64,000 nucleotides of DNA from Pedobacter faecalis (lineage in GTDB: Bacteria; Bacteroidota; Bacteroidia; Sphingobacteriales; Sphingobacteriaceae). The position numbers and the translations under genes were made by a program. The stretch is from positions 1,302,001 to 1,366,000 of the forward strand of contig NZ_JARXOW010000001.1 of assembly GCF_030182585.1 (NCBI RefSeq), given 5' to 3'. Each line of letters opens with the position of its first letter. The stretch's first letter is position 1. The notes beneath the pieces are model-generated. The model saw nothing but the letters and a program-made list of their open reading frames with translations. It searched no databases and was not told the origin of the DNA. Below are positions 1-64,000 of the stretch, piece by piece.

Positions 1-51
1 ACTTTTTGGCCGGTAAAATAGTTTATAAGCTGTAAACTAGATTTAACGACG

Positions 52-543
52 ATGGAGAATGCAATTGTTACGGCCTGTACGGAACTACTAATTGACAAGG
101 GACTTACCATTGCATTTGCGGAAAGTGCCACGGCTGGCAGGCTTACATCGGAATTCGCGCTTGCGGGAAATGCCGGCAAGTTTTTAAAAGGCGGGCTTGC
201 GTGTTACGACGCCTGCATCAAAGAAGAATTACTGAAGGTTCCGGATGAACTGGTACAGAAATTTACACCGGAGTCTGCCGAGGTAACGGAAGCCATAGCA
301 AAAGGACTTGCTTCGCTAATTGAAGCCGACATTCATGTAGGCATCACCGGGTTAACGACATCGGGTGGCAGCGAAACCCTGGAAAAGCCGGTGGGCACGA
401 TGTTCATCCATGCGATGTTGAGATCGGAACATTTATTTCAGGAACGCATTGTATTTACCGGCGAGCAGGAGCAAATCGTCGTTTCTACGGTGATACGCAC
501 GGCAGAACTGCTGTATGAACATCTCAGTTCACGTTTTGCCTGA
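52..543 (+). CDS. CinA C-terminal domain protein (nicotinamide-nucleotide amidohydrolase-like)
   Basis: Stand-alone 163-residue CinA C-terminal domain, the usual length for PncC-type enzymes, which deamidate nicotinamide mononucleotide in pyridine nucleotide recycling. The ESATAG segment near residues 23-28 matches the family's AESxTGG motif, a Gly-Gly-Leu-Ala-Cys-Tyr stretch follows, and a KPVGTMF motif lies near residue 108. The family's TGIAGP loop reads TGLTTSGG here, and the usual Cys of AESCTGG is Ala, so activity is not assured. The N-terminal molybdopterin-binding half of full CinA is absent. The 3' end overlaps the convergent 94-codon gene by 20 bases. Confidence 0.75.
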   Translation: MENAIVTACTELLIDKGLTIAFAESATAGRLTSEFALAGNAGKFLKGGLACYDACIKEELLKVPDELVQKFTPESAEVTEAIAKGLASLIEADIHVGITGLTTSGGSETLEKPVGTMFIHAMLRSEHLFQERIVFTGEQEQIVVSTVIRTAELLYEHLSSRFA

Positions 544-808
544 TCTGTTGGCCAATCTCCTGTACAATATTACCTTCCAAAAGTATATTGGCATGCCCTG
601 AGGTTTCGTCGAACTCATATATCGGGTATCCGGCTGCGTCTATATCGTCGGCGGAGTAAGCCTTCCAGCTTTCTCCGTCGCTGCTCATATAAACCTCGCC
701 AACAAGTGCACCATGATAAACAATTTTATAACTCCCCTCTTCCTGCGGATGGATGTTGAGGTCGATTTTCTTCCCATCCAGTTCGACGATGATGTTAAAT
801 GGATCCAT
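524..808 (-). CDS. hypothetical 94-residue protein downstream of surE
   Basis: I do not recognise a family. The protein is small, acidic and probably cytosolic, with no signal peptide or membrane segment. It contains alternating hydrophobic and polar stretches suggesting a beta-rich fold and a helix-like C-terminus. Its ATG overlaps the surE stop by one base (TAATG), so it is probably translated by coupling with surE. It overlaps the convergent CinA-like gene by 20 bases. The strict stop/start overlap and continuous frame are the evidence that it is real. Confidence 0.6.
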   Translation of the reverse strand: MDPFNIIVELDGKKIDLNIHPQEEGSYKIVYHGALVGEVYMSSDGESWKAYSADDIDAAGYPIYEFDETSGHANILLEGNIVQEIGQQIRQNVN

Positions 809-1536
809 TATTTCTTTGCTTTTTTTTGTGTCAACTCTGTTTCATTAGTAAGATCGAGCCTCAGGGGGGTTATGGACACGAAACTATTTTCAACCGCCCA
901 GCGGTCTGTTCCCTCTTCGGCAGCTTCGAGCGGTGTAACGGTAATCCAATAGTGTTTCCTGCCCATTGGATCCTGGCCAGGTTCAACGCGGCCGTCATAT
1001 AACCTTACCGACTGCCTGGTCCATTTTAAGCCCTGCGGCTTTGGCGGATAATTGACGTTGTACAGCCCTAAAGCAGTGTCTTTCAACAACAGGTCGAGCG
1101 ACTGTTCGACGAAAGGCGCCAAAAGTTCAAAGTCAGGCTCTGTATTTTCTACAGGCGTACTTAGTGCAATAGCTTTGACACCTAAAAGTACCGCCTGCTT
1201 AGCCGCGGCGAGTGTACCTGAATGCCACATGGAATTTCCAAGATTTGGCCCCATATTGATTCCGGAGAGCACGACATCGGTGTCCGGAAATATGTGCAGG
1301 CCAAGGGCAGCACAATCTGCCGGAGTACCGTTGACCCGATACGCCTGGATTCCAGGAAAATTAACAGGCGATTTTTTGATTGTAAGTGGCCTTGAATGGG
1401 TTATAGCATGTCCCATGGATGACTGTTCTACATCGGGCGCTACAACGCGCACTTCTCCAAAGCCGAGCGCCACTTTTGCGAGCGCAGAAATACCCGGACT
1501 ATATATACCGTCGTCGTTGGTGATAAGGATCTTCAT
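808..1536 (-). CDS. surE: 5'/3'-nucleotidase SurE
   Basis: SurE is a metal-dependent nucleoside monophosphate phosphatase linked to stationary-phase survival. The 242-residue protein starts with the hallmark MKILITNDDGI, whose Asp8-Asp9 pair binds the metal. It also carries SSMGHAIT-type loop residues near position 40 and the SGINMGPNLGNSMWHSGT block near residues 90-107, which contains further metal and substrate ligands. Length is typical. It is divergent from the lipid kinase gene and coupled to a small hypothetical gene downstream by a TAATG overlap. Confidence 0.95.
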   Translation of the reverse strand: MKILITNDDGIYSPGISALAKVALGFGEVRVVAPDVEQSSMGHAITHSRPLTIKKSPVNFPGIQAYRVNGTPADCAALGLHIFPDTDVVLSGINMGPNLGNSMWHSGTLAAAKQAVLLGVKAIALSTPVENTEPDFELLAPFVEQSLDLLLKDTALGLYNVNYPPKPQGLKWTRQSVRLYDGRVEPGQDPMGRKHYWITVTPLEAAEEGTDRWAVENSFVSITPLRLDLTNETELTQKKAKK

Positions 1537-1617
1537 AAGCTGTTTGTATACTTCAGTGCTATTTTAAATAACTTATTTATGTTTAAAACCTTGATGACCT
1601 GATATTGTTCAGTGAAT

Positions 1618-2526
1618 ATGAAAAAAACAGCCAGGCTCGTCCATCTTATCCATAACCCTAATGCAGGAGAGGGTGAATATTCAAAAGATCACATTATATC
1701 GCTCATTGAGGAACATGGCTATAAGTGCGCCTACTCCACGTCAAAAGAACTAATGCTTGAGCGTATTGATCCGGCTACAGATTTCATTGCCATAGCCGGC
1801 GGTGATGGAACAATCAGGAGAACAATCATGAATCTGCTCGACCAAAAACTGAAATATAAACGCCCAATAGCCCTACTGCCTTTTGGGACGGCAAATAATA
1901 TCGCAACCTCGCTCGGCATACCTCAGGACAATGTGAGCAATATATCTTCGTGGACGAATGGACATTTGAAGAAGTACGATGTGGGCCAGATTACGGGCAA
2001 CGCAAAAACGGCCTATTTTATTGAAGCCTTTGGTTTCGGGATTTTTACCAGGTTGATGAACGATCTAAAGGAAACAGATACCAGCGGGATCAAAACTCCC
2101 GAGCAGGAATTTGCCTTCGCGCTCAAAGAGGCTTTAAGGATCGCCCAAACATATGAACCTGTCTCGTACAATTTGAATATGGACGGGCAGCAACTTACCG
2201 GAAGGGCACTGTGGATCGAGGTTATGAATATCTCCAGTTTGGGGCCACGGCTAACGCTGAGCCTAGATGCCGATCCTGGTGACGGATACTTTGACGTTGT
2301 TGTTGTCAATGAGGAGGAACGCCCTCAGCTTGAGAAATATATATCAGACAAATGCGCATCGAAAAATCCCGTTTTTCCTTTCAAATCTATACGGGCTAAG
2401 AAACTACAGGTAGAATGGGCAGGCAAAGATGTGCATATCGACGACGAGATATTTGAAGCTTCAGATCCTGCAAAGTTTGATGTCTTTCTTCTTGACAGTC
2501 TGATAGAGATCGTAACTGCGGACTGA
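1618..2526 (+). CDS. diacylglycerol kinase family lipid kinase (YegS/BmrU-like)
   Basis: A 302-residue soluble lipid kinase of the DAGK catalytic family. The nucleotide-binding GGDGT motif lies near residues 60-64 and the LPFGTANN block near residues 85-92, both diagnostic. The second beta-sandwich lobe continues to the C-terminus (ending in the DVFLLDSL region). Family members phosphorylate diacylglycerol or related lipids at the membrane surface; the exact substrate cannot be read. A GTG six bases upstream (1612) is in frame, but the ATG at 1618 opens a normal N-terminus with the basic MKKTARLVHLI start, so I prefer it. Transcribed divergently from surE. Confidence 0.85.
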   Translation: MKKTARLVHLIHNPNAGEGEYSKDHIISLIEEHGYKCAYSTSKELMLERIDPATDFIAIAGGDGTIRRTIMNLLDQKLKYKRPIALLPFGTANNIATSLGIPQDNVSNISSWTNGHLKKYDVGQITGNAKTAYFIEAFGFGIFTRLMNDLKETDTSGIKTPEQEFAFALKEALRIAQTYEPVSYNLNMDGQQLTGRALWIEVMNISSLGPRLTLSLDADPGDGYFDVVVVNEEERPQLEKYISDKCASKNPVFPFKSIRAKKLQVEWAGKDVHIDDEIFEASDPAKFDVFLLDSLIEIVTAD

Positions 2527-2601
2527 CGAGTTGGCGAAATATCGGATTCTTGTGTGAGAATTAGCGCTTAATTCCTATTTTAGAGTTCTAACCACGCACA
2601 A

Positions 2602-4500
2602 ATGATGAGAAAACTTTACTTTTTTATTTTTATTTTATTTAGTGGCGTTCTGACTAAAGCTCAGAAAACACGAGTATCCCTGGAGACGGAACTGGGCAAA
2701 CTAGCCGCTATTGCCGACCTGCCTAAGTATCTGAGCAACACAACTGTTCATCAGTTCTCGTCGTATGACCGGACCGGCAACAATGATGACGGCTTTAGCG
2801 GAAAGTATTCATTCATCCGAAAAGAGAAAGACAGTTCGCTGGTCATTTTTGAGGCCAGGGGAAAAGGGGTAATTAATCGCATCTGGACTCCAACCCCAAC
2901 AGATGATATCCTTGATTTTTATTTCGATGGGTCGACTAAGCCCTCTTATTCAATTAAGTTCTCTGATCTTTTTTCCGGAAAGGTTTTTCCCTTTGTAGCG
3001 CCGCTTACCGGAAATGAACTCGGGGGATTCTTTTGTTATCTGCCTATATCCTACAGAAATGGATGTAAGATTGTCTTTCGTGGCAAGCAGCTTCAGTTCT
3101 ATCAGATTCAATACAGGATTTATCCAAACAATGCCAACGTAGAAACCTTCAGTGCTCAGGTGGCCTTAAACGCCAAACCTGCTTTGGAGGCTTTGAAAAA
3201 ATCGTGGGAAAATCCGAGGCCGATCGGAACAACACCCATACATGTTTCTACAGTCTTAATGCCAGGAAAATCGGTTACGCTGGCGGATCTGAATCATTCA
3301 GGTCGCATCACTGGTATGCGTATCGGCAACGCTGAAGCGTTCAGAGGTTTGAACAAGCTGGTCTCGATAAAAATGACCTGGGATGATGAGGCCCCGGCGG
3401 TGTATATGCCTCTTGCAGATTTCTTCGGCTACGCCTATGGCCGTGAGTCGATGCAAAGCCTCTTGCTCGGAACAGCCGCAAACGTCAATTATTGCTATTT
3501 CCCTATGCCGTTTGAAAATAAGGCAAAAATAGAGTTGATTTATCATGAGGACGGTGAGACCAAACCAATACAGGTTGAAGCAGATATCTTCGTGAACAAT
3601 GAGAAATACGACCCCAAAACCGAAGGTAAATTTTACAGTTTTTGGCATGCGGATAAGGTTACTGAAGCTGGAAAACCTCACCTGTTTCTTGAAGGAAAAG
3701 GTAGAGGGCATTATGTTGGAACGCTACTGCAGGCGCAAGGTCTGGAGCCTGGTATGACCTTATTTTTTGAGGGCGATGACGTGATGACGGTTGATGGTGA
3801 ACTCAGGATGCATGGTACCGGATCTGAGGATTATTTCAATGGTGGCTGGTATGCACTGCTCGACAGATGGGACACTAAGATGAGCCTTCCGCTACACGGT
3901 GCTCTCGATTATTCGCTGACATTTGCAAGAACCGGCGGCTACAGACTGTTTATTGGCGACAAGATTCCGTTCAACAAGCAAATACTGCATACCATGGAGC
4001 ACGGCCCTGAAAACAACAACAAACGGGGCGATTATACTTCGGTTGCTTTTTACTATGCAGACAAGATGATTACGCAAAACCAGGCGGAACCGGTTGGCGA
4101 CCTTGTTAGGGTTTACATTCCTGATACGATGACGGTATATCCGCAACTTACAAAATACAGTATCTCGGGCGCTGTAAAAATCGATGGGAGTGTGTTGCAC
4201 TCGACAACAGGCGGACAGGTGAAAATGGATTTGAGTGAGTTGCCAAAAGGACATTACAAGTTGTACATGGATATAGTTAAATCGCCCGATGGCGCAACTG
4301 TTTCTATTTGGCAAAGACAGAAACTGGCTGCTGAGGCTTTCTCGTTCTACTCAGATAAAAGAGAAGATCTGAAGAATGTCTATGTGTGTGACATTGATCT
4401 GGATGACTTTAAAAATGCGATCACACTGCACTTTAAACGTGATGATCGAAGATCAATAGTAAATTTGAACAGGCTGATATTGGTAAAAGAAAAGAAGTAG
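2602..4500 (+). CDS. secreted DUF2961 / glycoside hydrolase family 172-like protein
   Basis: 632 residues with an N-terminal signal peptide (basic start, hydrophobic core to about residue 18, likely cut after the Ala before Gln). The central domain has the DUF2961 signature HGTGSEDYFNGGWY near residues 402-415. DUF2961 was classified as GH172 after a difructose-dianhydride-acting alpha-fructofuranosidase was characterised. That family has twin jelly-roll folds resembling viral capsid proteins. The C-terminal 150 residues look like an extra beta-sandwich. The natural glycan here is unknown and no SusC/SusD pair lies next to it. It converges on the M16 peptidase pair, and its stop codon lies inside a perfect palindrome shared with the neighbour's stop. 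Confidence 0.8.
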   Translation: MMRKLYFFIFILFSGVLTKAQKTRVSLETELGKLAAIADLPKYLSNTTVHQFSSYDRTGNNDDGFSGKYSFIRKEKDSSLVIFEARGKGVINRIWTPTPTDDILDFYFDGSTKPSYSIKFSDLFSGKVFPFVAPLTGNELGGFFCYLPISYRNGCKIVFRGKQLQFYQIQYRIYPNNANVETFSAQVALNAKPALEALKKSWENPRPIGTTPIHVSTVLMPGKSVTLADLNHSGRITGMRIGNAEAFRGLNKLVSIKMTWDDEAPAVYMPLADFFGYAYGRESMQSLLLGTAANVNYCYFPMPFENKAKIELIYHEDGETKPIQVEADIFVNNEKYDPKTEGKFYSFWHADKVTEAGKPHLFLEGKGRGHYVGTLLQAQGLEPGMTLFFEGDDVMTVDGELRMHGTGSEDYFNGGWYALLDRWDTKMSLPLHGALDYSLTFARTGGYRLFIGDKIPFNKQILHTMEHGPENNNKRGDYTSVAFYYADKMITQNQAEPVGDLVRVYIPDTMTVYPQLTKYSISGAVKIDGSVLHSTTGGQVKMDLSELPKGHYKLYMDIVKSPDGATVSIWQRQKLAAEAFSFYSDKREDLKNVYVCDIDLDDFKNAITLHFKRDDRRSIVNLNRLILVKEKK

Positions 4501-4517
4501 TCGGCGACTACTTCTTT
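4491..4517. terminator. bidirectional hairpin spanning both convergent stop codons
   Basis: A perfect 12-bp inverted repeat (AAAGAAGTAGTC, loop GGC, GACTACTTCTTT). It contains the TAG stop of the GH172-like gene (4498-4500) and, on the other strand, the TAG stop of the M16 gene (4508-4510). Both proteins end in Lys-Lys because of the symmetry. Neither side has a long uridine tract, so whether it is a true Rho-independent terminator is uncertain, although RNA from either strand would fold. Confidence 0.6.
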
Positions 4518-5782
4518 CCCGCAATTACCTTCGTAAATTGCTGTGTATCAAGATATGTGTTCGCAAGCTGCCGAAGTTCGGCAGCTTCTATTGTTTTTAT
4601 AGTGTTGATATAACGTTCGTAATAGTCGTACCCCAAGCCGGCGAAATAGATGTTTTTAAATTTATCTGCATGAGAAAAGGCATTTTCGAGGCTTCCTAAC
4701 ATTGATCCAAGCATGTAGTTACGCACAAGGTCGAGCTCTTGTACGGGTATAACGTCCTGCTGCAAAATCAATATCTCTTTCTCAATTTCATCCATGGCCG
4801 ATGTGCATACCTCTGTACCTACCTCTGTAGCCAGAAAAAAGTATCCGGCATCTTTCATTGAGGCTACAGCAGACCCTATTCCGTAGGTGTAGCCTTTATC
4901 TTCGCGGATATTGGCCATGAGCCGCGACCCAAAATACCCACCCAGTACGCAATTGAGCACTTGCAGTCCCGGAAAATCCGGATGTTGACGGTTGATGGCT
5001 ATCGTACCCATCCGGATGGCCGATTGCAAGGCATCGGGCCGATCGATAAGGACTTCTCGGCCTTGAGGCATATCAAAAGTGAACTTGTTAACAGTTGTCG
5101 GACCTTGATTAACCCAGGGCTTTCCAAAGATATTGTTCAACACGGCCAGTTCGCTGCCGGTAAACCTGCCCGCCGCTATCACAGTACAATTCCAGGGAGT
5201 ATATGCGGCATGGAAATACTCAAGCAGTTGCGATCTGGTTAGCCGGTCGTAATCCTCTGGTTCGATACCTGCACCATATGCAGTTTGGCCGAACAATTCA
5301 TTTGCGAATGCCTTCCGGGCAAGAAAGTCGTTCTTCTGAAGATTGACCTGTAATGATTGTTTTTGGTTTTGTGTGTATATGCTGAGCTCATGGTCGGAGA
5401 AATCACTTTCGTTTAAGATGGAAAAGATCACAGGTAACACATTTTGCAGGTGTTTGTTGAGCGTATACAGTTTTACACTGGAATGATCAGCTCCATATTC
5501 AGTTTGAAGGAAAGCGCCATAGTAGTCTACATGATCAGCGATTTCTTTAGCGCTAAGCTCGTGGGTACCATTATTGATCAACTGGCTGACCGCGGCAGCC
5601 TGAAGTGGCCTTGATGGATTCCAGTTTACATTGTTAAAGATGAACTCAATTCGCACCAGTTCCTGCTGACCAGCATTGATTATGAATACAGGGATGCCAT
5701 TGTCAAGCTCATGCCTTACAGGTTCAAAAAATGTAATGTCGTCGACCATTTTCGACTCGGGTGCCAGCGTCCTGTTAAGCAT
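4508..5782 (-). CDS. M16 family peptidase, non-catalytic partner
   Basis: A 424-residue M16 (pitrilysin/insulinase) protein made of two M16 lobes. The HxxEH zinc motif is missing from the N-terminal lobe, where the sequence runs through LQAAAVSQLINNGT instead. The C-terminal lobe keeps the Arg/Tyr region (GSRLMANIREDKGYTYG), which contacts substrate in two-subunit M16 enzymes. This is the pattern of the beta-like partner that completes the chamber with a catalytic subunit. The gene immediately upstream encodes the catalytic one and overlaps it by 8 bases, so the two are probably made together. No signal peptide is seen, so the pair may be cytosolic. Confidence 0.85.
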   Translation of the reverse strand: MLNRTLAPESKMVDDITFFEPVRHELDNGIPVFIINAGQQELVRIEFIFNNVNWNPSRPLQAAAVSQLINNGTHELSAKEIADHVDYYGAFLQTEYGADHSSVKLYTLNKHLQNVLPVIFSILNESDFSDHELSIYTQNQKQSLQVNLQKNDFLARKAFANELFGQTAYGAGIEPEDYDRLTRSQLLEYFHAAYTPWNCTVIAAGRFTGSELAVLNNIFGKPWVNQGPTTVNKFTFDMPQGREVLIDRPDALQSAIRMGTIAINRQHPDFPGLQVLNCVLGGYFGSRLMANIREDKGYTYGIGSAVASMKDAGYFFLATEVGTEVCTSAMDEIEKEILILQQDVIPVQELDLVRNYMLGSMLGSLENAFSHADKFKNIYFAGLGYDYYERYINTIKTIEAAELRQLANTYLDTQQFTKVIAGKK

Positions 5783-7019
5783 GATCAGTAGTTAAGTAAT
5801 ATAGAATAGAACATTTTTCCTCTGTGAAGGTTGCATTTGCAGCTTCCTGTATGCGCTTGGACGTAACACCGAGATATCTTTCAATCTCCGTATTGAGGAG
5901 ATCCGCATCGCCGAGCAGTTCGTAGTAAGCCAAATTCATGGCCTTGTCGAGCAAACTCATTTCCGCAAACATCATTATGGATTCTGATTTATTTTTTACT
6001 TTGGTGAGCTCTTGTTCGGATACCTCATGATGCCGGAGTTTTTTAAGTTCTGTCCATATAGCTTGTTCTGCTGTCCGGATCGGAACTCCCTTAACCAACT
6101 TCCCTTCTACGATAAACAGTCCCTCATCTATACTGCTGGTAATATATGCGTGTATATCGCTAAACAACTGTTGATCTTTGAGCAAACTGTTATATAACCT
6201 GGACGACTGACCCTGCGAAAGGATGTCGGACATCAGATCATAGGTCTGATACTCGGGGTGGCTGCGCGGGGGCATCTTAAAGGCCATATAAATAGCGTCA
6301 AGAGGCACTTCTGCATACGTCGTTTCCCGTCGAACCTCGGTCTGCGGCGCTTCCGAAGGCAGATTTCGCTCATAGCGCGTACCTGAGGGAATTGGCGCAA
6401 ACCATTTCTCGGCCAAAGCTAATACCTCGTTGGTATTGACATTGCCCCCAACAACCATGATGGCATTGGCTGGGCTGTAATGCTTATTGAAAAAGGCCTT
6501 TACATCTTCCATTTTGGCGGTCTCTATCTGTTCAAGATCCTGACCAATTGTTGCCCAGCGGTATGGATGTGTTTTGTATGCTAATGGCCGGAGTTTAAGC
6601 CATACATCGCCGTAGGGCTGATTCAGATAACGTTGCTTAAATTCTTCGCATACCACATTTCTTTGTGTTTCGAGACTTTTCTCCGAAAAGGCCAGGCTAA
6701 GCATGCGATCGCTTTCCAGCCAGAAGGCTGTTTCGAGATTCGCGGCAGGAAGGGTAATGTAATAGTTGGTAATGTCGTTGCTTGTAAATGCGTTATTTTC
6801 TCCGCCAACACGTTGCAAAGGCTCATCATAAACCGGGATATTGACGGAGCCGCCGAACATAAGGTGTTCGAACAGATGCGCGAAACCCGTTTTACCTTCC
6901 TCCTCATCCCTGGCGCCGACATCGTACAAAATATTTAAAACAGCCATTGGGGTTGTGTTATCTTCGTGTACAAGAACGCGAAGCCCATTGGATAAAGTGA
7001 ACCGGTTAAAATCTACCAT
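5775..7019 (-). CDS. M16 family zinc peptidase, catalytic subunit
   Basis: A 414-residue M16 protein with the inverted zinc motif HLFEH (in GFAHLFEHLMFGG, about residues 46-58) and the downstream glutamate region ETQRNVVCEEF. It is predicted to hydrolyse peptides inside a chamber formed with the HxxEH-less partner encoded next to it. An upstream in-frame TTG at 7040 would add seven residues, but it lies inside a TAnnTTTG promoter box on this strand. The ATG at 7019 opens the usual MVDFNRFTLSNGLRVLV N-terminus and is preferred. Divergent from mqnC. Confidence 0.9.
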   Translation of the reverse strand: MVDFNRFTLSNGLRVLVHEDNTTPMAVLNILYDVGARDEEEGKTGFAHLFEHLMFGGSVNIPVYDEPLQRVGGENNAFTSNDITNYYITLPAANLETAFWLESDRMLSLAFSEKSLETQRNVVCEEFKQRYLNQPYGDVWLKLRPLAYKTHPYRWATIGQDLEQIETAKMEDVKAFFNKHYSPANAIMVVGGNVNTNEVLALAEKWFAPIPSGTRYERNLPSEAPQTEVRRETTYAEVPLDAIYMAFKMPPRSHPEYQTYDLMSDILSQGQSSRLYNSLLKDQQLFSDIHAYITSSIDEGLFIVEGKLVKGVPIRTAEQAIWTELKKLRHHEVSEQELTKVKNKSESIMMFAEMSLLDKAMNLAYYELLGDADLLNTEIERYLGVTSKRIQEAANATFTEEKCSILYYLTTDHA

Positions 7020-7037
7020 AGAATAAGTTAATAGGTC

Positions 7038-7045
7038 CAAACATA
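7038..7045 (-). promoter_or_regulatory. putative -7 promoter box for the M16 pair
   Basis: Read on the minus strand this is TATGTTTG, a full match to the Bacteroidetes TAnnTTTG -7 element, 18 bases before the ATG at 7019. No clear TTTG/TTG -33 element is visible at the spacing seen for other promoters in the window. Confidence 0.45.
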
Positions 7046-7066
7046 GATAAAATAGTTCTCTTATGG

Positions 7067-7074
7067 TATATTTG
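7067..7074 (+). promoter_or_regulatory. putative -7 promoter box for mqnC, very close to the start codon
   Basis: TATATTTG matches TAnnTTTG exactly but ends only four bases before the mqnC ATG at 7079. Transcription would then begin at or near the start codon and give a leaderless or near-leaderless mRNA. No -33 element is evident, so this could also be chance. Confidence 0.35.
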
Positions 7075-7078
7075 TAAT

Positions 7079-8203
7079 ATGGAAACTGCCAATTTGCTGC
7101 AAAGGGCTCTCGATTTTGACTTCCTGACGATAGAGGAAGGTATGTACCTTTATCATCATGCGGCGACCGCTGAGCTTGCTTTCGTGGCCAATGAGCTCAG
7201 AAAGAAACAGGTACCGGATGGCAAAGTGACCTGGCAAATTGACCGGAATGTGAATACGACCAATGTCTGTATCGCAAACTGTAAATTTTGCAACTTCTTC
7301 CGAAGGCCTGGCCACGAGGAGAGTTATATCACGGATATTGACACGTATAAGGTTAAAATTGAAGAGACGTTCAGACTAGGCGGTGATCAGTTGCTTTTGC
7401 AGGGCGGTCACCACCCGGATCTTGGCCTTGACTTTTACGCTAACCTGTTCAGACAACTTAAGGAGCTTTATCCGGACCTGAAACTTCATGCATTAGGCCC
7501 GCCAGAGATTGCACACGTTGCCAAACTGGAGGGGAAGTCGCATACCGAGGTACTTCGCACGTTAAAAGAGGCAGGCTTGGATTCTCTGCCTGGCGCCGGA
7601 GCGGAGATTCTGAACGACAGGGTAAGGCGACTTATCTCTAAAGGCAAATGCGGCGGACAGGAATGGCTGGATGTCATGCGTGCAGCCCATCAGCTTGACA
7701 TTACCACCTCAGCCACGATGATGTTTGGTCATGTGGAAACGATTGAGGAACGTTTTGAGCATCTGGTATGGATCAGGCAGGTGCAGCATGAAAAGCCAGC
7801 GGATGCAAACGGGTTCCTTGCGTTTATACCATGGCCATTTCAGGATGACGGAACCTTGCTGAAAAGACTAAGAGGGATCAGCAACAATGTGTCGGGGGAT
7901 GAATATATCAGGATGCTGGCTTTAAGCAGGATTATGCTGCCTAACGTAAAAAATATACAGGCTTCCTGGCTCACCGTTGGAAAAACAGTTGCCCAACTTT
8001 GCCTGCATGCAGGGGCTAACGACTTTGGGTCTATCATGATTGAAGAGAATGTGGTATCGGCTGCCGGTGCGCCCCATCGCTTTACAGCAAGCGGTATACA
8101 GACTGCAATCCGGGAAGCAGGATTTGAGCCGCAGCTACGGGGCCAAAAATACAACTACCGGGATTTGCCGGAGCATCTGGAGGAGCAGGTTATCACTTAT
8201 TAA
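7079..8203 (+). CDS. mqnC: cyclic dehypoxanthine futalosine synthase MqnC (radical SAM)
   Basis: A 374-residue radical SAM enzyme of the futalosine route to menaquinone. It cyclises dehypoxanthine futalosine. The [4Fe-4S]/SAM motif CxxxCxxC is at Cys64, Cys68 and Cys71 (CIANCKFC), preceded by the WQIDRNVNTTNV segment. The GGDQLLLQGGHHPDLGL and LDSLPGAGAEIL blocks are typical of MqnC rather than of MqnE or CofH. The start at 7079 matches the expected N-terminus (short, with Leu-Leu-Gln near residue 7). The stop is 11 bases before the LytTR regulator, so the two could share a transcript, but no functional link is evident. Other mqn genes are outside the window. Confidence 0.9.
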   Translation: METANLLQRALDFDFLTIEEGMYLYHHAATAELAFVANELRKKQVPDGKVTWQIDRNVNTTNVCIANCKFCNFFRRPGHEESYITDIDTYKVKIEETFRLGGDQLLLQGGHHPDLGLDFYANLFRQLKELYPDLKLHALGPPEIAHVAKLEGKSHTEVLRTLKEAGLDSLPGAGAEILNDRVRRLISKGKCGGQEWLDVMRAAHQLDITTSATMMFGHVETIEERFEHLVWIRQVQHEKPADANGFLAFIPWPFQDDGTLLKRLRGISNNVSGDEYIRMLALSRIMLPNVKNIQASWLTVGKTVAQLCLHAGANDFGSIMIEENVVSAAGAPHRFTASGIQTAIREAGFEPQLRGQKYNYRDLPEHLEEQVITY

Positions 8204-8214
8204 CAAATATTGAT

Positions 8215-8991
8215 TTGAATGCCATTATCGTAGATGACGAGGAATTTGCAAGATCATCACTGTTTTTTTTGCTACAAGACAATTGTCCGCAAATACACAT
8301 TTCGGGTATTGCCAAATCGGTAGCCGAGGCACGGATTTTACTTGCGCAAAACCAGGTAGATTTGATTTTCCTGGACATTGCGATGCCCGGAGAGAATGGC
8401 TTTGAGCTGATTTCCACTGCCAACGAGCACAATGCTCATGTAATTTTTACGACTGCATACGATCAGTATGCCCTCAAAGCGATTAAGGCCAATGCCCTGG
8501 AGTACTTACTTAAGCCAATCGATATTGATGAGCTGAAGGAGGCGGTTGAAAAAGCGATGAGATATATTCCCGCGAATAAAACAGATTCCGACCGCGGCAA
8601 GCGACTTGGAAACCTAGCTGAAAACCTTGCTGACAGGAGCGGGATCACAAAAATCACCTTGCCGAATGGCCAGGGCTACAGCCTAATTGACGTCGATGAC
8701 ATCGTTTATATCGAAGCCGACAGTAATTACTCTGTTTTTCATTTAAGGAACGGGGATCAGATTACGGTTTCCAAGGTACTGAAGGAATACGAGGAAATTT
8801 TGCCAGACGACAGATTTCTGCGGATACACAAATCCAGCATTATTAACCTCAACGACTTGAAGGAATTTAACTTCAAGCATGGTTACCAGGCAATTATGAA
8901 GTCTGGGGAGAAAATCACCGTATCGAGGCGGCGGGCAGCGGAGCTTTCAGAGCGTTTAAGATCATATACTGACCTTCATGGCGAAAAGTAG
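8215..8991 (+). CDS. LytTR-family response regulator
   Basis: A 258-residue regulator. The N-terminal receiver domain has the acidic pocket Asp7-Asp8, phospho-acceptor Asp54 in FLDIAMP, Thr79-Thr80, and Lys100-Pro101. The C-terminal LytTR DNA-binding domain covers about residues 140-255. The only suitable start is TTG at 8215, giving the standard N-terminus Met-Asn-Ala-Ile-Ile-Val-Asp-Asp. It overlaps the following sensor kinase gene by 14 bases, indicating a co-translated two-component pair. Target genes cannot be read from the window. Confidence 0.88.
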   Translation: MNAIIVDDEEFARSSLFFLLQDNCPQIHISGIAKSVAEARILLAQNQVDLIFLDIAMPGENGFELISTANEHNAHVIFTTAYDQYALKAIKANALEYLLKPIDIDELKEAVEKAMRYIPANKTDSDRGKRLGNLAENLADRSGITKITLPNGQGYSLIDVDDIVYIEADSNYSVFHLRNGDQITVSKVLKEYEEILPDDRFLRIHKSSIINLNDLKEFNFKHGYQAIMKSGEKITVSRRRAAELSERLRSYTDLHGEK

Positions 8992-11929
8992 CCGGCATGC
9001 ATTAAAGGTCATCCCATTGTGTTGGCTGCTCGCGTTTTTCGCGGTCCCTGAGGCGACACATGCACAGACCGCCTACCTGCAGCATTTCACTACGAAGGAA
9101 GGACTGCCTAGCAATAACTGCTTTTTTACCATTCAAGACCGCAACGGATACATTTGGGTGGCATCAGATGCAGGAGTAAGCCGCTTTGACGGACAGGTAT
9201 TCGAGAATTTCTCGGTAGATGATGGACTACCAGATAACCAGATCTTACAATTGAGCGAGGACAATAAGGGCCGAATATGGTTCCTTGCATTGAACGGCCA
9301 ACTGAGCTATTTTTTTAACGGAAGAATATTCAATGAAACTAGTGATCCACAACTTAAACTGCTGAGGCTAAATGCAGTTATTGTGTCTTTCTTTCAGGAT
9401 TCGAGAGGCCGGATATGGCTTGGCACGAATAAAAACATGTTGGTGATGTGGGATGGAAAGCTTATAAGGAAGTTTATCTCTGCTAATCCCAAACGCCAAT
9501 TCATAAATACTTTTGTCCACGAGGACGACCAGAACAGAATCTGGGCCTACAGCAACAACTGTGCTAGGCTACTTACAAGAGAGGGTTTTAAGGTTATACC
9601 GGGAAAATTGCGCCCGGTTTCTTATAAAGCTGCATTAAACATGCGCGATAAGAGCCTGGCTTACATCAATGATGATAGGCTGATTGTAGAGGTATCTCAA
9701 AATAGCCGAATTGTTATGCACCTGCAGAAAAAGTGGAAGGAGGCAGATCCGGGATATTTTCATTTCGATGGCAGCAATGTGTGGTTCAGTACCAATTCCG
9801 GCATTTTCCACCTGGATGACAAAGGAAATACGGTAAAATACCTGGATAAGATCTCCGTAAGTCAGGTAATTGAAGATGCGAGGCAAAATATGTGGTTTAC
9901 CACCAACAACGGTGTTTACATGCTACCCCGTGTAGATGAGCGCCTGTTCATATTTAACGAGTCACACGGACTAGCTGGGGACGTGGTAAAAAGCCTCGAA
10001 AAAGACGATCGCGGGAACCTGTGGCTAGGCTTTGACAAACCTGCTATTGATATAGTTAACGTTAAAAATTTCAAAGTGCAGCATCTGCCTGTTACGAATC
10101 CTTCCCGGTTCAAGCAGATTAAACAAATTAGCGTGGATTCAGCCAATCGATCCGTTTACTTTGCATCCGAATACGGACTTGGCAGGGTAGCCGATATGCA
10201 TGGCATGCGTAAAATATCGTTGCTTCGGGAGACCAACGACGCTCTGTTCGTGCTTAAAAGTTTTTCTCTTGGCAGCAACCGTGAGCTCGCCATGGCACTT
10301 TCCTCAGGAACGGTAGTATTGAATGACAGGATCAACCATTTCGAATTCGATACGGGTTCTTTCAGCGAAAGCAAGGGGTTTTATAAAAACAGGGCATATT
10401 GCGTTTTCTATGACGCCTCGGGAGATTTATGGTTATCAAACATCAATGGGCTGTCGCACTTCTCTGGGGGACGGCTGCATGAATATTTCGAAAAAAGTCC
10501 GCTGCTAACAAGAAGGATCAATGACATTAAGGAGTTGCCAGACAGCACTCTGGTCCTGGCAACCGACGGTTACGGAATAATCTATCTCAAGAATAAGAAG
10601 GTAATTAAGGTCGTTACTCAGCGCGACGGATTAATGAATAATATCTGTAAGAAGCTGTTTGTACACGATAGAAGTGTTTGGGTTGTCACGAATTCCGGTA
10701 TTAATAAAATCAAGCTTGACGGGCAGCGAGCAAGCGTGGAGACATTTGAACATACAAGTTCTTTACTAACTGACGGTGTGAACGGAATGTATATTGATGA
10801 CAAGTATGCTTATTTCGCAACGGTCTGGGGGCTGGTCTATTTTTCTGCAAACAAGAGTGTCCCGGTTAATGAAGCACCAAAGGTATTCATCACATCGATA
10901 GTAAACGGTAAAGTAAAGCTGCAACTGAATAAGGCCAGCCATACAATCAGGCCAGTAAATAACACACTTACTTTTAACTACAGCGCTGTTGATTTCCAAA
11001 ACAAAAATGTCACATACAGATACCGGTTACGCTCTAATGCGAGCTGGACAGAAACAAAAAACAGACGTTTGGAATTTTCATCTCTGGAACCTGGAGAATA
11101 CACTTTTGAGCTAAGCGCCCGCTCGAACAATAGCGGATGGAGCAGTCCGGCGAGGATCAACTTCGTAATGGAAAAGTACTTTTGGCAGACCTGGTGGTTT
11201 TTCATGTGTATTACAGGTATTGTAGCATTAGCATTTTATAAGATTGCTCAGGTGGTTACAAAACAGCAGAAAAACAAGGTTCAGGAGCAGCTGCTCTTGA
11301 AAAACAAGATTCTGATGTTAGAACAGCGTGCGCTGCAGGCTATGATGAATCCGCATTTCGTTTTCAATGTAATGAATTCAATTCAGCACTACATTAACAC
11401 AAAGGATCCGGCTTCGGCTAATAAAATTTTGACCGGGTTTGCACGTCTTATACGCAAGAATCTTGAGATATGTACGAAAAGTTTTATAACGCTTGACGAA
11501 GAACTTGAATACCTGAACTTATATCTCAGCCTGGAGAAAAAGCGATTTGGTGACAAGCTAAACTATCACATACATGTAGATGAGCGTATTGATAAGGAAG
11601 AAACGACAATTCCTTCCATGATACTTCAACCATACGTTGAGAATGCCATTTGGCATGGCATCATGCCAAAAGAAAGCGGTGGCAATATTGATATAGATAT
11701 CGCTCCTGATAAAGGACGGCTGATGATCAAGATTATCGATGATGGCATAGGAATAGAAAACTCTATAAGGGATAAAAAGCATGCTCAACATCAGAGCAAA
11801 GGGATGGAGCTTACAAAAGAGCGTATCAATTTGCTGAATGAGGTTGAAGCAAATCCGATACAGATCGATATTAAACAAGCGGGAAGCACAGGCACTTTTG
11901 TGTCTATTTCAATCCCCTTATCTAGTTAA
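8978..11929 (+). CDS. two-component-propeller sensor histidine kinase (LytS-type core)
   Basis: 983 residues. A signal sequence (about residues 8-30) is followed by a long run of Reg_prop beta-propeller repeats (recurrent GYIWVASDAGVSRFDG-like blades) forming a periplasmic sensor. Next come a Y_Y_Y domain (about residues 655-735), one membrane segment (about 738-758) and a short coiled coil. The kinase core is of the His_kinase/LytS type, with phospho-acceptor His793 in NPHFVFN, and an HATPase lobe (LQPYVENAIWHG, IIDDGIGI). In Bacteroidetes such sensors often respond to glycans, but unlike the common hybrid form this protein has no receiver or AraC domain. The separate LytTR regulator encoded immediately upstream, overlapping by 14 bases, supplies the output. 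Confidence 0.88.
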   Translation: MAKSSRHALKVIPLCWLLAFFAVPEATHAQTAYLQHFTTKEGLPSNNCFFTIQDRNGYIWVASDAGVSRFDGQVFENFSVDDGLPDNQILQLSEDNKGRIWFLALNGQLSYFFNGRIFNETSDPQLKLLRLNAVIVSFFQDSRGRIWLGTNKNMLVMWDGKLIRKFISANPKRQFINTFVHEDDQNRIWAYSNNCARLLTREGFKVIPGKLRPVSYKAALNMRDKSLAYINDDRLIVEVSQNSRIVMHLQKKWKEADPGYFHFDGSNVWFSTNSGIFHLDDKGNTVKYLDKISVSQVIEDARQNMWFTTNNGVYMLPRVDERLFIFNESHGLAGDVVKSLEKDDRGNLWLGFDKPAIDIVNVKNFKVQHLPVTNPSRFKQIKQISVDSANRSVYFASEYGLGRVADMHGMRKISLLRETNDALFVLKSFSLGSNRELAMALSSGTVVLNDRINHFEFDTGSFSESKGFYKNRAYCVFYDASGDLWLSNINGLSHFSGGRLHEYFEKSPLLTRRINDIKELPDSTLVLATDGYGIIYLKNKKVIKVVTQRDGLMNNICKKLFVHDRSVWVVTNSGINKIKLDGQRASVETFEHTSSLLTDGVNGMYIDDKYAYFATVWGLVYFSANKSVPVNEAPKVFITSIVNGKVKLQLNKASHTIRPVNNTLTFNYSAVDFQNKNVTYRYRLRSNASWTETKNRRLEFSSLEPGEYTFELSARSNNSGWSSPARINFVMEKYFWQTWWFFMCITGIVALAFYKIAQVVTKQQKNKVQEQLLLKNKILMLEQRALQAMMNPHFVFNVMNSIQHYINTKDPASANKILTGFARLIRKNLEICTKSFITLDEELEYLNLYLSLEKKRFGDKLNYHIHVDERIDKEETTIPSMILQPYVENAIWHGIMPKESGGNIDIDIAPDKGRLMIKIIDDGIGIENSIRDKKHAQHQSKGMELTKERINLLNEVEANPIQIDIKQAGSTGTFVSISIPLSS

Positions 11930-12310
11930 TTACCGTTTACTCAATTTTAACTACCATTAACTAAGTCACTATTCACACTTGTTATTTTTTGCATTAACAT
12001 TGTCATAGATATTATAACAAACAGAGTTTGTAAATGCGTTCTTATAGAATTGATCAAAGATATTTTACCTAACCTAAATATATCTCAATTCAGGTTTCAT
12101 TTGTGTGTTAAAAATGGTAAAGTCTAAAGCTTTACCATTTTTTTTTTGCATATTCCAACTTCGGCATCTACCGCTATTTTGCAATAAATGTTACAGCCCA
12201 TGGATTTTTGTTTTATTTTTGAAGTATTAAAAGATCCGAAAAAGACCGTTCTTTATTAATCAGGATTTTTGTAATTTTAAAAGAATAAACACAGGGAATA
12301 GTATTTTGTA
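11930..12310 (+). other. 380-base gene-free stretch with an orphan terminator
   Basis: No ORF above background. It is A+T-rich and contains a short inverted repeat ACAAAC-AGA-GTTTGT (12017-12031), a 12-codon ORF beginning at 12034, and a strong hairpin with a T-run at 12113-12147. The terminator lies about 180 bases beyond the kinase stop, so it may end the kinase mRNA with a long 3' UTR or end an unannotated small RNA. Beyond it, TATTTTTG at 12214-12221 resembles a -7 box for the small acidic protein gene, but no -33 partner is clear. Confidence 0.4.
12113..12147 (+). terminator. Rho-independent terminator
   Basis: A perfect 10-bp stem (AATGGTAAAG / CTTTACCATT) with a seven-base loop, followed by a run of ten T residues (12138-12147). 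A classical intrinsic terminator on the plus strand. Confidence 0.85.
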
Positions 12311-12502
12311 ATGAAAACTCCGAAGAAACCAATCAAGAAAAATCCATCAACCGATTCAGATGCAGAGATGGAAAATTCACATGAAGAACTCAGTCTTGGC
12401 CGGGCCTACGATGATGATGATGACGAAGATTTCGATATGCCTTTAGATGACCTTGACAGCTACGACAGCTTTGGCTCGGATGATGATGATGATGACTATT
12501 AA
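12311..12502 (+). CDS. small acidic hypothetical protein with Asp runs
   Basis: A 63-residue protein with a Lys/Pro-rich basic head (residues 2-12) and a strongly acidic body ending in Asp5-Glu-Asp and Asp6 runs. It is likely disordered. The polarity is like small acidic nucleic-acid-mimic or chaperone-tail proteins, but I do not recognise a characterised family. The Asp runs are coded by GAT-rich trinucleotide repeats, which could change length. A TATTTTG sequence ends two bases before the ATG. A strong terminator follows 21 bases after the stop, so it is probably a single-gene transcript. Confidence 0.7.
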   Translation: MKTPKKPIKKNPSTDSDAEMENSHEELSLGRAYDDDDDEDFDMPLDDLDSYDSFGSDDDDDDY

Positions 12503-12523
12503 TATTTATATCTAGATACCTGT

Positions 12524-12553
12524 AAAGCATCCCTCAAGGGATGCTTTTTATTT
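12524..12553 (+). terminator. Rho-independent terminator of the small acidic protein gene
   Basis: A perfect 10-bp stem AAAGCATCCC / GGGATGCTTT with a TCAA tetraloop, followed by a T-rich tail. An apparent ATG at 12541 lies in the 3' arm, which shows that the downstream gene must start later. Confidence 0.88.
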
Positions 12554-12564
12554 TACACCAATTG

Positions 12565-13689
12565 ATGATGGAGCTCATACAAGTTACAGACCGGCACACA
12601 AAACAACAATTCCTTGACGTAGCCAGATGGATATATAGAAACGACGAAAACTGGATATGTCCGCTAGACAGGGATATAGAAGCAGTCTTTGACGAACAAA
12701 AGAATCCTTTTTTCGGCCATGGCAAATGTGAACGCTGGATACTGGCTGATAGTTCGGGCAAAATAATCGGCAGGATAGCCGCATTTATAAATGAAAAGAA
12801 AGCCTACCAGTACGATGTGCCGACGGGCGGTATGGGCTTTTTTGAATGTGTTGACGACAGGAAAGCTGCTTTTAAGCTTTTCGATCAAGCCAGGGACTGG
12901 CTACATAACCATGGCATGCAGGCCATGATCGGCCCTATCAATTTTGGGGAAAATGATTCTTTTTGGGGACTCCTGGTAGAAGGATTTACTCCCCCATCCT
13001 ACGGAATGAATTACCACCCTCCCTACTATCACCAGTTTTTTATTGACTACGGTTTTGAAACCGAATATGAACAGATTACAAATCATCTTGCTGTAAGAAA
13101 ACCTTTTCCTGAGCGCTTCACGAAAATTGCGAATTGGGTAGCTGCCAAACCAGGGTACAGATTTGAACATTTCTCCAAAAAGAATCCCTTAAAATATGTA
13201 AACGACCTGATGGAGATTTACAATGATGCTTGGCGCGACTTTGAGAATTTCGTGCCTATTAAGCGGGAGACATTGGAGGAATCTTTCGAAAAGATGAAGC
13301 TGATTATGGATGAAAAGCTAATCTGGTTTGCTTATGTAAACAATGAGCCCGCTTCATTTATCGTCATCATCCCCGATGCCAACCAAATGATACGTGGATT
13401 AAATGGAAAAATGGGTCTTGGGGGAATGTTGAAATTTATATACCGAAAAATAAGAGGTGTGAAGAGAATGAGAGCTGTTGTGATGGGCACAAAGCAAGCT
13501 TTCCAAAAGCACGGGCTTGAATCTGCACTCTTTATCAAGCTGAAGGAATACGTACTGCCAAAAAACCAGTACGATGAACTGGAATTATCATGGGTGGGAG
13601 ACTTTAATGACAAGATGCTCGCGATACATGAAGCGACAGGTGCCGTACTGGGAAAACGACACCTTACGCTGCGTAAACGTTTTCGCTAA
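12565..13689 (+). CDS. GNAT-like N-acyltransferase family protein
   Basis: About 374 residues, soluble. It resembles a family of large GNAT-related proteins common in Bacteroidetes. The N-terminal part has a short acceptor-like segment (KIIGRIAAFINE near residues 66-77) and a conserved region GPINFGENDSFWGLLVEGF (about residues 122-140). The C-terminal half contains a GNAT-like helix region (GMLKFIYRK, HGLESALFIKLKEY) and ends with ATGAVLGKRH. The substrate is unknown. The in-frame ATG at 12541 is inside a terminator hairpin, so ATG 12565 or 12568 is the start. No gene partner is obvious: the XRE gene downstream is on the other strand. Confidence 0.7.
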   Translation: MMELIQVTDRHTKQQFLDVARWIYRNDENWICPLDRDIEAVFDEQKNPFFGHGKCERWILADSSGKIIGRIAAFINEKKAYQYDVPTGGMGFFECVDDRKAAFKLFDQARDWLHNHGMQAMIGPINFGENDSFWGLLVEGFTPPSYGMNYHPPYYHQFFIDYGFETEYEQITNHLAVRKPFPERFTKIANWVAAKPGYRFEHFSKKNPLKYVNDLMEIYNDAWRDFENFVPIKRETLEESFEKMKLIMDEKLIWFAYVNNEPASFIVIIPDANQMIRGLNGKMGLGGMLKFIYRKIRGVKRMRAVVMGTKQAFQKHGLESALFIKLKEYVLPKNQYDELELSWVGDFNDKMLAIHEATGAVLGKRHLTLRKRFR

Positions 13690-13692
13690 GGA

Positions 13693-14022
13693 CTATTTTT
13701 CCCGAATCTCTTCGTAAAGGTCAATAATTTTCTTTTGTAGCCTTATAATCTCTTCTTCCCGTTGCGTTAGTTTTGCCTTGAGCGTACCGATCTCCGCGGC
13801 ATGTTCCGCGTGCGGATTTTCGTCTTCCTTTGAGATAATTTCCACGGTCGAGACCTCAAATAATTCAGCAATCTGAGCCAGTCTGGAAACGTTGATGTCC
13901 GTTATTCCGGTTTCTATCTTAGAAAAGGCGGGAATTGATATTTTCAATTGCCGGGCTACATCTCCCTGACTCCAACCCTTTCTTTGACGCAAGCGCCTAA
14001 TGTTCTTACCAATAAAATTCAT
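13693..14022 (-). CDS. XRE-family transcriptional regulator with C-terminal coiled coil
   Basis: A 109-residue protein. A Cro/C1-type helix-turn-helix covers about residues 6-60 (RRLRQRKGWSQGDVARQLKISIPAFSKIE). A charged heptad-like tail (about residues 75-109, EEEIIRLQKKIIDLYEEI) is likely a dimerising coiled coil. It lies 29 bases downstream of mpl on the same strand, so it may be co-transcribed. The target is unknown, and no phage or toxin gene is adjacent. Confidence 0.85.
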   Translation of the reverse strand: MNFIGKNIRRLRQRKGWSQGDVARQLKISIPAFSKIETGITDINVSRLAQIAELFEVSTVEIISKEDENPHAEHAAEIGTLKAKLTQREEEIIRLQKKIIDLYEEIREK

Positions 14023-14051
14023 TGCTGTTATGTTTGTCAGTGTACTGCGAG

Positions 14052-15410
14052 CTAGGGATTCACGGTCAAGTCACGTGCCAACTCTTCCAGATTTATGCCC
14101 GAAAAATTCCCCGAACTCATCAAAAGGAGATTCGCTTGATAAAAATTTATACCAAGTAGGTAACTCATAAGGGCCTCTGCACGATCAAAAAATATAATCC
14201 TGTCACTATTAAAAGCCGTCTGCACATCTGTCTCGGTAAATGGCTCCATGTTTTTGTGCTTAAAGATTTCTCTATCAATAAATACAACCTGAATGTCGGC
14301 GCCAATCATACTATCAGCATATTGCTTGAGGAATGCTTTATTCAAACTACTATAGGTATGCAGTTCGATACAGGCTACCAATCTCCTTTCAGTAAATTGT
14401 GCTTTTACAGCTTCAATTGTTGCTTTAAGTTTCGAAGGCGAATGGGCAAAATCTTTGAAGACGGCGGTTCCCTCCTCATTACGCAACGGCTCAAGCCTCT
14501 TGGCCGCGCCGGTGAATGACTGGATTGCCGAATTGAAATCAGCTGCGTCAATTCCGAGCTGCTCACACACAATTCTGGCCGCATTCAGGTTCATGAGATT
14601 GTGGTTGCCGAAAATCTTCAATGGCGTACGTCCGGGCATTAAGTAGGTGATACCCCCGGTGATCTTGTGAGGAGGAACCTCGTAAGGGATCTTTTTTATA
14701 TGATACTGTGAATTTTCAGCGATACGCTTCAAATCGGTATCCGACTCACAGTAAATCAGTGTACCATCCGGCTCTATGGTCTCTATAAATATTTCAAACT
14801 GGCGAACATAATCCGCATACGTAGGGAACACATTAATGTGGTCCCATGCTATACCGCTAATAACAGCTATATTAGCCTTATAGAGATGGAACTTAGGACG
14901 CCTGTCTATCGGCGATGCCAGATATTCATCTCCTTCTATAATGACTATCGGCGCTGACTCAGTGAGCCCAACCATAGTATCAAATCCGGTAAGTTGGGCA
15001 CCAACGAGGTAGTCAAATTCTCGCTTATAATAGTTTAGCACATGTAATATCATCGAAGTAATCGTGGTTTTACCATGACTACCTCCTACGACTACCCGCA
15101 GCTTATCCTTTGTCTGCTCATAGATATACGCTGGATAGGAATAGATATTTAAACCAAGTTCGCGCGCACGGACTAGCTCGGGATTGTCTTCCAGAGCATG
15201 CATACCAAGAATTATCGCATCGATATCGTTCGTGATAAGCGTCGGATCCCAGCCCAGCCTGTCCGGAAAAATTCCATGCCTTTCAAGGCGACTTGCTGAA
15301 GGTTCAAATATCATGTCATCAGAGCCTGTTACCTGATATCCCTTTTTATGAAGTGCTATCGCAAGGTTGTGCATGGCACTACCACCTATTGCAATGAAGT
15401 GTATCCGCAT
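14052..15410 (-). CDS. mpl: UDP-N-acetylmuramate:tripeptide ligase Mpl
   Basis: A 452-residue Mur ligase that reattaches recycled L-Ala-gamma-D-Glu-meso-diaminopimelate to UDP-MurNAc in peptidoglycan recycling. The N-terminal Rossmann part starts IHFIAIGGSAMHNLAIAL, typical of Mpl rather than MurC. The ATP P-loop GGSHGKTTITSMI is near residues 108-120, with the central-domain GDEYLASPIDRRPKF block and the C-terminal DFAHSPSKLKATI motif. Length matches the family. It lies in a minus-strand run with prmA and tpiA, but no functional coupling to those is known. Confidence 0.9.
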   Translation of the reverse strand: MRIHFIAIGGSAMHNLAIALHKKGYQVTGSDDMIFEPSASRLERHGIFPDRLGWDPTLITNDIDAIILGMHALEDNPELVRARELGLNIYSYPAYIYEQTKDKLRVVVGGSHGKTTITSMILHVLNYYKREFDYLVGAQLTGFDTMVGLTESAPIVIIEGDEYLASPIDRRPKFHLYKANIAVISGIAWDHINVFPTYADYVRQFEIFIETIEPDGTLIYCESDTDLKRIAENSQYHIKKIPYEVPPHKITGGITYLMPGRTPLKIFGNHNLMNLNAARIVCEQLGIDAADFNSAIQSFTGAAKRLEPLRNEEGTAVFKDFAHSPSKLKATIEAVKAQFTERRLVACIELHTYSSLNKAFLKQYADSMIGADIQVVFIDREIFKHKNMEPFTETDVQTAFNSDRIIFFDRAEALMSYLLGINFYQANLLLMSSGNFSGINLEELARDLTVNP

Positions 15411-15434
15411 ATTCTAGAGTTTACTGATGCTAAA

Positions 15435-16274
15435 TTACGCCTTTTTAAAATGAGCAGCCACCCATTCCCCGTTCTTTTTATGATCTACGTAGGCTATGCC
15501 GGAAGCAGTACAAGCTTCTATGATCATCTGCAGGTCCGGCAATTCATAAAAGCCACTGAAGAATATACTGCCTCCTGGTTTAAGAGCCCTTTCATAAGAT
15601 GATATCTGATCGAGGAGAATATTGCGATTAATATTTGCCAGAATCACATCAAAAAACCGGTCGGGAATCTGCTCCTTACTTCCGCAGATCGCCTCAACAC
15701 CCCCTATATTATTCAAACCCGCATTTTCTATAGTGCTCAAATAGCAAATCTCATCGTTGTCAATAGCAACAAGAGAGCCCGCCCCTAACTTGGCAGACAA
15801 AATCGCCAAGATCCCTGTGCCACACCCCATATCAAGCACCGACTTGTCGCGCAGGTCTTGTGTGAGCAGGTATTCCATCATCATGGTCGTGGTCTGGTGA
15901 TGGCCGGTTCCAAAAGCCATCTTGGGATCGATGACTATTTCATATTGATACTCCGGATGAGGCTCATGAAAAGTTGCACGCACATAACACTGGCCGGCTA
16001 TGGTCAATGGCTCAAAATTCTTCTCCCAGGTTTCGTTCCAGTTTTCAGCCTCTACCTCCTGGACGGAATATGCATACTCGATGCCTTCTTCTAATGTTTC
16101 CAGCACCTCTCTGAGTTGATCTTCTTGAAAATCCGATTTATTAATAAATCCAGAGAACCCTTCAGGAGTATCTTCAAAAGTATTAAACCCGGTGTCGGCG
16201 AGTTCCGCTATTAACAAGTCCTTCTGGTACTCTTCAATCCCACAGAAAGTGAAGTCGACTTGTATATATTGCAT
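15435..16274 (-). CDS. prmA: ribosomal protein L11 methyltransferase PrmA
   Basis: A 279-residue SAM-dependent methyltransferase that trimethylates ribosomal protein L11. The N-terminal substrate-binding domain covers about residues 1-90. The linker contains the conserved IDPKMAFGTGHHQTT block, and the SAM-binding motif I VLDMGCGTGILAI lies near residues 146-158. The catalytic-type NIN motif is at ILANINRNIL. Its ATG overlaps the tpiA stop by one base (TGATG), so it is translationally coupled to tpiA. Confidence 0.93.
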   Translation of the reverse strand: MQYIQVDFTFCGIEEYQKDLLIAELADTGFNTFEDTPEGFSGFINKSDFQEDQLREVLETLEEGIEYAYSVQEVEAENWNETWEKNFEPLTIAGQCYVRATFHEPHPEYQYEIVIDPKMAFGTGHHQTTTMMMEYLLTQDLRDKSVLDMGCGTGILAILSAKLGAGSLVAIDNDEICYLSTIENAGLNNIGGVEAICGSKEQIPDRFFDVILANINRNILLDQISSYERALKPGGSIFFSGFYELPDLQMIIEACTASGIAYVDHKKNGEWVAAHFKKA

Positions 16275-17035
16275 CAGCTGTTGAATGTTTTAACGATATC
16301 CACGAAGTCTCTGGATTTTAGTGAAGCACCACCAATTAAACCACCATCAATGTCGGGCTGTGCAAAAAGATCTGCAGCATTTTTCGGATTGCAACTGCCA
16401 CCGTAAAGAATGGTCGTATTTTCTGCCACTGCTGCATCGTATTTTGCCGCGATTTGTTGCCTGATGAAGGCGTGAACTTCCTGCGCCTGTTCAGATGTAG
16501 CGGTAAGCCCTGTGCCTATTGCCCAAACCGGCTCATAAGCAATAACGAGTTTGGAAAATTGCTCAGTTGAAAGATTAAAAATCCCCTCTTCAAGCTGAGT
16601 TTTCAGGACGTCAAAATAACTGCCGTTATTTCTCTCATCAAGCGTTTCCCCGATGCAGAAAATAGGCGTGAGATCGTTCTCAAGTACTACTACAGTTTTT
16701 GCAGCCAGAAGCTGATTATCTTCCGAGAAGTACTGACGTCTTTCTGAGTGACCGACAATAACATATTCGGCGCCCACCGAACTGATCATTTTGGCAGATA
16801 TTTCACCGGTATAAGCGCCACTCTCATTCTGATGGCAATTTTGGGCACCTATAGCAACAATGGAATTTCCGAGCTGAACAAGACTGTTCAGATGAATAAA
16901 TGGTGCACAAATTATGGCCTGCTGATCTCCCTTTTTTTCATCTCTGACCATGTTGACAATTTCGGAAAACAAAGATACACCTTCTTCATACCCAAGGTTC
17001 ATTTTCCAGTTTCCAGCTACAATTTTCTTTCTCAT
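16274..17035 (-). CDS. tpiA: triosephosphate isomerase
   Basis: A 253-residue TIM barrel that interconverts dihydroxyacetone phosphate and glyceraldehyde 3-phosphate. The catalytic set is complete: Lys in GNWKMN (about residue 11-12), the electrophile His in IVGHSERR (near residue 96), and the base Glu in AYEPVWAIGTG (near residue 168), followed by the flexible loop and the phosphate-binding GGASL. Length is standard. Coupled by a one-base overlap to prmA downstream. Confidence 0.97.
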   Translation of the reverse strand: MRKKIVAGNWKMNLGYEEGVSLFSEIVNMVRDEKKGDQQAIICAPFIHLNSLVQLGNSIVAIGAQNCHQNESGAYTGEISAKMISSVGAEYVIVGHSERRQYFSEDNQLLAAKTVVVLENDLTPIFCIGETLDERNNGSYFDVLKTQLEEGIFNLSTEQFSKLVIAYEPVWAIGTGLTATSEQAQEVHAFIRQQIAAKYDAAVAENTTILYGGSCNPKNAADLFAQPDIDGGLIGGASLKSRDFVDIVKTFNS

Positions 17036-17067
17036 AATTGATTGATTATATATTTCCTACCCAGATA

Positions 17068-18243
17068 TCAGAACCTGCGGTATACATTTGTGTTCTCAAA
17101 AATCTCAGACAGAATATCCTTATCTATCTGACCAAAATCCATATTCCTGCGTGCATAAACCTTTTCAGCGGTCTCAAACATCTTGTTTAATGCATATACT
17201 TCAAAGCCATGCGCTCCGCCCCAAGCGAAATCTGCTACAAAATTTCTGGGGAATCCTGCACCAAATACGTTAGCACCAACACCAACCACAGTTCCTGTGT
17301 TAAACATGGTATTGATACCACACTTAGCATGATCTGCCATAATCAGACCGCAGAACTGCAGCCCCGTCTTTCGGAAGGATTGGCGTTCGTAGTCCCATAA
17401 TCTTACCTCTGCATAATTGTTTTTCAAGTTTGAGTTATTGGTATCGGCGCCAATATTACACCATTCACCCATCACCGCATTACCCAAATACCCATCGTGT
17501 CCTTTTGAAGAATGCCCCCAGATAACAGCGTTATTTATTTCCCCGCCTACACGGCTGCCAGGACCAATAGTAGTTTGGCCGTAAATTTTGGCGCCCATCT
17601 TCACCTGAGAATTATCACACAAGGCAAAGGAACCTTTGATATTGCTCCCTTCCCATACCTGAGCATTGTACCCTAGGTAAACCGGGCCGCTTCTCGTATT
17701 GAAAGTCGCGCACTCTGCTTCCGCCCCCTCTTCTGCAAAAAAGTCTTCGCCTATAATGGTATTTGTAGAGCTCAGTGCCAAAGATGTGCGGCCTGCGGTT
17801 AGAAGAGAAAAATCCCTTCTAAGCTCTGTATCATTATATTTGAAAACATCTTCAGGGTACACGATCCTGATGAAATCACCAGGATAACTGATTTTGTGAA
17901 ATCTGTTTTGAAGATCAGCAACAGTTAACTCTCCTTCTGAGCAATAAGCAAGGATAATATCACCTTTGACAAGCGCTTCCCCTGCTTCAAGAGCCTGAAC
18001 TGAGTCAAGCAGCCGCTCATCAGGACATATCGATCCATTGATAAACAGCATTCCCTGCATTTTCTTTGGAAACTTGACAGAGAGGTAGTTTTGCGTGACA
18101 AAGCCAAACTCCCGCACCTTGAGGTGCTTTTGCCACTTTTCAGCGATCGTCAGAATTCCTACCCTGAGATCTCCCACTGGTCTGGTAAAGGTTAGTGGAC
18201 GTAGGGACTGCCACGAGTCATCGTCAAAAAGATTGATCGTCAT
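17068..18243 (-). CDS. GlmU-like sugar nucleotidyltransferase with left-handed beta-helix
   Basis: About 391 residues. The N-terminal nucleotidyltransferase-like domain (LFDDDSWQSLRPLTFTRPVGDLRVGILT) is of the divergent GlmU-like type. It is followed by hexapeptide repeats forming a left-handed beta-helix (IKGSFALCDNSQVKMGAKIYGQTTIGPGSRVGGEINNA and similar). The family is common in Bacteroidetes and its substrate is not known; a role in nucleotide-sugar synthesis is inference. The in-frame start at 18282 lies in the terminator of rpmE2, so ATG 18243 (Met-Thr-Ile-Asn-Leu-Phe) is preferred. A promoter appears to be built into that terminator, six bases before this ATG. Confidence 0.8.
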   Translation of the reverse strand: MTINLFDDDSWQSLRPLTFTRPVGDLRVGILTIAEKWQKHLKVREFGFVTQNYLSVKFPKKMQGMLFINGSICPDERLLDSVQALEAGEALVKGDIILAYCSEGELTVADLQNRFHKISYPGDFIRIVYPEDVFKYNDTELRRDFSLLTAGRTSLALSSTNTIIGEDFFAEEGAEAECATFNTRSGPVYLGYNAQVWEGSNIKGSFALCDNSQVKMGAKIYGQTTIGPGSRVGGEINNAVIWGHSSKGHDGYLGNAVMGEWCNIGADTNNSNLKNNYAEVRLWDYERQSFRKTGLQFCGLIMADHAKCGINTMFNTGTVVGVGANVFGAGFPRNFVADFAWGGAHGFEVYALNKMFETAEKVYARRNMDFGQIDKDILSEIFENTNVYRRF

Positions 18244-18249
18244 AAGACG

Positions 18250-18275
18250 CAAAAATAAAAAAAGTCCCGTAGCAA
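18250..18275 (-). promoter_or_regulatory. putative promoter embedded in the rpmE2 terminator
   Basis: On the minus strand a TTG (18273-18275) lies in the terminator loop. Fifteen bases further is TATTTTTG (18257-18250), which is made from the terminator's T-run and matches TAnnTTTG. The same spacing occurs at other promoters in this window. The ATG of the GlmU-like gene follows after six bases, so the transcript would be nearly leaderless. Confidence 0.5.
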
Positions 18276-18289
18276 CAGCCACGGGACTT
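18250..18289 (-). terminator. Rho-independent terminator of rpmE2
   Basis: A 9-bp stem AAGTCCCGT / ACGGGACTT (18262-18289) with a 10-base loop. On the minus strand it is followed by a T-rich run (18263-18251), and it sits 22 bases past the rpmE2 stop. Confidence 0.85.
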
Positions 18290-18311
18290 CAAAAACTTTA
18301 ACAGAAATATA

Positions 18312-18560
18312 TTATTTCTTGGCGTAACGGGTTTTGAATTTATCGATACGGCCAGCCGTATCAACAAGCTTCATTTTACCAGTATAAAATGGGTGTGAAG
18401 TATGGGAAATCTCCAATTTATAAAGTGGATATTCATTTCCGTCTTCCCATTGAATTGTTTCTTTAGTATCTACACAAGACTTAGTTAAAAAAGCATAGTC
18501 GTTAGACATATCTTTGAATACAACAAATCTATAGTTTGATGGATGCAGATCTTTTTTCAT
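18312..18560 (-). CDS. rpmE2: 50S ribosomal protein L31 type B
   Basis: An 82-residue L31. The start [16 protein letters not shown] and the HPFYTGKMK segment are typical of the type B (YkgM) form. It lacks the zinc-binding CxxC pair of type A, with only one Cys (near residue 29). A strong terminator lies directly downstream. In many bacteria the zinc-free form replaces the zinc-containing one under zinc limitation; in Bacteroidetes it is often the only L31, so regulation by zinc is not implied. Confidence 0.95.
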
Positions 18561-18650
18561 ATTATTGTTATGTACTTGTTAGTCGCTTATTTTAAGTTTG
18601 CAAATATCCTTTTTTTATTTTGAATTTACAAATACAAATCAGACAAAACG

Positions 18651-19061
18651 CTATATCTCCACTCTGATGTCCTGACATAGCTCTATTAACACACCGTTTG
18701 TATCTTTAGGGTGCACAAAGCAGATCAGTTTCCCGTCCGCACCTTTTTTTGGCTTTTCGTTAAGCAACACAAATCCTTCCTTATTAAGACGGTCCATTTC
18801 CAGCGTTATATCGTCTACATCGAAAGCTATATGATGAATACCTTCACCACGCTTGTCTAAAAATTTCTTGATTGCGCTATCCGCACTCGTGGCAGATAAC
18901 AATTCTATCTTGTTTGCACCGACTTTAAAAAATGCGGTGTTAACTCCTTCACTATCTACGGTTTCCCGTTTATAGCATGACACACCCAGCAGCTTTTCAT
19001 ATACCATGCACGACGCTTCCATATCTTTTACAGCAATCCCTATGTGTTCAATCCTTTTCAT
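18651..19061 (-). CDS. mce: methylmalonyl-CoA epimerase
   Basis: A 136-residue vicinal-oxygen-chelate protein. It interconverts the (R) and (S) epimers of methylmalonyl-CoA in propionate metabolism. The metal ligands are visible: His5 region (EHIGIAV), GIHHIAFDV near residues 76-84, and the final Glu in GVLIELCQ near residue 128. Length is typical. The mutase genes are not in the window. Divergent from iscS. Confidence 0.9.
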   Translation of the reverse strand: MKRIEHIGIAVKDMEASCMVYEKLLGVSCYKRETVDSEGVNTAFFKVGANKIELLSATSADSAIKKFLDKRGEGIHHIAFDVDDITLEMDRLNKEGFVLLNEKPKKGADGKLICFVHPKDTNGVLIELCQDIRVEI

Positions 19062-19133
19062 AGCATTAGGTACGTTATTTAAATGTAAAAATGCAGTTTT
19101 CAGTTATACTCTCATAGCTATTATTTATAATTA

Positions 19134-19158
19134 TTGGCATTCTTTTTTCGTACATTTG
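19134..19158 (+). promoter_or_regulatory. putative promoter of the isc genes
   Basis: TTG (19134-19136), 14 bases, then TACATTTG (19151-19158), a full match to TAnnTTTG. The iscS ATG at 19183 is 24 bases downstream. No IscR gene or recognisable IscR site is visible. Confidence 0.55.
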
Positions 19159-19182
19159 TATATCATTAAGCATATATAACAC

Positions 19183-20394
19183 ATGGAACTTCCTATTTAC
19201 CTGGATAATAATGCCACGACACCTCTCGATCCGAGAGTTTTAGAAGCAATGTTACCCTACTTCACAAATAAATTTGGCAATGCGGCAAGCCGCAATCACG
19301 CTTTCGGCTGGGTTGCAGAAGAGGCAGTAGACTATGCCCGTGAGCAGGTTGCTAAACTGATTGGCTGTACAGAGAAAGAAATCATATTTACATCCGGCGC
19401 TACCGAAGCAGACAACCTTGGCATAAAGGGAGTGTTTGAAATGTACCAGGATAAGGGTAACCATATTATTACGGCGACCACAGAACATAAAGCGGTTCTA
19501 GATACCTGTAAACACCTCGAAAAAGTAGGTGCGCGGGTCACTTATCTTAAAGTTAAGGAAGATGGCCTTATTGATCTTCAGGAACTTGAGGCTGCAATGA
19601 CCGAACAAACCATCCTGGTTACGATTATGTATGGAAATAACGAGATTGGCGTTATTCAACCAATTAAGGAAATTGCAGCTATCGCACACAGCCATGGCGC
19701 CCTTTTCATGACCGACGCTACACAGACTGTTGGTAAAATTCCTGTAAACGTAAATGAAGATGGCATTGACCTTATGGCATTTTCGGCCCATAAAATGTAC
19801 GGACCTAAAGGTGTGGGCGCATTATATGTACGCCGCAAAAACCCGAGGGTTAAGGTAACAGCACAAATGGATGGCGGCGGTCATGAACGTGGAATGCGCT
19901 CAGGAACATTAAATGTACCCGGCATTGTGGGATTAGGCAAAGCTTGTGAGCTGTGCCGGCTGGAAATGGATCAGGAAGCACAGCGTCTGTCAGCATTGCG
20001 CGACAAACTTGAGCGTTCCCTTACGGAGCTTGAAGAAAGCTATGTAAACGGAAATGTGCAGCATCGTTTGCCACATGTGTCTAATATATCGTTTAAATAT
20101 GTCGAAGGAGAAGGTTTAATGATGGCGATGAAAGATCTGGCTGTTTCTTCGGGCTCAGCATGTACTTCAGCTTCCTTAGAACCGTCTTATGTTTTAAAAA
20201 GCCTGGGCCTTTCAGACGATCTGGCACATTCTTCGATAAGATTCGGACTGGGGCGGTTTACTACAGAGGAGGAAATTGATTACGCAATAGAAAACACCAA
20301 AAACGCTGTTAACCATCTGAGAAACCTTTCACCACTATGGGAAATGTTTAAGGAAGGAATTGATTTAAGTAAAATCGAGTGGGCAGAACACTAA
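19183..20394 (+). CDS. iscS: cysteine desulfurase IscS
   Basis: A 403-residue PLP enzyme that takes sulfur from cysteine for Fe-S cluster assembly. The PLP lysine is in [13 protein letters not shown] (near residue 205) and the catalytic His in [11 protein letters not shown] (near residue 104). The mobile-loop persulfide Cys is in [14 protein letters not shown] (near residue 327), the group I (IscS) type loop. It is followed at 12 bases by iscU and then iscA. iscR, hscB, hscA and fdx are absent from the cluster. Confidence 0.95.
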
Positions 20395-20406
20395 AAAACT
20401 AATATT

Positions 20407-20820
20407 ATGGCATACTCAGAAAAAGTAATGGAACATTATACCAACCCAAGAAACGTTGGTACTTTAAATAAAGACAGTAAATCTGTAGGGACCGGCCTGG
20501 TTGGGGCTCCTGAGTGCGGAGACGTTATGCGTTTACAAATTGAAGTGAACGAGAACAACGTTATTACTGACGCGAAGTTCAAGACATTTGGTTGCGGATC
20601 AGCGATTGCTTCTTCCTCGCTAGCCACAGAGTGGTTAAAGGGGAAAACGGTAGACGAAGCATTGGCTATCGACAATATGGATATTGTGGAAGAGCTCGCT
20701 TTACCTCCTGTGAAGATTCACTGTTCGGTACTGGCAGAAGATGCGATCAAATCCGCCATTAATGACTATCGTGTAAAAAATGGCTTGGAGCCAATCGAAC
20801 TTGCTAAATCTCACCACTAA
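20407..20820 (+). CDS. iscU: Fe-S cluster assembly scaffold IscU
   Basis: A 137-residue scaffold on which [2Fe-2S] and [4Fe-4S] clusters are built. The three ligand cysteines are Cys37 (APECGD), Cys63 (FGCGSAIASSS) and Cys106 (KIHCS). The chaperone-recognition motif LPPVK is intact at residues 99-103, which implies an HscA/HscB or DnaK-type partner even though none is encoded nearby. The absence of the extra insert of SufU supports IscU. Confidence 0.95.
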   Translation: MAYSEKVMEHYTNPRNVGTLNKDSKSVGTGLVGAPECGDVMRLQIEVNENNVITDAKFKTFGCGSAIASSSLATEWLKGKTVDEALAIDNMDIVEELALPPVKIHCSVLAEDAIKSAINDYRVKNGLEPIELAKSHH

Positions 20821-20861
20821 TCAATAAGTAATTAGTCCAGCAAGGTATAATTTTTAGATTT

Positions 20862-21188
20862 ATGATTACGATCACCGATAAAGCGAAAAGTAAGATTGAC
20901 CATCTGATGCAAGATTCAGCGCTGGATAACAGCTACTTTTTACGGGTCTCTGTTAAAGGCGGAGGCTGCTCGGGTTTGTCTTATAACCTGGATTTTGACA
21001 ACGAAGAAAAAACGGGCGACCAGTTTTTTGAAGACAAGGGTATCAAGATTGCTTTAGATATGAAATCTTTCCTATATCTGGCGGGTACGGAACTTGATTT
21101 TTCGGACGGGCTGAATGGCAAAGGGTTTAATTTTAACAATCCGAATGCCAGCCGTTCTTGTGGCTGCGGAGAGAGTTTCTCTGTATAG
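20862..21188 (+). CDS. iscA: IscA/HesB-family iron-sulfur assembly protein
   Basis: A 108-residue A-type carrier. The three conserved cysteines are Cys36 (GGGCSGLSY) and Cys100/Cys102 in the C-terminal SCGCGESF motif. It accepts clusters from IscU and passes them to targets. It is the third gene of the iscS-iscU-iscA unit and ends at a strong terminator. Confidence 0.93.
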   Translation: MITITDKAKSKIDHLMQDSALDNSYFLRVSVKGGGCSGLSYNLDFDNEEKTGDQFFEDKGIKIALDMKSFLYLAGTELDFSDGLNGKGFNFNNPNASRSCGCGESFSV

Positions 21189-21206
21189 CTTGAAAAAATG
21201 CGAAAG

Positions 21207-21235
21207 AAAAGGGTGCTGGAAGGCACCCTTTTTTT
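21207..21235 (+). terminator. Rho-independent terminator of the isc operon
   Basis: Stem GGGTGC / GCACCC extended by A-T pairs (AAAAGGGTGC, loop TGGAAG, GCACCCTTTT), with a seven-T tail. It lies 19 bases after the iscA stop. Confidence 0.9.
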
Positions 21236-21247
21236 ATGGCAAACAAA

Positions 21248-21272
21248 TTGACCCGAATTGCATTTATTATTG
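21248..21272 (+). promoter_or_regulatory. putative promoter of the acyl-CoA ligase gene
   Basis: TTG (21248-21250), 14 bases, then TATTATTG (21265-21272), one mismatch from TAnnTTTG. The ATG is at 21315. Confidence 0.4.
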
Positions 21273-21314
21273 TAAACTTTTATCATTGTGCCTCGCTAAC
21301 TAACCAAAAACACT

Positions 21315-23228
21315 ATGCTATCGTTTGACGAGCTTTCCACTATACCTAGTCTGCTTCGTAATGTTGTAAAAAATATTCACAACCCTTCAGCCACTTTTCT
21401 CCTCGAAAAAGAGGATGGCAAGTGGAATGAGATTACCTATGAGCAGACGCTTTCCAGAGCCGATGCGATATCAGCATATTTCTTGGAAAAAGGGATAAAT
21501 AAGGGAGATCGAATGGGTCTTATGATTGAAAACTCGCCGGAATATGTTTATTACGATCAAGGTATTCAGCAAATTGGAGCTATCAATGTATCGATCTATC
21601 CTACACTAGCAGCACAGGAAGTAGAATATATCATAAACGATTCGGGCATCAGGGCGATACTGATTGGCAATGCCTTTCTGTTCCGAAAGATCCTAAAGAT
21701 AGCAGGAGGATGTAAACGCCTTCAATATATCATACCGGCTTTTGATGAGTATGACAAAGTAGCGGTTCCGGACGACTTATCTGCGGAGGTCATTCCGCTT
21801 AAGCACATACTTCAAACGAAGGAAGCGTTGCTGCCTTCCGAGAAAGCTGCGATTGAAAAGCTTCGGGAGACTATTCAGCCCGCCGATATCTCATCACTTA
21901 TCTATACCTCTGGCACCACGGGTACACCAAAAGGTGTAATGCTTTCCCACTACAACTTTGTGGAGAACGTCAAGGTATGTCTGGAGCAGATCCCTGTCAT
22001 AGATGAAACCGAGACGTTTCTTTCTTTCCTCCCTCTGTCGCACGTGTTTGAACGAACCGCAACTTATCACGTCTGCTGTGCTCAGGGATGCAAGATCGCC
22101 TTTGCAGAAAGCCTTGAGCTGCTTGCCCGTAATATGGCGGAGGTGAAGCCTACAGTGATGAATTGCGTCCCAAGACTACTGGAAAAGATCCATGACAAGG
22201 CCATTAAGAGCGGAACAGCCGGGGGCGGATTTAAGGCCAAAATCTTTATCTGGGCACTGGAAACGGGGCAACAATACCGACAGTCCAGAGCAAATGGCAA
22301 GAGCACCGGCCCTATCTTGTCAGCAAAGAAAGCCTTAGCCGAGCGGTTGGTTTTCAGTAAAATAAAGGAAAAAACAGGAGGAAGATTAAAGTTCATGATC
22401 TCCGGAGGCGCTGCACTTCCAAGAAACGTTGGAGAATTTTTCGGAAATCTGGGCATCAAGATCCTCGAGGGCTTTGGACTTACGGAGACATCACCCGTGA
22501 TGGCCGTTACGGAATATCACCGTCAGGTATACGGCACCGTAGGACGCGTCATACCGGGCATAGAGGTAGGCATACAGGACGTTGAGTCAAAAAAGATAGT
22601 CAGCATTCAAACACATCATAATTTCAACGAAAGTTACGAGTGCGCGGAAGGGGAAATTATTGTTCGTGGACATTGTGTAATGCAAGGTTATTTTAATAAG
22701 CCCGCAGAAACGGCGCAGGCTATCGATAAGGACAATTGGTTTCATACAGGAGACATAGGCCGCTTTTATAAAGGAAACTTGCAAATCACCGATCGTCTGA
22801 AAAATATGATCGTGAACGCTTACGGGAAAAACGTATACCCCACTCCAGTGGAAAACATCTATTTAAAGAGTCTGAAAATAGACCAGTTATTTCTTATTGG
22901 CGACAAACGCGAGTATCTGACTGCGATAATAATTCCAAACAAGGAAAATCTGCAAGAGCAGTTCGGGCTTAGTGAGTCATTCTTTCAGCAGCCCGACCAG
23001 TTTATCGACGACCATGAAATCATCAGCTGGATTGCTAAAGATATCAAAGCACTTTCTGCCGAGCTTGCAAAATTTGAACAGATCAAACGTTTCAAGATTA
23101 AACGCACGCCGTTCAGTATAGACGAGGGCGAAATCACCCCCACTCTGAAAGCCAAGCGAAAAGTAATTGAAACACGCTATTCGGCGGTCATCAATCAGAT
23201 GTATGCGGAAACCAGCGATCTGACCTGA
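21315..23228 (+). CDS. long-chain fatty acid-CoA ligase (AMP-binding)
   Basis: A 637-residue adenylate-forming enzyme that activates long-chain fatty acids to acyl-CoA. The AMP-binding P-loop SLIYTSGTTGTPKGVMLSH is near residues 194-212, the GFGLTETSP motif near residue 390, and the C-terminal hinge GDIGRFYKGNLQITDRLKNMIVNAYGKNVYPTPVEN near residues 482-517. The fold and length fit the FAA1/long-chain type common in Bacteroidetes. Monocistronic by its flanking terminator and the 98-base gap to lysS. Confidence 0.92.
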   Translation: MLSFDELSTIPSLLRNVVKNIHNPSATFLLEKEDGKWNEITYEQTLSRADAISAYFLEKGINKGDRMGLMIENSPEYVYYDQGIQQIGAINVSIYPTLAAQEVEYIINDSGIRAILIGNAFLFRKILKIAGGCKRLQYIIPAFDEYDKVAVPDDLSAEVIPLKHILQTKEALLPSEKAAIEKLRETIQPADISSLIYTSGTTGTPKGVMLSHYNFVENVKVCLEQIPVIDETETFLSFLPLSHVFERTATYHVCCAQGCKIAFAESLELLARNMAEVKPTVMNCVPRLLEKIHDKAIKSGTAGGGFKAKIFIWALETGQQYRQSRANGKSTGPILSAKKALAERLVFSKIKEKTGGRLKFMISGGAALPRNVGEFFGNLGIKILEGFGLTETSPVMAVTEYHRQVYGTVGRVIPGIEVGIQDVESKKIVSIQTHHNFNESYECAEGEIIVRGHCVMQGYFNKPAETAQAIDKDNWFHTGDIGRFYKGNLQITDRLKNMIVNAYGKNVYPTPVENIYLKSLKIDQLFLIGDKREYLTAIIIPNKENLQEQFGLSESFFQQPDQFIDDHEIISWIAKDIKALSAELAKFEQIKRFKIKRTPFSIDEGEITPTLKAKRKVIETRYSAVINQMYAETSDLT

Positions 23229-23299
23229 TCTTTGTTATCATGCATCGAAAATTCTGGCAAATGCGTATTTTCGCATAATTTTTATTATATACAAGTAGC

Positions 23300-23318
23300 T
23301 ATAAGGCCTCGCCTTATA
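23300..23318. repeat. 8-bp inverted repeat in the lysS leader
   Basis: TATAAGGC-CTC-GCCTTATA, perfectly symmetric, nine bases before the lysS ATG. It could be an operator or a hairpin limiting translation. It has no T-run and is not a terminator. Confidence 0.5.
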
Positions 23319-23326
23319 TAAAAAAT

Positions 23327-25048
23327 ATGAGTACAGGATTGTCAGAACTTGAGCTTCTACGCAGAAGTTCATTGAGCCAGCTCCGTGAGCTAGGCATTAA
23401 CCCCTACCCCGCCGAAGCATTTGAGATAAATGCGAACGCCGCAGATATACTTGCCAATTACGAACGGGACAAAACGGCCTATAAGAACATTACACTTGCT
23501 GGCAGGATCATGTCGCGCCGGATCATGGGAAATGCATCGTTCGTAGAACTTCAGGACTCCACTGGCCGGGTGCAGCTTTATTTGCGACGCGACGACCTGT
23601 GCCCCCAAGAGGATAAGACTTTATACAATACCGTCTTTAAGAAACTCATGGATATCGGGGATTTTATCGGTATACAGGGCTTTGTGTTCACTACCCAAAC
23701 TGGTGAGATATCGGTACATGTAACTTCTATGAAACTGTTGTCAAAGTCTCTGAAACCTTTGCCTGTCGTGAAAAGGGATGAGGAAGGACATGTTTACGAC
23801 GGCTTTACAGATCCTGAGCTGCGGTACAGACAGCGGTATGTTGACCTTACTGTTAACCCCCATTTTAAACAAATCTTCATTAATCGCTCCAAGGTGATTA
23901 ATACTATGCGTAATTTCTTCGACAGCCAGGGCTGGATGGAGGTTGAGACGCCGATTTTACAGCCCATACACGGGGGTGCAGCAGCCCGGCCTTTTGCTAC
24001 ACACCATAATACGCTGGACATGCCTCTATATCTGCGTATCGCTAATGAGCTGTATCTGAAACGCCTGATTGTGGCCGGATTTGACGGTGTATACGAATTC
24101 GGCAAAATGTTCCGTAACGAGGGCATGGACCGTACCCATAACCCGGAATTCACGGCTATGGAGATCTATGTGGCCTATAAGGACTATATATGGATGATGG
24201 ATATGGTAGAGACCTGCCTTGAAAAGGTGGCACTTGCTATACATGGCACGTCGGTAGTAAAAGTTGGTCAACACGAGATCAACTTTGAAGGCCCCTACGA
24301 GAAGCTTACCATGTACGAATCCATCGAGAAATACGCTGGAATTGACGTCTCCGAGATGACGGAAGACGAACTGAAGGCTGTGTGCGGGAAACTTGGTGTT
24401 GAGATTGATGCAACGATGGGACGAGGCAAACTGATTGATGAGCTGTTTAGTGAAAAAGTGGAAGCAAACCTTATTCAGCCTACTTATATCACCGACTATC
24501 CGATTGAGATGACCCCATTGGCAAAGAAGCACAGAAGCAAGGAAGGCTTGGTAGAACGATTTGAACTTTTCGTAAACGGTAAGGAAATCGCTAATGCCTA
24601 TTCGGAACTTAATGACGCCATTGATCAAAGGGAGCGCCTGGTGGAACAACTGAAACTCGCAGAACGGGGCGACGACGAGGCCATGGCCATGGACGAAGAT
24701 TTTGTTCGTGCGCTTGAATATGGCATGCCACCAACATCAGGTCTTGGTATCGGTATAGACAGGTTAGTGATGTTAATGACCAATCAGTCGACCATTCAGG
24801 AAGTCTTGTTCTTCCCGCAGATGAGGCCGGAAAAGAAAGCCAAAGTAACTTCCGACCAGGATTTTGTTGAGGCCGGGATTCCGGCAGAATGGGTTGAGGC
24901 TATCCGCAAGATGGGTTTCAATACTATCGAAGACCTCAGGTCCGCAAACCCTAACAAAGTGTTTAATGATCTTGGAGGAATGCGAAAAAAACTAAAACTT
25001 GACCTCGTCATGCCAACTAAGGACGAAGTAACAGCCTGGTTCAGTTAA
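23327..25048 (+). CDS. lysS: class II lysyl-tRNA synthetase
   Basis: A 573-residue enzyme. The N-terminal OB fold binds the anticodon (about residues 55-150). Class II motif 2 is FRNEGMDRTHNPEFTAMEIY (near residues 263-282) and motif 3 is GLGIGIDRLVMLMTNQ (near residues 474-489). It is about 70 residues longer than the E. coli enzyme. The extra C-terminal part (about residues 500-573) reads like a helix-hairpin-helix segment with IPAEWVEAIRKMGFNTIEDL. This extension is seen in Bacteroidetes synthetases but its role is not established to my knowledge. Ends at a strong terminator. Confidence 0.96.
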   Translation: MSTGLSELELLRRSSLSQLRELGINPYPAEAFEINANAADILANYERDKTAYKNITLAGRIMSRRIMGNASFVELQDSTGRVQLYLRRDDLCPQEDKTLYNTVFKKLMDIGDFIGIQGFVFTTQTGEISVHVTSMKLLSKSLKPLPVVKRDEEGHVYDGFTDPELRYRQRYVDLTVNPHFKQIFINRSKVINTMRNFFDSQGWMEVETPILQPIHGGAAARPFATHHNTLDMPLYLRIANELYLKRLIVAGFDGVYEFGKMFRNEGMDRTHNPEFTAMEIYVAYKDYIWMMDMVETCLEKVALAIHGTSVVKVGQHEINFEGPYEKLTMYESIEKYAGIDVSEMTEDELKAVCGKLGVEIDATMGRGKLIDELFSEKVEANLIQPTYITDYPIEMTPLAKKHRSKEGLVERFELFVNGKEIANAYSELNDAIDQRERLVEQLKLAERGDDEAMAMDEDFVRALEYGMPPTSGLGIGIDRLVMLMTNQSTIQEVLFFPQMRPEKKAKVTSDQDFVEAGIPAEWVEAIRKMGFNTIEDLRSANPNKVFNDLGGMRKKLKLDLVMPTKDEVTAWFS

Positions 25049-25068
25049 CAAAAGTTTAACAATTACAT

Positions 25069-25105
25069 AAAAGCCTGCTAGCAAAATTGTTAGCAGGCTT
25101 TTTTA
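25069..25105 (+). terminator. Rho-independent terminator of lysS
   Basis: A 12-bp stem AAAAGCCTGCTA / TAGCAGGCTTTT (25069-25080 and 25091-25102) closing a ten-base loop, then T residues. It lies 20 bases after the lysS stop. Confidence 0.9.
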
Positions 25106-25133
25106 GTTTTACTGCGAATAAAATATAACGATT

Positions 25134-25343
25134 ATGTCCACACTTGAAATCAACGAAAGCGAATACTGCATAAAACTTAGCAAAGAAGAGTTTGATCTTA
25201 CGCTAATACGCCAGCTGATCAAAAGAATTCAATCTGAAAGACTATTTTTCCAGAAGAAACAGGAACTTTACGATGAAGACATCGTAAGCCGGGTATCCGA
25301 TTTTGACGGACCAGAAAATTACGACAGACTAAGCGAGAAATAA
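25134..25343 (+). CDS. hypothetical 69-residue protein
   Basis: I do not recognise a family. It is a small charged cytosolic protein with a predicted amphipathic helix (about residues 17-45, rich in Lys, Arg, Glu and Gln) and an acidic tail. It follows a terminator, so it has its own promoter. The frame is clean and codon use resembles the neighbours. Convergent with the next gene, leaving ten bases between stops. Confidence 0.6.
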   Translation: MSTLEINESEYCIKLSKEEFDLTLIRQLIKRIQSERLFFQKKQELYDEDIVSRVSDFDGPENYDRLSEK

Positions 25344-25353
25344 TTCCATCAGC

Positions 25354-25893
25354 TTATCTGTACCTGATCTGCTGCTGTCTGTCCAACATACCCAGCTGAT
25401 CTTTCATCTGCTTGATCTGATCTGCCAGGAGTTTATTTTTATCAGCTTTCTTGGCTTCACTCAGATACATCTGCGCCTCACGTTTATTGCGCTTTGCCAT
25501 GGCAATCCCAGCCAGACTCAGCTTTGCCAATGCGACATTATGATCCATGTGCAGTCCGAGCGAGAGGGACTTCTTAAAATATTTTTCCGACTGCATAGGC
25601 GCCCTTCTGGATTCAATAAGCCCGATCAAAAGATTATAATAACCATGCTGTACTCGTATGAGCTCCCTCTCATAATTTTTAATACGGCGAAGAAAAACTT
25701 CAGCTTTATCCAGATTATCCTTTCTAAGGAACCATTGTGCCAAAAGCATTTTCTCATTGAAAAAATACGTCACAAAAATGAGAATACTCAATAATATACC
25801 TAATATACCCCAACCCCAGAAACTAAAAACCATTAACGTCACAGAAGCCCCTAAGGCCACAAACCCTAAAATCAGTCGAATTATGTTTGGCAT
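25354..25893 (-). CDS. hypothetical membrane-anchored TPR-like protein
   Basis: About 179 residues. Two adjacent membrane segments at the N-terminus (about residues 5-45) are followed by a soluble helical region. Its pairs of helices (LDKAEVFLRRIKNYERELIRVQ, SEKYFKKSLSLGL, REAQMYLSEAKKADK) look like degenerate tetratricopeptide repeats. The domain may dock partner proteins at the inner membrane. A TTG at 25917 would add eight residues; the ATG at 25893 directly before the membrane segment is preferred. Function unknown. Confidence 0.65.
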   Translation of the reverse strand: MPNIIRLILGFVALGASVTLMVFSFWGWGILGILLSILIFVTYFFNEKMLLAQWFLRKDNLDKAEVFLRRIKNYERELIRVQHGYYNLLIGLIESRRAPMQSEKYFKKSLSLGLHMDHNVALAKLSLAGIAMAKRNKREAQMYLSEAKKADKNKLLADQIKQMKDQLGMLDRQQQIRYR

Positions 25894-25989
25894 ATACCTT
25901 GTAATATTATTTTGCAAATATCGTGTTTATATTACTAAAAGCAGATTTAATTTGTAATTTAAACATGCCGGAAAAATGCCGTATCTGCA

Positions 25990-26505
25990 ATGAAATATGT
26001 CTTTACTTTATGCCTATTATTTACCTTTATGAGCCTGGGAGCACAAACCATTAACAAAGCAGTCTACAATGAACCGCTCGGCAGACAGATCCTTATCGAC
26101 TTATGCACCAGAGACAGCGTCGCCAATTTTCCGGACATGAGAGAGCGATATGACGCAGAATACTCCGCTTACCTACCAGACTCGCTAATTCTTTCGGGAT
26201 TACGATCACGGTTAAATGACACACATATTACCCTTGTTATGGGTACGTGGTGTGGCGACAGCAAGTTGCAGGTTCCCCGTTTCTTTAAGATTTTGGATTT
26301 GCTGGGATTTGATGAAAAACGTCTCACGATTATATGTGTAGACGGGTCTAAAAAAGCCAGCTCAGGTCTGCTAAACAACCTCGATATCAAACGTGTCCCT
26401 ACATTCATTGTCTACGACGATACAAAAAAGGAGCTCGGCAGAATTGTAGAAACACCACATGTCACCCTGGAAAAAGACTTGCTAAATTTGGTCTTAGAGA
26501 AATAA
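25990..26505 (+). CDS. secreted thioredoxin-like protein with a CxxS active site
   Basis: 171 residues with a clear signal peptide (about residues 1-19, ending LGAQ). The thioredoxin fold has the active-site segment GTWCGDSKLQVPRF near residues 83-96. The second cysteine of the usual CxxC is Ser, giving CGDS. A cis-Pro segment KRVPTFIVYD follows near residue 139. A monothiol site suggests isomerase-like or sensing activity rather than disulfide reduction, but Bacteroidetes homologues with this site are not characterised to my knowledge. It ends one base before the ung start, so the two are probably co-transcribed. Confidence 0.8.
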   Translation: MKYVFTLCLLFTFMSLGAQTINKAVYNEPLGRQILIDLCTRDSVANFPDMRERYDAEYSAYLPDSLILSGLRSRLNDTHITLVMGTWCGDSKLQVPRFFKILDLLGFDEKRLTIICVDGSKKASSGLLNNLDIKRVPTFIVYDDTKKELGRIVETPHVTLEKDLLNLVLEK

Positions 26506-26506
26506 C

Positions 26507-27184
26507 ATGGCAGTAAACCTAGAAAGCAGCTGGCTGAATGTCCTCGAAGAGGAGTTCAGCAAGCCATATATGGCTGATCTTAAAACCTTCCTTGCGGAGG
26601 AAAAAGCGAGCGGAAAAACCATATATCCCAAAGGGAAAGATATTTTTAATGCGCTTAACCACACCCCCTTCCATGCGGTAAAGGTGGTTTTAATCGGACA
26701 GGACCCTTATCACGGACCGGGACAGGCTCATGGACTTTCATTCTCGGTTCAGAAAGGAGTAGCAACACCGCCGTCATTACGAAATATCTATAAAGAACTA
26801 AGCGAGGATATAGAGGGCTTCCAAATCCCCGCCCATGGAGAACTTACGAAATGGGCGGATGAAGGCGTTCTTCTGCTAAATGCTACGCTGACCGTTAGAG
26901 CCCATGAACCGGGATCGCATCAGGGTAAGGGCTGGGAAATATTTACAGACACCGTCATTTCAAAACTTTCTGCCGGGCGCGAAGGCATCGTGTTTATGCT
27001 ATGGGGCCGCTTTGCACAAAACAAAGCCGCGCTCATAGACCCAAGCAGACACAGCATTCTTACCGCTGCGCATCCCTCACCATTCTCGGCCCACAGCGGC
27101 TTTCTAGGATGCAGGCACTTTTCAAAAGCAAACAGCATTTTATCCGACAGTGGAAAATCCCCTGTCGACTGGCAAATCACCTAA
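26507..27184 (+). CDS. ung: uracil-DNA glycosylase (family 1)
   Basis: A 225-residue base-excision repair enzyme that removes uracil from DNA. The water-activating loop GQDPYHGPGQAHGLSFSV is near residues 64-81 and the Leu-intercalation loop HPSPFSAHSGFLGCRHFS near residues 188-205. Both are canonical for family 1. It starts one base after the thioredoxin-like gene stop. Confidence 0.96.
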   Translation: MAVNLESSWLNVLEEEFSKPYMADLKTFLAEEKASGKTIYPKGKDIFNALNHTPFHAVKVVLIGQDPYHGPGQAHGLSFSVQKGVATPPSLRNIYKELSEDIEGFQIPAHGELTKWADEGVLLLNATLTVRAHEPGSHQGKGWEIFTDTVISKLSAGREGIVFMLWGRFAQNKAALIDPSRHSILTAAHPSPFSAHSGFLGCRHFSKANSILSDSGKSPVDWQIT

Positions 27185-27186
27185 GC

Positions 27187-27657
27187 TTAATACGCCAAAG
27201 GAACAATAGGTTCCTTTTTCGTGGTAGACATGATCATCATGGTCTGGAAAGTCTTAACAACGGATATCTTACTGATCTTATCCATAATCAGTCGCTCATA
27301 CGCTTTGATATCGTTTACGTAAACCTTTAGCAGGAAGTCAGCCTGTCCGGTGACATGATGGCATTCCGTAATTTCTTTGATCTGATTGACCTCATCAAGA
27401 AAAATCTGGATCGTGTTGTTCTTATGAAAATCCAGCTGAATCTGGATGAACGTTTTGATACCCAGACCCAGCTTTTCCTCGTCTACCAAAGCATGATAGC
27501 TTTTGATATAGCCGGACTGCTCTAGTTTACGGACACGTTCCAAAGTTGGTGCGGGAGATAAGCCAATTTCCTGGGACAACAGCAAATTCGTAATTCGCCC
27601 ATTTTCCTGAAGTAACTTAAGAATCTTAAAATCAGTCTTATCAAGTTCCACTGCCAT
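27187..27657 (-). CDS. Lrp/AsnC-family transcriptional regulator
   Basis: A 156-residue protein. The N-terminal winged helix-turn-helix (about residues 3-60, ELDKTDFKILKLLQENGRITNLLLSQEIGLSPAPTLERVRKLE) is followed by a C-terminal RAM effector-binding domain (about residues 70-145). In this family the RAM domain often binds amino acids. The TTG at 27678 is an alternative start but ATG 27657 gives the normal N-terminus. Divergent from the Nramp-UspA gene 152 bases away, so regulation of that gene is possible but unproven. Confidence 0.9.
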   Translation of the reverse strand: MAVELDKTDFKILKLLQENGRITNLLLSQEIGLSPAPTLERVRKLEQSGYIKSYHALVDEEKLGLGIKTFIQIQLDFHKNNTIQIFLDEVNQIKEITECHHVTGQADFLLKVYVNDIKAYERLIMDKISKISVVKTFQTMMIMSTTKKEPIVPLAY

Positions 27658-27716
27658 AATTTTATTGTGATAGCTCAAAGATAGAACAACGTGACATTGA
27701 GACCAAATTTAATTCT

Positions 27717-27773
27717 AAAATGATTATCATAATTTCCATGATATTTCATAGGATAATTTTTAGATTTGTCTAA
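27717..27773 (+). promoter_or_regulatory. putative metal-responsive operators and -7 box of the Nramp gene
   Basis: Two palindromes lie upstream of the Nramp start. ATGATTATCAT (27720-27730) is an 11-bp perfect palindrome identical to the core of the classical Fur box. TTAGA-TTTG-TCTAA (27760-27773) resembles the TTAGG/CCTAA half-sites of DtxR/MntR-family repressors. The second overlaps a full TAnnTTTG match, TAGATTTG (27761-27768), so a bound repressor would block the promoter. The matches are by eye and regulator genes are not in the window. Confidence 0.5.
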
Positions 27774-27809
27774 CAAAATAAGATAGCAACGCCTAATTAC
27801 AATTTACTT

Positions 27810-29675
27810 GTGTCAGCACAAAACAACGAATCATTAAGTGAGGTGCACCAGAGTGTGGAGACGGGAAGACGCACCGGCTGGCGGCGGATTTTCTCCTTTC
27901 TTGGCCCCGCTTACCTCGTCAGCGTAGGGTATATGGATCCGGGCAACTGGGCTACCGACATCGCAGGCGGTAGCAAGTTCGGCTACAGCCTGATTTGGGT
28001 GCTTTTAATGTCGAACCTGATTGCGCTTCTATTACAGTCACTCAGCGCCCGCCTGGGTATTGTGCGTGGCCTGGACCTCGCACAGGCCTCGCGGAAAGGC
28101 TATCCCCGCTGGATCAATACACCTTTATTCATTTTAGCCCAAACAGCCATCATCGCCTGCGATCTCGCCGAAATTATTGGCATGGCCATCGGCTTGAACC
28201 TTTTGTTTGGCCTGCCGCTTATCTGGGGGATATCGATTACGATATTTGACACTGTCCTCCTCCTTTTCCTGATGAATAAAGGCATGAGAAAAATGGAAGC
28301 CTTTATCGTTTCCATGGTGTTCATTGTAGGCATCTCGTTCCTGGCTGAGATGTTCATTGTAAAACCCGCGCTGGGTGATATCGCTAGAGGCTTTGAGCCC
28401 TCTATGCTGTCGGGCGACGCGCTATATATCGCCATAGGTATTATCGGAGCCACCGTTATGCCCCATAATCTTTATCTCCACTCTTCGCTGGTGCAGACAA
28501 GGAAATTTGAACGGGATACGAACGGTATCAAAGAAGCACTCAAATTCAATTTCATTGATACTGCCGTAGCGCTCAACCTCGCCTTCTTTGTGAACGCAGC
28601 AATACTTATCCTTGCCGCCACCGCCTTTTTCAAAAATGGCATGCACGAAGTTGCCGAGATCCAGGATGCTCATAAACTACTGCAGAATATATTTGGAGAC
28701 ACTGCCCCGGCGTTGTTTGCAATTGCACTGATTGCCGCCGGGCAAAGTTCTACGGTAACCGGTACCCTTGCCGGACAAATTGTTATGGAGGGCCACCTGA
28801 AACTTCGCATTCAGCCTTGGATGCGCAGGCTCATCACCAGAATGCTGGCCATTGCACCTGCATTTTTTACGATCCTATATTTCGGGGAAGACGCACTTGG
28901 AGGCCTGCTTATCCTGAGCCAGGTAGTCCTCAGTTTACAGTTAGGCTTTGCCGTTATACCGCTCATTCACTTTACGTCTGATAAGACCGCGATGAAAGGT
29001 TTCGCCATTAAGCCATGGGTTAAGGCACTCGCATGGATCAGTTCGGCCGTCATCGTAGCGCTGAACGTTAAACTGGTTGCCGAAGAAATCATCTCCTGGG
29101 CGGGCGAAGGCGAATGGTATATTTATTGGATCGTCTTACCGGTTACTATAGCCATCGGTTTGCTCTTGCTATTTATTTTTATCTATCCGCTGATAAATAA
29201 ACGCAGTGTACCGTCAGGAACTGCCCCACATGGCGACGCCATTGCTATAAAAGAAATTGAAAAAATCAACTATAAGCGCATTGGCGTAACTGTGGACTTT
29301 TCAAAATACGACAGGAACACGATAAGACATGCTTTAATGCAAGGCGGAAAAGATGCTCATTACCACTTCATCCACGTAGTGGAAACCGCAGCGGCGCGTT
29401 ATCACGGCGACTCGGCGCTCGACAATGAGACACAAAGTGATGCAGAGAATCTTGAGAAATACAGGCTTGACGTGATGAAGCTCGGGTACCAGGCTAGCAT
29501 TCACATCGGTTACGGGGCCGCAGTAAAGGAGATTGTTGACATCAGTAAGGCCAATAAACTGGAACTGCTCGTCATGGGGGCCCACGGTCACCGCGGAATA
29601 AAAGACATTATCCTTGGAACCACGCTTAACGCCGTACGTCATAAAGTCACCATTCCTGTACTCATTGTAAGATAA
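27810..29675 (+). CDS. mntH: Nramp-family divalent metal transporter fused to a C-terminal UspA domain
   Basis: 621 residues. The N-terminal part (about 1-460) is an Nramp transporter with roughly eleven membrane segments. It has the metal-binding DPGN motif of TM1 (Asp43-Pro-Gly-Asn46) and the TM6 motif MPHN, consistent with proton-coupled Mn2+ or Fe2+ uptake. The last 120 residues (from about Tyr-Lys-Arg-Ile-Gly-Val near 490) form a universal stress protein domain. It keeps the nucleotide-binding loop GAHGHRGIKDIILGTT, predicted cytosolic. A nucleotide-sensing soluble domain on a metal channel suggests activity gating, which is inference. The GTG at 27810 is the only plausible start. Confidence 0.88.
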   Translation: MSAQNNESLSEVHQSVETGRRTGWRRIFSFLGPAYLVSVGYMDPGNWATDIAGGSKFGYSLIWVLLMSNLIALLLQSLSARLGIVRGLDLAQASRKGYPRWINTPLFILAQTAIIACDLAEIIGMAIGLNLLFGLPLIWGISITIFDTVLLLFLMNKGMRKMEAFIVSMVFIVGISFLAEMFIVKPALGDIARGFEPSMLSGDALYIAIGIIGATVMPHNLYLHSSLVQTRKFERDTNGIKEALKFNFIDTAVALNLAFFVNAAILILAATAFFKNGMHEVAEIQDAHKLLQNIFGDTAPALFAIALIAAGQSSTVTGTLAGQIVMEGHLKLRIQPWMRRLITRMLAIAPAFFTILYFGEDALGGLLILSQVVLSLQLGFAVIPLIHFTSDKTAMKGFAIKPWVKALAWISSAVIVALNVKLVAEEIISWAGEGEWYIYWIVLPVTIAIGLLLLFIFIYPLINKRSVPSGTAPHGDAIAIKEIEKINYKRIGVTVDFSKYDRNTIRHALMQGGKDAHYHFIHVVETAAARYHGDSALDNETQSDAENLEKYRLDVMKLGYQASIHIGYGAAVKEIVDISKANKLELLVMGAHGHRGIKDIILGTTLNAVRHKVTIPVLIVR

Positions 29676-29698
29676 AATCAGGATATTTGATTGATCTT

Positions 29699-30151
29699 AT
29701 GAAAACGAACGACATTCAGATAAAGAACAAGCGAGCATATTTTGATTACCACATTGTAGAGAATTACCAGGCTGGTATTGCCCTATTAGGGACAGAGATA
29801 AAGGCGATCAGACAAGGCAAAGCGAATATGTCTGACGCATTTTGTATGTTCATCGGCAACACCCTTTATGTCCGTAACCTGCACATCTCTGAATATAGCC
29901 ACAGCTCCTTTCATCATCACGATATCAAGCGCGACCGCGTATTATTGCTACATAAAAAAGAACTCAAAAAGTTGAAGCAAAAAAGCGAGGAAAAAGGATA
30001 TACCATTGTACCGCTGCGCATATACACTAACGACAGGGGTTTTGCGAAAATTGAAATAGCGCTGGCACAGGGTAAAAAAGAATATGACAAGCGCGACACC
30101 ATTAAAGAACGTGAATCTAAACGCGAACTTGACCGTGCAATGAAGTTCTGA
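29699..30151 (+). CDS. smpB: SsrA-binding protein SmpB
   Basis: A 150-residue RNA-binding protein that delivers tmRNA to stalled ribosomes. Conserved blocks: KNKRAYFDYHIVENYQAGIALLGTEIKAIRQGKANMSDAF (residues 9-48), YSHSSFHHHDIKRDR, and the basic C-terminal tail KEYDKRDTIKERESKRELDRAMK. The TTG at 29687 is four codons upstream; ATG 29699 is preferred. Its stop abuts the convergent pcm stop with no spacer. Confidence 0.95.
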   Translation: MKTNDIQIKNKRAYFDYHIVENYQAGIALLGTEIKAIRQGKANMSDAFCMFIGNTLYVRNLHISEYSHSSFHHHDIKRDRVLLLHKKELKKLKQKSEEKGYTIVPLRIYTNDRGFAKIEIALAQGKKEYDKRDTIKERESKRELDRAMKF

Positions 30152-30808
30152 TTACCAGGCCTGATCGCCAACGAGAGGCACAAACCGGAAGGTATCCAGT
30201 TCAATCCGGTCATATTCCGTCTCGCTCACCCGTATTACGGTCACCATCTTCTGCGCATGTTCATCGCCTACCGGTATCACCAGGATACCGCCCACCTTAA
30301 GTTGCTTCAGCATGATTTCCGGAACAAAGGGAGCGCCTGCAGTTACAATGATCTTATTATACGGAGCGTGTTCAGGAATACCCTTAGAACCATCGCCAAA
30401 GAAAAAATTCGCTTTATATCCCATACCAGGCAGCACGCGTATGGTATGCTTAAAAATGTTTTCCTGCCGCTCAATCGTATAAACCTCAGCACCAAGTTCC
30501 ATCAATATACAGGTCTGATACCCTGAACCGGTTCCGATCTCAAGTACCTTATCGCCTTTTTTTATATGAAGAAGTTCGCTCTGATAAGCCACCGTATACG
30601 GCTGCGAAATGGTTTGCCCGTCACCTATCGGAAACGCAATATCCTTGTAAGCCTGGTTCCAGAAAGTCTCGTCAAAAAAGAAATGCCTGGGCACTTTTCC
30701 TATCGCTGCGAGTACTTTCTTATCGGTAATTCCTCTTGCCTCAAGGTGCGACACCAACTTTTTCCGGGCACCTCTTTCTCTGTAATTATCGACAAATTTA
30801 TAAGCCAT
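30152..30808 (-). CDS. pcm: protein-L-isoaspartate O-methyltransferase
   Basis: A 218-residue enzyme that repairs isoaspartyl damage in proteins using SAM. Motif I VLEIGTGSGYQTCILMELG (near residues 83-101) and the earlier QTISQPYTVAYQSELL segment are diagnostic, with IIVTAGAPFVPEIMLKQLKVGGILVIPVG near residues 140-170. It lies downstream of priA on the same strand. Confidence 0.94.
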   Translation of the reverse strand: MAYKFVDNYRERGARKKLVSHLEARGITDKKVLAAIGKVPRHFFFDETFWNQAYKDIAFPIGDGQTISQPYTVAYQSELLHIKKGDKVLEIGTGSGYQTCILMELGAEVYTIERQENIFKHTIRVLPGMGYKANFFFGDGSKGIPEHAPYNKIIVTAGAPFVPEIMLKQLKVGGILVIPVGDEHAQKMVTVIRVSETEYDRIELDTFRFVPLVGDQAW

Positions 30809-30864
30809 TGCACTCCAAAAATACCGATTTTTATCGACACCCTGAGGCCAATCTACCCCATACC

Positions 30865-33345
30865 TTAATACGGATCTACATCTGTCTGGAAGAGAATACC
30901 TTTAAATTTGCCGTCGACCTGAAATTCTGTTAAAACCTCTGTAAGCAGTGTCTTGGTTCTCGAGATAGAGGTTTGCTTATCGATCTTGATGATGACCTGT
31001 TTGATATAATAGTTCCTGACACGAGCCACAAGTGGCTGTTCCGGACCAAGCACCATATTGCCCAGGCGCGCCCGTAGCATCACGGCAAAATGCTGCGAGG
31101 CGGCATTGAGCACATCCGCGTCTTTATGTCTTATGGTCACGAAAATCAACCTGCAAAATGGCGGGTAGTTAAACTGAAACCGCTCAGCCATCTCATCCTC
31201 GTACATCTCCTCGTAGCGGTTTTCTCTCACCTGGTTCAGCACGCGGTGCTTATCGTTATACGCCTGAATGATCACCTTACCCTGCTTATCCCTGCGGCCC
31301 GCTCGTCCGGCAACCTGGGCAAGCAACTGGTAACTTCGCTCAAAAGCCCTGAAATCAGGATAGTTCAGCAAGGTGTCGGCGTTGATTACGCCAATCAGCG
31401 TTACGCCGTCAAAGTCGAGTCCCTTTGCCACCATTTGTGTCCCGATCAGGATATCCGTTTTCTTTTCCTGAAAAGAAGAGATGATCTTTTGTAAACCATT
31501 CTTGGTACGCGCGGCGTCCACATCAAGCCTTGCAATGCGAGCCTCAGGAAAGATCAGACTCAGCTCCTCCTCAATACGCTCCGTCCCAAAACCTTTTTGC
31601 TCAATATGCACAGAGCCGCAGGCGGGACAAATATTTACGCTGCTCTGGTAATAGCCGCAATAGTGACAGTGCAGTTTACCACTCGTTTTATGAAAGGTGA
31701 GGGAGACATCACAGTTTACACACTTAGGCGCATATCCGCAGGTCGCACAAATCAGGATGGTGGCATAACCACGCCTGTTTTGAAACAGGATCACCTGCTC
31801 CTTACGTTCCAGTGCTTCGGCCATCTCGTCTACCAGTTTACTGGTAAAATAGGACACCATCTTTTTGCGCTTGGTTTCTTCAGAGATGCTGATCACCTCC
31901 TGCAACGGTAGCTGTACCCCGCCAAAACGGCTCTTCAGTTTTACCAGCCCATACTTGCCCTCCAAAGCGTTGTAATAGCTTTCGATGGATGGCGTAGCCG
32001 AACCCAAAAGCACTTTAGCCTGGTGCAGGTGACCGAGGTAAATGGCTACATCCCTGGCCTGGTACCGAGGCGAAGGATCATGTTGCTTATAAGACGACTC
32101 ATGTTCCTCGTCCACAATAATCAACTTCAGCTCCGTAAATGGAAGAAATACCGCAGAGCGCGCTCCGAGCACCACACGATACTGGCCGTTCAGCACCTTA
32201 TTCCATATCTCTACACGCTCGTTATTATTAAATTTAGAGTGGTAAACCCCTATCGCGTCGCCAAAGTAACGCTGGATTCGCTCTACAATCTGTGTTGTCA
32301 GCGCTATCTCGGGCAACAGGATCAAGGCCTGACCACCGCGTTCGATAGCATTTTCGATCAGCTTGATGTACACCTGAGTTTTTCCCGACGAAGTGATCCC
32401 GTGAAGCAACACCACTTCCTTCGTCAACATGGAGACCTCGACCGCCTCCAGGGCCTGCTTTTGCGCTTCGCTCAGCTCGAAATTCAACACAAAGTCGTCG
32501 CCCCCCTCCCTTAGCCTGCTTACAGCCCGCTTTTCAACAACGAAAATCTCCTTTTGCACCATAGTTTTCAGTGCAGCCTCCCCGCAGCCACTCTCCTCCA
32601 GCAACTGGTGCTTAGGTATCCCATCCTGGCTTCTGCTAAGTTTGATATAGGCCAGCAATGCATTTAATTGTTTAGGTGCCCGCTCCAGAATGGTAAAGAG
32701 TTCTTTCAGATGCGCCTCGTCTTTATAAAAAGAATTCAAAGTAACGAACGATCTGTAAAGTGGCTTATATTTTTCTAAAACCTCCTCAGCAATGTAAATG
32801 AGGTCTTTAGACAGCAGCGAATTGATGATGGGATAAACTTTTCTCTGACCAAGCAAAGCAGAGATATCGTCGACCGTAAGCCGCGCCCGCCCCCGCAGGG
32901 CCTGCAAAAGTACCTGCTCCTTCTCGTTAAGCAGTTCATTCCCCCATTCAGCATCCTCTTTCAGTACGATAACGGTCTCGCTGGCAAGCTTCAGGCCTGT
33001 CGGCAAAGCGGCCGCCATCACGTCTCCCTCATTGCAGAGGTAATAGCCGGCTATCCAGTCCCACAGACGTAATTGTTCGGGAGTAATGATTGGATGCTGA
33101 TCTACCACATCAATAATATACTTCGCTTCGTATACATCCGGCGCCCTATGCCCTATGCGCTTAACCAATGCAGTATATATCCGGTTTTTGCCAAACTGCA
33201 CCACCACCCGCTTACCCACCGCCACTTGATCATTCAGATCAAAGGGCACACGGTAGGTATAATTAATAGACAGTGAAAGCGGCAGTATAACCTCTATGAA
33301 AAGTGTTTCTTGCTCTTCAAAATCACTGTTAATGAGATCAAGCAT
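30865..33345 (-). CDS. priA: primosomal protein N' (helicase PriA)
   Basis: An 826-residue superfamily 2 DNA helicase that restarts collapsed replication forks. The N-terminal DNA-binding part is followed by the helicase core with Walker A HGITSSGKTQVYIKL (near residues 319-333) and a DEEH box (LIIVDEEHESSYKQHDPS). The zinc-binding insert CATCGYAPKCVNC...CHYCGYYQSSVNICPACGS provides eight Cys ligands. The helicase C motif is VAGRAGRRDKQGKV. Length is slightly above the E. coli protein (732). It overlaps the DUF423 gene by 8 bases. Confidence 0.96.
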   Translation of the reverse strand: MLDLINSDFEEQETLFIEVILPLSLSINYTYRVPFDLNDQVAVGKRVVVQFGKNRIYTALVKRIGHRAPDVYEAKYIIDVVDQHPIITPEQLRLWDWIAGYYLCNEGDVMAAALPTGLKLASETVIVLKEDAEWGNELLNEKEQVLLQALRGRARLTVDDISALLGQRKVYPIINSLLSKDLIYIAEEVLEKYKPLYRSFVTLNSFYKDEAHLKELFTILERAPKQLNALLAYIKLSRSQDGIPKHQLLEESGCGEAALKTMVQKEIFVVEKRAVSRLREGGDDFVLNFELSEAQKQALEAVEVSMLTKEVVLLHGITSSGKTQVYIKLIENAIERGGQALILLPEIALTTQIVERIQRYFGDAIGVYHSKFNNNERVEIWNKVLNGQYRVVLGARSAVFLPFTELKLIIVDEEHESSYKQHDPSPRYQARDVAIYLGHLHQAKVLLGSATPSIESYYNALEGKYGLVKLKSRFGGVQLPLQEVISISEETKRKKMVSYFTSKLVDEMAEALERKEQVILFQNRRGYATILICATCGYAPKCVNCDVSLTFHKTSGKLHCHYCGYYQSSVNICPACGSVHIEQKGFGTERIEEELSLIFPEARIARLDVDAARTKNGLQKIISSFQEKKTDILIGTQMVAKGLDFDGVTLIGVINADTLLNYPDFRAFERSYQLLAQVAGRAGRRDKQGKVIIQAYNDKHRVLNQVRENRYEEMYEDEMAERFQFNYPPFCRLIFVTIRHKDADVLNAASQHFAVMLRARLGNMVLGPEQPLVARVRNYYIKQVIIKIDKQTSISRTKTLLTEVLTEFQVDGKFKGILFQTDVDPY

Positions 33346-33730
33346 CGGCCGACGTTTTCAACGCAGATAGAAAAAGCATCAACCAGCCGACAATCAGCAG
33401 TACACCCCCGATCGGTGTAACCGGACCCAAATATGATGCGAACGCGAACCCGGTAGCACTGCGTGTGGCAAGCAGGTACAGCGATCCTGAAAAAAGTACG
33501 ATACCAGATACAAAGCAACGGTAACACCACCTGACAAGGGTACTCCGGTTGCCAGATTTCGAAAGAAACAATAATACCAGTGTGTGATAAAACTGATACT
33601 CAACAGCCTTTGCCCAGGTAGCTAATTCCGCTTCGCTGATCAAGCTTCTGAGTCCGTGAGCCCCAAAAGCACCAAGAACTACGCTCAATGCGCCTAATAA
33701 GGATGCGGCAACCAGGATTTGCTTATTCAT
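33338..33730 (-). CDS. DUF423 small membrane protein
   Basis: A 130-residue protein with about four hydrophobic segments. The hallmark GALSVVLGAFGAHGLRSLI (residues 14-32) and YQFYHTLVLLFL (about residue 46) define DUF423 (YwdK/YgdD family), whose function is unknown. It overlaps priA by 8 bases and is probably the first gene of a DUF423-priA-pcm transcript. Confidence 0.88.
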   Translation of the reverse strand: MNKQILVAASLLGALSVVLGAFGAHGLRSLISEAELATWAKAVEYQFYHTLVLLFLSKSGNRSTLVRWCYRCFVSGIVLFSGSLYLLATRSATGFAFASYLGPVTPIGGVLLIVGWLMLFLSALKTSADA

Positions 33731-33751
33731 TATAAAAGCTTTTGTCGAACA

Positions 33752-33777
33752 AAATTACTCAGTTTTAGCTAAGTTTG
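33752..33777 (+). promoter_or_regulatory. putative promoter of the 523-residue envelope protein gene
   Basis: TTTG ending at 33754, 15 bases, then TAAGTTTG (33770-33777), a full TAnnTTTG match. The ATG at 33790 follows after 12 bases. The apparent TTG start at 33775 lies inside this box and was rejected. Confidence 0.6.
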
Positions 33778-33789
33778 CGTATACAGCAA

Positions 33790-35361
33790 ATGAAAAAGAT
33801 TCTAATCCTGATATTACTGTTACTAACGGCCATTGTCGCAATGGCTTACTTCTATTTTTCCGCGTTAAATGCCGACAAGAAGAATAGTGACGGCAGCCTT
33901 TACGCCATATCGCAGCATGCCGCCTTGGTGTTATGTTTCCAGAACGATAAAAGCAGTACCGACATCCTGGGCGACCAGCCCATCCTGCAGCAAGTGCTGG
34001 GGTCAGACAAATACAACGAGCTCAAGTCGGTCGGAAACATGCTCATACAGTCGCAGGCAGCAGTTCAGGCTGTCGACAAACAGAATATCTATATCGGTCT
34101 GATTCCTGAGAAAAAAAACCTGACCTTCCTATATGTTACGCAGATAAACAGCGAAAGCAACCTGACTCAGGTAATAAGCGAACTAGGTGGCAAAATCAAC
34201 CTTACCCTGGAAAAAGACCGGTACAAACTAAATCTGTCGGACACACTCACCTGTTACCTAACCCTGCGCGAAAACCTTCTGTTCCTTTCTCCCTCTTCCG
34301 CAGTACTGAACCAGGCGCTGAGCAGAACTCTGGAAAAAGACAACCCATTTGGGGCTTATATCAGGTCGACAAGCCGGATCTCAAAAAACAGCCTGGCCGA
34401 AGTGCATATCAATTTTAACCAGTTACCCGCTGTGCTTAAGTCGACCATGCCTGGAAACCTAAGCGGAGAACTTGCCGTACTCAACCATATGGACGCCTAC
34501 ACCTCGCTTATTTATAACTATAGCGCAGAGAAATTGTTGTTGAATGGCAGTACTCAGGTTAACGGACGCGATAGCTACTATGCCTTATACCGGCATGAAC
34601 CACAAAAGGTGACGATCACAAACATACTACCGGAAAATACGGCCAATTACATCGTGTACACCATACTGCAATATGGCAGGTGGCGAGAGGAGCTAAACAA
34701 GTGGCTAACTGGCACGAGCAAAGGAAAAACTGCGCTCGACCTCACTGCGCAAATCAGCGAGAAATACCATCTCGACCTGGAACAGACCTTTCCGAGATAT
34801 TTCACCAACCAACTGATCACCTTCCAGCTAAGTACTTCAGAGAAACTTGGCGCCATAGCATTGAGCAATGGGGAAAAACTGGGCCAGCTTTTACTCGATC
34901 TGAGTGCAGAACACAGCGACGACATCCGCATCTTCAAAGAGTCTGATCTGCTTTTTTCTTTTTTTGGCGAGCCCTTCAAAAATTTCAGGCGACCATACTA
35001 TACAATAGTTGACAATTACCTGATTTTCGCGAACTACGCCAGTACGGTCCAGGTTTTCCTGAACAACTACAGGAACAACCGTTTGCTCATCAACCGCCCC
35101 AACTACCTGGCCGCGATAAATCAGTTGCCCAACAGCTCGTCTATCATGTTCTATTCCGATCTTGATAACTCTTCAAGGATTATGCTGAGAAATATCTATC
35201 TTCCTTATTATAAGCACTTGCGTCAGGAAAGCATGAAAGATTTCAACGCCTTTATATGGCAGATGAGCGGCGAAAACGGGAAATACCAAACGAACGTACT
35301 GATGACAAAAAAAGCTCCGGCAGACAGTCTTAGTCAAAATTCCTTAGCTTTAACACCATAG
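33790..35361 (+). CDS. hypothetical membrane-anchored periplasmic protein (DUF3352-like)
   Basis: About 523 residues. An uncleaved N-terminal membrane anchor (about residues 2-23, very Leu/Ile-rich) is followed by a large soluble region with repeated beta-strand and helix segments. These include LVLCFQNDKSSTDILGDQPILQQVLG and SSSIMFYSDLDNSS. The layout resembles DUF3352 proteins, but the match is weak. It is immediately followed, one base after the stop, by a predicted outer-membrane protein gene, so the two likely act together in the envelope. Confidence 0.6.
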   Translation: MKKILILILLLLTAIVAMAYFYFSALNADKKNSDGSLYAISQHAALVLCFQNDKSSTDILGDQPILQQVLGSDKYNELKSVGNMLIQSQAAVQAVDKQNIYIGLIPEKKNLTFLYVTQINSESNLTQVISELGGKINLTLEKDRYKLNLSDTLTCYLTLRENLLFLSPSSAVLNQALSRTLEKDNPFGAYIRSTSRISKNSLAEVHINFNQLPAVLKSTMPGNLSGELAVLNHMDAYTSLIYNYSAEKLLLNGSTQVNGRDSYYALYRHEPQKVTITNILPENTANYIVYTILQYGRWREELNKWLTGTSKGKTALDLTAQISEKYHLDLEQTFPRYFTNQLITFQLSTSEKLGAIALSNGEKLGQLLLDLSAEHSDDIRIFKESDLLFSFFGEPFKNFRRPYYTIVDNYLIFANYASTVQVFLNNYRNNRLLINRPNYLAAINQLPNSSSIMFYSDLDNSSRIMLRNIYLPYYKHLRQESMKDFNAFIWQMSGENGKYQTNVLMTKKAPADSLSQNSLALTP

Positions 35362-35362
35362 T

Positions 35363-36766
35363 ATGTTTCGTATGACCAAGGTGTTCGTCCAAACCTCGCT
35401 TCTTCTTCTTTTATCCTGCTCTTTGCGCGCGCAGCAATATGGTCTGTTTGGCACCGGAACATTATTCGACGGCTTCGAGAACCCTGCACAAAAGACCTTT
35501 AAGCTTGATTCTTCCCGCAAGTTTGCATCCAATTTTTTCCTGCCTTATTTCGGTTTAAAGTTTCAGAACCGTGGTAACGAAACCTTCTTCAGGGAGCTGA
35601 TCAACACCGGTCTGTATGACACCTCTAATATACCTCTTGGTACCGGAGAGATGAACACCGGCGTCCAGAGCAGCAATATCTATCTGGCCACCCTAAAAAT
35701 ATTTCATTCCTATAAATACCACAAAGAAATCGGCTTGTCCTGGCAAGTAAAAACCGACGGGCAACTAGACTACACAAACGAAACACTTGCTGTTCTTGAA
35801 AATTACAGGCGACTAAAAAACAGCGGAATTAAAAATTTCGATGATGCCTTTAACAACAAAGGCTGGTTGCAGTCTTACCACCAGTTTAGTCTCAGCTACC
35901 GCGAAAACTACACCAAACGATTGGCCTTTGGCATTAAACTAAGTCTTTTAAGCGGCATCTCGCATAATAAGCTGAACATTCAGGAATCGGGCTTTGCAAC
36001 TTTAGGCGACAGCGATACCATTGTGGTCAGACTGCGGGGAATCTATCAGGGAAGTTTCCTGTACTGGGACGAAGTAAGCAAAAAAACACTTGTACCGACG
36101 TTTAAGAGCCCTGGCGCGTCGATTAGTCTGGGAACAACCTATACCGCCAAAAACGGCGTTTTCATCATGGGCAACATCAAAGATCTCGGCCTGATCCGAT
36201 GGTCGCGAAGCTCGGTTACCGCCAACTTCGATAAACTGCTGCTCATAGACACCGCAACGAACACTGCACGCGATATTGAAAACAAGATCACTGATGTTGT
36301 CATTGATGTGCACAAACGAAAACGACATTACACCCCTACCAACGCCCGGGCCGATTTTATGATTTCGAAGCCATTCTGGCTTGGCTATGGGCGATTTAGC
36401 TATACGCCCGGAATCATTGCATCTAAGAACCTTTTCCATAAAGGTGGTGATGCTGCCTGGGTCAACAAGTTCCAATACAACGACTTTGCCCTTTCACTGA
36501 TACCGGCATACAACTTTAATAATTTTACGTCGCTTGGTATTCAAGGCCTCTATAAAACGGCAAACTTTGAAGCCTTTGTGGGATCCGATAACCTGTTTAA
36601 AACAAGTTCTGATATCCCGGGCGCCATCAAGGCCACGCTCAACGAAAACAGGGGTCCGTTAAACGCCTCAATCTATATGGGATTGAGCATCAAGTTCGGT
36701 CGCACGGTAGAACACCCGCAAAACAGCAGCACCATGCCCGGTATAGAAAACATCAGAAGACGTTAG
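35363..36766 (+). CDS. predicted outer-membrane beta-barrel protein (DUF5723-like)
   Basis: 467 residues with a signal peptide ending near residue 23 (LRAQ). The mature part is rich in alternating aromatic and polar strands typical of a beta-barrel (YKYHKEIGLSWQVK, FSLSYRENYTKRLAFGIKLSLL), and ends with YMGLSIKFG, the aromatic C-terminal strand, before a short tail. It resembles DUF5723 proteins of Bacteroidetes, whose function is unknown. Coupled to the preceding membrane-anchored gene; the two stops of this gene and tsaB are one base apart. Confidence 0.65.
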   Translation: MFRMTKVFVQTSLLLLLSCSLRAQQYGLFGTGTLFDGFENPAQKTFKLDSSRKFASNFFLPYFGLKFQNRGNETFFRELINTGLYDTSNIPLGTGEMNTGVQSSNIYLATLKIFHSYKYHKEIGLSWQVKTDGQLDYTNETLAVLENYRRLKNSGIKNFDDAFNNKGWLQSYHQFSLSYRENYTKRLAFGIKLSLLSGISHNKLNIQESGFATLGDSDTIVVRLRGIYQGSFLYWDEVSKKTLVPTFKSPGASISLGTTYTAKNGVFIMGNIKDLGLIRWSRSSVTANFDKLLLIDTATNTARDIENKITDVVIDVHKRKRHYTPTNARADFMISKPFWLGYGRFSYTPGIIASKNLFHKGGDAAWVNKFQYNDFALSLIPAYNFNNFTSLGIQGLYKTANFEAFVGSDNLFKTSSDIPGAIKATLNENRGPLNASIYMGLSIKFGRTVEHPQNSSTMPGIENIRRR

Positions 36767-36767
36767 T

Positions 36768-37451
36768 CTATCTCTTTTTCGGCGCGGTTACCACGAAGTC
36801 TTTCAGATAGAAGGGTTCAAAATAAGCTACATCTTCAAATGCTCCAGCTAAAAAAGCCTCATTAGCTAATCCGCTCATTCCAGCGGCCGAATTATAGTTA
36901 CGCAAATGAAAGTCAGCGTTCTGATGCTGGATGACGTCTGCACACTTGGCGGCACCATCGCCTATAAAAGCAATGTTTTGTGTCTCCAACAGCACCCGGT
37001 AACTCTCCTCATCTATAATCCGCGCAAGTACCGGCTCTGCCTCCTGCAGGGAAGAATCAAACAAGGCCGTAAAAACCTCCATCCTGCGTGCGTCGATCAT
37101 CGGGCAGATCAGTCCCTGGTAGTCTGGTTGTTCTGCCAAAAAACCAGCCGCCATCATTTTTAGGGTATCTATGCCAATAAGCGGCTTATCCAGCGCAAAG
37201 CACAGACCTTTGGCGGTAGACACGCCAATGCGTAAACCAGTGTAAGAACCTGGGCCCTTGCTCACTGCCACTGCATCAAGATCGGCGAATGCCAGGCCTG
37301 CTGCGTCCATCGCTTCCTGTATGAATATTGTTAGACTGGAGGCGTGGATGTTATTTGCGGCCAGTTCCTTCAAAGCAACTGCTTGTCCGTTTACGGATAC
37401 CGCCGCCGAGCAAACCTGAGTAGCTGTTTCAATTTGTAGTATAGTAGGCAT
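36768..37451 (-). CDS. tsaB: tRNA threonylcarbamoyladenosine biosynthesis protein TsaB
   Basis: A 227-residue member of the ASKHA fold that partners TsaD in forming t6A37 on ANN-decoding tRNAs. The start LQIETATQVCSAAVSVNGQ and the signature SKGPGSYTGLRIGVSTAKGLCFAL near residues 64-87 are diagnostic. Length is typical. It is separated from yidD by 31 bases on the same strand. Confidence 0.93.
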   Translation of the reverse strand: MPTILQIETATQVCSAAVSVNGQAVALKELAANNIHASSLTIFIQEAMDAAGLAFADLDAVAVSKGPGSYTGLRIGVSTAKGLCFALDKPLIGIDTLKMMAAGFLAEQPDYQGLICPMIDARRMEVFTALFDSSLQEAEPVLARIIDEESYRVLLETQNIAFIGDGAAKCADVIQHQNADFHLRNYNSAAGMSGLANEAFLAGAFEDVAYFEPFYLKDFVVTAPKKR

Positions 37452-37482
37452 CAGATCGAAATTATAGTATAAAGTTTACCAC

Positions 37483-37716
37483 TCATGGAACGGGATCGTG
37501 CCCGTGCTTTCCCCAGGGGTGACATCTGCCAATGCGTTTCAAAGTTAACCATCCGCCCTTAAAAGGCCCGTATTTTTTAATTGCCTCTATGCCATATTGT
37601 GAGCAGGTAGGTGTGAAGCGGCAGCTTGCACCTAAAAGTGGCGATAACAGCCATTGATAAAGCTTTATCAGCATCAGAAACAGCCAGCCTACAACGCTAT
37701 TGATCAACTTTATCAT
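37483..37716 (-). CDS. yidD: membrane protein insertion efficiency factor YidD
   Basis: A 77-residue protein with an amphipathic membrane-associated helix (residues 8-24) and the YidD block [37 protein letters not shown] containing three conserved cysteines. It assists YidC-dependent insertion. It overlaps rnpA by 20 bases, the classic rpmH-rnpA-yidD order. Confidence 0.95.
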
Positions 37717-38080
37717 GTAAACGTTTAAAAACCCCGATCATCTTTTTCTCGAATACTTCAAAGTCGTATATGGTTTTTCCGATGTATTGAACCGATATTA
37801 ATAATAATTTAGGCTGATCCTGAAGCTGCGGATAGAGCAGTTCAGCTTTATTGAGGCGATAGGCCTCGCGGCTTCGCCTTTTGATCAGGTTGCGGTCGAC
37901 AGCCCGCTTATATCTTTTCTTGGAGACATTAATTAGAACCTGGCAGGGATATTTGCTTTCCTGATCTGCCAGCAGGTAAGAAACCCGAAAGGGATATAAC
38001 AAAAAAGAAGAACCGTTTTTAAACAGTAAGTCAATTAACTTCTTACTGCACAACCGTTCTTCTTTTCTAAATGTGTTCAT
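37697..38080 (-). CDS. rnpA: ribonuclease P protein component
   Basis: A 127-residue basic protein that helps the RNase P RNA remove tRNA 5' leaders. It has the RNR-type motif [19 protein letters not shown] (about residues 53-71) and the N-terminal start [17 protein letters not shown]. It lies 67 bases downstream of rpmH and overlaps yidD by 20 bases. Confidence 0.94.
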
Positions 38081-38147
38081 TTTGATCGCTTATTTGCAGA
38101 CTATCCTGATCTGCTTACATCCTTTAAAGGATTGCCGCAATCAAAAA

Positions 38148-38306
38148 TTATGCTTTGTGACGACGCTCGTCGGAAACTGTCAATCTTTTTCTTCCTTTTG
38201 CACGACGAGAAGCCAATACCCTTCTGCCGTTTGCAGTAGCCATTCTTTCGCGGAAGCCATGTTTGTTTCTTCTCTTTCTTTGCGAAGGTTGGAATGTTCT
38301 TTTCAT
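38148..38306 (-). CDS. rpmH: 50S ribosomal protein L34
   Basis: A 52-residue highly basic protein, too short for a standard ORF length cut-off. It begins Met-Lys-Arg-Thr-Phe-Gln-Pro-Ser, the universal L34 start, continues [20 protein letters not shown], and ends in Lys-Ala after [13 protein letters not shown] is at 38306-38304 and TAA at 38150-38148. The order rpmH-rnpA-yidD is conserved in bacteria. Confidence 0.97.
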
Positions 38307-38346
38307 AACTGTATTATATGTTAGACTATTTTTTAAATAAGAGGTG

Positions 38347-38371
38347 CAAATATAGTTTGATTATTTTCCAA
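38347..38371 (-). promoter_or_regulatory. putative promoter of rpmH-rnpA-yidD
   Basis: On the minus strand TTG (38371-38369), 14 bases, then TATATTTG (38354-38347), a full TAnnTTTG match, 40 bases before the rpmH ATG. Confidence 0.6.
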
Positions 38372-38393
38372 TTGCAAATGGAATTGGATTTTT

Positions 38394-39134
38394 CTACATA
38401 CCCAATGCAGCCTTAAGCTTCACATAGCCCGTTTTACTCACAGGCAGCCAAATATCCGACTTTAACAGGACAATATAGCTATCTTTTTCCTTGAGCTCAA
38501 TGCGGGTTACCTGACTCAGATTGATTATATACGAACGGTGGATCCGGATAAACTGGCATGGATCTAATGTGCGCTCAAAAAAACTCATGGTTTTATTCTT
38601 GTGAAACACGCCCTCCACTGTGCTTAACTTCACGTAATCATCGTCGGCCTCCAGATAATGTATATCCGACACCGCAATGATCTTGATAACGCCATTATTC
38701 TTCACCACCACCCGGTTTTGCTGGGCGGGACTAAGCGCCGCAGCGTCCAGAAGCTGTTGAGCGGAGAGCGGATCCATACCTCCTAGTCGGCCCGGTATTT
38801 TCTGCATGGCCTGATCAAACCGCGCCTTCTCGATGGGCTTCAGCAAATAATCTACGGCATTCACCTCAAACGCTTTGATGGCATACTCATCAAAAGCCGT
38901 CGTAAAGATCACCGCCGGCGGCTGCTCTACCAGTTCCAGCATTTCAAAACCATTTATTTTAGGCATCTGGATGTCCAGAAAGATAAAATCAGGTTTGTGT
39001 TGCGCAATCGCCTTGATCCCTTCAAAGCCGTCCTTGCATTCGGCCACTACCTCTATATCCGGGAAATCATTAAGATAATGTTTAACAATATCCCTGGCCA
39101 GCGACTCGTCGTCAATTAATAATGTCCTGAACAT
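38394..39134 (-). CDS. LytTR-family response regulator of the LiaF-like operon
   Basis: 246 residues. The receiver domain has Asp8-Asp9 and phospho-acceptor Asp54 (FLDIQMP). The LytTR DNA-binding domain covers about residues 150-245 (IHYLEADDDYVKLSTVEG, FIRIHRSYIINLSQV). An upstream frame extends to 39263 but overlaps the kinase gene; ATG 39134 gives the normal MFRTLLIDDES start and a 23-base overlap. It is the last gene of a four-gene unit with the LytS-type kinase, DUF4288 and LiaF-like genes. Confidence 0.9.
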   Translation of the reverse strand: MFRTLLIDDESLARDIVKHYLNDFPDIEVVAECKDGFEGIKAIAQHKPDFIFLDIQMPKINGFEMLELVEQPPAVIFTTAFDEYAIKAFEVNAVDYLLKPIEKARFDQAMQKIPGRLGGMDPLSAQQLLDAAALSPAQQNRVVVKNNGVIKIIAVSDIHYLEADDDYVKLSTVEGVFHKNKTMSFFERTLDPCQFIRIHRSYIINLSQVTRIELKEKDSYIVLLKSDIWLPVSKTGYVKLKAALGM

Positions 39135-40173
39135 GTCTTTGAGGTATTTTAAGCGTTGTAATAAAAAGGTTGTCGGCCGTAGCCCGTGTACCAAGCAGAT
39201 TCTCGTCGGCAAACAGCAAGTATAGCCTCCTCTTGATAGCTGAGAGGCCAAAGCCGGTTCCACCGGTGGCTTTCATTTCCGGGTCGAACGGATTACTGGT
39301 CTCAATAACAAGCACATCATTTTCCATGTACACCCGCATGGTTATGGTAATGGCCGCTGAGGTATTATATAGTCCGAACTTGATCGCATTCTCTACAATG
39401 GGCTGCAACAAGGTGCCGGGCAACTTAAAGTCAAGCGTCTCTTCCGCCACAGAAATATCGAGGTTGAGACGGTGACTGAACCTGACCTTCTCAATATCCA
39501 GATACAACTGTATATATTCCATCTCCTCCCGCACGGCGACCCAGACCTCGTCGTCGCGTTTCAGCGTGCCGCGCAAAAACGCTGCCAGCCGCGTAATCAT
39601 CGAACCCGCCTCGACAGGGTTAACGATTGTAAGCGCATAAACCGAATTTAGACTATTGAACAGGAAATGCGGCTGCAACTGGTGACGCAGTTTGTTTAGT
39701 TCCGCCTCGCGATACAGGTTTTGCGCAGCAAGCAGGCGCTCCTGGGTGGCCGACTGATCCTCGAGCCTGTACCACAATATGCTGGCCAGCGAACACCAGG
39801 CCAAAAACACAAATATGACGATAAACCTGGCGGTAAGCGATAAGTTCAGAAAGTTAGCATAGGTTAAATTGGTCCCGAATAAGGCATGCAGTGCAACTTT
39901 ACTGATCACAGTGATAATCAGTGCCAGCACAACGGTAAGCCCCAGCACAAAAAGAATGGTCTCATCTTTAGGCTGATAGTAACCGAGCAGATTACTTAAA
40001 CAAATACATGCGGCAGCAAGCAAACCGCTGGTAATCATACTGTCGCACGCCGATATAGCGATACTGAAATTCAGGGAATAGTAAAAGAGCAGCGTAAACA
40101 CGGCCACCCATGCCAGCAATATGGTTGTGGCCACCTTCTGTATTCCCCTGACCGATAGCGGACGCCTCGTCAT
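39112..40173 (-). CDS. LytS-type sensor histidine kinase
   Basis: 353 residues. Four membrane segments (about 15-37, 45-64, 72-97 and 112-134) lead to a short coiled coil and a His_kinase (LytS/YehU) core with phospho-acceptor His169 in QLQPHFLFNSLNSVYAL. The C-terminal HATPase lobe has LQPIVENAIKFG and GFGLSAI. There is no large extracytoplasmic domain, so the signal is probably received in the membrane or from a partner, plausibly the LiaF-like protein encoded upstream. It overlaps DUF4288 by 4 bases and the regulator by 23. Confidence 0.88.
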   Translation of the reverse strand: MTRRPLSVRGIQKVATTILLAWVAVFTLLFYYSLNFSIAISACDSMITSGLLAAACICLSNLLGYYQPKDETILFVLGLTVVLALIITVISKVALHALFGTNLTYANFLNLSLTARFIVIFVFLAWCSLASILWYRLEDQSATQERLLAAQNLYREAELNKLRHQLQPHFLFNSLNSVYALTIVNPVEAGSMITRLAAFLRGTLKRDDEVWVAVREEMEYIQLYLDIEKVRFSHRLNLDISVAEETLDFKLPGTLLQPIVENAIKFGLYNTSAAITITMRVYMENDVLVIETSNPFDPEMKATGGTGFGLSAIKRRLYLLFADENLLGTRATADNLFITTLKIPQRHVQDIIN

Positions 40174-40499
40174 TGTAAAAGAAAAGCCTTCCGCTGATCC
40201 ATTTCGTTCAGAAATAACTCCACATCAGCGGGTTCATGTACTACGGAAGCGACCTCAGCCCCATCAGCCGGCTCGTCTATTTCATGTATACCGGCTACGC
40301 CGATAAATTTCCATTCCATCAACTGGCCCTGACAGTTCAGAAATGGCTTATGAAAACTGTTGCCCTGTACAGAAGCCTTATTGAATGCCTCTGCCACACT
40401 TTCCGCAACCATCAGCCTCAGCTGTTCGTCAAACTGCGTTTTATACTTGCCCTCCGAGCAGACAATTTCGTAGACGTACTTAACTAAAAACCATTTCAT
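40170..40499 (-). CDS. DUF4288-like protein
   Basis: 109 residues, cytosolic. The start Lys-Trp-Phe-Leu-Val-Lys-Tyr-Val-Tyr-Glu-Ile-Val-Cys and the QFDEQLRLM block fit DUF4288, a family of unknown function found in Bacteroidetes. The frame extends upstream to 40550 into the LiaF-like gene, but ATG 40499 is the family start. Its 4-base overlap with the kinase gene and 10-base gap after the LiaF-like gene place it firmly in this signalling operon, perhaps as an adaptor (inference). Confidence 0.6.
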   Translation of the reverse strand: MKWFLVKYVYEIVCSEGKYKTQFDEQLRLMVAESVAEAFNKASVQGNSFHKPFLNCQGQLMEWKFIGVAGIHEIDEPADGAEVASVVHEPADVELFLNEMDQRKAFLLQ

Positions 40500-40509
40500 C
40501 GATTCCAAA

Positions 40510-41253
40510 TTAAAAGTTTCTGATATCAATCCCGCCAAATAGCGCCACACCTTTCAGCACCAGTGTTTTACGAGGTTCGGTGACAATCACGCTCGCGCCC
40601 CGCTTGTCATCTATTCCCCCGAAAATGGTGGTCACCTCCGACTTGATCTCCCATCCCGCCGGTACAATAAGCTTCATGCCACCAAAAATAGCAACCACGT
40701 CGAGCTCAACAGTGCCCATAAAATCTGCCTGTGTCAGGTTTACATCTGCTCCGCCGAAAACTGCCGTAACATCTCCGCCTTTGAAGTTCTTGGAGTACAC
40801 ATTCTGGTGACTGCTTCCAAACACGCTGACTGAATCGAGCACGTCCGGGTCGCCTTTATCGGTCTGCACCACCGGCTCCCCTACAGTACTCGGGCGACCC
40901 CACTTTCTTCCCCATCTGGGGTGATGCTGGCCTCTGGGCTTAACGATCAAAAACACACCCAGACTGATAAAAATAGCAGGTATATAATATTTAGACAAGT
41001 CGTATTCCGTAACCTCTTTTATGGTAAAAGCAGCGCCTATGAGCACCAGTATAAACCAGGCAAAACCGTGGAATCTGCGCTTATAGCCCACAAGCAACCC
41101 AATAAGTATAAGCAGGGTATGCCAGCTCACTACCCAGTCGGGAATATCGAGGCCCAGGTTCCTCAGCAGGAACACCAGTCCGATTCCCAGTATAATCAAG
41201 CCCGTCCATATGCGGCTGGTGCTGCTGTTTAAACTTTTATGACATCTTTCCAT
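40510..41253 (-). CDS. LiaF-like membrane protein
   Basis: 247 residues. About four short hydrophobic segments lie in the N-terminal 110 residues (LiaI/LiaF-type transmembrane region). The soluble C-terminal half is built from repeated Phe-Gly-Gly strands (VFGS, VFGG, IFGG, IFGG, LFGG) typical of the LiaF/DUF2154 beta-helix. In Firmicutes LiaF restrains a cell-envelope-stress kinase. Its position before a LytS-type kinase and LytTR regulator suggests a similar sensing role (inference). First gene of the four-gene unit. Confidence 0.68.
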   Translation of the reverse strand: MERCHKSLNSSTSRIWTGLIILGIGLVFLLRNLGLDIPDWVVSWHTLLILIGLLVGYKRRFHGFAWFILVLIGAAFTIKEVTEYDLSKYYIPAIFISLGVFLIVKPRGQHHPRWGRKWGRPSTVGEPVVQTDKGDPDVLDSVSVFGSSHQNVYSKNFKGGDVTAVFGGADVNLTQADFMGTVELDVVAIFGGMKLIVPAGWEIKSEVTTIFGGIDDKRGASVIVTEPRKTLVLKGVALFGGIDIRNF

Positions 41254-41384
41254 TTCTTCGTATTTAATGCCTCAAAAGTAGGCAAGCGCCCCGCAACTGG
41301 AAACAACATGTCACCGCAGCACATATAAACATCGGTAAACAGTCGCATATGTCCGGTAAAACATTCCGGCACGACTGGAACAAT

Positions 41385-41822
41385 TTATTGTCTTGCTTTG
41401 AGCAGATCGCGGATCTCTGCCAGAAGTACTTCTTCTTTAGAAGGCGCAGGAGGAGCTACCGTTGGAGCTACCTGTTCCTTGCGTTTCAGAGCGTTGATGC
41501 CTTTGATCATTAAAAATACCGCCAGGGCAAGTAACAGGAAGTTGATACCCACCGTAATAAAATTACCATAAGCGAAGACCACCACGTCCTGAACATTCCG
41601 AGCATCGGCCAGCGGCATTCCATCAACCACATCGCCCTTCAGGACTACATACATATTACTAAAGTCAACCGAGCCGATCAACAGCGAAATAACCGGCATA
41701 ATGACATCCTTAACCAAACTGTCGATGATCTTACCAAAAGCACCACCGATAATAACCCCGACAGCCAGGTCCATGACGTTCCCTTTTATCGCAAATTCTT
41801 TAAATTCCTTAACAAAGCCCAT
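41385..41822 (-). CDS. mscL: large-conductance mechanosensitive channel MscL
   Basis: 145 residues. The N-terminal amphipathic [43 protein letters not shown] contains TM1 and the pore-lining Gly-Ala pattern. TM2 is [21 protein letters not shown], and a charged C-terminal helix ends [10 protein letters not shown]. It releases solutes under hypo-osmotic shock. An apparent upstream start at 41879 adds 19 residues; the family start is ATG 41822. Confidence 0.95.
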
Positions 41823-42132
41823 AATGATATAAATTGTTATCTTCGAAATTAAGAATTCCCGTGAACTAATAATAATCATTAATCAATATTTGCGTCGCGA
41901 TAAGACCCCGGTAACAGACACAAAAAATACCCCATACCGTCGTAATAAAGTTATCGTTAGGCAATCGCTCCAAAAGATATTCCAATATCTTTAGCATTAC
42001 GCCTTCTTCCCGTAGTTATCCCAACCTTATGCCGAACCGTACGGAAGCCATTCTGTATTATTATTAAAATGGTGTTTGTACTGATAAAATATGTATTTTT
42101 GAGCGGGTATACAAGACCGTTTATTCGATTCT
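41823..42132. promoter_or_regulatory. 310-base mscL-rpoN intergenic region with inverted repeat and rpoN promoter
   Basis: No ORF. A perfect 9-bp inverted repeat AAAGATATT-CC-AATATCTTT is at 41973-41992, possibly an operator for either divergent gene. A promoter for rpoN is suggested by TTTG (42075-42078), 15 bases, then TATTTTTG (42094-42101), 31 bases before the rpoN ATG. Nothing else is recognised. Confidence 0.5.
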
Positions 42133-43599
42133 ATGTTAAAACAACACTTACAACAAAAGTTACTTCAGAAGCTGTCTCCACAGCAGATACAGTTTATTAA
42201 ACTGCTTCAGGTACCTACCGTTGCATTAGATACACGTATAAAAGAGGAACTTGAAGAGAATCCGGCCCTTGAAGACCCAAGCCTGATGATCGCTGAAGAG
42301 CCGAAAGGTGAGTATGACGATCTGAACGACAGTCCTGAAGAATATGAGGGCAGTGACGACTCAGCCGATGAGTTTAACGTAGACGACTATCTGCAGGACG
42401 ATGACGTAAACGACTATAGTACTTCTTATAATAATAGTGATGATGACGAAGAGAAGAAGGAAACGCCTATCGCTATTGAAAGTACTTTTTTCGAAAGCCT
42501 GCAGGAGCAGTTGGACCTTGTGCCTCTGTCCGATCAGGACTTTATCATAGGCAAGCAGATCATCGGCAGTCTGGATGATGACGGCTACCTGCGTCGACCG
42601 GTCACTTCGATGATCGACGATCTTGCCTTTTCCCAGAATGTAATGGTGGAAGAGGAAGATGTGCTGGAAATGCTGAAAGTGATTCAAAGTTTCGATCCCC
42701 CGGGCATAGCGGCAAGGGATTTACAGGAGTGCCTCACATTGCAGCTCAAGCGTAAGGATATCAATAACCCGATCATCCAGAAAGCCATCGTGATCGTTGA
42801 AAACTATCTGGACGAATTTACCCGCAAGCACTACGATAAACTGGAGAAAGCCCTGGGCTTAAACAGTGAGGACCTGAAAGAAATTATTGCAGAGATACTG
42901 AGATTAAACCCAAAACCCGGAGATTCTAACCAGGTTACGACCAAGCAATTGCAGATCATACCTGATTTTCATATCACCAACAACGACGGTTCGCTGATCC
43001 TGACCCTTAACTCTAAGAACGCACCCGAACTGCGTGTAAGCCGTTCATATATTGACATGTTCGACCATTACGATAAGGCTGCCCAAAAGGATAAGAAGAT
43101 GAAGGAGGCCGTACAGTTTGTAAAGCAAAAACTCGACTCGGCGAAGTGGTTTATCGACGCAATTAAACAAAGGCAGCAAACCTTGCTCAAAACGATGAAT
43201 GCCATTATGCAATACCAGTATGAGTATTTGCTGACGGGAGATGAACGCAAGATGCGGCCAATGATCCTTAAGGATATCGCAGACAAGATCGACATGGATA
43301 TTTCTACGGTGTCGCGCGTGGCCAACTCTAAGTATGTGCAGACCGAGTTCGGTACTTTCTTATTGAAATCGTTCTTCTCGGAAGCTATTCAGACCGAGAG
43401 TGGCGAGGAGGTTTCAAACAAGGAGGTAAAGAAGATCCTGGAAGATTGTATCAGCAATGAGGATAAACGTAAGCCTTTGGCCGACGAAAAACTGACGGAA
43501 ATTCTCAAAGAACGCGGTTATAATATTGCGCGTAGGACCGTAGCCAAGTACCGCGAACAAATGAACATACCGGTGGCACGCCTGCGTAAGGAACTGTAG
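42133..43599 (+). CDS. rpoN: RNA polymerase sigma-54 factor
   Basis: 488 residues. Region I is Gln/Leu-rich (QHLQQKLLQKLSPQQIQFIKLLQ, residues 4-26) and is followed by a long acidic region II (about residues 55-115, many Asp and Glu). The core-binding and HTH regions end with the RpoN box ARRTVAKYRE near residue 470. It directs RNA polymerase to GG-N10-GC promoters with activator ATPases. No bEBP activator gene is nearby. Confidence 0.95.
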   Translation: MLKQHLQQKLLQKLSPQQIQFIKLLQVPTVALDTRIKEELEENPALEDPSLMIAEEPKGEYDDLNDSPEEYEGSDDSADEFNVDDYLQDDDVNDYSTSYNNSDDDEEKKETPIAIESTFFESLQEQLDLVPLSDQDFIIGKQIIGSLDDDGYLRRPVTSMIDDLAFSQNVMVEEEDVLEMLKVIQSFDPPGIAARDLQECLTLQLKRKDINNPIIQKAIVIVENYLDEFTRKHYDKLEKALGLNSEDLKEIIAEILRLNPKPGDSNQVTTKQLQIIPDFHITNNDGSLILTLNSKNAPELRVSRSYIDMFDHYDKAAQKDKKMKEAVQFVKQKLDSAKWFIDAIKQRQQTLLKTMNAIMQYQYEYLLTGDERKMRPMILKDIADKIDMDISTVSRVANSKYVQTEFGTFLLKSFFSEAIQTESGEEVSNKEVKKILEDCISNEDKRKPLADEKLTEILKERGYNIARRTVAKYREQMNIPVARLRKEL

Positions 43600-43622
43600 A
43601 TTATCCAACCTAGCACAAAGAA

Positions 43623-44660
43623 TTACCACATTCTGGTCGTACTCAATACCTCATATACATTGTTGAGTTGTAAGCCCAAGACAATTTCGTGGCTCCCGTT
43701 GCTCACCGAATTCAGGGCTGACGTTGTAAAATCGTACGAGTAAGTGAGATTGATCAGTTTATTGAAGTTGACACCCAACAGGGCGGCAAAGGCGTCGTCT
43801 TTGCGATAACTCCCTCCCAGCCAGAAACGATCCTTAAATGCCAGCTTCAGGTTCAGATCGTACGACGCTGGCGCCGGCTTTACCTTTTTTAGCATCATGG
43901 AAGGTGTAGCGGCTACATCCTCTAGTAAAAAGAACCTGTACCCTGCGGTGAAAAAATAATGGGCTACTTCTTTGCCGGACACATAACCCGGGGCGTTCTG
44001 AAGATTGGGATTGTTGGTAAAGGTCATCTCCTGAGAGAGCAGTTGCTGGACTGACGCGCCGGCGAAGAACCGGGCGCCGTAGAGCCATACGCCCAAACCG
44101 AGATCTGGTTTAATCTGGCTGATGATGGCATTACGCACGGCCGGGTCCTGTGGATTGTCTTCACCAAAGTTGAGCGCAGCAACGTCTAGTCCGATGCGGG
44201 ATATGCCCGCGGAGACGCCGACCGACAGGTTCAGCTGGCCTGCCATCTGCATATGATAAGCGTAGGTAAGCGCTGCATCTAAGCGCGACAAAGGTCCGAT
44301 ATCGTCGAGCACAGCCATAACACCCATGCCATGGTGACTCGGCGAGGCGGTATAGTTCTGCATGTAGTTCCGGCTCATCGGATCGTCGCCATGATCGGGC
44401 AGCGAGAGCGGATTACGCCAAAGATAGTCATCACCAAACTTCCAGTGGGCCGACAAGAACGAAGTCTGAGGTGCATCGTTTATACCTGTCCATTGCTTGC
44501 GATGACCGACCTTCACGTCGGTATAATTTTCTATGCCACTGAGTGCAGGGTTAAGTAAAAAATTATTGAAAATGTACTGGGTATATTGAGGTCGTTGCTG
44601 AGCTATACCGTTATAGCAAAACAAGATGACAACGAGTGACGGAAGTATGAATCGTTTCAC
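43623..44660 (-). CDS. PorP/SprF-family type IX secretion-associated outer-membrane protein
   Basis: 345 residues with a signal peptide and the PorP/SprF family N-terminus QRPQYTQYIFNNFLLNPALSGIENYTDVKVGHRKQWTGINDAPQTSFLSAHW. It is beta-barrel-like throughout and ends with a strand-like LGLQLNNVYEV. SprF partners are needed for surface anchoring of the adhesin SprB in gliding bacteria. The start is GTG, overlapping by one base the stop of the upstream secreted protein gene, so the two are a secretion/cargo pair. Confidence 0.85.
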   Translation of the reverse strand: MKRFILPSLVVILFCYNGIAQQRPQYTQYIFNNFLLNPALSGIENYTDVKVGHRKQWTGINDAPQTSFLSAHWKFGDDYLWRNPLSLPDHGDDPMSRNYMQNYTASPSHHGMGVMAVLDDIGPLSRLDAALTYAYHMQMAGQLNLSVGVSAGISRIGLDVAALNFGEDNPQDPAVRNAIISQIKPDLGLGVWLYGARFFAGASVQQLLSQEMTFTNNPNLQNAPGYVSGKEVAHYFFTAGYRFFLLEDVAATPSMMLKKVKPAPASYDLNLKLAFKDRFWLGGSYRKDDAFAALLGVNFNKLINLTYSYDFTTSALNSVSNGSHEIVLGLQLNNVYEVLSTTRMW

Positions 44661-47338
44661 TATCGTATAATGGTTAGAGGGCCAGTTACCGGTCTGCGCC
44701 CGTTGTTAGGATTGATAATATAGTAGTAAGTCCCCGCAGGCAAGGCCTGTTTATTGGAATTCCCGTCGAAAGGGGCCTTGTAACCAGCGCTGTAGAATAT
44801 ACGTGTACCGTAACGGTTAAATACTTCAACAGTGACCCGTGGGTAAGTTTCAATATACTTAAGTATCCAGGTATCGTTTACTCCATCGCCATTCGGACTA
44901 AAGCTGTTTGCCGGTTCTATGCGTGCCAGGACGTTGACCGTAACAGTTTCGGTGATAACACAGCCCCTGGCAGAAGTGATGGTTAAGGTGTATGTGCGAT
45001 CGTCTGTACCGGTGACAACCGGGTTAAGTATGTCGTCACGACTAAGGCCCTGAGCGGGCAACCACTTGTAGGTCAGATCAGTACCGCTTGCGGTTGCCTC
45101 TATCTGCTTTTCGCCTCCTTCATAAACATTTATCGTTTTAGTAATGGTCAGTGAAGGAGTTGGGCTGACCAGGATTGTCTGCTGCTTTGTTTCGGTACAG
45201 CCATTGCTGGTGTAGGTATACCGGATGGTATGCGCACCCGGACCAGCCAATCGAGGATCAAACCTGCCATCGGCCGTTACACCAGTGCCGGAATAACGGC
45301 CGCTACCGGGCAACCCGCGTGTTTCCCGGGCCTGTGTCAGCACTACAATACCCGCTTCCTGGCAAACGCCCGGTATGGGATCAAATACGATCATCGGAGA
45401 CGGGTTTATGGTCACCGTGATGGTCTTTTCAAAAACATCGGAAAGACAGCCATCCTGTAAGCCTGCCGACAGCTTTACGGTATAGTTATACGTACCGATC
45501 TGCGTATATCTGTGTACGGGGTTTTGCTCGGTGGATACGCCGCCGTCGCCAAAATCCCATATCCACTTGTTTACCGGCTGATCGGGCAGCAGCGAGTTGC
45601 TGAGGTCGGTAAAAGCGATGCCCTGATTTTCGCAAGCTATCTCGGATGCAATGAAATCGGCCAGGGGGATCGGGTTTACGCCAAAGGAATAGTTATAGAT
45701 TTGCTGTGTAGCCAGGCAATTGCCTTGATTGGGCCGTTCGGCCTTTACGACCACCTGATGCACTATGCCTGTGTCTGCAAAGGCGCTATCGATAGCATAG
45801 ATATATTCATAGAGAATGATTCCGCTACCGCTGTTGACCACTGCATTAGGCGTGGCTTGTCCCTGCACCTCTGGTTCTGCATCGAGCTGCCAGCTGATCT
45901 CACTTACCAGATAAGGTAAAACGATCTTGAGGTTAGACTTCTGCCCTACGCAGGCGTCCTTGGCATCGAGTCCGGTAATGGTATTATTTACCAACAGGTA
46001 ATTATTCGCCGCCAGGTTGGTACCCGCCGAGTAAGCGTATGACTCGAACCGGCCGAATCCATAAGCTATCGCATTAAACCCATCGGAGGCCGATAGAGTT
46101 GAGCTCATCTCGGTAATATTGAGCTGGATGTATGAGTACTCCGGATTGCTGGATATAACCGTCCAAGTCGCGGCGGGCTGGTTCCCGTTGATGCGAAAAC
46201 TGGCCGTAGCGCTTGTCTTCATGCAAACGTTAATGTACTTCTCCAGAATACTCTGATCGTTTGAGGAGAACAAGGTGATCTCGCGTATATTAAACTCAAT
46301 GGGATTGAGCAGTACCATTTCAGGATCGCCGGTTGCTTCGCCAAAAAGACCTGAACATTCCTGGGTAAGTGAATACTGCGCTACGCTGATATTTTTGTCG
46401 GCCGATACAAGCATAGCTTCGGTGTGTTCGGTGCTGGCATCATAAAACTGGCCGCTGTTGAGTGTAAATGACGTATTGTTGATCGTTACGGTGGTGTTGT
46501 CTTCGCCTGCCAGGATCCTGAAATAATATTTTCGGTCTTTGAAAGGAATAATGCTATAGTTCTTTCCCCAACTGATGGTAGGATACAATTGCTGATAAAG
46601 TGGATCGAGCGAAGAAAAGCATCCTATATACAAGGCTGTGCTCCCTGAAAAAGCGGCAAAGCGTTTACTGCAGGAATTGGTCGACCCCGGGTCTATATCA
46701 ACTTTAACCCCGGTAAGGTCTTCCTGCCCTGGCGGAAGGTACTCATAGACATCGCCAGCCGTTGGCAGGGTTACCGACTGCACCGAGCCATCTTTTAAAT
46801 GTATGCGCAGGTGCGTATCGTCTTCGGTCGCGATAAGCGTGAGAAAATTTTTGTTGGTGAGCCCGTCTCCATTAGCCTGCGCATAGTTCATGGAATAATA
46901 GGTTTGCCCGAGTGCTTCCACCGGAAGGATCAACGAAGCGGCCGACCGTGCCCCCGCATAAATATGTGCATAGGCGGCAACTTTGGGCTGACCGGGGGTT
47001 ACGGAGATGCGTATAGCTCTGTTGTTCAATACCTGGTTGCTCTCGGCGGAGTCGATATAAGCCTCATTTCTTGGAACGTGAAATGGAACAGCTGTGTTGG
47101 CCGGAATATTCTGAGTAAGAGAAAAGCTTCCACAGGTAACGGTGGCTTCTGAATCAGACTTTGAAGTAAGGTATACAGTAATATTTGCCAGGCTGAAGCT
47201 TCCGCCAAGCCGCGAGGGATCATGCGTAGGGAACACGGCCCAGAATTCTGTGCCTTCGTTGGAGATATTCTGAGCCCGTACCGCCTGTATGAACAAGGAA
47301 TTAATCAATATTAAAAAGACTATATTCCATTGTTTCAT
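44660..47338 (-). CDS. T9SS-exported surface protein with IgGFc-binding-like and PKD domains
   Basis: 892 residues. A signal peptide (about 1-22) is followed by an N-terminal region (about 30-430, NEGTEFWAVFPTH...VTVYLTSK) resembling the IgGFc-binding N-terminal domain. A PKD-like segment (WDFGDGGVSTEQNPVHRYTQIGTYNYTVKLSA, near residue 580) follows. The C-terminal gliding-motility-type domain (from about NSFSPNGDGVNDTWIL near residue 807 to the end) directs type B type IX secretion. It is likely a cell-surface adhesin. The one-base stop/start overlap with the PorP-like gene supports a pair. Confidence 0.85.
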   Translation of the reverse strand: MKQWNIVFLILINSLFIQAVRAQNISNEGTEFWAVFPTHDPSRLGGSFSLANITVYLTSKSDSEATVTCGSFSLTQNIPANTAVPFHVPRNEAYIDSAESNQVLNNRAIRISVTPGQPKVAAYAHIYAGARSAASLILPVEALGQTYYSMNYAQANGDGLTNKNFLTLIATEDDTHLRIHLKDGSVQSVTLPTAGDVYEYLPPGQEDLTGVKVDIDPGSTNSCSKRFAAFSGSTALYIGCFSSLDPLYQQLYPTISWGKNYSIIPFKDRKYYFRILAGEDNTTVTINNTSFTLNSGQFYDASTEHTEAMLVSADKNISVAQYSLTQECSGLFGEATGDPEMVLLNPIEFNIREITLFSSNDQSILEKYINVCMKTSATASFRINGNQPAATWTVISSNPEYSYIQLNITEMSSTLSASDGFNAIAYGFGRFESYAYSAGTNLAANNYLLVNNTITGLDAKDACVGQKSNLKIVLPYLVSEISWQLDAEPEVQGQATPNAVVNSGSGIILYEYIYAIDSAFADTGIVHQVVVKAERPNQGNCLATQQIYNYSFGVNPIPLADFIASEIACENQGIAFTDLSNSLLPDQPVNKWIWDFGDGGVSTEQNPVHRYTQIGTYNYTVKLSAGLQDGCLSDVFEKTITVTINPSPMIVFDPIPGVCQEAGIVVLTQARETRGLPGSGRYSGTGVTADGRFDPRLAGPGAHTIRYTYTSNGCTETKQQTILVSPTPSLTITKTINVYEGGEKQIEATASGTDLTYKWLPAQGLSRDDILNPVVTGTDDRTYTLTITSARGCVITETVTVNVLARIEPANSFSPNGDGVNDTWILKYIETYPRVTVEVFNRYGTRIFYSAGYKAPFDGNSNKQALPAGTYYYIINPNNGRRPVTGPLTIIR

Positions 47339-47356
47339 ACCCTTGGTTTTACATAC

Positions 47357-47824
47357 CTATGAAAGCAGGTTTTGACGGAGCAGGAACTCTAACTGCTTAT
47401 TGGCCAGCAATAGTTGTTCCGTAAGTTCTCGGTTCTCTTTGCGGAGCGCATATATTTCATATGCCTTTTCAATATTAATACGCAGGTCTTCGTCCATCCA
47501 GGGTTTTTGTATGTACTTATATACTTGCCCTTTATTAATTGCATCTATAACCGCATTAATATCAGCATAGCCGGTAAGCAAGATTCTTATCGGGTCTGGA
47601 AAATCTGGTATAATAGATTCCAGGAACTCAATTCCGGTCATGACAGGCATCCGCTGGTCAGTGATGATCACATGAATATTTTCAGACTCCAGTATCTTCC
47701 TTCCCTCTACTGCCGATTCTGCAGTAAAAACATTAAACAACCTCCTAAATCCGGCCTTAAAAGAGTTCAGGTTATGAACTTCATCGTCTACGTACAAAAC
47801 ACTTATTAATGTATCTGAACTCAT
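47357..47824 (-). CDS. stand-alone response regulator (HupR/RpfG-type receiver)
   Basis: 155 residues. The receiver domain has Asp13-Asp14, phospho-acceptor Asp56 (ITDQRMP) and Lys-Pro near residue 107 (KYIQKPW), followed by a short C-terminal helix. It has no effector domain. It is closely similar to the receiver of the REC-kinase at 53221 (shared FRAGFRR-type segment, LLTGY, KPW), so the two are paralogues in one locus. The ATG at 47824 is preferred to the GTG at 47830. Divergent from the E1-nitroreductase gene. Confidence 0.85.
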   Translation of the reverse strand: MSSDTLISVLYVDDEVHNLNSFKAGFRRLFNVFTAESAVEGRKILESENIHVIITDQRMPVMTGIEFLESIIPDFPDPIRILLTGYADINAVIDAINKGQVYKYIQKPWMDEDLRINIEKAYEIYALRKENRELTEQLLLANKQLEFLLRQNLLS

Positions 47825-47860
47825 ATCCACAAAATATTTTTGTTAAATATATCACTTTCG

Positions 47861-47878
47861 GGTGTTTTTTTAAACACC
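47861..47878. repeat. 7-bp inverted repeat in the divergent intergenic region
   Basis: GGTGTTT-TTTT-AAACACC, between the divergent response-regulator and E1-nitroreductase genes. It could be an operator controlling both directions. There is no T-run on either side sufficient for a terminator. Confidence 0.4.
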
Positions 47879-48044
47879 TGTCTATAATTTCAGTATTTGA
47901 TTCAGTAGCGGCAAACAAATAAACAAACACTGCTGCCAGCCAATAAAAAGTTAAACATACATTTTTATAATAACCTTTAAAACCCTAATTTTAGTAGATT
48001 TTAACGGGTACCGTAATACCTGCTAGGGCATAACTAATCGACAC

Positions 48045-50357
48045 ATGCATTTTCTTAAAGACAACAACACTTTTCTTAAAGAGGCTATTCTGACTACTGA
48101 ACTTCAAAACGATGTTTATCTTCCGACATTTTTCCGTATTAATAAGGAAGAAGATGAAACAGCATTGAAGGATCTGCTGCTCAGCGCACCTCATATCCAG
48201 GTGTTTGACACAATCTACCACCAGTTGAAAGACCTGATCAAGTCGATAAACCCTAACAGGGTCCTCGACGATCGGTCGATACGACAAGCTATTGAAGCGC
48301 ATTTGAACGGAACGGACATATCTGTATATGGCGTTTGGGTGTATTACCCCTGGCTTGGCAAAGTGGTGCATATTCTGGATGAACAGGAGTATATTACGGT
48401 ACGGACCAATCGCAATAAGCATAAAATAACGCAGGAAGAGCAGGACCGGCTTGCCGAGAAAAAAATCGGTGTCATCGGTCTTTCTGTTGGTCAGTCGGTT
48501 TCACTGACCCTGGCCATAGAACGCGGCTTTGGAGAGTTGCGGATTGCAGACTTCGATACCCTGGACCTGACAAACCTTAACCGCATTCGTTGTGGGGTAC
48601 ATAATGTAAACCTCAAAAAGACCGTGATCGTAGCTCGCGAGATCGCCGAGATTGATCCTTTCTTAAAAGTAGTTCCTTTTCATGAGGGCATTACGGAAAA
48701 TAACCTGGAAGAGTTTCTTGCAGGAAACGGAAAACTGAACCTTCTTATTGACGAGTGTGACAGTATAGATATAAAGATCAATTGCCGGGTAAAGGCGCGG
48801 GAAATGGGCATACCCGTGGTTATGGAGGCGAGCGACAGGGGAACGATTGACATTGAACGGTTTGACCTTGAGCCTGAACGGCCAATTCTACATGGCTCTG
48901 TGGCACATTTGGACATTAGCCGCGTAAAAGACCTCAAAACGAGTGAAGAAAAGCTTCCTTATATGGTGCCCATCAGCGGACTCGAAACTTTATCGCCCCG
49001 CATGAAAGCTTCAGCTATTGAGATCATGCAAACCATTACCACATGGCCGCAGTTATCAAGCGCCGTAACTTACGGGGGCGGTATCACAGCTGATCTTTCG
49101 AGAAAGATATTACTTGACTCCCTGCATGTTTCCGGGAGGTTTTTTATTGATATAGACGAACTGATCAGCGATCCACCCAAAGAAAGGGAACTGCAGCAGC
49201 AGGCTACACCTCCTTTAACAGTGGACGATATGGACAGAATGTCGGCTTCGAGCAGCGTTTCAGATGGCGAGCCGCTTGGCAGTGAAGAACTGGAACTGAT
49301 GGTAACAGCAGCCGGCCTGGCACCTTCGGGTGGTAACAGTCAGCCCTGGAAATGGCACTATAAGAATAATATACTGCACTTATTTTTCGATAAGTCGTGT
49401 TCAGACGCATTTCTGGACTTCAATGATACTTCGTCGATGATTTCCCTGGGTGCAGCCATTGAGAACCTTTTGCTTACTGCCGAAAAAGAAAGGCTGGAGG
49501 TGATCTGGGAATACGCTTCATCTGGTTTCCCTACGCATGTGGCATCATTCAGATTCAAAAAAAATAAGGAGGCGCCATCGGAATTATCGCTTAAACTTGC
49601 CGCCCAGATCGGAAACCGGCATACCAACAGAAAGAACAGTTCCAGGGTACTGATGGCACCCGAAGAAATGCACCATTTGTCGAAGGTCGTTACAGATGTA
49701 CCTGGCGCTGAGATAGAATGGGTGTTTGATGTAAAACGCCAGCAGCAGATTGGCGAGATAGTGGCGGAGACCGATTTGATGCGGTTCTTTACGCCCGAGG
49801 CCCATTGGGATTTTATCCACAGGGAAATGCGCTGGACACCTGAGGAGGTTCAATCCAGAAAGGACGGGATCGGTGTGCATACGCTTGATCTCGGCATGAA
49901 CGATTTGATTGGTCTCCGTCTGCTTAAGGATCCGCAGGCGATTGACTTCCTCAAAAAGATTAACGGTGGTACGGTGTTTAAGAAAGTATCCGTAACACAA
50001 ATGGCTACGGCGTCGGCAATCGGGCTGGTGACGATGCCTACCATCGCCAATCAAGATTTCCTGGAAGGTGGCCGTGCTGTGGAGCGATTATGGCTGGCAG
50101 CCTCAGCTTATGGTTATCAAATGCACCCATTGTCTGTTCCTCTGGCCTTCTTTTACAGAAACATCCATGGCAAGGGTGCCGGACTAGATCGCGATACTTC
50201 TGCCCACCTAACTGAGTTAAGACGAAAATTCTGTCAGATTTTTGACACCAATGATGAAAAAGCTGAGATATTTTTGTTCAGGCTCTTCAAAGCTTCTGAT
50301 TCGGAAATGAGAACGATCCGCAAACCCATTAAAGACACACTAAGTATTGGAAACTAA
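48045..50357 (+). CDS. E1-like (ThiF) / nitroreductase fusion protein (Rv1355c-like)
   Basis: 770 residues. The first 130 residues are a helical leader. An E1/ThiF-type adenylating domain follows (about 135-350, GVIGLSVGQSV and LTNLNRIRCGVHN), with the Arg of NLNR but no CxxC zinc pairs. Then comes a nitroreductase/FMN domain (about 410-740, SGGNSQPWKW near 428-437 and TMPTIANQDFLEGGRAVERLWLAA). This architecture occurs in the poorly described Rv1355c family, where the E1-like part is expected to activate a carboxylate with ATP and the flavin part to oxidise or reduce it. Substrate unknown. ATG 48045. It overlaps the next gene by 11 bases. Confidence 0.75.
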   Translation: MHFLKDNNTFLKEAILTTELQNDVYLPTFFRINKEEDETALKDLLLSAPHIQVFDTIYHQLKDLIKSINPNRVLDDRSIRQAIEAHLNGTDISVYGVWVYYPWLGKVVHILDEQEYITVRTNRNKHKITQEEQDRLAEKKIGVIGLSVGQSVSLTLAIERGFGELRIADFDTLDLTNLNRIRCGVHNVNLKKTVIVAREIAEIDPFLKVVPFHEGITENNLEEFLAGNGKLNLLIDECDSIDIKINCRVKAREMGIPVVMEASDRGTIDIERFDLEPERPILHGSVAHLDISRVKDLKTSEEKLPYMVPISGLETLSPRMKASAIEIMQTITTWPQLSSAVTYGGGITADLSRKILLDSLHVSGRFFIDIDELISDPPKERELQQQATPPLTVDDMDRMSASSSVSDGEPLGSEELELMVTAAGLAPSGGNSQPWKWHYKNNILHLFFDKSCSDAFLDFNDTSSMISLGAAIENLLLTAEKERLEVIWEYASSGFPTHVASFRFKKNKEAPSELSLKLAAQIGNRHTNRKNSSRVLMAPEEMHHLSKVVTDVPGAEIEWVFDVKRQQQIGEIVAETDLMRFFTPEAHWDFIHREMRWTPEEVQSRKDGIGVHTLDLGMNDLIGLRLLKDPQAIDFLKKINGGTVFKKVSVTQMATASAIGLVTMPTIANQDFLEGGRAVERLWLAASAYGYQMHPLSVPLAFFYRNIHGKGAGLDRDTSAHLTELRRKFCQIFDTNDEKAEIFLFRLFKASDSEMRTIRKPIKDTLSIGN

Positions 50358-51072
50358 CAAACCAAAAATAGATAAACTGCAGTTCCGGGCTTTCAGGGCT
50401 GTGGACGAAAGGCAGACCTGCCTTAAATTTGTAGAAGGGCATACTAAGGTTCTGGAGATATTCGGGATCACGCAGATCACATCTGCTAAGATTGACTGGA
50501 TGCTGAATCCGAACGTTTATCTCGTGGTTGTAACAGCCGAAGATGACGACAGAATTCTGGCTGGCGGAAGAATACAGATCGCCGATGATAAATTTCCACT
50601 TCCCATTGAAGATGCAGTGGGCTATATCGATGATCGCATTTACAAGATGGTGATGGAGGAAAACACGCTGGTTACAGGAGAATGCTGCGGACTGTGGAAT
50701 TCATGGGAAGTTGCGGGGCTAGGTATCGGCAGTATCTTTCTAGGCCGTACATGTGTTGCCATTACCGAACAGTTAAAGATGAAATCACTTTTTGCTTTGT
50801 GTGCGCCTGCTACTTATCGAAACTGCATCCGCACGGGCTTCAGGGTAATTGACAACATTGGCAACAAAGGCAAGTTTTATTATCCAAAAGAAGACCTCAC
50901 GGCGACAGCCCTTATTATAGACGATGTTATTACGTTGGACAACACATTCCCGGAAGAGCGGGAGGCCATTATGGAACTCAGGAACAACCTGGTTATGGAT
51001 AAAACGGTAGAGACCAAACATGGTCCTATTGATATACATTTTGACTTAAGAATCAAAGGCATCACATCTTGA
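50347..51072 (+). CDS. GNAT-fold protein resembling N-acyl amino acid / autoinducer synthases
   Basis: 241 residues. The middle reads like a GNAT motif A-B region (GECCGLWNSWEVAGLGIGSIFLGRTCVAITEQLKMKSLFALCAPATYRNCIRTGFRVI, about 115-175). The ordering (VVVTAEDDDRILAGGRIQ, then the E-C-C-G-L region) is reminiscent of acyl-homoserine-lactone and N-acyl amino acid synthases, but the match is by eye. The start is TTG at 50347, overlapping the E1-nitroreductase stop by 11 bases, and its own stop overlaps the kinase start by 4, so it is translationally coupled on both sides. Confidence 0.55.
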   Translation: METNKPKIDKLQFRAFRAVDERQTCLKFVEGHTKVLEIFGITQITSAKIDWMLNPNVYLVVVTAEDDDRILAGGRIQIADDKFPLPIEDAVGYIDDRIYKMVMEENTLVTGECCGLWNSWEVAGLGIGSIFLGRTCVAITEQLKMKSLFALCAPATYRNCIRTGFRVIDNIGNKGKFYYPKEDLTATALIIDDVITLDNTFPEEREAIMELRNNLVMDKTVETKHGPIDIHFDLRIKGITS

Positions 51073-53210
51073 AGAGGTTTACATTTTTGATCGGCATGCT
51101 GATCATGACCGTGTGGTCGGTATGCAATGCTCATGACAACATCGCAGATTCTAACGTTCAACGCACTACCGACCTGGGCGAGCGCGCCTGGTTGCTCCCG
51201 CCCCGCGAAGGCAACGACCGGATCGAGGACATCCGAAAATCTGACTGGTTTTACCGGAGCGACAGCAAAGTCATTAATTTTGGCATCTCTAAAAATGCCG
51301 GCTGGGTAAAACTCCATATGACTTCGCCGAAGCAGGACAACGCCGTTCTGCTTATAGAGCAATCGAGGTTGATGACCCCGGAATGCTATGTGGTTACTAA
51401 TGACAACCTGATAAGGCGTGTGCCTGTGACGGCCATTAAAGACGTTCCTAACCGTCAATGGCCGGGAACCGGATTTATAGCTAACCTGCCAAACATTCCA
51501 GGCACAGATTCTTATGAGGTTTTCATTAAACTGATGAGCAATGAATTGCTTGTAACAACTTTGAAGGTAGGCACCAAGGAGTCTCTGAGCGGCGATCTGA
51601 TTTCAAAAGAGATGCTCTTCGGCTTGTATTCCGGAATCATGTTTGTGATGCTGATCTACAATTCATTCCTGTACATCTCGGTACGCGACAGAAGTTACAT
51701 TTATTACGTGCTGTACATTTTGTCGATCTGGCTCACACAAATCTCCATTTCGGGCTTTGCCAGCAAATATCTGTGGTTAAATAATGATTGGCTTGCGGCA
51801 AACTCGGTAAGTGTGTTCTCGTCGCTTTCGGGGATCACTGCCTTTATCTTTATTAAGGAATTCCTTAATATCGGCAAGTACGAGAAACTCCTCTCTCGAC
51901 TGATTTATTTTAACCTGTCTACCTTTTCGCTTAGCCTCTGTTTTACCCTTTTCGGGGCCAGACATCTGGACTTTATTACGATGCAGCTGGCCACTTTCGT
52001 GGGCTCATTGATTGCCTTATATATCGGCTTCATTGTATACAAACAAGGCTTTGCCCCCGCAAAATATTTCCTGATCGCCTGGTCGTTATTACTGGTAGGT
52101 GCATGTTTGTTTATCATGAAAGATTACAACATTATTCCGTACAATAATGTAACGATTTATATCCTGCAGATCGCTTCTGCAACCGAAGTCACTTTACTGT
52201 CGTTTGCCCTTGCCGATAAGATCAATATCTTTAAAAGAGAGAAGGAAGAGTCGCAAGCGCGTGCGCTTGAAGTTGTAACGGAGAATGAGAAATTGGTAAG
52301 GGAACAAAACGTGCTGCTCGAAATCAAGGTAAAAGAACGTACAGAGGCTCTTGAAACAGCTAATGATACGTTGAATGCCACGCTTACTGACCTGAAGGAA
52401 GCTCAGTCGCAGTTGGTGGATCAGGAAAAGATGGCCGGGCTAGGACAATTGACGGCGGGTATCGCCCATGAGATCAATAACCCGATCAATTTTGTGACCT
52501 CCAATATAAAGCCTCTCGAACTGGATATCAACGACCTTAACGATGTTATCCAAATGTACGAAAAGCTGGATCCGGAAAAAGACCTCCAGTCTCAAATCAG
52601 TGCGATCGAATCTTTCAAGAAACGTATCGATTTGAATTTTGTAAGGGAAGAGATCAAATCCTTGCTTTCCGGTATCGGTGAAGGCGCTAAACGTACGGCC
52701 GAGATCATCAGAAGTCTTAAAAATTTCAGCCGGCTGGACGAGAACGACACCAAGCCTGTCAACATTGCTGAAGGGCTCGATTCTACGCTGGTGCTGATCA
52801 GAAGTACCTTCCCGGGAAACCTTAAAATTATTAAAGACTATCAGCCCGTTCCGGAAGTCGAATGCATGCCGGGCAAGATCAATCAGGTGTTCATGAACCT
52901 GATGTCGAACGCTGTCCACGCCATAAAGTCTAAACCGGTACAAAATGAAGAAGAGTTTATCTCCCTCAAAACATGGCAGGAAGGGGATCATGTAAAAATA
53001 AGCATTAAAGATTCAGGAACCGGTATGCCGGATTCCGTCAAACAAAAGATATTTGAGCCGTTTTTTACAACCAAGGACGTTGGTGAGGGAACAGGCCTCG
53101 GTTTATCCATCGTTTTCAGGATTATCGAAAACCACAGGGGCACAATTGATGTTGTAACAAAAGTTAATGAAGGTACCGAATTTATTATTAACTTGCCTAT
53201 AAAACATTAA
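51069..53210 (+). CDS. 7TMR-DISM histidine kinase
   Basis: 713 residues. A signal sequence (about 3-22) is followed by a periplasmic 7TMR-DISM extracellular domain (about 25-170). Seven membrane segments (about 190-390, GLYSGIMFVMLIYNSFLYISVRDRSYIYYVLYIL at the start) and a coiled coil come next. The HisKA domain has phospho-acceptor His467 (GIAHEINNPINF), followed by an HATPase domain (about 590-712, GTGLGLSIVFRI). The DISM module binds small ligands in other bacteria. The start is TTG at 51069, overlapping the preceding TGA stop. Confidence 0.88.
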   Translation: MKRFTFLIGMLIMTVWSVCNAHDNIADSNVQRTTDLGERAWLLPPREGNDRIEDIRKSDWFYRSDSKVINFGISKNAGWVKLHMTSPKQDNAVLLIEQSRLMTPECYVVTNDNLIRRVPVTAIKDVPNRQWPGTGFIANLPNIPGTDSYEVFIKLMSNELLVTTLKVGTKESLSGDLISKEMLFGLYSGIMFVMLIYNSFLYISVRDRSYIYYVLYILSIWLTQISISGFASKYLWLNNDWLAANSVSVFSSLSGITAFIFIKEFLNIGKYEKLLSRLIYFNLSTFSLSLCFTLFGARHLDFITMQLATFVGSLIALYIGFIVYKQGFAPAKYFLIAWSLLLVGACLFIMKDYNIIPYNNVTIYILQIASATEVTLLSFALADKINIFKREKEESQARALEVVTENEKLVREQNVLLEIKVKERTEALETANDTLNATLTDLKEAQSQLVDQEKMAGLGQLTAGIAHEINNPINFVTSNIKPLELDINDLNDVIQMYEKLDPEKDLQSQISAIESFKKRIDLNFVREEIKSLLSGIGEGAKRTAEIIRSLKNFSRLDENDTKPVNIAEGLDSTLVLIRSTFPGNLKIIKDYQPVPEVECMPGKINQVFMNLMSNAVHAIKSKPVQNEEEFISLKTWQEGDHVKISIKDSGTGMPDSVKQKIFEPFFTTKDVGEGTGLGLSIVFRIIENHRGTIDVVTKVNEGTEFIINLPIKH

Positions 53211-53220
53211 TACTCCTTTT

Positions 53221-54300
53221 ATGAGCACGCAGACCATACGTGTCCTGTACATCGATGACGAGGAAAGTAACCTGGTGGCTTTCCGGGCAGGTTTCAGAAG
53301 ACAGTATGAGATATATACTGCGCTTTCTGCGGTTGAGGGCATAGAGCTGCTGGAGAATGTTGAAATCCATGTCATACTGGCCGATCAGAAAATGCCTGAA
53401 ATAACAGGGGTTGAGTTTTTTAGGCGCATTTCGGAAACCTTTCCAGACCCGGTTCGTATATTACTGACAGGCTACACAAATATAGAGGCGCTCGCCGACG
53501 CCATAAACCACGGCGACGTATATAGGTATGTAACCAAACCCTGGAACGATCTGGAACTTCACAATTCGATCAAAAATGCGTACGACGCTTACAAAGCCAA
53601 AATTGATCTGAGGAACAAGGTAGCTGAACTGGAAAAAACAAATGATGAGTTGAACCGGTTTATCTACAGTATATCGCACGAGCTTCGCGCACCTCTTGTT
53701 TCTACGATGGGCGTTGTTAATCTGGTAAAGATGGAAGGCTTGTACGACTCATGCGGCGAATACTGGGGCCTGATCGAGTCGTGTTCCAACAAACTGGATT
53801 ATTATATCCAGAAAACACTGCAGTATTATAAAAACAACAAGGTAGCTTCCGAGAATTCGCTGGTAAGTTTCAATGCGCTCGTCAGTGAGCTCGTTGACCT
53901 TTATGCGTATACAGATACGGATACCAAGTTTGATTTAAACATCCGGCAAACAGGTCCGTTTTACGGCGATGCATTTCGCATAGAGGTAATCCTTGGCAAC
54001 CTGATTTCAAACGCCATCCGATACCAGAAAGAGGATGAACAAAACAAGAGGGTAAGCATCAGCGTCCTTGCTACGGAGGAGGCAGCGGAGATTATCATCA
54101 GCGACAACGGCGTGGGTATACTTAATGAGCATCTGGAAAAGATTTTCACGCAGTTTTTTAAAACGAAGACAAATCACGGAACAGGGCTCGGGCTCTTCAT
54201 TGTGAAGGAGGCCCTGAACAAAATCAACGGCAGGATCTCTGTGACTTCAAGTGATCTGGAGGGTACAACTTTTAAAATATTTATTCCTAATGTCAAGTAA
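53221..54300 (+). CDS. receiver-histidine kinase protein (REC-HisKA-HATPase)
   Basis: 359 residues in the reversed order: an N-terminal receiver (Asp55 in ADQKMP, Lys106-Pro107) with a linker helix, then HisKA with His153 (FIYSISHELRAPLV) and an HATPase domain (NLISNAIRY, NHGTGLGLFIVKEALN). It can take phosphate from an upstream kinase and act as a kinase itself, a relay layout. Its receiver is a close paralogue of the stand-alone regulator at 47357. It overlaps the next regulator by 11 bases. Confidence 0.88.
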   Translation: MSTQTIRVLYIDDEESNLVAFRAGFRRQYEIYTALSAVEGIELLENVEIHVILADQKMPEITGVEFFRRISETFPDPVRILLTGYTNIEALADAINHGDVYRYVTKPWNDLELHNSIKNAYDAYKAKIDLRNKVAELEKTNDELNRFIYSISHELRAPLVSTMGVVNLVKMEGLYDSCGEYWGLIESCSNKLDYYIQKTLQYYKNNKVASENSLVSFNALVSELVDLYAYTDTDTKFDLNIRQTGPFYGDAFRIEVILGNLISNAIRYQKEDEQNKRVSISVLATEEAAEIIISDNGVGILNEHLEKIFTQFFKTKTNHGTGLGLFIVKEALNKINGRISVTSSDLEGTTFKIFIPNVK

Positions 54301-54694
54301 AGCAAGAAAGGTCATGCTGATAGATGACAATGAAATTGACTTAAAGATCAATTCTAAGGTCATCAATATCTCTAAGCTGTTTGACCAGATTATAACCTGT
54401 CAGTCGGGAGACGAAGCCTTATCTTATTTAAACAGGAACCTCGATGACGAAGATAACCTGCCCGACTTTATTCTACTGGATATCCAGATGCCGGAAATGG
54501 ATGGCTTTGATTTTCTGGAGATTTTCAAAAACTTCCCGGATCGGGTAAAAAGTAAATGCCTTATTGCCATACTATCGTCTACACTGGACTTTGGCGATAT
54601 TAAGCGCGCCGAGGCCAACCCTTACGTTATTAAACTCCTTAAAAAGCCGCTCTTCCCCACCGAACTTCAGGAAGTCCTGGATAAGTACTTATAA
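54290..54694 (+). CDS. stand-alone response regulator, last gene of the E1-nitroreductase locus
   Basis: 134 residues. The receiver has Asp12-Asp13, phospho-acceptor Asp64 (LLDIQMPEM) and Lys-Lys-Pro near residue 120. It has no effector domain, so it probably works by protein-protein contact. A frame upstream to 54251 overlaps the kinase gene; ATG 54290 opens MSSKARKVMLIDDNE. A terminator follows the stop. Confidence 0.88.
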   Translation: MSSKARKVMLIDDNEIDLKINSKVINISKLFDQIITCQSGDEALSYLNRNLDDEDNLPDFILLDIQMPEMDGFDFLEIFKNFPDRVKSKCLIAILSSTLDFGDIKRAEANPYVIKLLKKPLFPTELQEVLDKYL

Positions 54695-54697
54695 AAA

Positions 54698-54721
54698 AAA
54701 GCCATCTTTTCAGATGGCTTT
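54698..54721. terminator. bidirectional terminator between the signalling locus and the tRNA
   Basis: A 9-bp stem AAAGCCATC / GATGGCTTT with a six-base loop (TTTTCA). On the minus strand it is followed by eight T residues, giving a strong terminator for the tRNA. On the plus strand only a short T-run follows, giving a weaker terminator for the regulator gene. Confidence 0.85.
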
Positions 54722-54727
54722 ACTCTG

Positions 54728-54801
54728 TGCGCCCACCTGGGCTCGAACCAGGGACCAAAAGATTATGAGTCTTCTACTCTAACCGACTGAGCTATAGGCG
54801 C
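54728..54801 (-). tRNA. tRNA with CAU anticodon (Met or lysidine-modified Ile2)
   Basis: A 74-base cloverleaf read on the minus strand: acceptor GCGCCTA / TGGGCGC, D stem GCTC/GAGT, anticodon stem with loop CTCATAA (anticodon CAT), T stem CCTGG/CCAGG with the TTCGAGC loop, and discriminator A. The 3' CCA is not encoded. The loop and the TTGGTC variable region resemble E. coli tRNA-Ile2 (CAU, lysidine) as well as elongator tRNA-Met, and I cannot decide between them from sequence alone. It is not an initiator: it has a normal T6-G67 and G1-C72 acceptor. Confidence 0.85.
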
Positions 54802-54855
54802 AGTGAAAATCTATAGTGATTTTGCGAGTGCAATGTTACATATTTGTATCGAATT

Positions 54856-55509
54856 ATGGAAACGGATTTAGCACAAAAAATAAAAAACATCATTTTCGAT
54901 TACGGCAATGTAATCTTCGAAATTGACTTCTTAAGAACCCAAAATGCCTTCTCTAAACTGGGTATCAGCAACGTGGAGGAGTTTTTCGCACATAAAGGAC
55001 ACAACCAAATCTTTAACGATCTGGAAACTGCAGCGATCAGTCCGGCGCAGTTCAGGGATGCGATAAGAACGGCGACCGGCAACCAGCAGCTGACCGACGG
55101 GCAAATAAACGATGCCTGGAATAGTCTGCTGATCGGCGTCCCGTCTAAACATGTACACGACACGCTGCTGAGGGCCAAAGAACGATACCGGACATTTCTG
55201 CTGAGCAATACCAATGAAATCCATTACAACTGGATCACAGACCATCTGAAGAATAAGTATGAGATGACCGGAAACGAATCCCTGTTCGAGCGTGTCTATT
55301 ACTCCCAGCAGATGTTCCTTCGTAAACCCGACATAGCTATATTTGACCGTGTACTGCAGGAAAACGGGCTCAAGCCAGAGGAAACATTATTCATAGACGA
55401 CAGTCCCCAGCACCTGGAAGGCGCCCGAAAAGCAGGTTTGCGTACCCTGTTGATGGACCGGCATCCTTCGCAACTGCACACCTTCCTGTCTGATCACGGG
55501 CTATTATAA
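54856..55509 (+). CDS. HAD-superfamily hydrolase
   Basis: A 217-residue HAD phosphatase. Motif I IIFDYGNVIFEID is near residues 12-24, where the usual DxD is Asp-Tyr-Gly, with motif II LLSNTNE near 113-119, Lys of motif III RKPDIAIF near 154-161, and motif IV LFIDDSPQHLEGA near 175-187. This DYGNV variant is common in YihX-type sugar phosphatases. A TTG at 54844 is upstream but ATG 54856 is preferred. It overlaps the convergent proline dehydrogenase gene by 6 bases. Confidence 0.88.
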   Translation: METDLAQKIKNIIFDYGNVIFEIDFLRTQNAFSKLGISNVEEFFAHKGHNQIFNDLETAAISPAQFRDAIRTATGNQQLTDGQINDAWNSLLIGVPSKHVHDTLLRAKERYRTFLLSNTNEIHYNWITDHLKNKYEMTGNESLFERVYYSQQMFLRKPDIAIFDRVLQENGLKPEETLFIDDSPQHLEGARKAGLRTLLMDRHPSQLHTFLSDHGLL

Positions 55510-56688
55510 CCGCCGTCTCTTCTTTTCTTTGATGATCAGGCTCAGCTCACGGCTGGTTTGTCCGGCTATAGAGGTATTCTCCTGCGCCCTTCTGAACAAA
55601 TAAGGCATAACCGCCTTTACCGGTCCGTACGGAACATATTTAGCCACGTTATACCCGGCGTCAGATAAATTAAAGCTGAGGTTGTCACTCATACCCAGCA
55701 ACTGGGCGAAATACACATGTGGGTGATTATGACTGATACCGTGTTCATCCAGCAGGTTTGAAAGCAACCGGCAACTTTCCTCGTTATGCGTACCGCAAAC
55801 AAAGGCCAGGCTGTCCATATGCTCTACCGCATATCTTAGTGACGCATCAAAATCACGGTCGGACGACCCCTTGTCGGGTTGTATCGGTGAAGGATATCCC
55901 ATCTCTTCCGCACGCTTGCGCTCCTTTTCCATATACGCCCCTCTTACCATCTTAACGCCGAGAATAAAGCCCTCCTGTTGCGCCGTTTCATGATCGGCAA
56001 TCATTCCGGAAAGCTTGTCATGGCGATACATCTGGTAAGTGTTATAAACGATAATCCTTTCTTTGTTGAACAATCGCATCATGTCCATCGCCAGCCTATC
56101 GATGGTATCCTGAATCCAGGTTTCTTCAGCATCGATCATCACCGGGACACCCTTGTCGAACGCTGCACGGCATATCTTCTCACATCTCTGCTTTACCTTA
56201 CCAAACTCCGCCTCTTCTGCTGTAGTTAGAGATTGCTTTGCATCAAGTTTTTCCAGCAGTGCAAAGCGCCCTATACCCGTAACCTTAAATACGGTTATAG
56301 GTATGCGCGGGTCGCCCGCCGCCCGTTCAATGGTACGTATGATCTCTTCACAGGTAAAATCAAAAACCTGCTCATCCTCCTCGCCTTCCACCGAGTAATC
56401 AAGTATGGTACCCACTTTACCTGCGTGAAGCTGCGCTATGGTGTGCTCGCATTCGGCGATGGTTTCCCCCCCGCAAAAGTGCTTGAAAATCGTCTTCTTG
56501 ATAAGTCCCTTAATTGGCAGTCCGATGTTGAGCATAAAGTTGGCAACCGGCGGCCCCGTACGTGTCAGAAAATTGCTGCTGATGATCTTAAACAGCCAGT
56601 ACGCCGCGTTTAATTCGCCGTTGGATTTGTTGCGGAAAGCGATTTCGGTATCATCAAAATTAATTGATTTCTTGGGAGATAGTTCCAT
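55504..56688 (-). CDS. proline dehydrogenase
   Basis: A 394-residue monofunctional FAD-dependent TIM barrel that oxidises proline to pyrroline-5-carboxylate. The conserved EETWIQDTIDRLAMDMMRLFN segment, the active-site strand KMVRGAYMEKERKRAEEMGYPSPIQPDK, and the C-terminal YGPVKAVMPYLFRRAQEN motif (the Arg-Arg-x-x-Glu-Asn end binding the substrate carboxylate) are all present. It is not fused to a PutA aldehyde dehydrogenase half. Divergent from the S4 protein gene. Confidence 0.93.
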   Translation of the reverse strand: MELSPKKSINFDDTEIAFRNKSNGELNAAYWLFKIISSNFLTRTGPPVANFMLNIGLPIKGLIKKTIFKHFCGGETIAECEHTIAQLHAGKVGTILDYSVEGEEDEQVFDFTCEEIIRTIERAAGDPRIPITVFKVTGIGRFALLEKLDAKQSLTTAEEAEFGKVKQRCEKICRAAFDKGVPVMIDAEETWIQDTIDRLAMDMMRLFNKERIIVYNTYQMYRHDKLSGMIADHETAQQEGFILGVKMVRGAYMEKERKRAEEMGYPSPIQPDKGSSDRDFDASLRYAVEHMDSLAFVCGTHNEESCRLLSNLLDEHGISHNHPHVYFAQLLGMSDNLSFNLSDAGYNVAKYVPYGPVKAVMPYLFRRAQENTSIAGQTSRELSLIIKEKKRRRL

Positions 56689-56716
56689 TTATGGATTGCA
56701 GTTAGTCGTTTTGCGA

Positions 56717-56724
56717 CAAAAATA
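56717..56724 (-). promoter_or_regulatory. putative -7 box of the proline dehydrogenase gene
   Basis: Minus strand TATTTTTG, a full TAnnTTTG match, 28 bases before the ATG at 56688. No clear -33. Confidence 0.35.
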
Positions 56725-56768
56725 TAAAATCCCCGCCACTGGGCGGTAAAACACTTTATAAATAGTTG

Positions 56769-56776
56769 TAAGTTTG
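56769..56776 (+). promoter_or_regulatory. putative -7 box of the S4-aroB pair, close to the start codon
   Basis: TAAGTTTG is a full TAnnTTTG match ending five bases before the S4 ATG at 56782, so the message would be leaderless or nearly so. No -33 match is seen. Confidence 0.35.
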
Positions 56777-56781
56777 TCCTG

Positions 56782-56988
56782 ATGATAGAGTTTAAACTTG
56801 AGGGCGAATTTATTCCGCTGATACAACTGCTAAAGGCGACCGGACTTGTAATGAGCGGAGGCGAAGCGCAGACGATTGTTGAAGACGGCCTGGTAAGATA
56901 TAACGGCACTGTAGATTACCGTAAACGGCTGAAGGTACGCCGCGGTGATGTAGTTGAATTTATGGAACAAAAGATCTTAGTAAGCTGA
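56782..56988 (+). CDS. S4-domain RNA-binding protein (YbcJ-like)
   Basis: A 68-residue protein made almost wholly of one S4 domain (LIQLLKATGLVMSGGEAQTIVEDGLVRYNGTVDYRKRLKVRRGDVVEF). The family binds RNA or ribosomes and some members are linked to ribosome assembly; function here is unproven. The stop overlaps the aroB start by one base (TGATG). Confidence 0.9.
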   Translation: MIEFKLEGEFIPLIQLLKATGLVMSGGEAQTIVEDGLVRYNGTVDYRKRLKVRRGDVVEFMEQKILVS

Positions 56989-58052
56989 TGGAAACGATTG
57001 AAAGCGCAGGCTACAATGTTTATTTTGAGACCGGCCTTGCGCCGCTCTCAGAACTGATTCAATCGGGCAAATACAGCCAGGTTTTCGTTTTTGTCGACTC
57101 CAATACGCTGGAATCCTGCTTACCTGTGTTTCAAAGTATGCTGGACGGTTTTTCAGCTTTCGATCTGATTGAAACAGATCCGGGAGAGGAAAACAAAAAC
57201 ATCGATTTTTGTATAGGCATCTGGAAAACCCTTCTGGATTTTGAAGCCGACCGCAAGTGCCTGATGATTAACCTGGGCGGCGGGGTGGTAACCGACATGG
57301 GCGGTTTTGTGGCGTCTACCTACAAGCGGGGTATCGACTTCGTCAACATTCCTACTACGTTGTTATCGCAGGTTGATGCTTCTGTGGGTGGTAAGACCGG
57401 CATAGATATCGACAACGTTAAAAATATGGTGGGCACTTTTGCCCTGCCTCAGGCAGTATTTATCGAGAGTGCTTTTCTCGGTAGCTTGCCCAAGCGTGAA
57501 CTTCTTTCAGGCTTTGCGGAAATGGTGAAACACGGATTAATAGCGGATGCAGAATACTATAAGGCGCTTAAGGAAAGCGATTATGAAGCAGTTAACATTA
57601 AAGACATCCATCACTCCATTGCGATTAAAAACAAGGTGGTGACTACCGATCCGCAGGAGAAAGGGCTAAGGAAGATATTGAACTTCGGGCATACGATAGG
57701 ACATGCCGTAGAGACCTATTCGCTAAAGCACGATAAAAATCCGCTTACGCACGGCGAAGCCATTGCCATAGGGATGGTATGCGAGGGATATCTTTCTAAG
57801 CTTAGCAATAACCTGACAGCGGCTGAACTGGAAGACATTTCTTCCTATATTACTGCCATATATCCGGCCTACGCGATAAAGCCGGAAAGTCACAACGCGC
57901 TGCTCGAGCTGATGAAGAGTGATAAGAAAAACGAAAATGGGCAGATCATGTTTTCTTTACTTCGTGAAATCGGGCATTGTGACTTCAACTGTCAAGTAAG
58001 TGAAGCACAGGTAAAAGAGAGCCTGGAGTACTATAACGGTCTGGCCTCATAA
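56988..58052 (+). CDS. aroB: 3-dehydroquinate synthase
   Basis: A 354-residue NAD- and zinc-dependent enzyme, second step of the shikimate pathway. The NAD-binding region GGGVVTDMGGFVASTYKRGIDFVNIPTTLLSQVDASVGGKTGID is near residues 97-140. The zinc ligands are a Glu in GFAEMVKHG, His in FGHTIGHAVE, and His in LTHGEAIAIG. Coupled to the S4 gene. It lies 63 bases before the pheA leader ORF and is probably not in its attenuated operon, since that operon has its own promoter. Confidence 0.95.
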   Translation: METIESAGYNVYFETGLAPLSELIQSGKYSQVFVFVDSNTLESCLPVFQSMLDGFSAFDLIETDPGEENKNIDFCIGIWKTLLDFEADRKCLMINLGGGVVTDMGGFVASTYKRGIDFVNIPTTLLSQVDASVGGKTGIDIDNVKNMVGTFALPQAVFIESAFLGSLPKRELLSGFAEMVKHGLIADAEYYKALKESDYEAVNIKDIHHSIAIKNKVVTTDPQEKGLRKILNFGHTIGHAVETYSLKHDKNPLTHGEAIAIGMVCEGYLSKLSNNLTAAELEDISSYITAIYPAYAIKPESHNALLELMKSDKKNENGQIMFSLLREIGHCDFNCQVSEAQVKESLEYYNGLAS

Positions 58053-58069
58053 ATATTTTCACTTTGCTA

Positions 58070-58099
58070 TTGACAAATTAAAATTACTTTGTACATTTG
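58070..58099 (+). promoter_or_regulatory. putative promoter of the aromatic biosynthesis operon
   Basis: TTGAC (58070-58074) and TACATTTG (58092-58099), a full TAnnTTTG match, spaced 19 bases from the TTG to the TA. This would start transcription about ten bases before the leader ORF at 58116. Confidence 0.6.
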
Positions 58100-58115
58100 G
58101 CGGAACAAAAAAGAA

Positions 58116-58178
58116 ATGAACAACATCACTACATATTGGTTTGGATACTTTTACTACTTTAGTAAGAGCCGGGACTAA
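58116..58178 (+). CDS. aromatic-rich leader peptide of the pheA operon
   Basis: A 20-codon ORF (ATG 58116, TAA 58176-58178). Residues 7-15 read Tyr-Trp-Phe-Gly-Tyr-Phe-Tyr-Tyr-Phe: eight of nine are aromatic (four Tyr, three Phe, one Trp in the peptide). It is too short for the usual ORF cut-off. It lies between a promoter and a terminator, 97 bases before pheA. Such a codon bias is the mark of an attenuator leader that senses charged tRNA-Phe, tRNA-Tyr and tRNA-Trp. Confidence is from structure, not from homology. Confidence 0.8.
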   Translation: MNNITTYWFGYFYYFSKSRD

Positions 58179-58240
58179 TATGCATTGATATCAGCAAGAT
58201 AAAAGTATATAAAAGTCCCGGCCAAACGCCGGGACTTTTT
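58168..58240 (+). promoter_or_regulatory. transcription attenuator of the pheA operon (terminator and antiterminator)
   Basis: The terminator is a perfect 12-bp stem, AAAAGTCCCGGC / GCCGGGACTTTT (58211-58222 and 58228-58239), with a CAAAC loop and a T-run to 58240. The sequence GCCGGGACT at the end of the leader ORF (58168-58176) equals the 3' arm, so it can pair with AGTCCCGGC (58214-58222) instead, removing the terminator. Ribosome stalling at the aromatic codons (58134-58160) would leave it free; reading to the stop would cover it. The competing 9-bp pairings give the switch. Confidence 0.75.
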
Positions 58241-58275
58241 GCGTTTAAAGGATAAGATTTAGAACAAAAAGTTAA

Positions 58276-59109
58276 ATGAAAAAGGCACCAAGAGTAGCGA
58301 TTCAAGGCATTAAGGCATCATTCCACGAAGAAGCTGCATTCAAGTTTTTTGGAAAGGACATCCAGACTGTTGAGTGCTCTTCCTTTAAGGAAACCTGCGA
58401 TGTGCTGCGTGATGGCGAAGCCGACTACGTGGTAATGGCCATCGAGAATTCTATTGCAGGCAGCCTGCTTCCCAACTATACCCTGATCCGCGAGTACAAC
58501 TTTGCCGTGGTGGGAGAAGTTTACCTGGCTATCCAGCTTCATTTGATGGCACTTCCGGGTGTTAAATTCGAAGACGTAAAGTTTGCAACCTCCCACCCCA
58601 TTGCGATCCGTCAGTGTGTAGACTTTTTCTACGACTACCCACATATTCAGGTTATTGAGGGAAGTGATACCGCCGCCTGTGCCAAGAAAATCAAGGAGCA
58701 GCAGCTTACCGATACAGTAGCCATTGCCAACACGCTTGCTGCCGAATTGTACGGATTGAACATCATTGAAAGACGAATTGAATCAAACAAAAAGAACTTC
58801 ACCCGCTTTCTTATTCTCAAAAACGACCGCTCTGAAGAGGTTACCGATATCAATAAAGCATCTATATGCTTTCAGATCGGCAACCACGTTGGGGCACTGG
58901 CCAAGGTGTTAAATATTTTCGCCGAACAGAAAGTTAACCTGACCAAAATACAGAGCATGCCGGTTTTAGGCAAGCGCAACGAGTATTACTTCTATATAGA
59001 CATGGAATGGTCGGACATGGAAAAATACGACAAAGCCATACGCCAGTCACTGAAATACACCGTCGACTTTAACATTATGGGCGAATACCAGAAAAACGAT
59101 AAAGTCTGA
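58276..59109 (+). CDS. pheA: prephenate dehydratase
   Basis: A 277-residue enzyme that makes phenylpyruvate from prephenate. The catalytic domain (about 1-185) has the TRF motif (NFTRFLIL). The C-terminal ACT domain (about 195-275, GALAKVLNIFAEQKVNLTKIQSMP) resembles the Phe-binding GALxxxL and ESRP regions, suggesting feedback inhibition. It is monofunctional: chorismate mutase activity is in the next gene. First gene after the attenuator. Confidence 0.95.
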   Translation: MKKAPRVAIQGIKASFHEEAAFKFFGKDIQTVECSSFKETCDVLRDGEADYVVMAIENSIAGSLLPNYTLIREYNFAVVGEVYLAIQLHLMALPGVKFEDVKFATSHPIAIRQCVDFFYDYPHIQVIEGSDTAACAKKIKEQQLTDTVAIANTLAAELYGLNIIERRIESNKKNFTRFLILKNDRSEEVTDINKASICFQIGNHVGALAKVLNIFAEQKVNLTKIQSMPVLGKRNEYYFYIDMEWSDMEKYDKAIRQSLKYTVDFNIMGEYQKNDKV

Positions 59110-59150
59110 TAAACACATAAACAATATTTAAATTTTTAAACCCCCAAACA

Positions 59151-60290
59151 ATGAAACTACAATTAAACATTCAGCCACTTAACACCTGGCTAAACACGAA
59201 CAACGAACCACTTATTATCTCTGGTCCATGCAGTGCCGAAACGGAAGAGCAGTTGCTCACCACAGCGCATTTGCTGGCAGACACAGGCAAGGTATCGGTA
59301 TTAAGAGCCGGGATCTGGAAGCCGCGTACACGTCCGGGAGAGTTTGAAGGTATCGGCAGCATCGGTCTCGAATGGTTGAAGCGCGCTAAAGCAGAAACCG
59401 GCCTTCCGACAGCAGTAGAAGTGGCCAATGCCAAGCACGTAGAAGAGGCCCTGGCTGCAGGAGTTGATATCCTGTGGATCGGAGCGCGTTCAACCGTTAA
59501 CCCATTCACCGTACAGGAAATTGCAGACGCGCTGAAAGGTGTCGACATTCCGGTACTGGTTAAGAACCCGGTAAACCCTGACCTGCAGCTTTGGGCCGGC
59601 GCCTTAGAAAGGATAAACCGTGCGGGCATCACCAAACTTGGTGCAATTCACCGCGGCTTCTCTTCTTTCGAAAAGAGCTCTTTCCGCAATGAACCTATGT
59701 GGGAGCTTGCGATTCAATTGAAGACCTTATTGCCGGATCTACCTATTATCAACGACCCTAGTCACATCTGCGGTAATCGTGAACTGATCCCTTACATCGC
59801 TCAGAAAGCGCTTGATCTTGACATGCAGGGATTAATGATCGAATCTCATGTGGATCCTTCTGTGGCCTGGACCGACGCAAAGCAACAGGTTACCCCTGCA
59901 GCGCTTGCAGAACTTGCAAATAACCTGACCGTACGTGAACCAGAGTCTAAAAACGAGGCATTTACCGATCAGTTGGCCGACCTCCGTAAGCAAATCGACA
60001 AAATCGACGACCTGCTGCTGCAAAAGCTTGGCGAGCGTATGGCAATCGTTGGAAAAATCGGGGAATTTAAGCGCGACAACCAGGTAACCATTTTACAGGT
60101 AAACCGCTGGGATGCCATCATTAAAAAAGGTCTTTCTTTTGCAAAAGCACTTAAGCTGGATCAGAACTTTATCGAGAAATTCCTTGAATTGGTACACGGA
60201 GAATCTATCCGTAAACAAACTGAAATTATGAATGCCGGTAAAGCAGAAAAAGGAATTGCAGCGGAGGCTCATACAGAAGTTAAATCTTAA
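59151..60290 (+). CDS. aroF: DAHP synthase (type I) fused to chorismate mutase
   Basis: 379 residues. The N-terminal DAHP synthase/KDO8PS-type domain (about 1-265) has GPCSAET near 22-28, the KPRTRPGEFEG segment, and the NDPSHICGNRELIPYIAQKAL metal-binding region. The C-terminal AroQ chorismate mutase (about 268-355) reads LADLRKQIDKIDDLLLQKLGERMAIVGKIGEFK. It carries both the entry step and the chorismate-to-prephenate step, feeding pheA. It starts 41 bases after pheA and ends two bases before aroA. Confidence 0.93.
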   Translation: MKLQLNIQPLNTWLNTNNEPLIISGPCSAETEEQLLTTAHLLADTGKVSVLRAGIWKPRTRPGEFEGIGSIGLEWLKRAKAETGLPTAVEVANAKHVEEALAAGVDILWIGARSTVNPFTVQEIADALKGVDIPVLVKNPVNPDLQLWAGALERINRAGITKLGAIHRGFSSFEKSSFRNEPMWELAIQLKTLLPDLPIINDPSHICGNRELIPYIAQKALDLDMQGLMIESHVDPSVAWTDAKQQVTPAALAELANNLTVREPESKNEAFTDQLADLRKQIDKIDDLLLQKLGERMAIVGKIGEFKRDNQVTILQVNRWDAIIKKGLSFAKALKLDQNFIEKFLELVHGESIRKQTEIMNAGKAEKGIAAEAHTEVKS

Positions 60291-60292
60291 TA

Positions 60293-61543
60293 ATGGGCAA
60301 GAACGCGCTTGTTTCCTTTATTGGAGAAAAACATATTGACACAGAAATCTGCCTGACAGGTTCAAAAAGTGAATGCAACAGGGCACTGATCATCAGTGCC
60401 CTTAGCGAAGGCACAGTCGGAATCGAAAACATGTCGGACGCCGCTGATACTGTTACCCTGAAGCGTATACTGGACCAGCTATCTTCAGGCAACGCGCACC
60501 AGACTGTGGATGTTGGACCGGCGGGTACAGCCATGCGCTTTCTTACAGCTTTTTTGCCGACAAGAACGGGAGAATTTACGCTGACCGGCACAGAGCGCAT
60601 GAAAAAGCGCCCAATTGGCATACTCAGTGAAGCGCTCCGCGATATCGGCGCAGATATAAGCTATGAAGAAGAACAGGGCTTCCCTCCTTTGCGTATTAAG
60701 GGACCTTTTCAGCAGCGCACAGATACTGTACGCATACAAGGTGATGTAAGCAGTCAGTACATCTCTGCACTGCTTATGATTGCTCCAACCCTGCCGCTCG
60801 GTCTCACCTTGCAGATTGAAGGCGAACTTACGTCGCTGCCTTATGTAAATATGACGCTGGACATGCTGAAGGAGGCTGGCATTTCGCATCACTGGAACGG
60901 CAATGAGATCATCATTCCAAACCAACAGTTCAAGGCTGCTACGCTGAGCGTTGAGCCCGACTGGAGCGCAGCTTCCTATTGGTATAGTATTGCAGCATTG
61001 GCACACAAGGCGAAGATCGCTCTGCCTTACCTGAAAGATAAGAGTTTGCAGGGCGACAGCCGGATCAGGTCTATTATGGAGGCTTTCGGTGTCAGCACAC
61101 AGAGACAGCAGAACGGCATCGCACTTGAAAGCTGCCCTAAACAGTTCAGCAACGATCTGCTTGATCTGAAAGACTGTCCCGATCTGGCGCAAACCATCAT
61201 TGTATGCGCTGCCGCATTGCGACAGAATCTTTCATTTACAGGTCTGGAAACATTGAAGATCAAAGAGACCGACCGCATAAAGGCCTTACAAACAGAACTG
61301 GCCAAACTTGGCGTTACGCTGGCGGCCGACGGCCTGGTGTATACCCTGAACTGCGACAATCTGCATTTTCCTGAACGTGTCACTTTCAGCACCTACGAAG
61401 ACCACAGGATGGCGATGGCATTTGCCCCTTTAAGTCTCTATATTAAAGAAGTCGTGCTGGAAGAGATGGATGTGGTCGAAAAATCCTATCCTGCTTTCTG
61501 GGATGACTTACAGAAGGCTGGTTTTACTGTTACAGAAATTTAA
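60293..61543 (+). CDS. aroA: EPSP synthase
   Basis: A 416-residue 5-enolpyruvylshikimate-3-phosphate synthase. The conserved TGSKSECNRALIISALSEG (near 20-38) binds shikimate-3-phosphate. GPAGTAMRFLTAFL (near 78-91) and IKETDRIKALQTEL (near 322-335) are diagnostic, with DHRMAMAFAPL near 370. It is a divergent Bacteroidetes form with the Lys-Ser-Glu-Cys change in the first block. Starts two bases after the aroF-mutase stop. Confidence 0.93.
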   Translation: MGKNALVSFIGEKHIDTEICLTGSKSECNRALIISALSEGTVGIENMSDAADTVTLKRILDQLSSGNAHQTVDVGPAGTAMRFLTAFLPTRTGEFTLTGTERMKKRPIGILSEALRDIGADISYEEEQGFPPLRIKGPFQQRTDTVRIQGDVSSQYISALLMIAPTLPLGLTLQIEGELTSLPYVNMTLDMLKEAGISHHWNGNEIIIPNQQFKAATLSVEPDWSAASYWYSIAALAHKAKIALPYLKDKSLQGDSRIRSIMEAFGVSTQRQQNGIALESCPKQFSNDLLDLKDCPDLAQTIIVCAAALRQNLSFTGLETLKIKETDRIKALQTELAKLGVTLAADGLVYTLNCDNLHFPERVTFSTYEDHRMAMAFAPLSLYIKEVVLEEMDVVEKSYPAFWDDLQKAGFTVTEI

Positions 61544-61552
61544 TTTAAGAAG

Positions 61553-62647
61553 ATGGCTGGTAATACATTCGGACAACTTTTCCGTATCACGACCTTTGGC
61601 GAGTCGCACGGTGCCGCAATAGGGGTTATTATTGATGGCTGCCCTGCGCAACTGCCTGTCGACCTCGACTTTATACAGTCGGAGCTTGATAAACGCAGAC
61701 CGGGACAATCTAAAATAACCACACAACGCAAGGAGAGCGACACGGTACAGATTCTTTCGGGCACCTTTGAGGGTAAAACCACCGGTACGCCAATCATGAT
61801 GCTGATTCCCAATGAGGATCAGCGGAGTAAAGACTATAATCATAACACCGACGTATACAGACCTTCTCATGCCGACTATACCTATGATGCGAAGTACGGC
61901 ATACGCGACCATCGTGGCGGGGGTCGTTCCTCGGCCAGGGAAACGGCGGCACGTGTGGCAGCCGGAGCCATAGCAAAACTCCTGTTAAAGCATCATGACG
62001 TTGAGATCTTTGCGCATGTCTCTGCGGTCGGCACTATTCAGGCACCAAACCTCACCACCGACAACATCGGCGAACTCTTACAAATACGGGAGGAAAACAT
62101 TGCGAGATGTGCAGATCCGGCAACAGCCAACCAGATGATCACCTTTATCGATGGTGTAAGAAAAGATGGTGACACCGTAGGCGGAAAGGTCAGCTGCATC
62201 GTAAAAAACTGTCCGGTTGGCCTCGGGGAGCCGGTGTTCGACAAGCTCCATGCTGATCTCGGAAAAGCAATGCTCAGCATCAACGCTGTTCACGGCTTCG
62301 AATATGGGTCAGGTTTTGCCGGAAGTGAGATGAGAGGCTCGGAACACAATGATATATTTCTTGCTGCCGAAGGTGGCTTGCCTAAAACGCTGACCAATTT
62401 CTCGGGCGGCATACAGGGTGGCATATCTAATGGGATGGAGATCAATTTTACGGTGGCTTTTAAGCCCGTAGCTACCATCATGCACAATCAGCAAACCATT
62501 AATTCAGCCGGCCAGGCCGCTGAAATCACTGGCAAAGGCAGACACGATCCTTGTGTAGTCCCACGCGCTGTAGTGATTGTAGAAGCTATGGCAGCATTGG
62601 TACTGGCAGACCATCTGCTAAGAAACAAAACGAGCAGATTAAATTAA
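61553..62647 (+). CDS. aroC: chorismate synthase
   Basis: A 364-residue flavoenzyme making chorismate. The N-terminal [22 protein letters not shown], the [26 protein letters not shown] block (near 104-129) and [21 protein letters not shown] near the C-terminus are diagnostic. Starts nine bases after aroA. Last gene of the operon, its stop lying in a terminator hairpin. Confidence 0.96.
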
Positions 62648-62658
62648 TCTGCTCGTTT
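62628..62658. terminator. bidirectional terminator overlapping the aroC stop
   Basis: AAACGAGCAGATTAA and TTAATCTGCTCGTTT form a long inverted repeat, closed in practice by about 13 bp with a five-base loop. The aroC TAA lies inside it. The T-run is short on the plus strand and better on the minus strand, so it could serve the convergent E1 gene as well. Confidence 0.7.
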
Positions 62659-62693
62659 CTGTATAATTATAATTAAGCACTTCTTTCCGCAAC

Positions 62694-64000
62694 TCAGAAT
62701 ATAGCCGGGAATTTCGCGGCGTTATGCTCGTGCATCATCTGGTACACTGCCTCAACCACATCGTCCACAGACGGTTTACTAAAATAATCACCATCCGAAC
62801 CATAAGGCGGCCTGTGCGCATGAGCTGTTAGAGTTCTGGGCTGTCCGTCGAGATAAAAATAGCCCTTTTGCTCTTCCAGGATTTGCTGAAGTATAAAGGC
62901 AGCTCCACCTCCTGGTACATCCTCATCGACAACGAGCAACTTGTTGGTTTTAGACAATGATTTGGCGCAAAGCTGATCGGTATCAAATGGAAGCAGGGTC
63001 TGCGGATCAATGATTTCGATAGAGATGCCCATTTGTGCAAGCTCGGCGGCAGCCTCTTCTACAACCCGTAATGTAGATCCATAGGAAACAACGGTAACGT
63101 CTGTACCAGACCTGATGATCTCAGCTTTGCCCAACGGCACAGTATATTCGCCCACATTTAATGGCAAACGCTCCTTCAAACGGTAGCCATTGAGGCATTC
63201 GATCAGCAGCGCCGGCTCGTCCGAACGGAACAGCGTATTGTACATCCCCGCTGCCTGGGTCATATTTCTGGGCACACAAATGTGCAAGCCTCTTAACGAG
63301 CCGAGTATCATTGAGGTAGGCGAACCCGAATGCCATACCCCCTCAAGTCGATGTCCGCGCGTACGTATAATCACCGGAGCCTTCTGACCCGCTTTGGTGC
63401 GATAAGACAAGCTCGCCAGGTCATCGCTCAGCACATTAAGCGCAAATACCAGGTAGTCGAGGTATTGAATTTCCGCAATAGGTTTCAAACCGCGCAGCGC
63501 AAGACCTATACCCTGCCCCACGATGGTCATTTCACGTATACCGGTATCGGTGATGCGCAAATCGCCATATTTAGCCTGCAGCCCTGCAAAGCCTTGATTC
63601 ACGTCACCTATAGCGCCAAGATCTTCACCAAAAGCCACCAAACGAGGGTCGCGTGCGAAATTAGCGTCAAAACAAGCGTTCAATATCTCCCGGCCATCTA
63701 TCATCTTGCTGTCGTCCGCATATTCCGCATTTACCTGCTGCACGGCCAGCGGACTCTCCAGCCCATCGGTAAACAACTTGGAATGATACTGGTCGTCAAT
63801 AAGCTCAACCTGTTCATTATACCAATTTAAGAGGTCGGTACGCTGAGATGAAGGCTGATTTGCAGTTAACCGCAGCGCTTTACGCGCACTTGAAATCACT
63901 TCCTTCCTCAATGCATCCGGTGTGGAAGCAAGCTGAGAGGCAATTTTTTTAAGCTCACGGCTACCGGCGGGCACCGCCTCGATCAGTGAAACGACAGCAT
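62694..64000 (-). CDS. 2-oxoacid dehydrogenase E1 (beta part of a likely alpha-beta fusion), partial
   Basis: The reading frame stays open to the window edge, so the 5' end is missing. The beta-subunit portion begins near MIDGREILNACFDANFARDPRLVAFGEDLGAIGDVNQGFAGLQAKYGDLRITDTGI and ends in a transketolase C-terminal domain (VVDEDVPGGGAAFILQQILEEQ, HAHRPPYGSDGDYFSKPS). Upstream residues (SLIEAVPAGSRELKKIASQLA...) look like the end of the alpha part, so alpha and beta are probably fused. It acts in pyruvate or branched-chain 2-oxoacid oxidation; which one cannot be told from this fragment. Confidence 0.85.
   Translation of the reverse strand, partial: AVVSLIEAVPAGSRELKKIASQLASTPDALRKEVISSARKALRLTANQPSSQRTDLLNWYNEQVELIDDQYHSKLFTDGLESPLAVQQVNAEYADDSKMIDGREILNACFDANFARDPRLVAFGEDLGAIGDVNQGFAGLQAKYGDLRITDTGIREMTIVGQGIGLALRGLKPIAEIQYLDYLVFALNVLSDDLASLSYRTKAGQKAPVIIRTRGHRLEGVWHSGSPTSMILGSLRGLHICVPRNMTQAAGMYNTLFRSDEPALLIECLNGYRLKERLPLNVGEYTVPLGKAEIIRSGTDVTVVSYGSTLRVVEEAAAELAQMGISIEIIDPQTLLPFDTDQLCAKSLSKTNKLLVVDEDVPGGGAAFILQQILEEQKGYFYLDGQPRTLTAHAHRPPYGSDGDYFSKPSVDDVVEAVYQMMHEHNAAKFPAIF

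Follow-up and report, generated by a model that had tools for sequence, protein, structure and literature searches.

A FeeM/LuxI-fold synthase, tailoring enzyme and 7TMR-DISM kinase cassette of Pedobacter faecalis and its relatives: a possible acyl amino acid communication system

Results

Gene Content and Layout of the Cassette

The window, the whole stretch of 64,000 nucleotides of Pedobacter faecalis DNA that was analysed, was found to contain a cassette of five open reading frames on the plus strand and one divergent receiver gene (Table 1). The gene positions, overlaps and domains given in an initial annotation of this DNA were all borne out by the reading of the open reading frames and by the domain scan, and so was its series of spacings. 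The synthase gene has a TTG start and an 11-base overlap with the E1-nitroreductase gene, the DISM kinase gene overlaps the synthase gene by 4 bases, the REC-kinase gene follows after a 10-base gap, and the last receiver gene, when read from ATG 54290, overlaps the REC-kinase gene by 11 bases (the mechanical listing started it from GTG 54251). The same 11 bases were found to overlap at this junction in the relative L004. Across relatives, the junction from synthase to DISM kinase was at most 60 nt in 62 of 64 cases and that from REC-kinase to receiver was tight in 71 of 71.

Table 1. Features of the cassette and their positions in the window.
Feature	Position	Strand	Evidence
Divergent receiver (REC with C-terminal helix), without output domain	47357..47830	-	Response_reg, 63 bits
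Divergent intergenic region, presumed control region	47831..48044	.	214 bp, 30% GC; function putative
E1-like (ThiF) cyclase and Acg-type flavin oxidase fusion, TrzS/Rv1355c family	48045..50357	+	NF005901
Flavin oxidase half (nitroreductase superfamily) of the fusion, borders approximate	49251..50345	+	NF011424, NF047509
FeeM/LuxI-fold acyltransferase, proposed N-acyl amino acid synthase, core gene	50347..51072	+	Predicted fold
7TMR-DISM histidine kinase, proposed receptor	51069..53210	+	7TMR-DISMED2, 7TMR-DISM_7TM, HATPase_c
REC-HisKA-HATPase_c kinase	53221..54300	+	Response_reg, HisKA, HATPase_c
Stand-alone receiver, 134 aa from the ATG	54290..54694	+	Response_reg
Terminator-like inverted repeat, 10 pairs, directly after the last gene	54698..54721	.	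Consensus scan only, minus-strand listing

The divergent intergenic region contained a single TAnnTTTG at 47835 and no pair of TTTG and TAnnTTTG. The Bacteroidota-type -33/-7 promoter pair was not found in the six upstream regions scanned, and a sigma-70 scan gave 11 sites, fewer than in shuffles (13.8).

Synthase

The 241-aa synthase was without any match in Pfam (E up to 0.01), the LuxI autoinducer synthase profile included, or in NCBIfam, and its sequence matched no solved structure below E 0.02. Its AlphaFold2 model (mean pLDDT 89.5) matched FeeM (2g0b) and AHL synthases best in the PDB, which indicates a GNAT/LuxI/FeeM-type fold; structure prediction thus agrees with the GNAT-fold synthase of the initial annotation. 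The synthase is 12% identical to FeeM. For TyzA, too, FeeM and BjaI have been reported as the nearest folds (PMC10404671). Set A1 contained 34 sequences, drawn among 120 listed of 388 matches, and set A2 contained 36; an alignment of 36 sequences showed 23 invariant positions. The nearest named record by synthase was that of Pedobacter deserti (99% identical). One cassette (L082:8744-10708) contained a tandem pair of differing synthase genes with 35% and 47% identity to that of the window. The synthases of L052 and L054 were identical, with the metagenome-assembled genomes labelled Azovibrio restrictus and uncultured Bacteroides, respectively; the former label is probably a binning error.

E1-Flavin Oxidase Fusion

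The fusion contained ThiF and Nitroreductase domains (Pfam) and matched NF005901, the 'Rv1355c family' of NCBIfam, with 802 bits against a curated cut-off of 476. Its oxidase half was matched by NF011424 over residues 403-762 and by NF047509 over residues 419-700, and this half was missing in E1-only relatives. Among solved structures, the fusion profile matched Acg (2ymv) best in the C-terminal half and the cyclase TcdA best in the E1 half. The window E1 contained Gly145, Arg180 and Asp239, and none of the three varied among the 76 E1 rows examined. Asp239 was aligned with an Asp of three actinobacterial Rv1355c-family proteins and is presumably the counterpart of the ATP-contacting D217 in Mycobacterium smegmatis TrzS. 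The FMN-site residues compared were Arg540 and Gln651 of TrzS, placed on the window fusion by an offset estimate only; the column so estimated for Gln651 contained Gln in three actinobacterial rows and Ser, Thr or Asn in four Bacteroidota fusions. The fusion was 30-31% identical to three actinobacterial homologues.

The initial annotation had regarded Rv1355c-like fusions as having no firm function. This is outdated, as Rv1355c has been described as TrzS, the tryptazolone synthase, which together with the acyltransferase TrzA forms N-acyl tryptazolones (PMC12856293). TrzA acylates tryptophan, and TrzS cyclises the product with ATP and then desaturates it with oxygen; the in vitro assays paired the M. 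tuberculosis TrzA with the M. smegmatis TrzS, and acid and methanol were found to break down oxazolones (PMC12856293). The TrzAS system of Mycobacterium and Rhodococcus thus resembles the cassette in that a fusion from the same NCBIfam family lies next to an acyltransferase gene (PMC12856293). It differs in that the cassette acyltransferase has no significant sequence match to a TrzA-like protein; homology between the two, with TrzA taken by position, was sought in three ways and none was detected.

Two Rhodococcus plasmids (L097:1872-5965 and L100:1696-5944) were found to contain adjoining GGDEF, probable TrzA and Rv1355c-family genes, an arrangement like that described for M. tuberculosis. 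On a Streptomyces plasmid (L098:5929-7727), an E1 gene that lacks the oxidase and shares 41% identity with the E1 region of the window overlapped a GNAT gene, an independent E1-acyltransferase pairing. This E1 partner belongs to a different GNAT family (PF13302) and was set aside.

Phosphorelay and Neighbouring Genes

His467 of the DISM kinase was present in 89 of 91 rows, with a gap in the other 2. For the REC-kinase, 85 of 86 rows had the His and one had Glu, while the receiver Asp was found in all 86, and the phospho-acceptor Asp was conserved in the divergent receiver (77/77 rows) and in the last receiver (71/71 rows). As to the divergent receiver, called paralogous in the initial annotation, that of the near-identical locus L003 matched the REC-kinase with 148 bits and the last receiver protein with only about 20 bits. 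The domain scan found no DNA-binding domain in the cassette proteins of the window, which suggests that the output would be given by protein partners or by a regulator elsewhere. No common output gene was found among the eight flanking proteins scanned, of which two were TonB-dependent receptor-like and one PorX-like, the rest having nothing in common.

In the window, a gene resembling PorP/SprF and a gene for a type IX-secreted protein (IgGFc-binding/PKD/CHU_C) adjoin the cassette (43623-47338). Of the 80 loci, 29 retained the former and 30 the latter, and in that lineage the two might serve as an output. In L041, L042, L046 and L049, the divergent receiver gene was accompanied by a second one in tandem. 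A gene encoding PglZ and a receiver (PorX-like) was found a few kb upstream of the cassette in L105 (1872-3593), and open reading frames with similar weak receiver matches were found in L106, L110 and L111.

Retention of the Cassette in Relatives

Scanning species-representative genomes yielded 311 loci with a synthase relative; the best 80 of them were analysed, a sample that leans towards close relatives. Beside the synthase, these 80 loci contained the DISM kinase (80), REC-kinase (75), divergent receiver (69), last receiver (68), E1 (68) and oxidase half (60). In the 62 loci with 4 kb or more of upstream and 6 kb or more of downstream sequence, the respective counts were 62, 61, 57, 57, 55 and 47. 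The enzymes and the kinase chain were therefore retained as one unit, as had been proposed, and the neighbourhood comparison did not find them parted in relatives. The divergent receiver, earlier regarded as a mere neighbour, has the location then given, and its retention places it within the unit.

In an even sample of the phylum (296 genomes, the window included), the synthase was found in 12 genomes; 11 of these 12, and no other genome, contained the REC-kinase at E up to 1e-60, that of the twelfth (L113) being more diverged. The DISM kinase and a REC-kinase adjoined the synthase in 11 of the 11 even-sample loci analysed. When 198 relatives were scored for the synthase and the DISM kinase (E up to 1e-80), the synthase was found in 81 and the kinase in 83: both were present in 80 and neither in 114, with one genome containing the synthase only and three the kinase only. 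Three of these four exceptions were cut by contig ends. In the synthase-only genome, the contig with the synthase also carried a truncated kinase; two kinase-only genomes had the kinase at the contig start followed by the REC-kinase, and the third was a match of the kinase domain only.

General synteny of related genomes could in principle place genes without shared function side by side, and the first three genes upstream of the cassette in the window were indeed kept in 28-30 of 80 loci. However, six downstream neighbours were kept in only 0-6 of 80, against 60-80 for the cassette genes. Joint presence of synthase and kinase was patchy within the genus, and the cassette was retained across flanks that vary among Chitinophaga, Taibaiella and Cytophagales loci. 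On these flank controls, we rejected general synteny as the cause of the clustering and consider this explanation extremely improbable.

Variable Tailoring Enzyme

The tailoring gene was typed in 91 loci, the best 80 of 311 and 11 from the even sample. The E1-oxidase fusion was found in 63 loci, E1 alone in 15, an FAD oxidase in 6, a class I methyltransferase in 4 and an ICMT-type methyltransferase in 1; 2 loci at contig ends were uncertain, and L017 and L060, where a contig end cuts the gene, were assigned to the E1-oxidase type by hand. The fusion was thus missing or untypeable in 28 of 91 loci. Of the five-gene set of the initial annotation, the synthase and the DISM kinase are fixed, whereas the E1-nitroreductase fusion is replaceable.

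The only FAD oxidase searched, that of L047, matched 4-cresol dehydrogenase (E 4.5e-60), eugenol oxidase (7e-44) and vanillyl-alcohol oxidase (3e-32). All 6 FAD oxidases retained a WGYG motif and, at the C-terminal end, a Tyr-Arg pair; we take these to be the phenol-binding residues of 4-cresol dehydrogenase-type enzymes. Such enzymes oxidise para-alkyl phenols, and the presence of a 4-alkylphenol-type oxidase in relatives points to tyrosine as the amino acid. An aromatic amino acid, tyrosine first, is most likely. Within the Bacteroidetes, an Olivibacter strain produces several N-acyl amino acids, namely N-acyl tyrosines and one N-acyl phenylalanine (PMC8433624). In this context, partial racemisation could be a trace of easily epimerised oxazolones.

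The nearest signalling rival is the N-acyl-cyclolysine (ACL) system, and the cassette might be a branch of it, in which lysine would be acylated, the E1 would carry out the ATP-dependent cyclisation and kinases would stand in place of the transcription factor. ACL signalling, known from the same phylum, is signalling by acyl amino acids (Linares-Otoya 2025, as cited in PMC13419125). The fused flavin desaturase and the 4-alkylphenol-type oxidase of relatives suit an aromatic residue better than lysine, and we regard a lysine-based branch as improbable. The ACLs are reportedly made by acylation and ATP-dependent cyclisation, two steps that would suit the synthase and the E1. Compared by description only, the ACL system differs from the cassette in that its sensor is reportedly a transcription factor, AclR, and not a kinase chain. 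The fused flavin desaturase and the 4-alkylphenol-type oxidase of relatives suit an aromatic residue better than lysine, and we regard a lysine-based branch as improbable.

Pairing of Tailoring Enzyme and Sensor Input

Module trees were built from 52 of the 91 loci, after removal by a hand list of near-identical Pedobacter and other rows, of uncertain types, and of loci lacking a full kinase, a REC-kinase or a single synthase (including L056, L072 and L082); Pedobacter rows were dropped likewise from a 66-row synthase tree. Only 'quick' trees were computed, and some of their branches were long. The tailoring types needed 15 changes on the 66-row synthase tree; on the 52-row trees they needed 12 changes on each of synthase, kinase domain and REC-kinase and 9 on the sensor input and on its 7TM part. 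The five oxidase-type rows formed a single clade on the sensor-input tree (support 99.5). This clade was rejected by the AU test, on quick trees, for the synthase (p 2.7e-8), kinase domain (9e-65) and REC-kinase (1e-5), which suggests that the tailoring enzyme and the sensor input move together. The E1 and E1-oxidase loci were not separated on the 52-row sensor tree.

Identities of the modules were compared in 18 hand-picked pairs. In one close group, four pairs of an E1-oxidase and an FAD-oxidase locus had synthases 82-87% and kinase domains 78-82% identical, with ectodomains only 28-34% and 7TM parts 45-51% identical; in three within-type pairs of this group the ectodomains were 45-72% and the 7TM parts 71-90% identical. 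The sensor is thus a mosaic. Across 390 pairs with a kinase-domain identity of at least 60%, within-type pairs exceeded between-type pairs by 5.3 points in the likeness of their 7TM parts once kinase-domain identity was accounted for, an excess reached by 0 of 2000 label shuffles, which ignore relatedness. No within-type excess was found for the ectodomain in these 390 pairs; the pairing is supported there by the 7TM part and not by the ectodomain. The oxidase gene lies immediately upstream of the sensor gene, and one exchange could therefore carry both. It looks as if the signal-finishing enzyme and the sensor were swapped together, and either selection for matching or simple linkage could account for such pairing.

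These results bear on another explanation, in which the genes form a biosynthesis operon for an oxazolone or N-acyl amino acid antibiotic, a surfactant or a membrane lipid, and the kinases answer an unrelated cue such as envelope stress. Biosynthetic genes are often flanked by kinases, and the cassette is without an export or response gene. Stieleriacines, which are N-acyl tyrosines, alter biofilm communities (PMC12479983). However, an unrelated cue should leave the sensor input untied to the tailoring enzyme, whereas the oxidase-type loci share one sensor-input clade despite differing synthase and kinase backgrounds, and no cassette protein in the window has a DNA-binding domain with which to regulate. 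We consider this explanation unlikely, although less so than a branch of ACL signalling.

Discussion

In our study, we found a cassette that probably, if by no means certainly, makes and senses a tailored N-acyl aromatic amino acid. The FeeM/LuxI-fold enzyme, judging from its fold and its company, would couple an amino acid to a fatty acyl group. The E1-flavin oxidase fusion may then activate the carboxylate with ATP, close an oxazolone ring and desaturate it, the reactions shown for TrzS; in relatives, this oxazolone step would be replaced by E1 alone, by the 4-alkylphenol-type flavin oxidase or by methyltransferases. The tailored and less polar product would be sensed by the extracellular and 7TM regions of the DISM kinase, as co-retention and paired swapping suggest. 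Phosphate may pass from this kinase, through conserved sites, to the divergent receiver, the REC-kinase and the last receiver, and the output would act through partners outside the cassette. The initial annotation had supposed that the kinase chain senses a small molecule or peptide made or modified by the enzymes; the joint swapping of tailoring enzyme and sensor fits such sensing, and nothing points to a peptide substrate. The cassette may serve population sensing or sensing within one cell.

The enzymes of the cassette are of a known kind, and the plan of a synthase with a sensor kinase is known from quorum sensing, where LuxM-LuxN forms an AHL synthase and sensor-kinase circuit. The cassette differs from AHL circuits of the LasI/BjaI type in the lack of a Pfam synthase match, in the E1, oxidase and methyltransferase tailoring and in the DISM receptor. 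The OxzAB/TyzACB systems of other phyla contain, like the cassette, an acyltransferase of FeeM/BjaI-like fold, a ThiF cyclase and a nitroreductase-family oxidase (PMC10404671), and the clusters for stieleriacine, kyonggic acid and thalassotalic acid contain NasY, ThiF, nitroreductase and methyltransferase (PMC12479983). Neither of these papers, nor that on TrzAS (PMC12856293), uses the terms 'histidine kinase' or 'two-component' in its main text. The authors of the TrzAS paper remarked on the likeness of tryptazolones to acyl homoserine lactones and on adjoining cyclic-di-GMP genes, and suggested that such compounds may be signals (PMC12856293); in the two Rhodococcus plasmids, a GGDEF gene likewise lies near the TrzAS-like genes.

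No description of a DISM receptor with a swappable tailoring cassette was found among the literature matches listed (open-licence PMC). The cassette seems to be an undescribed communication system of the Pedobacter-Chitinophaga group, which builds a fatty amino acid signal and reads it through a membrane sensor. As a tentative proposal, for which the case is not quite balanced, it may be a new Bacteroidota communication circuit in which signal and receptor change dialect together while the synthase and the phosphorelay stay fixed; its parts would be a FeeM/LuxI-fold synthase of N-acyl aromatic amino acids, a swappable oxazolone former, phenol-type desaturase or methylase, and a DISM receptor whose input is exchanged with the enzyme.

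To our knowledge, the enzymes for oxazolones and N-acyl tyrosines are known and a bacterial receptor for them is not, and most 7TMR-DISM receptors that we know of lack a known ligand. The cassette unites the signal enzymes and a DISM receptor in one operon of a named, cultured species, and the natural swaps predict which chemical change each sensor should recognise. If the proposal is true, it would bear out the signal suggestion of the tryptazolone authors (PMC12856293), and the Bacteroidota would gain a kinase-sensed acyl amino acid signal beside the recently reported N-acyl-cyclolysines.
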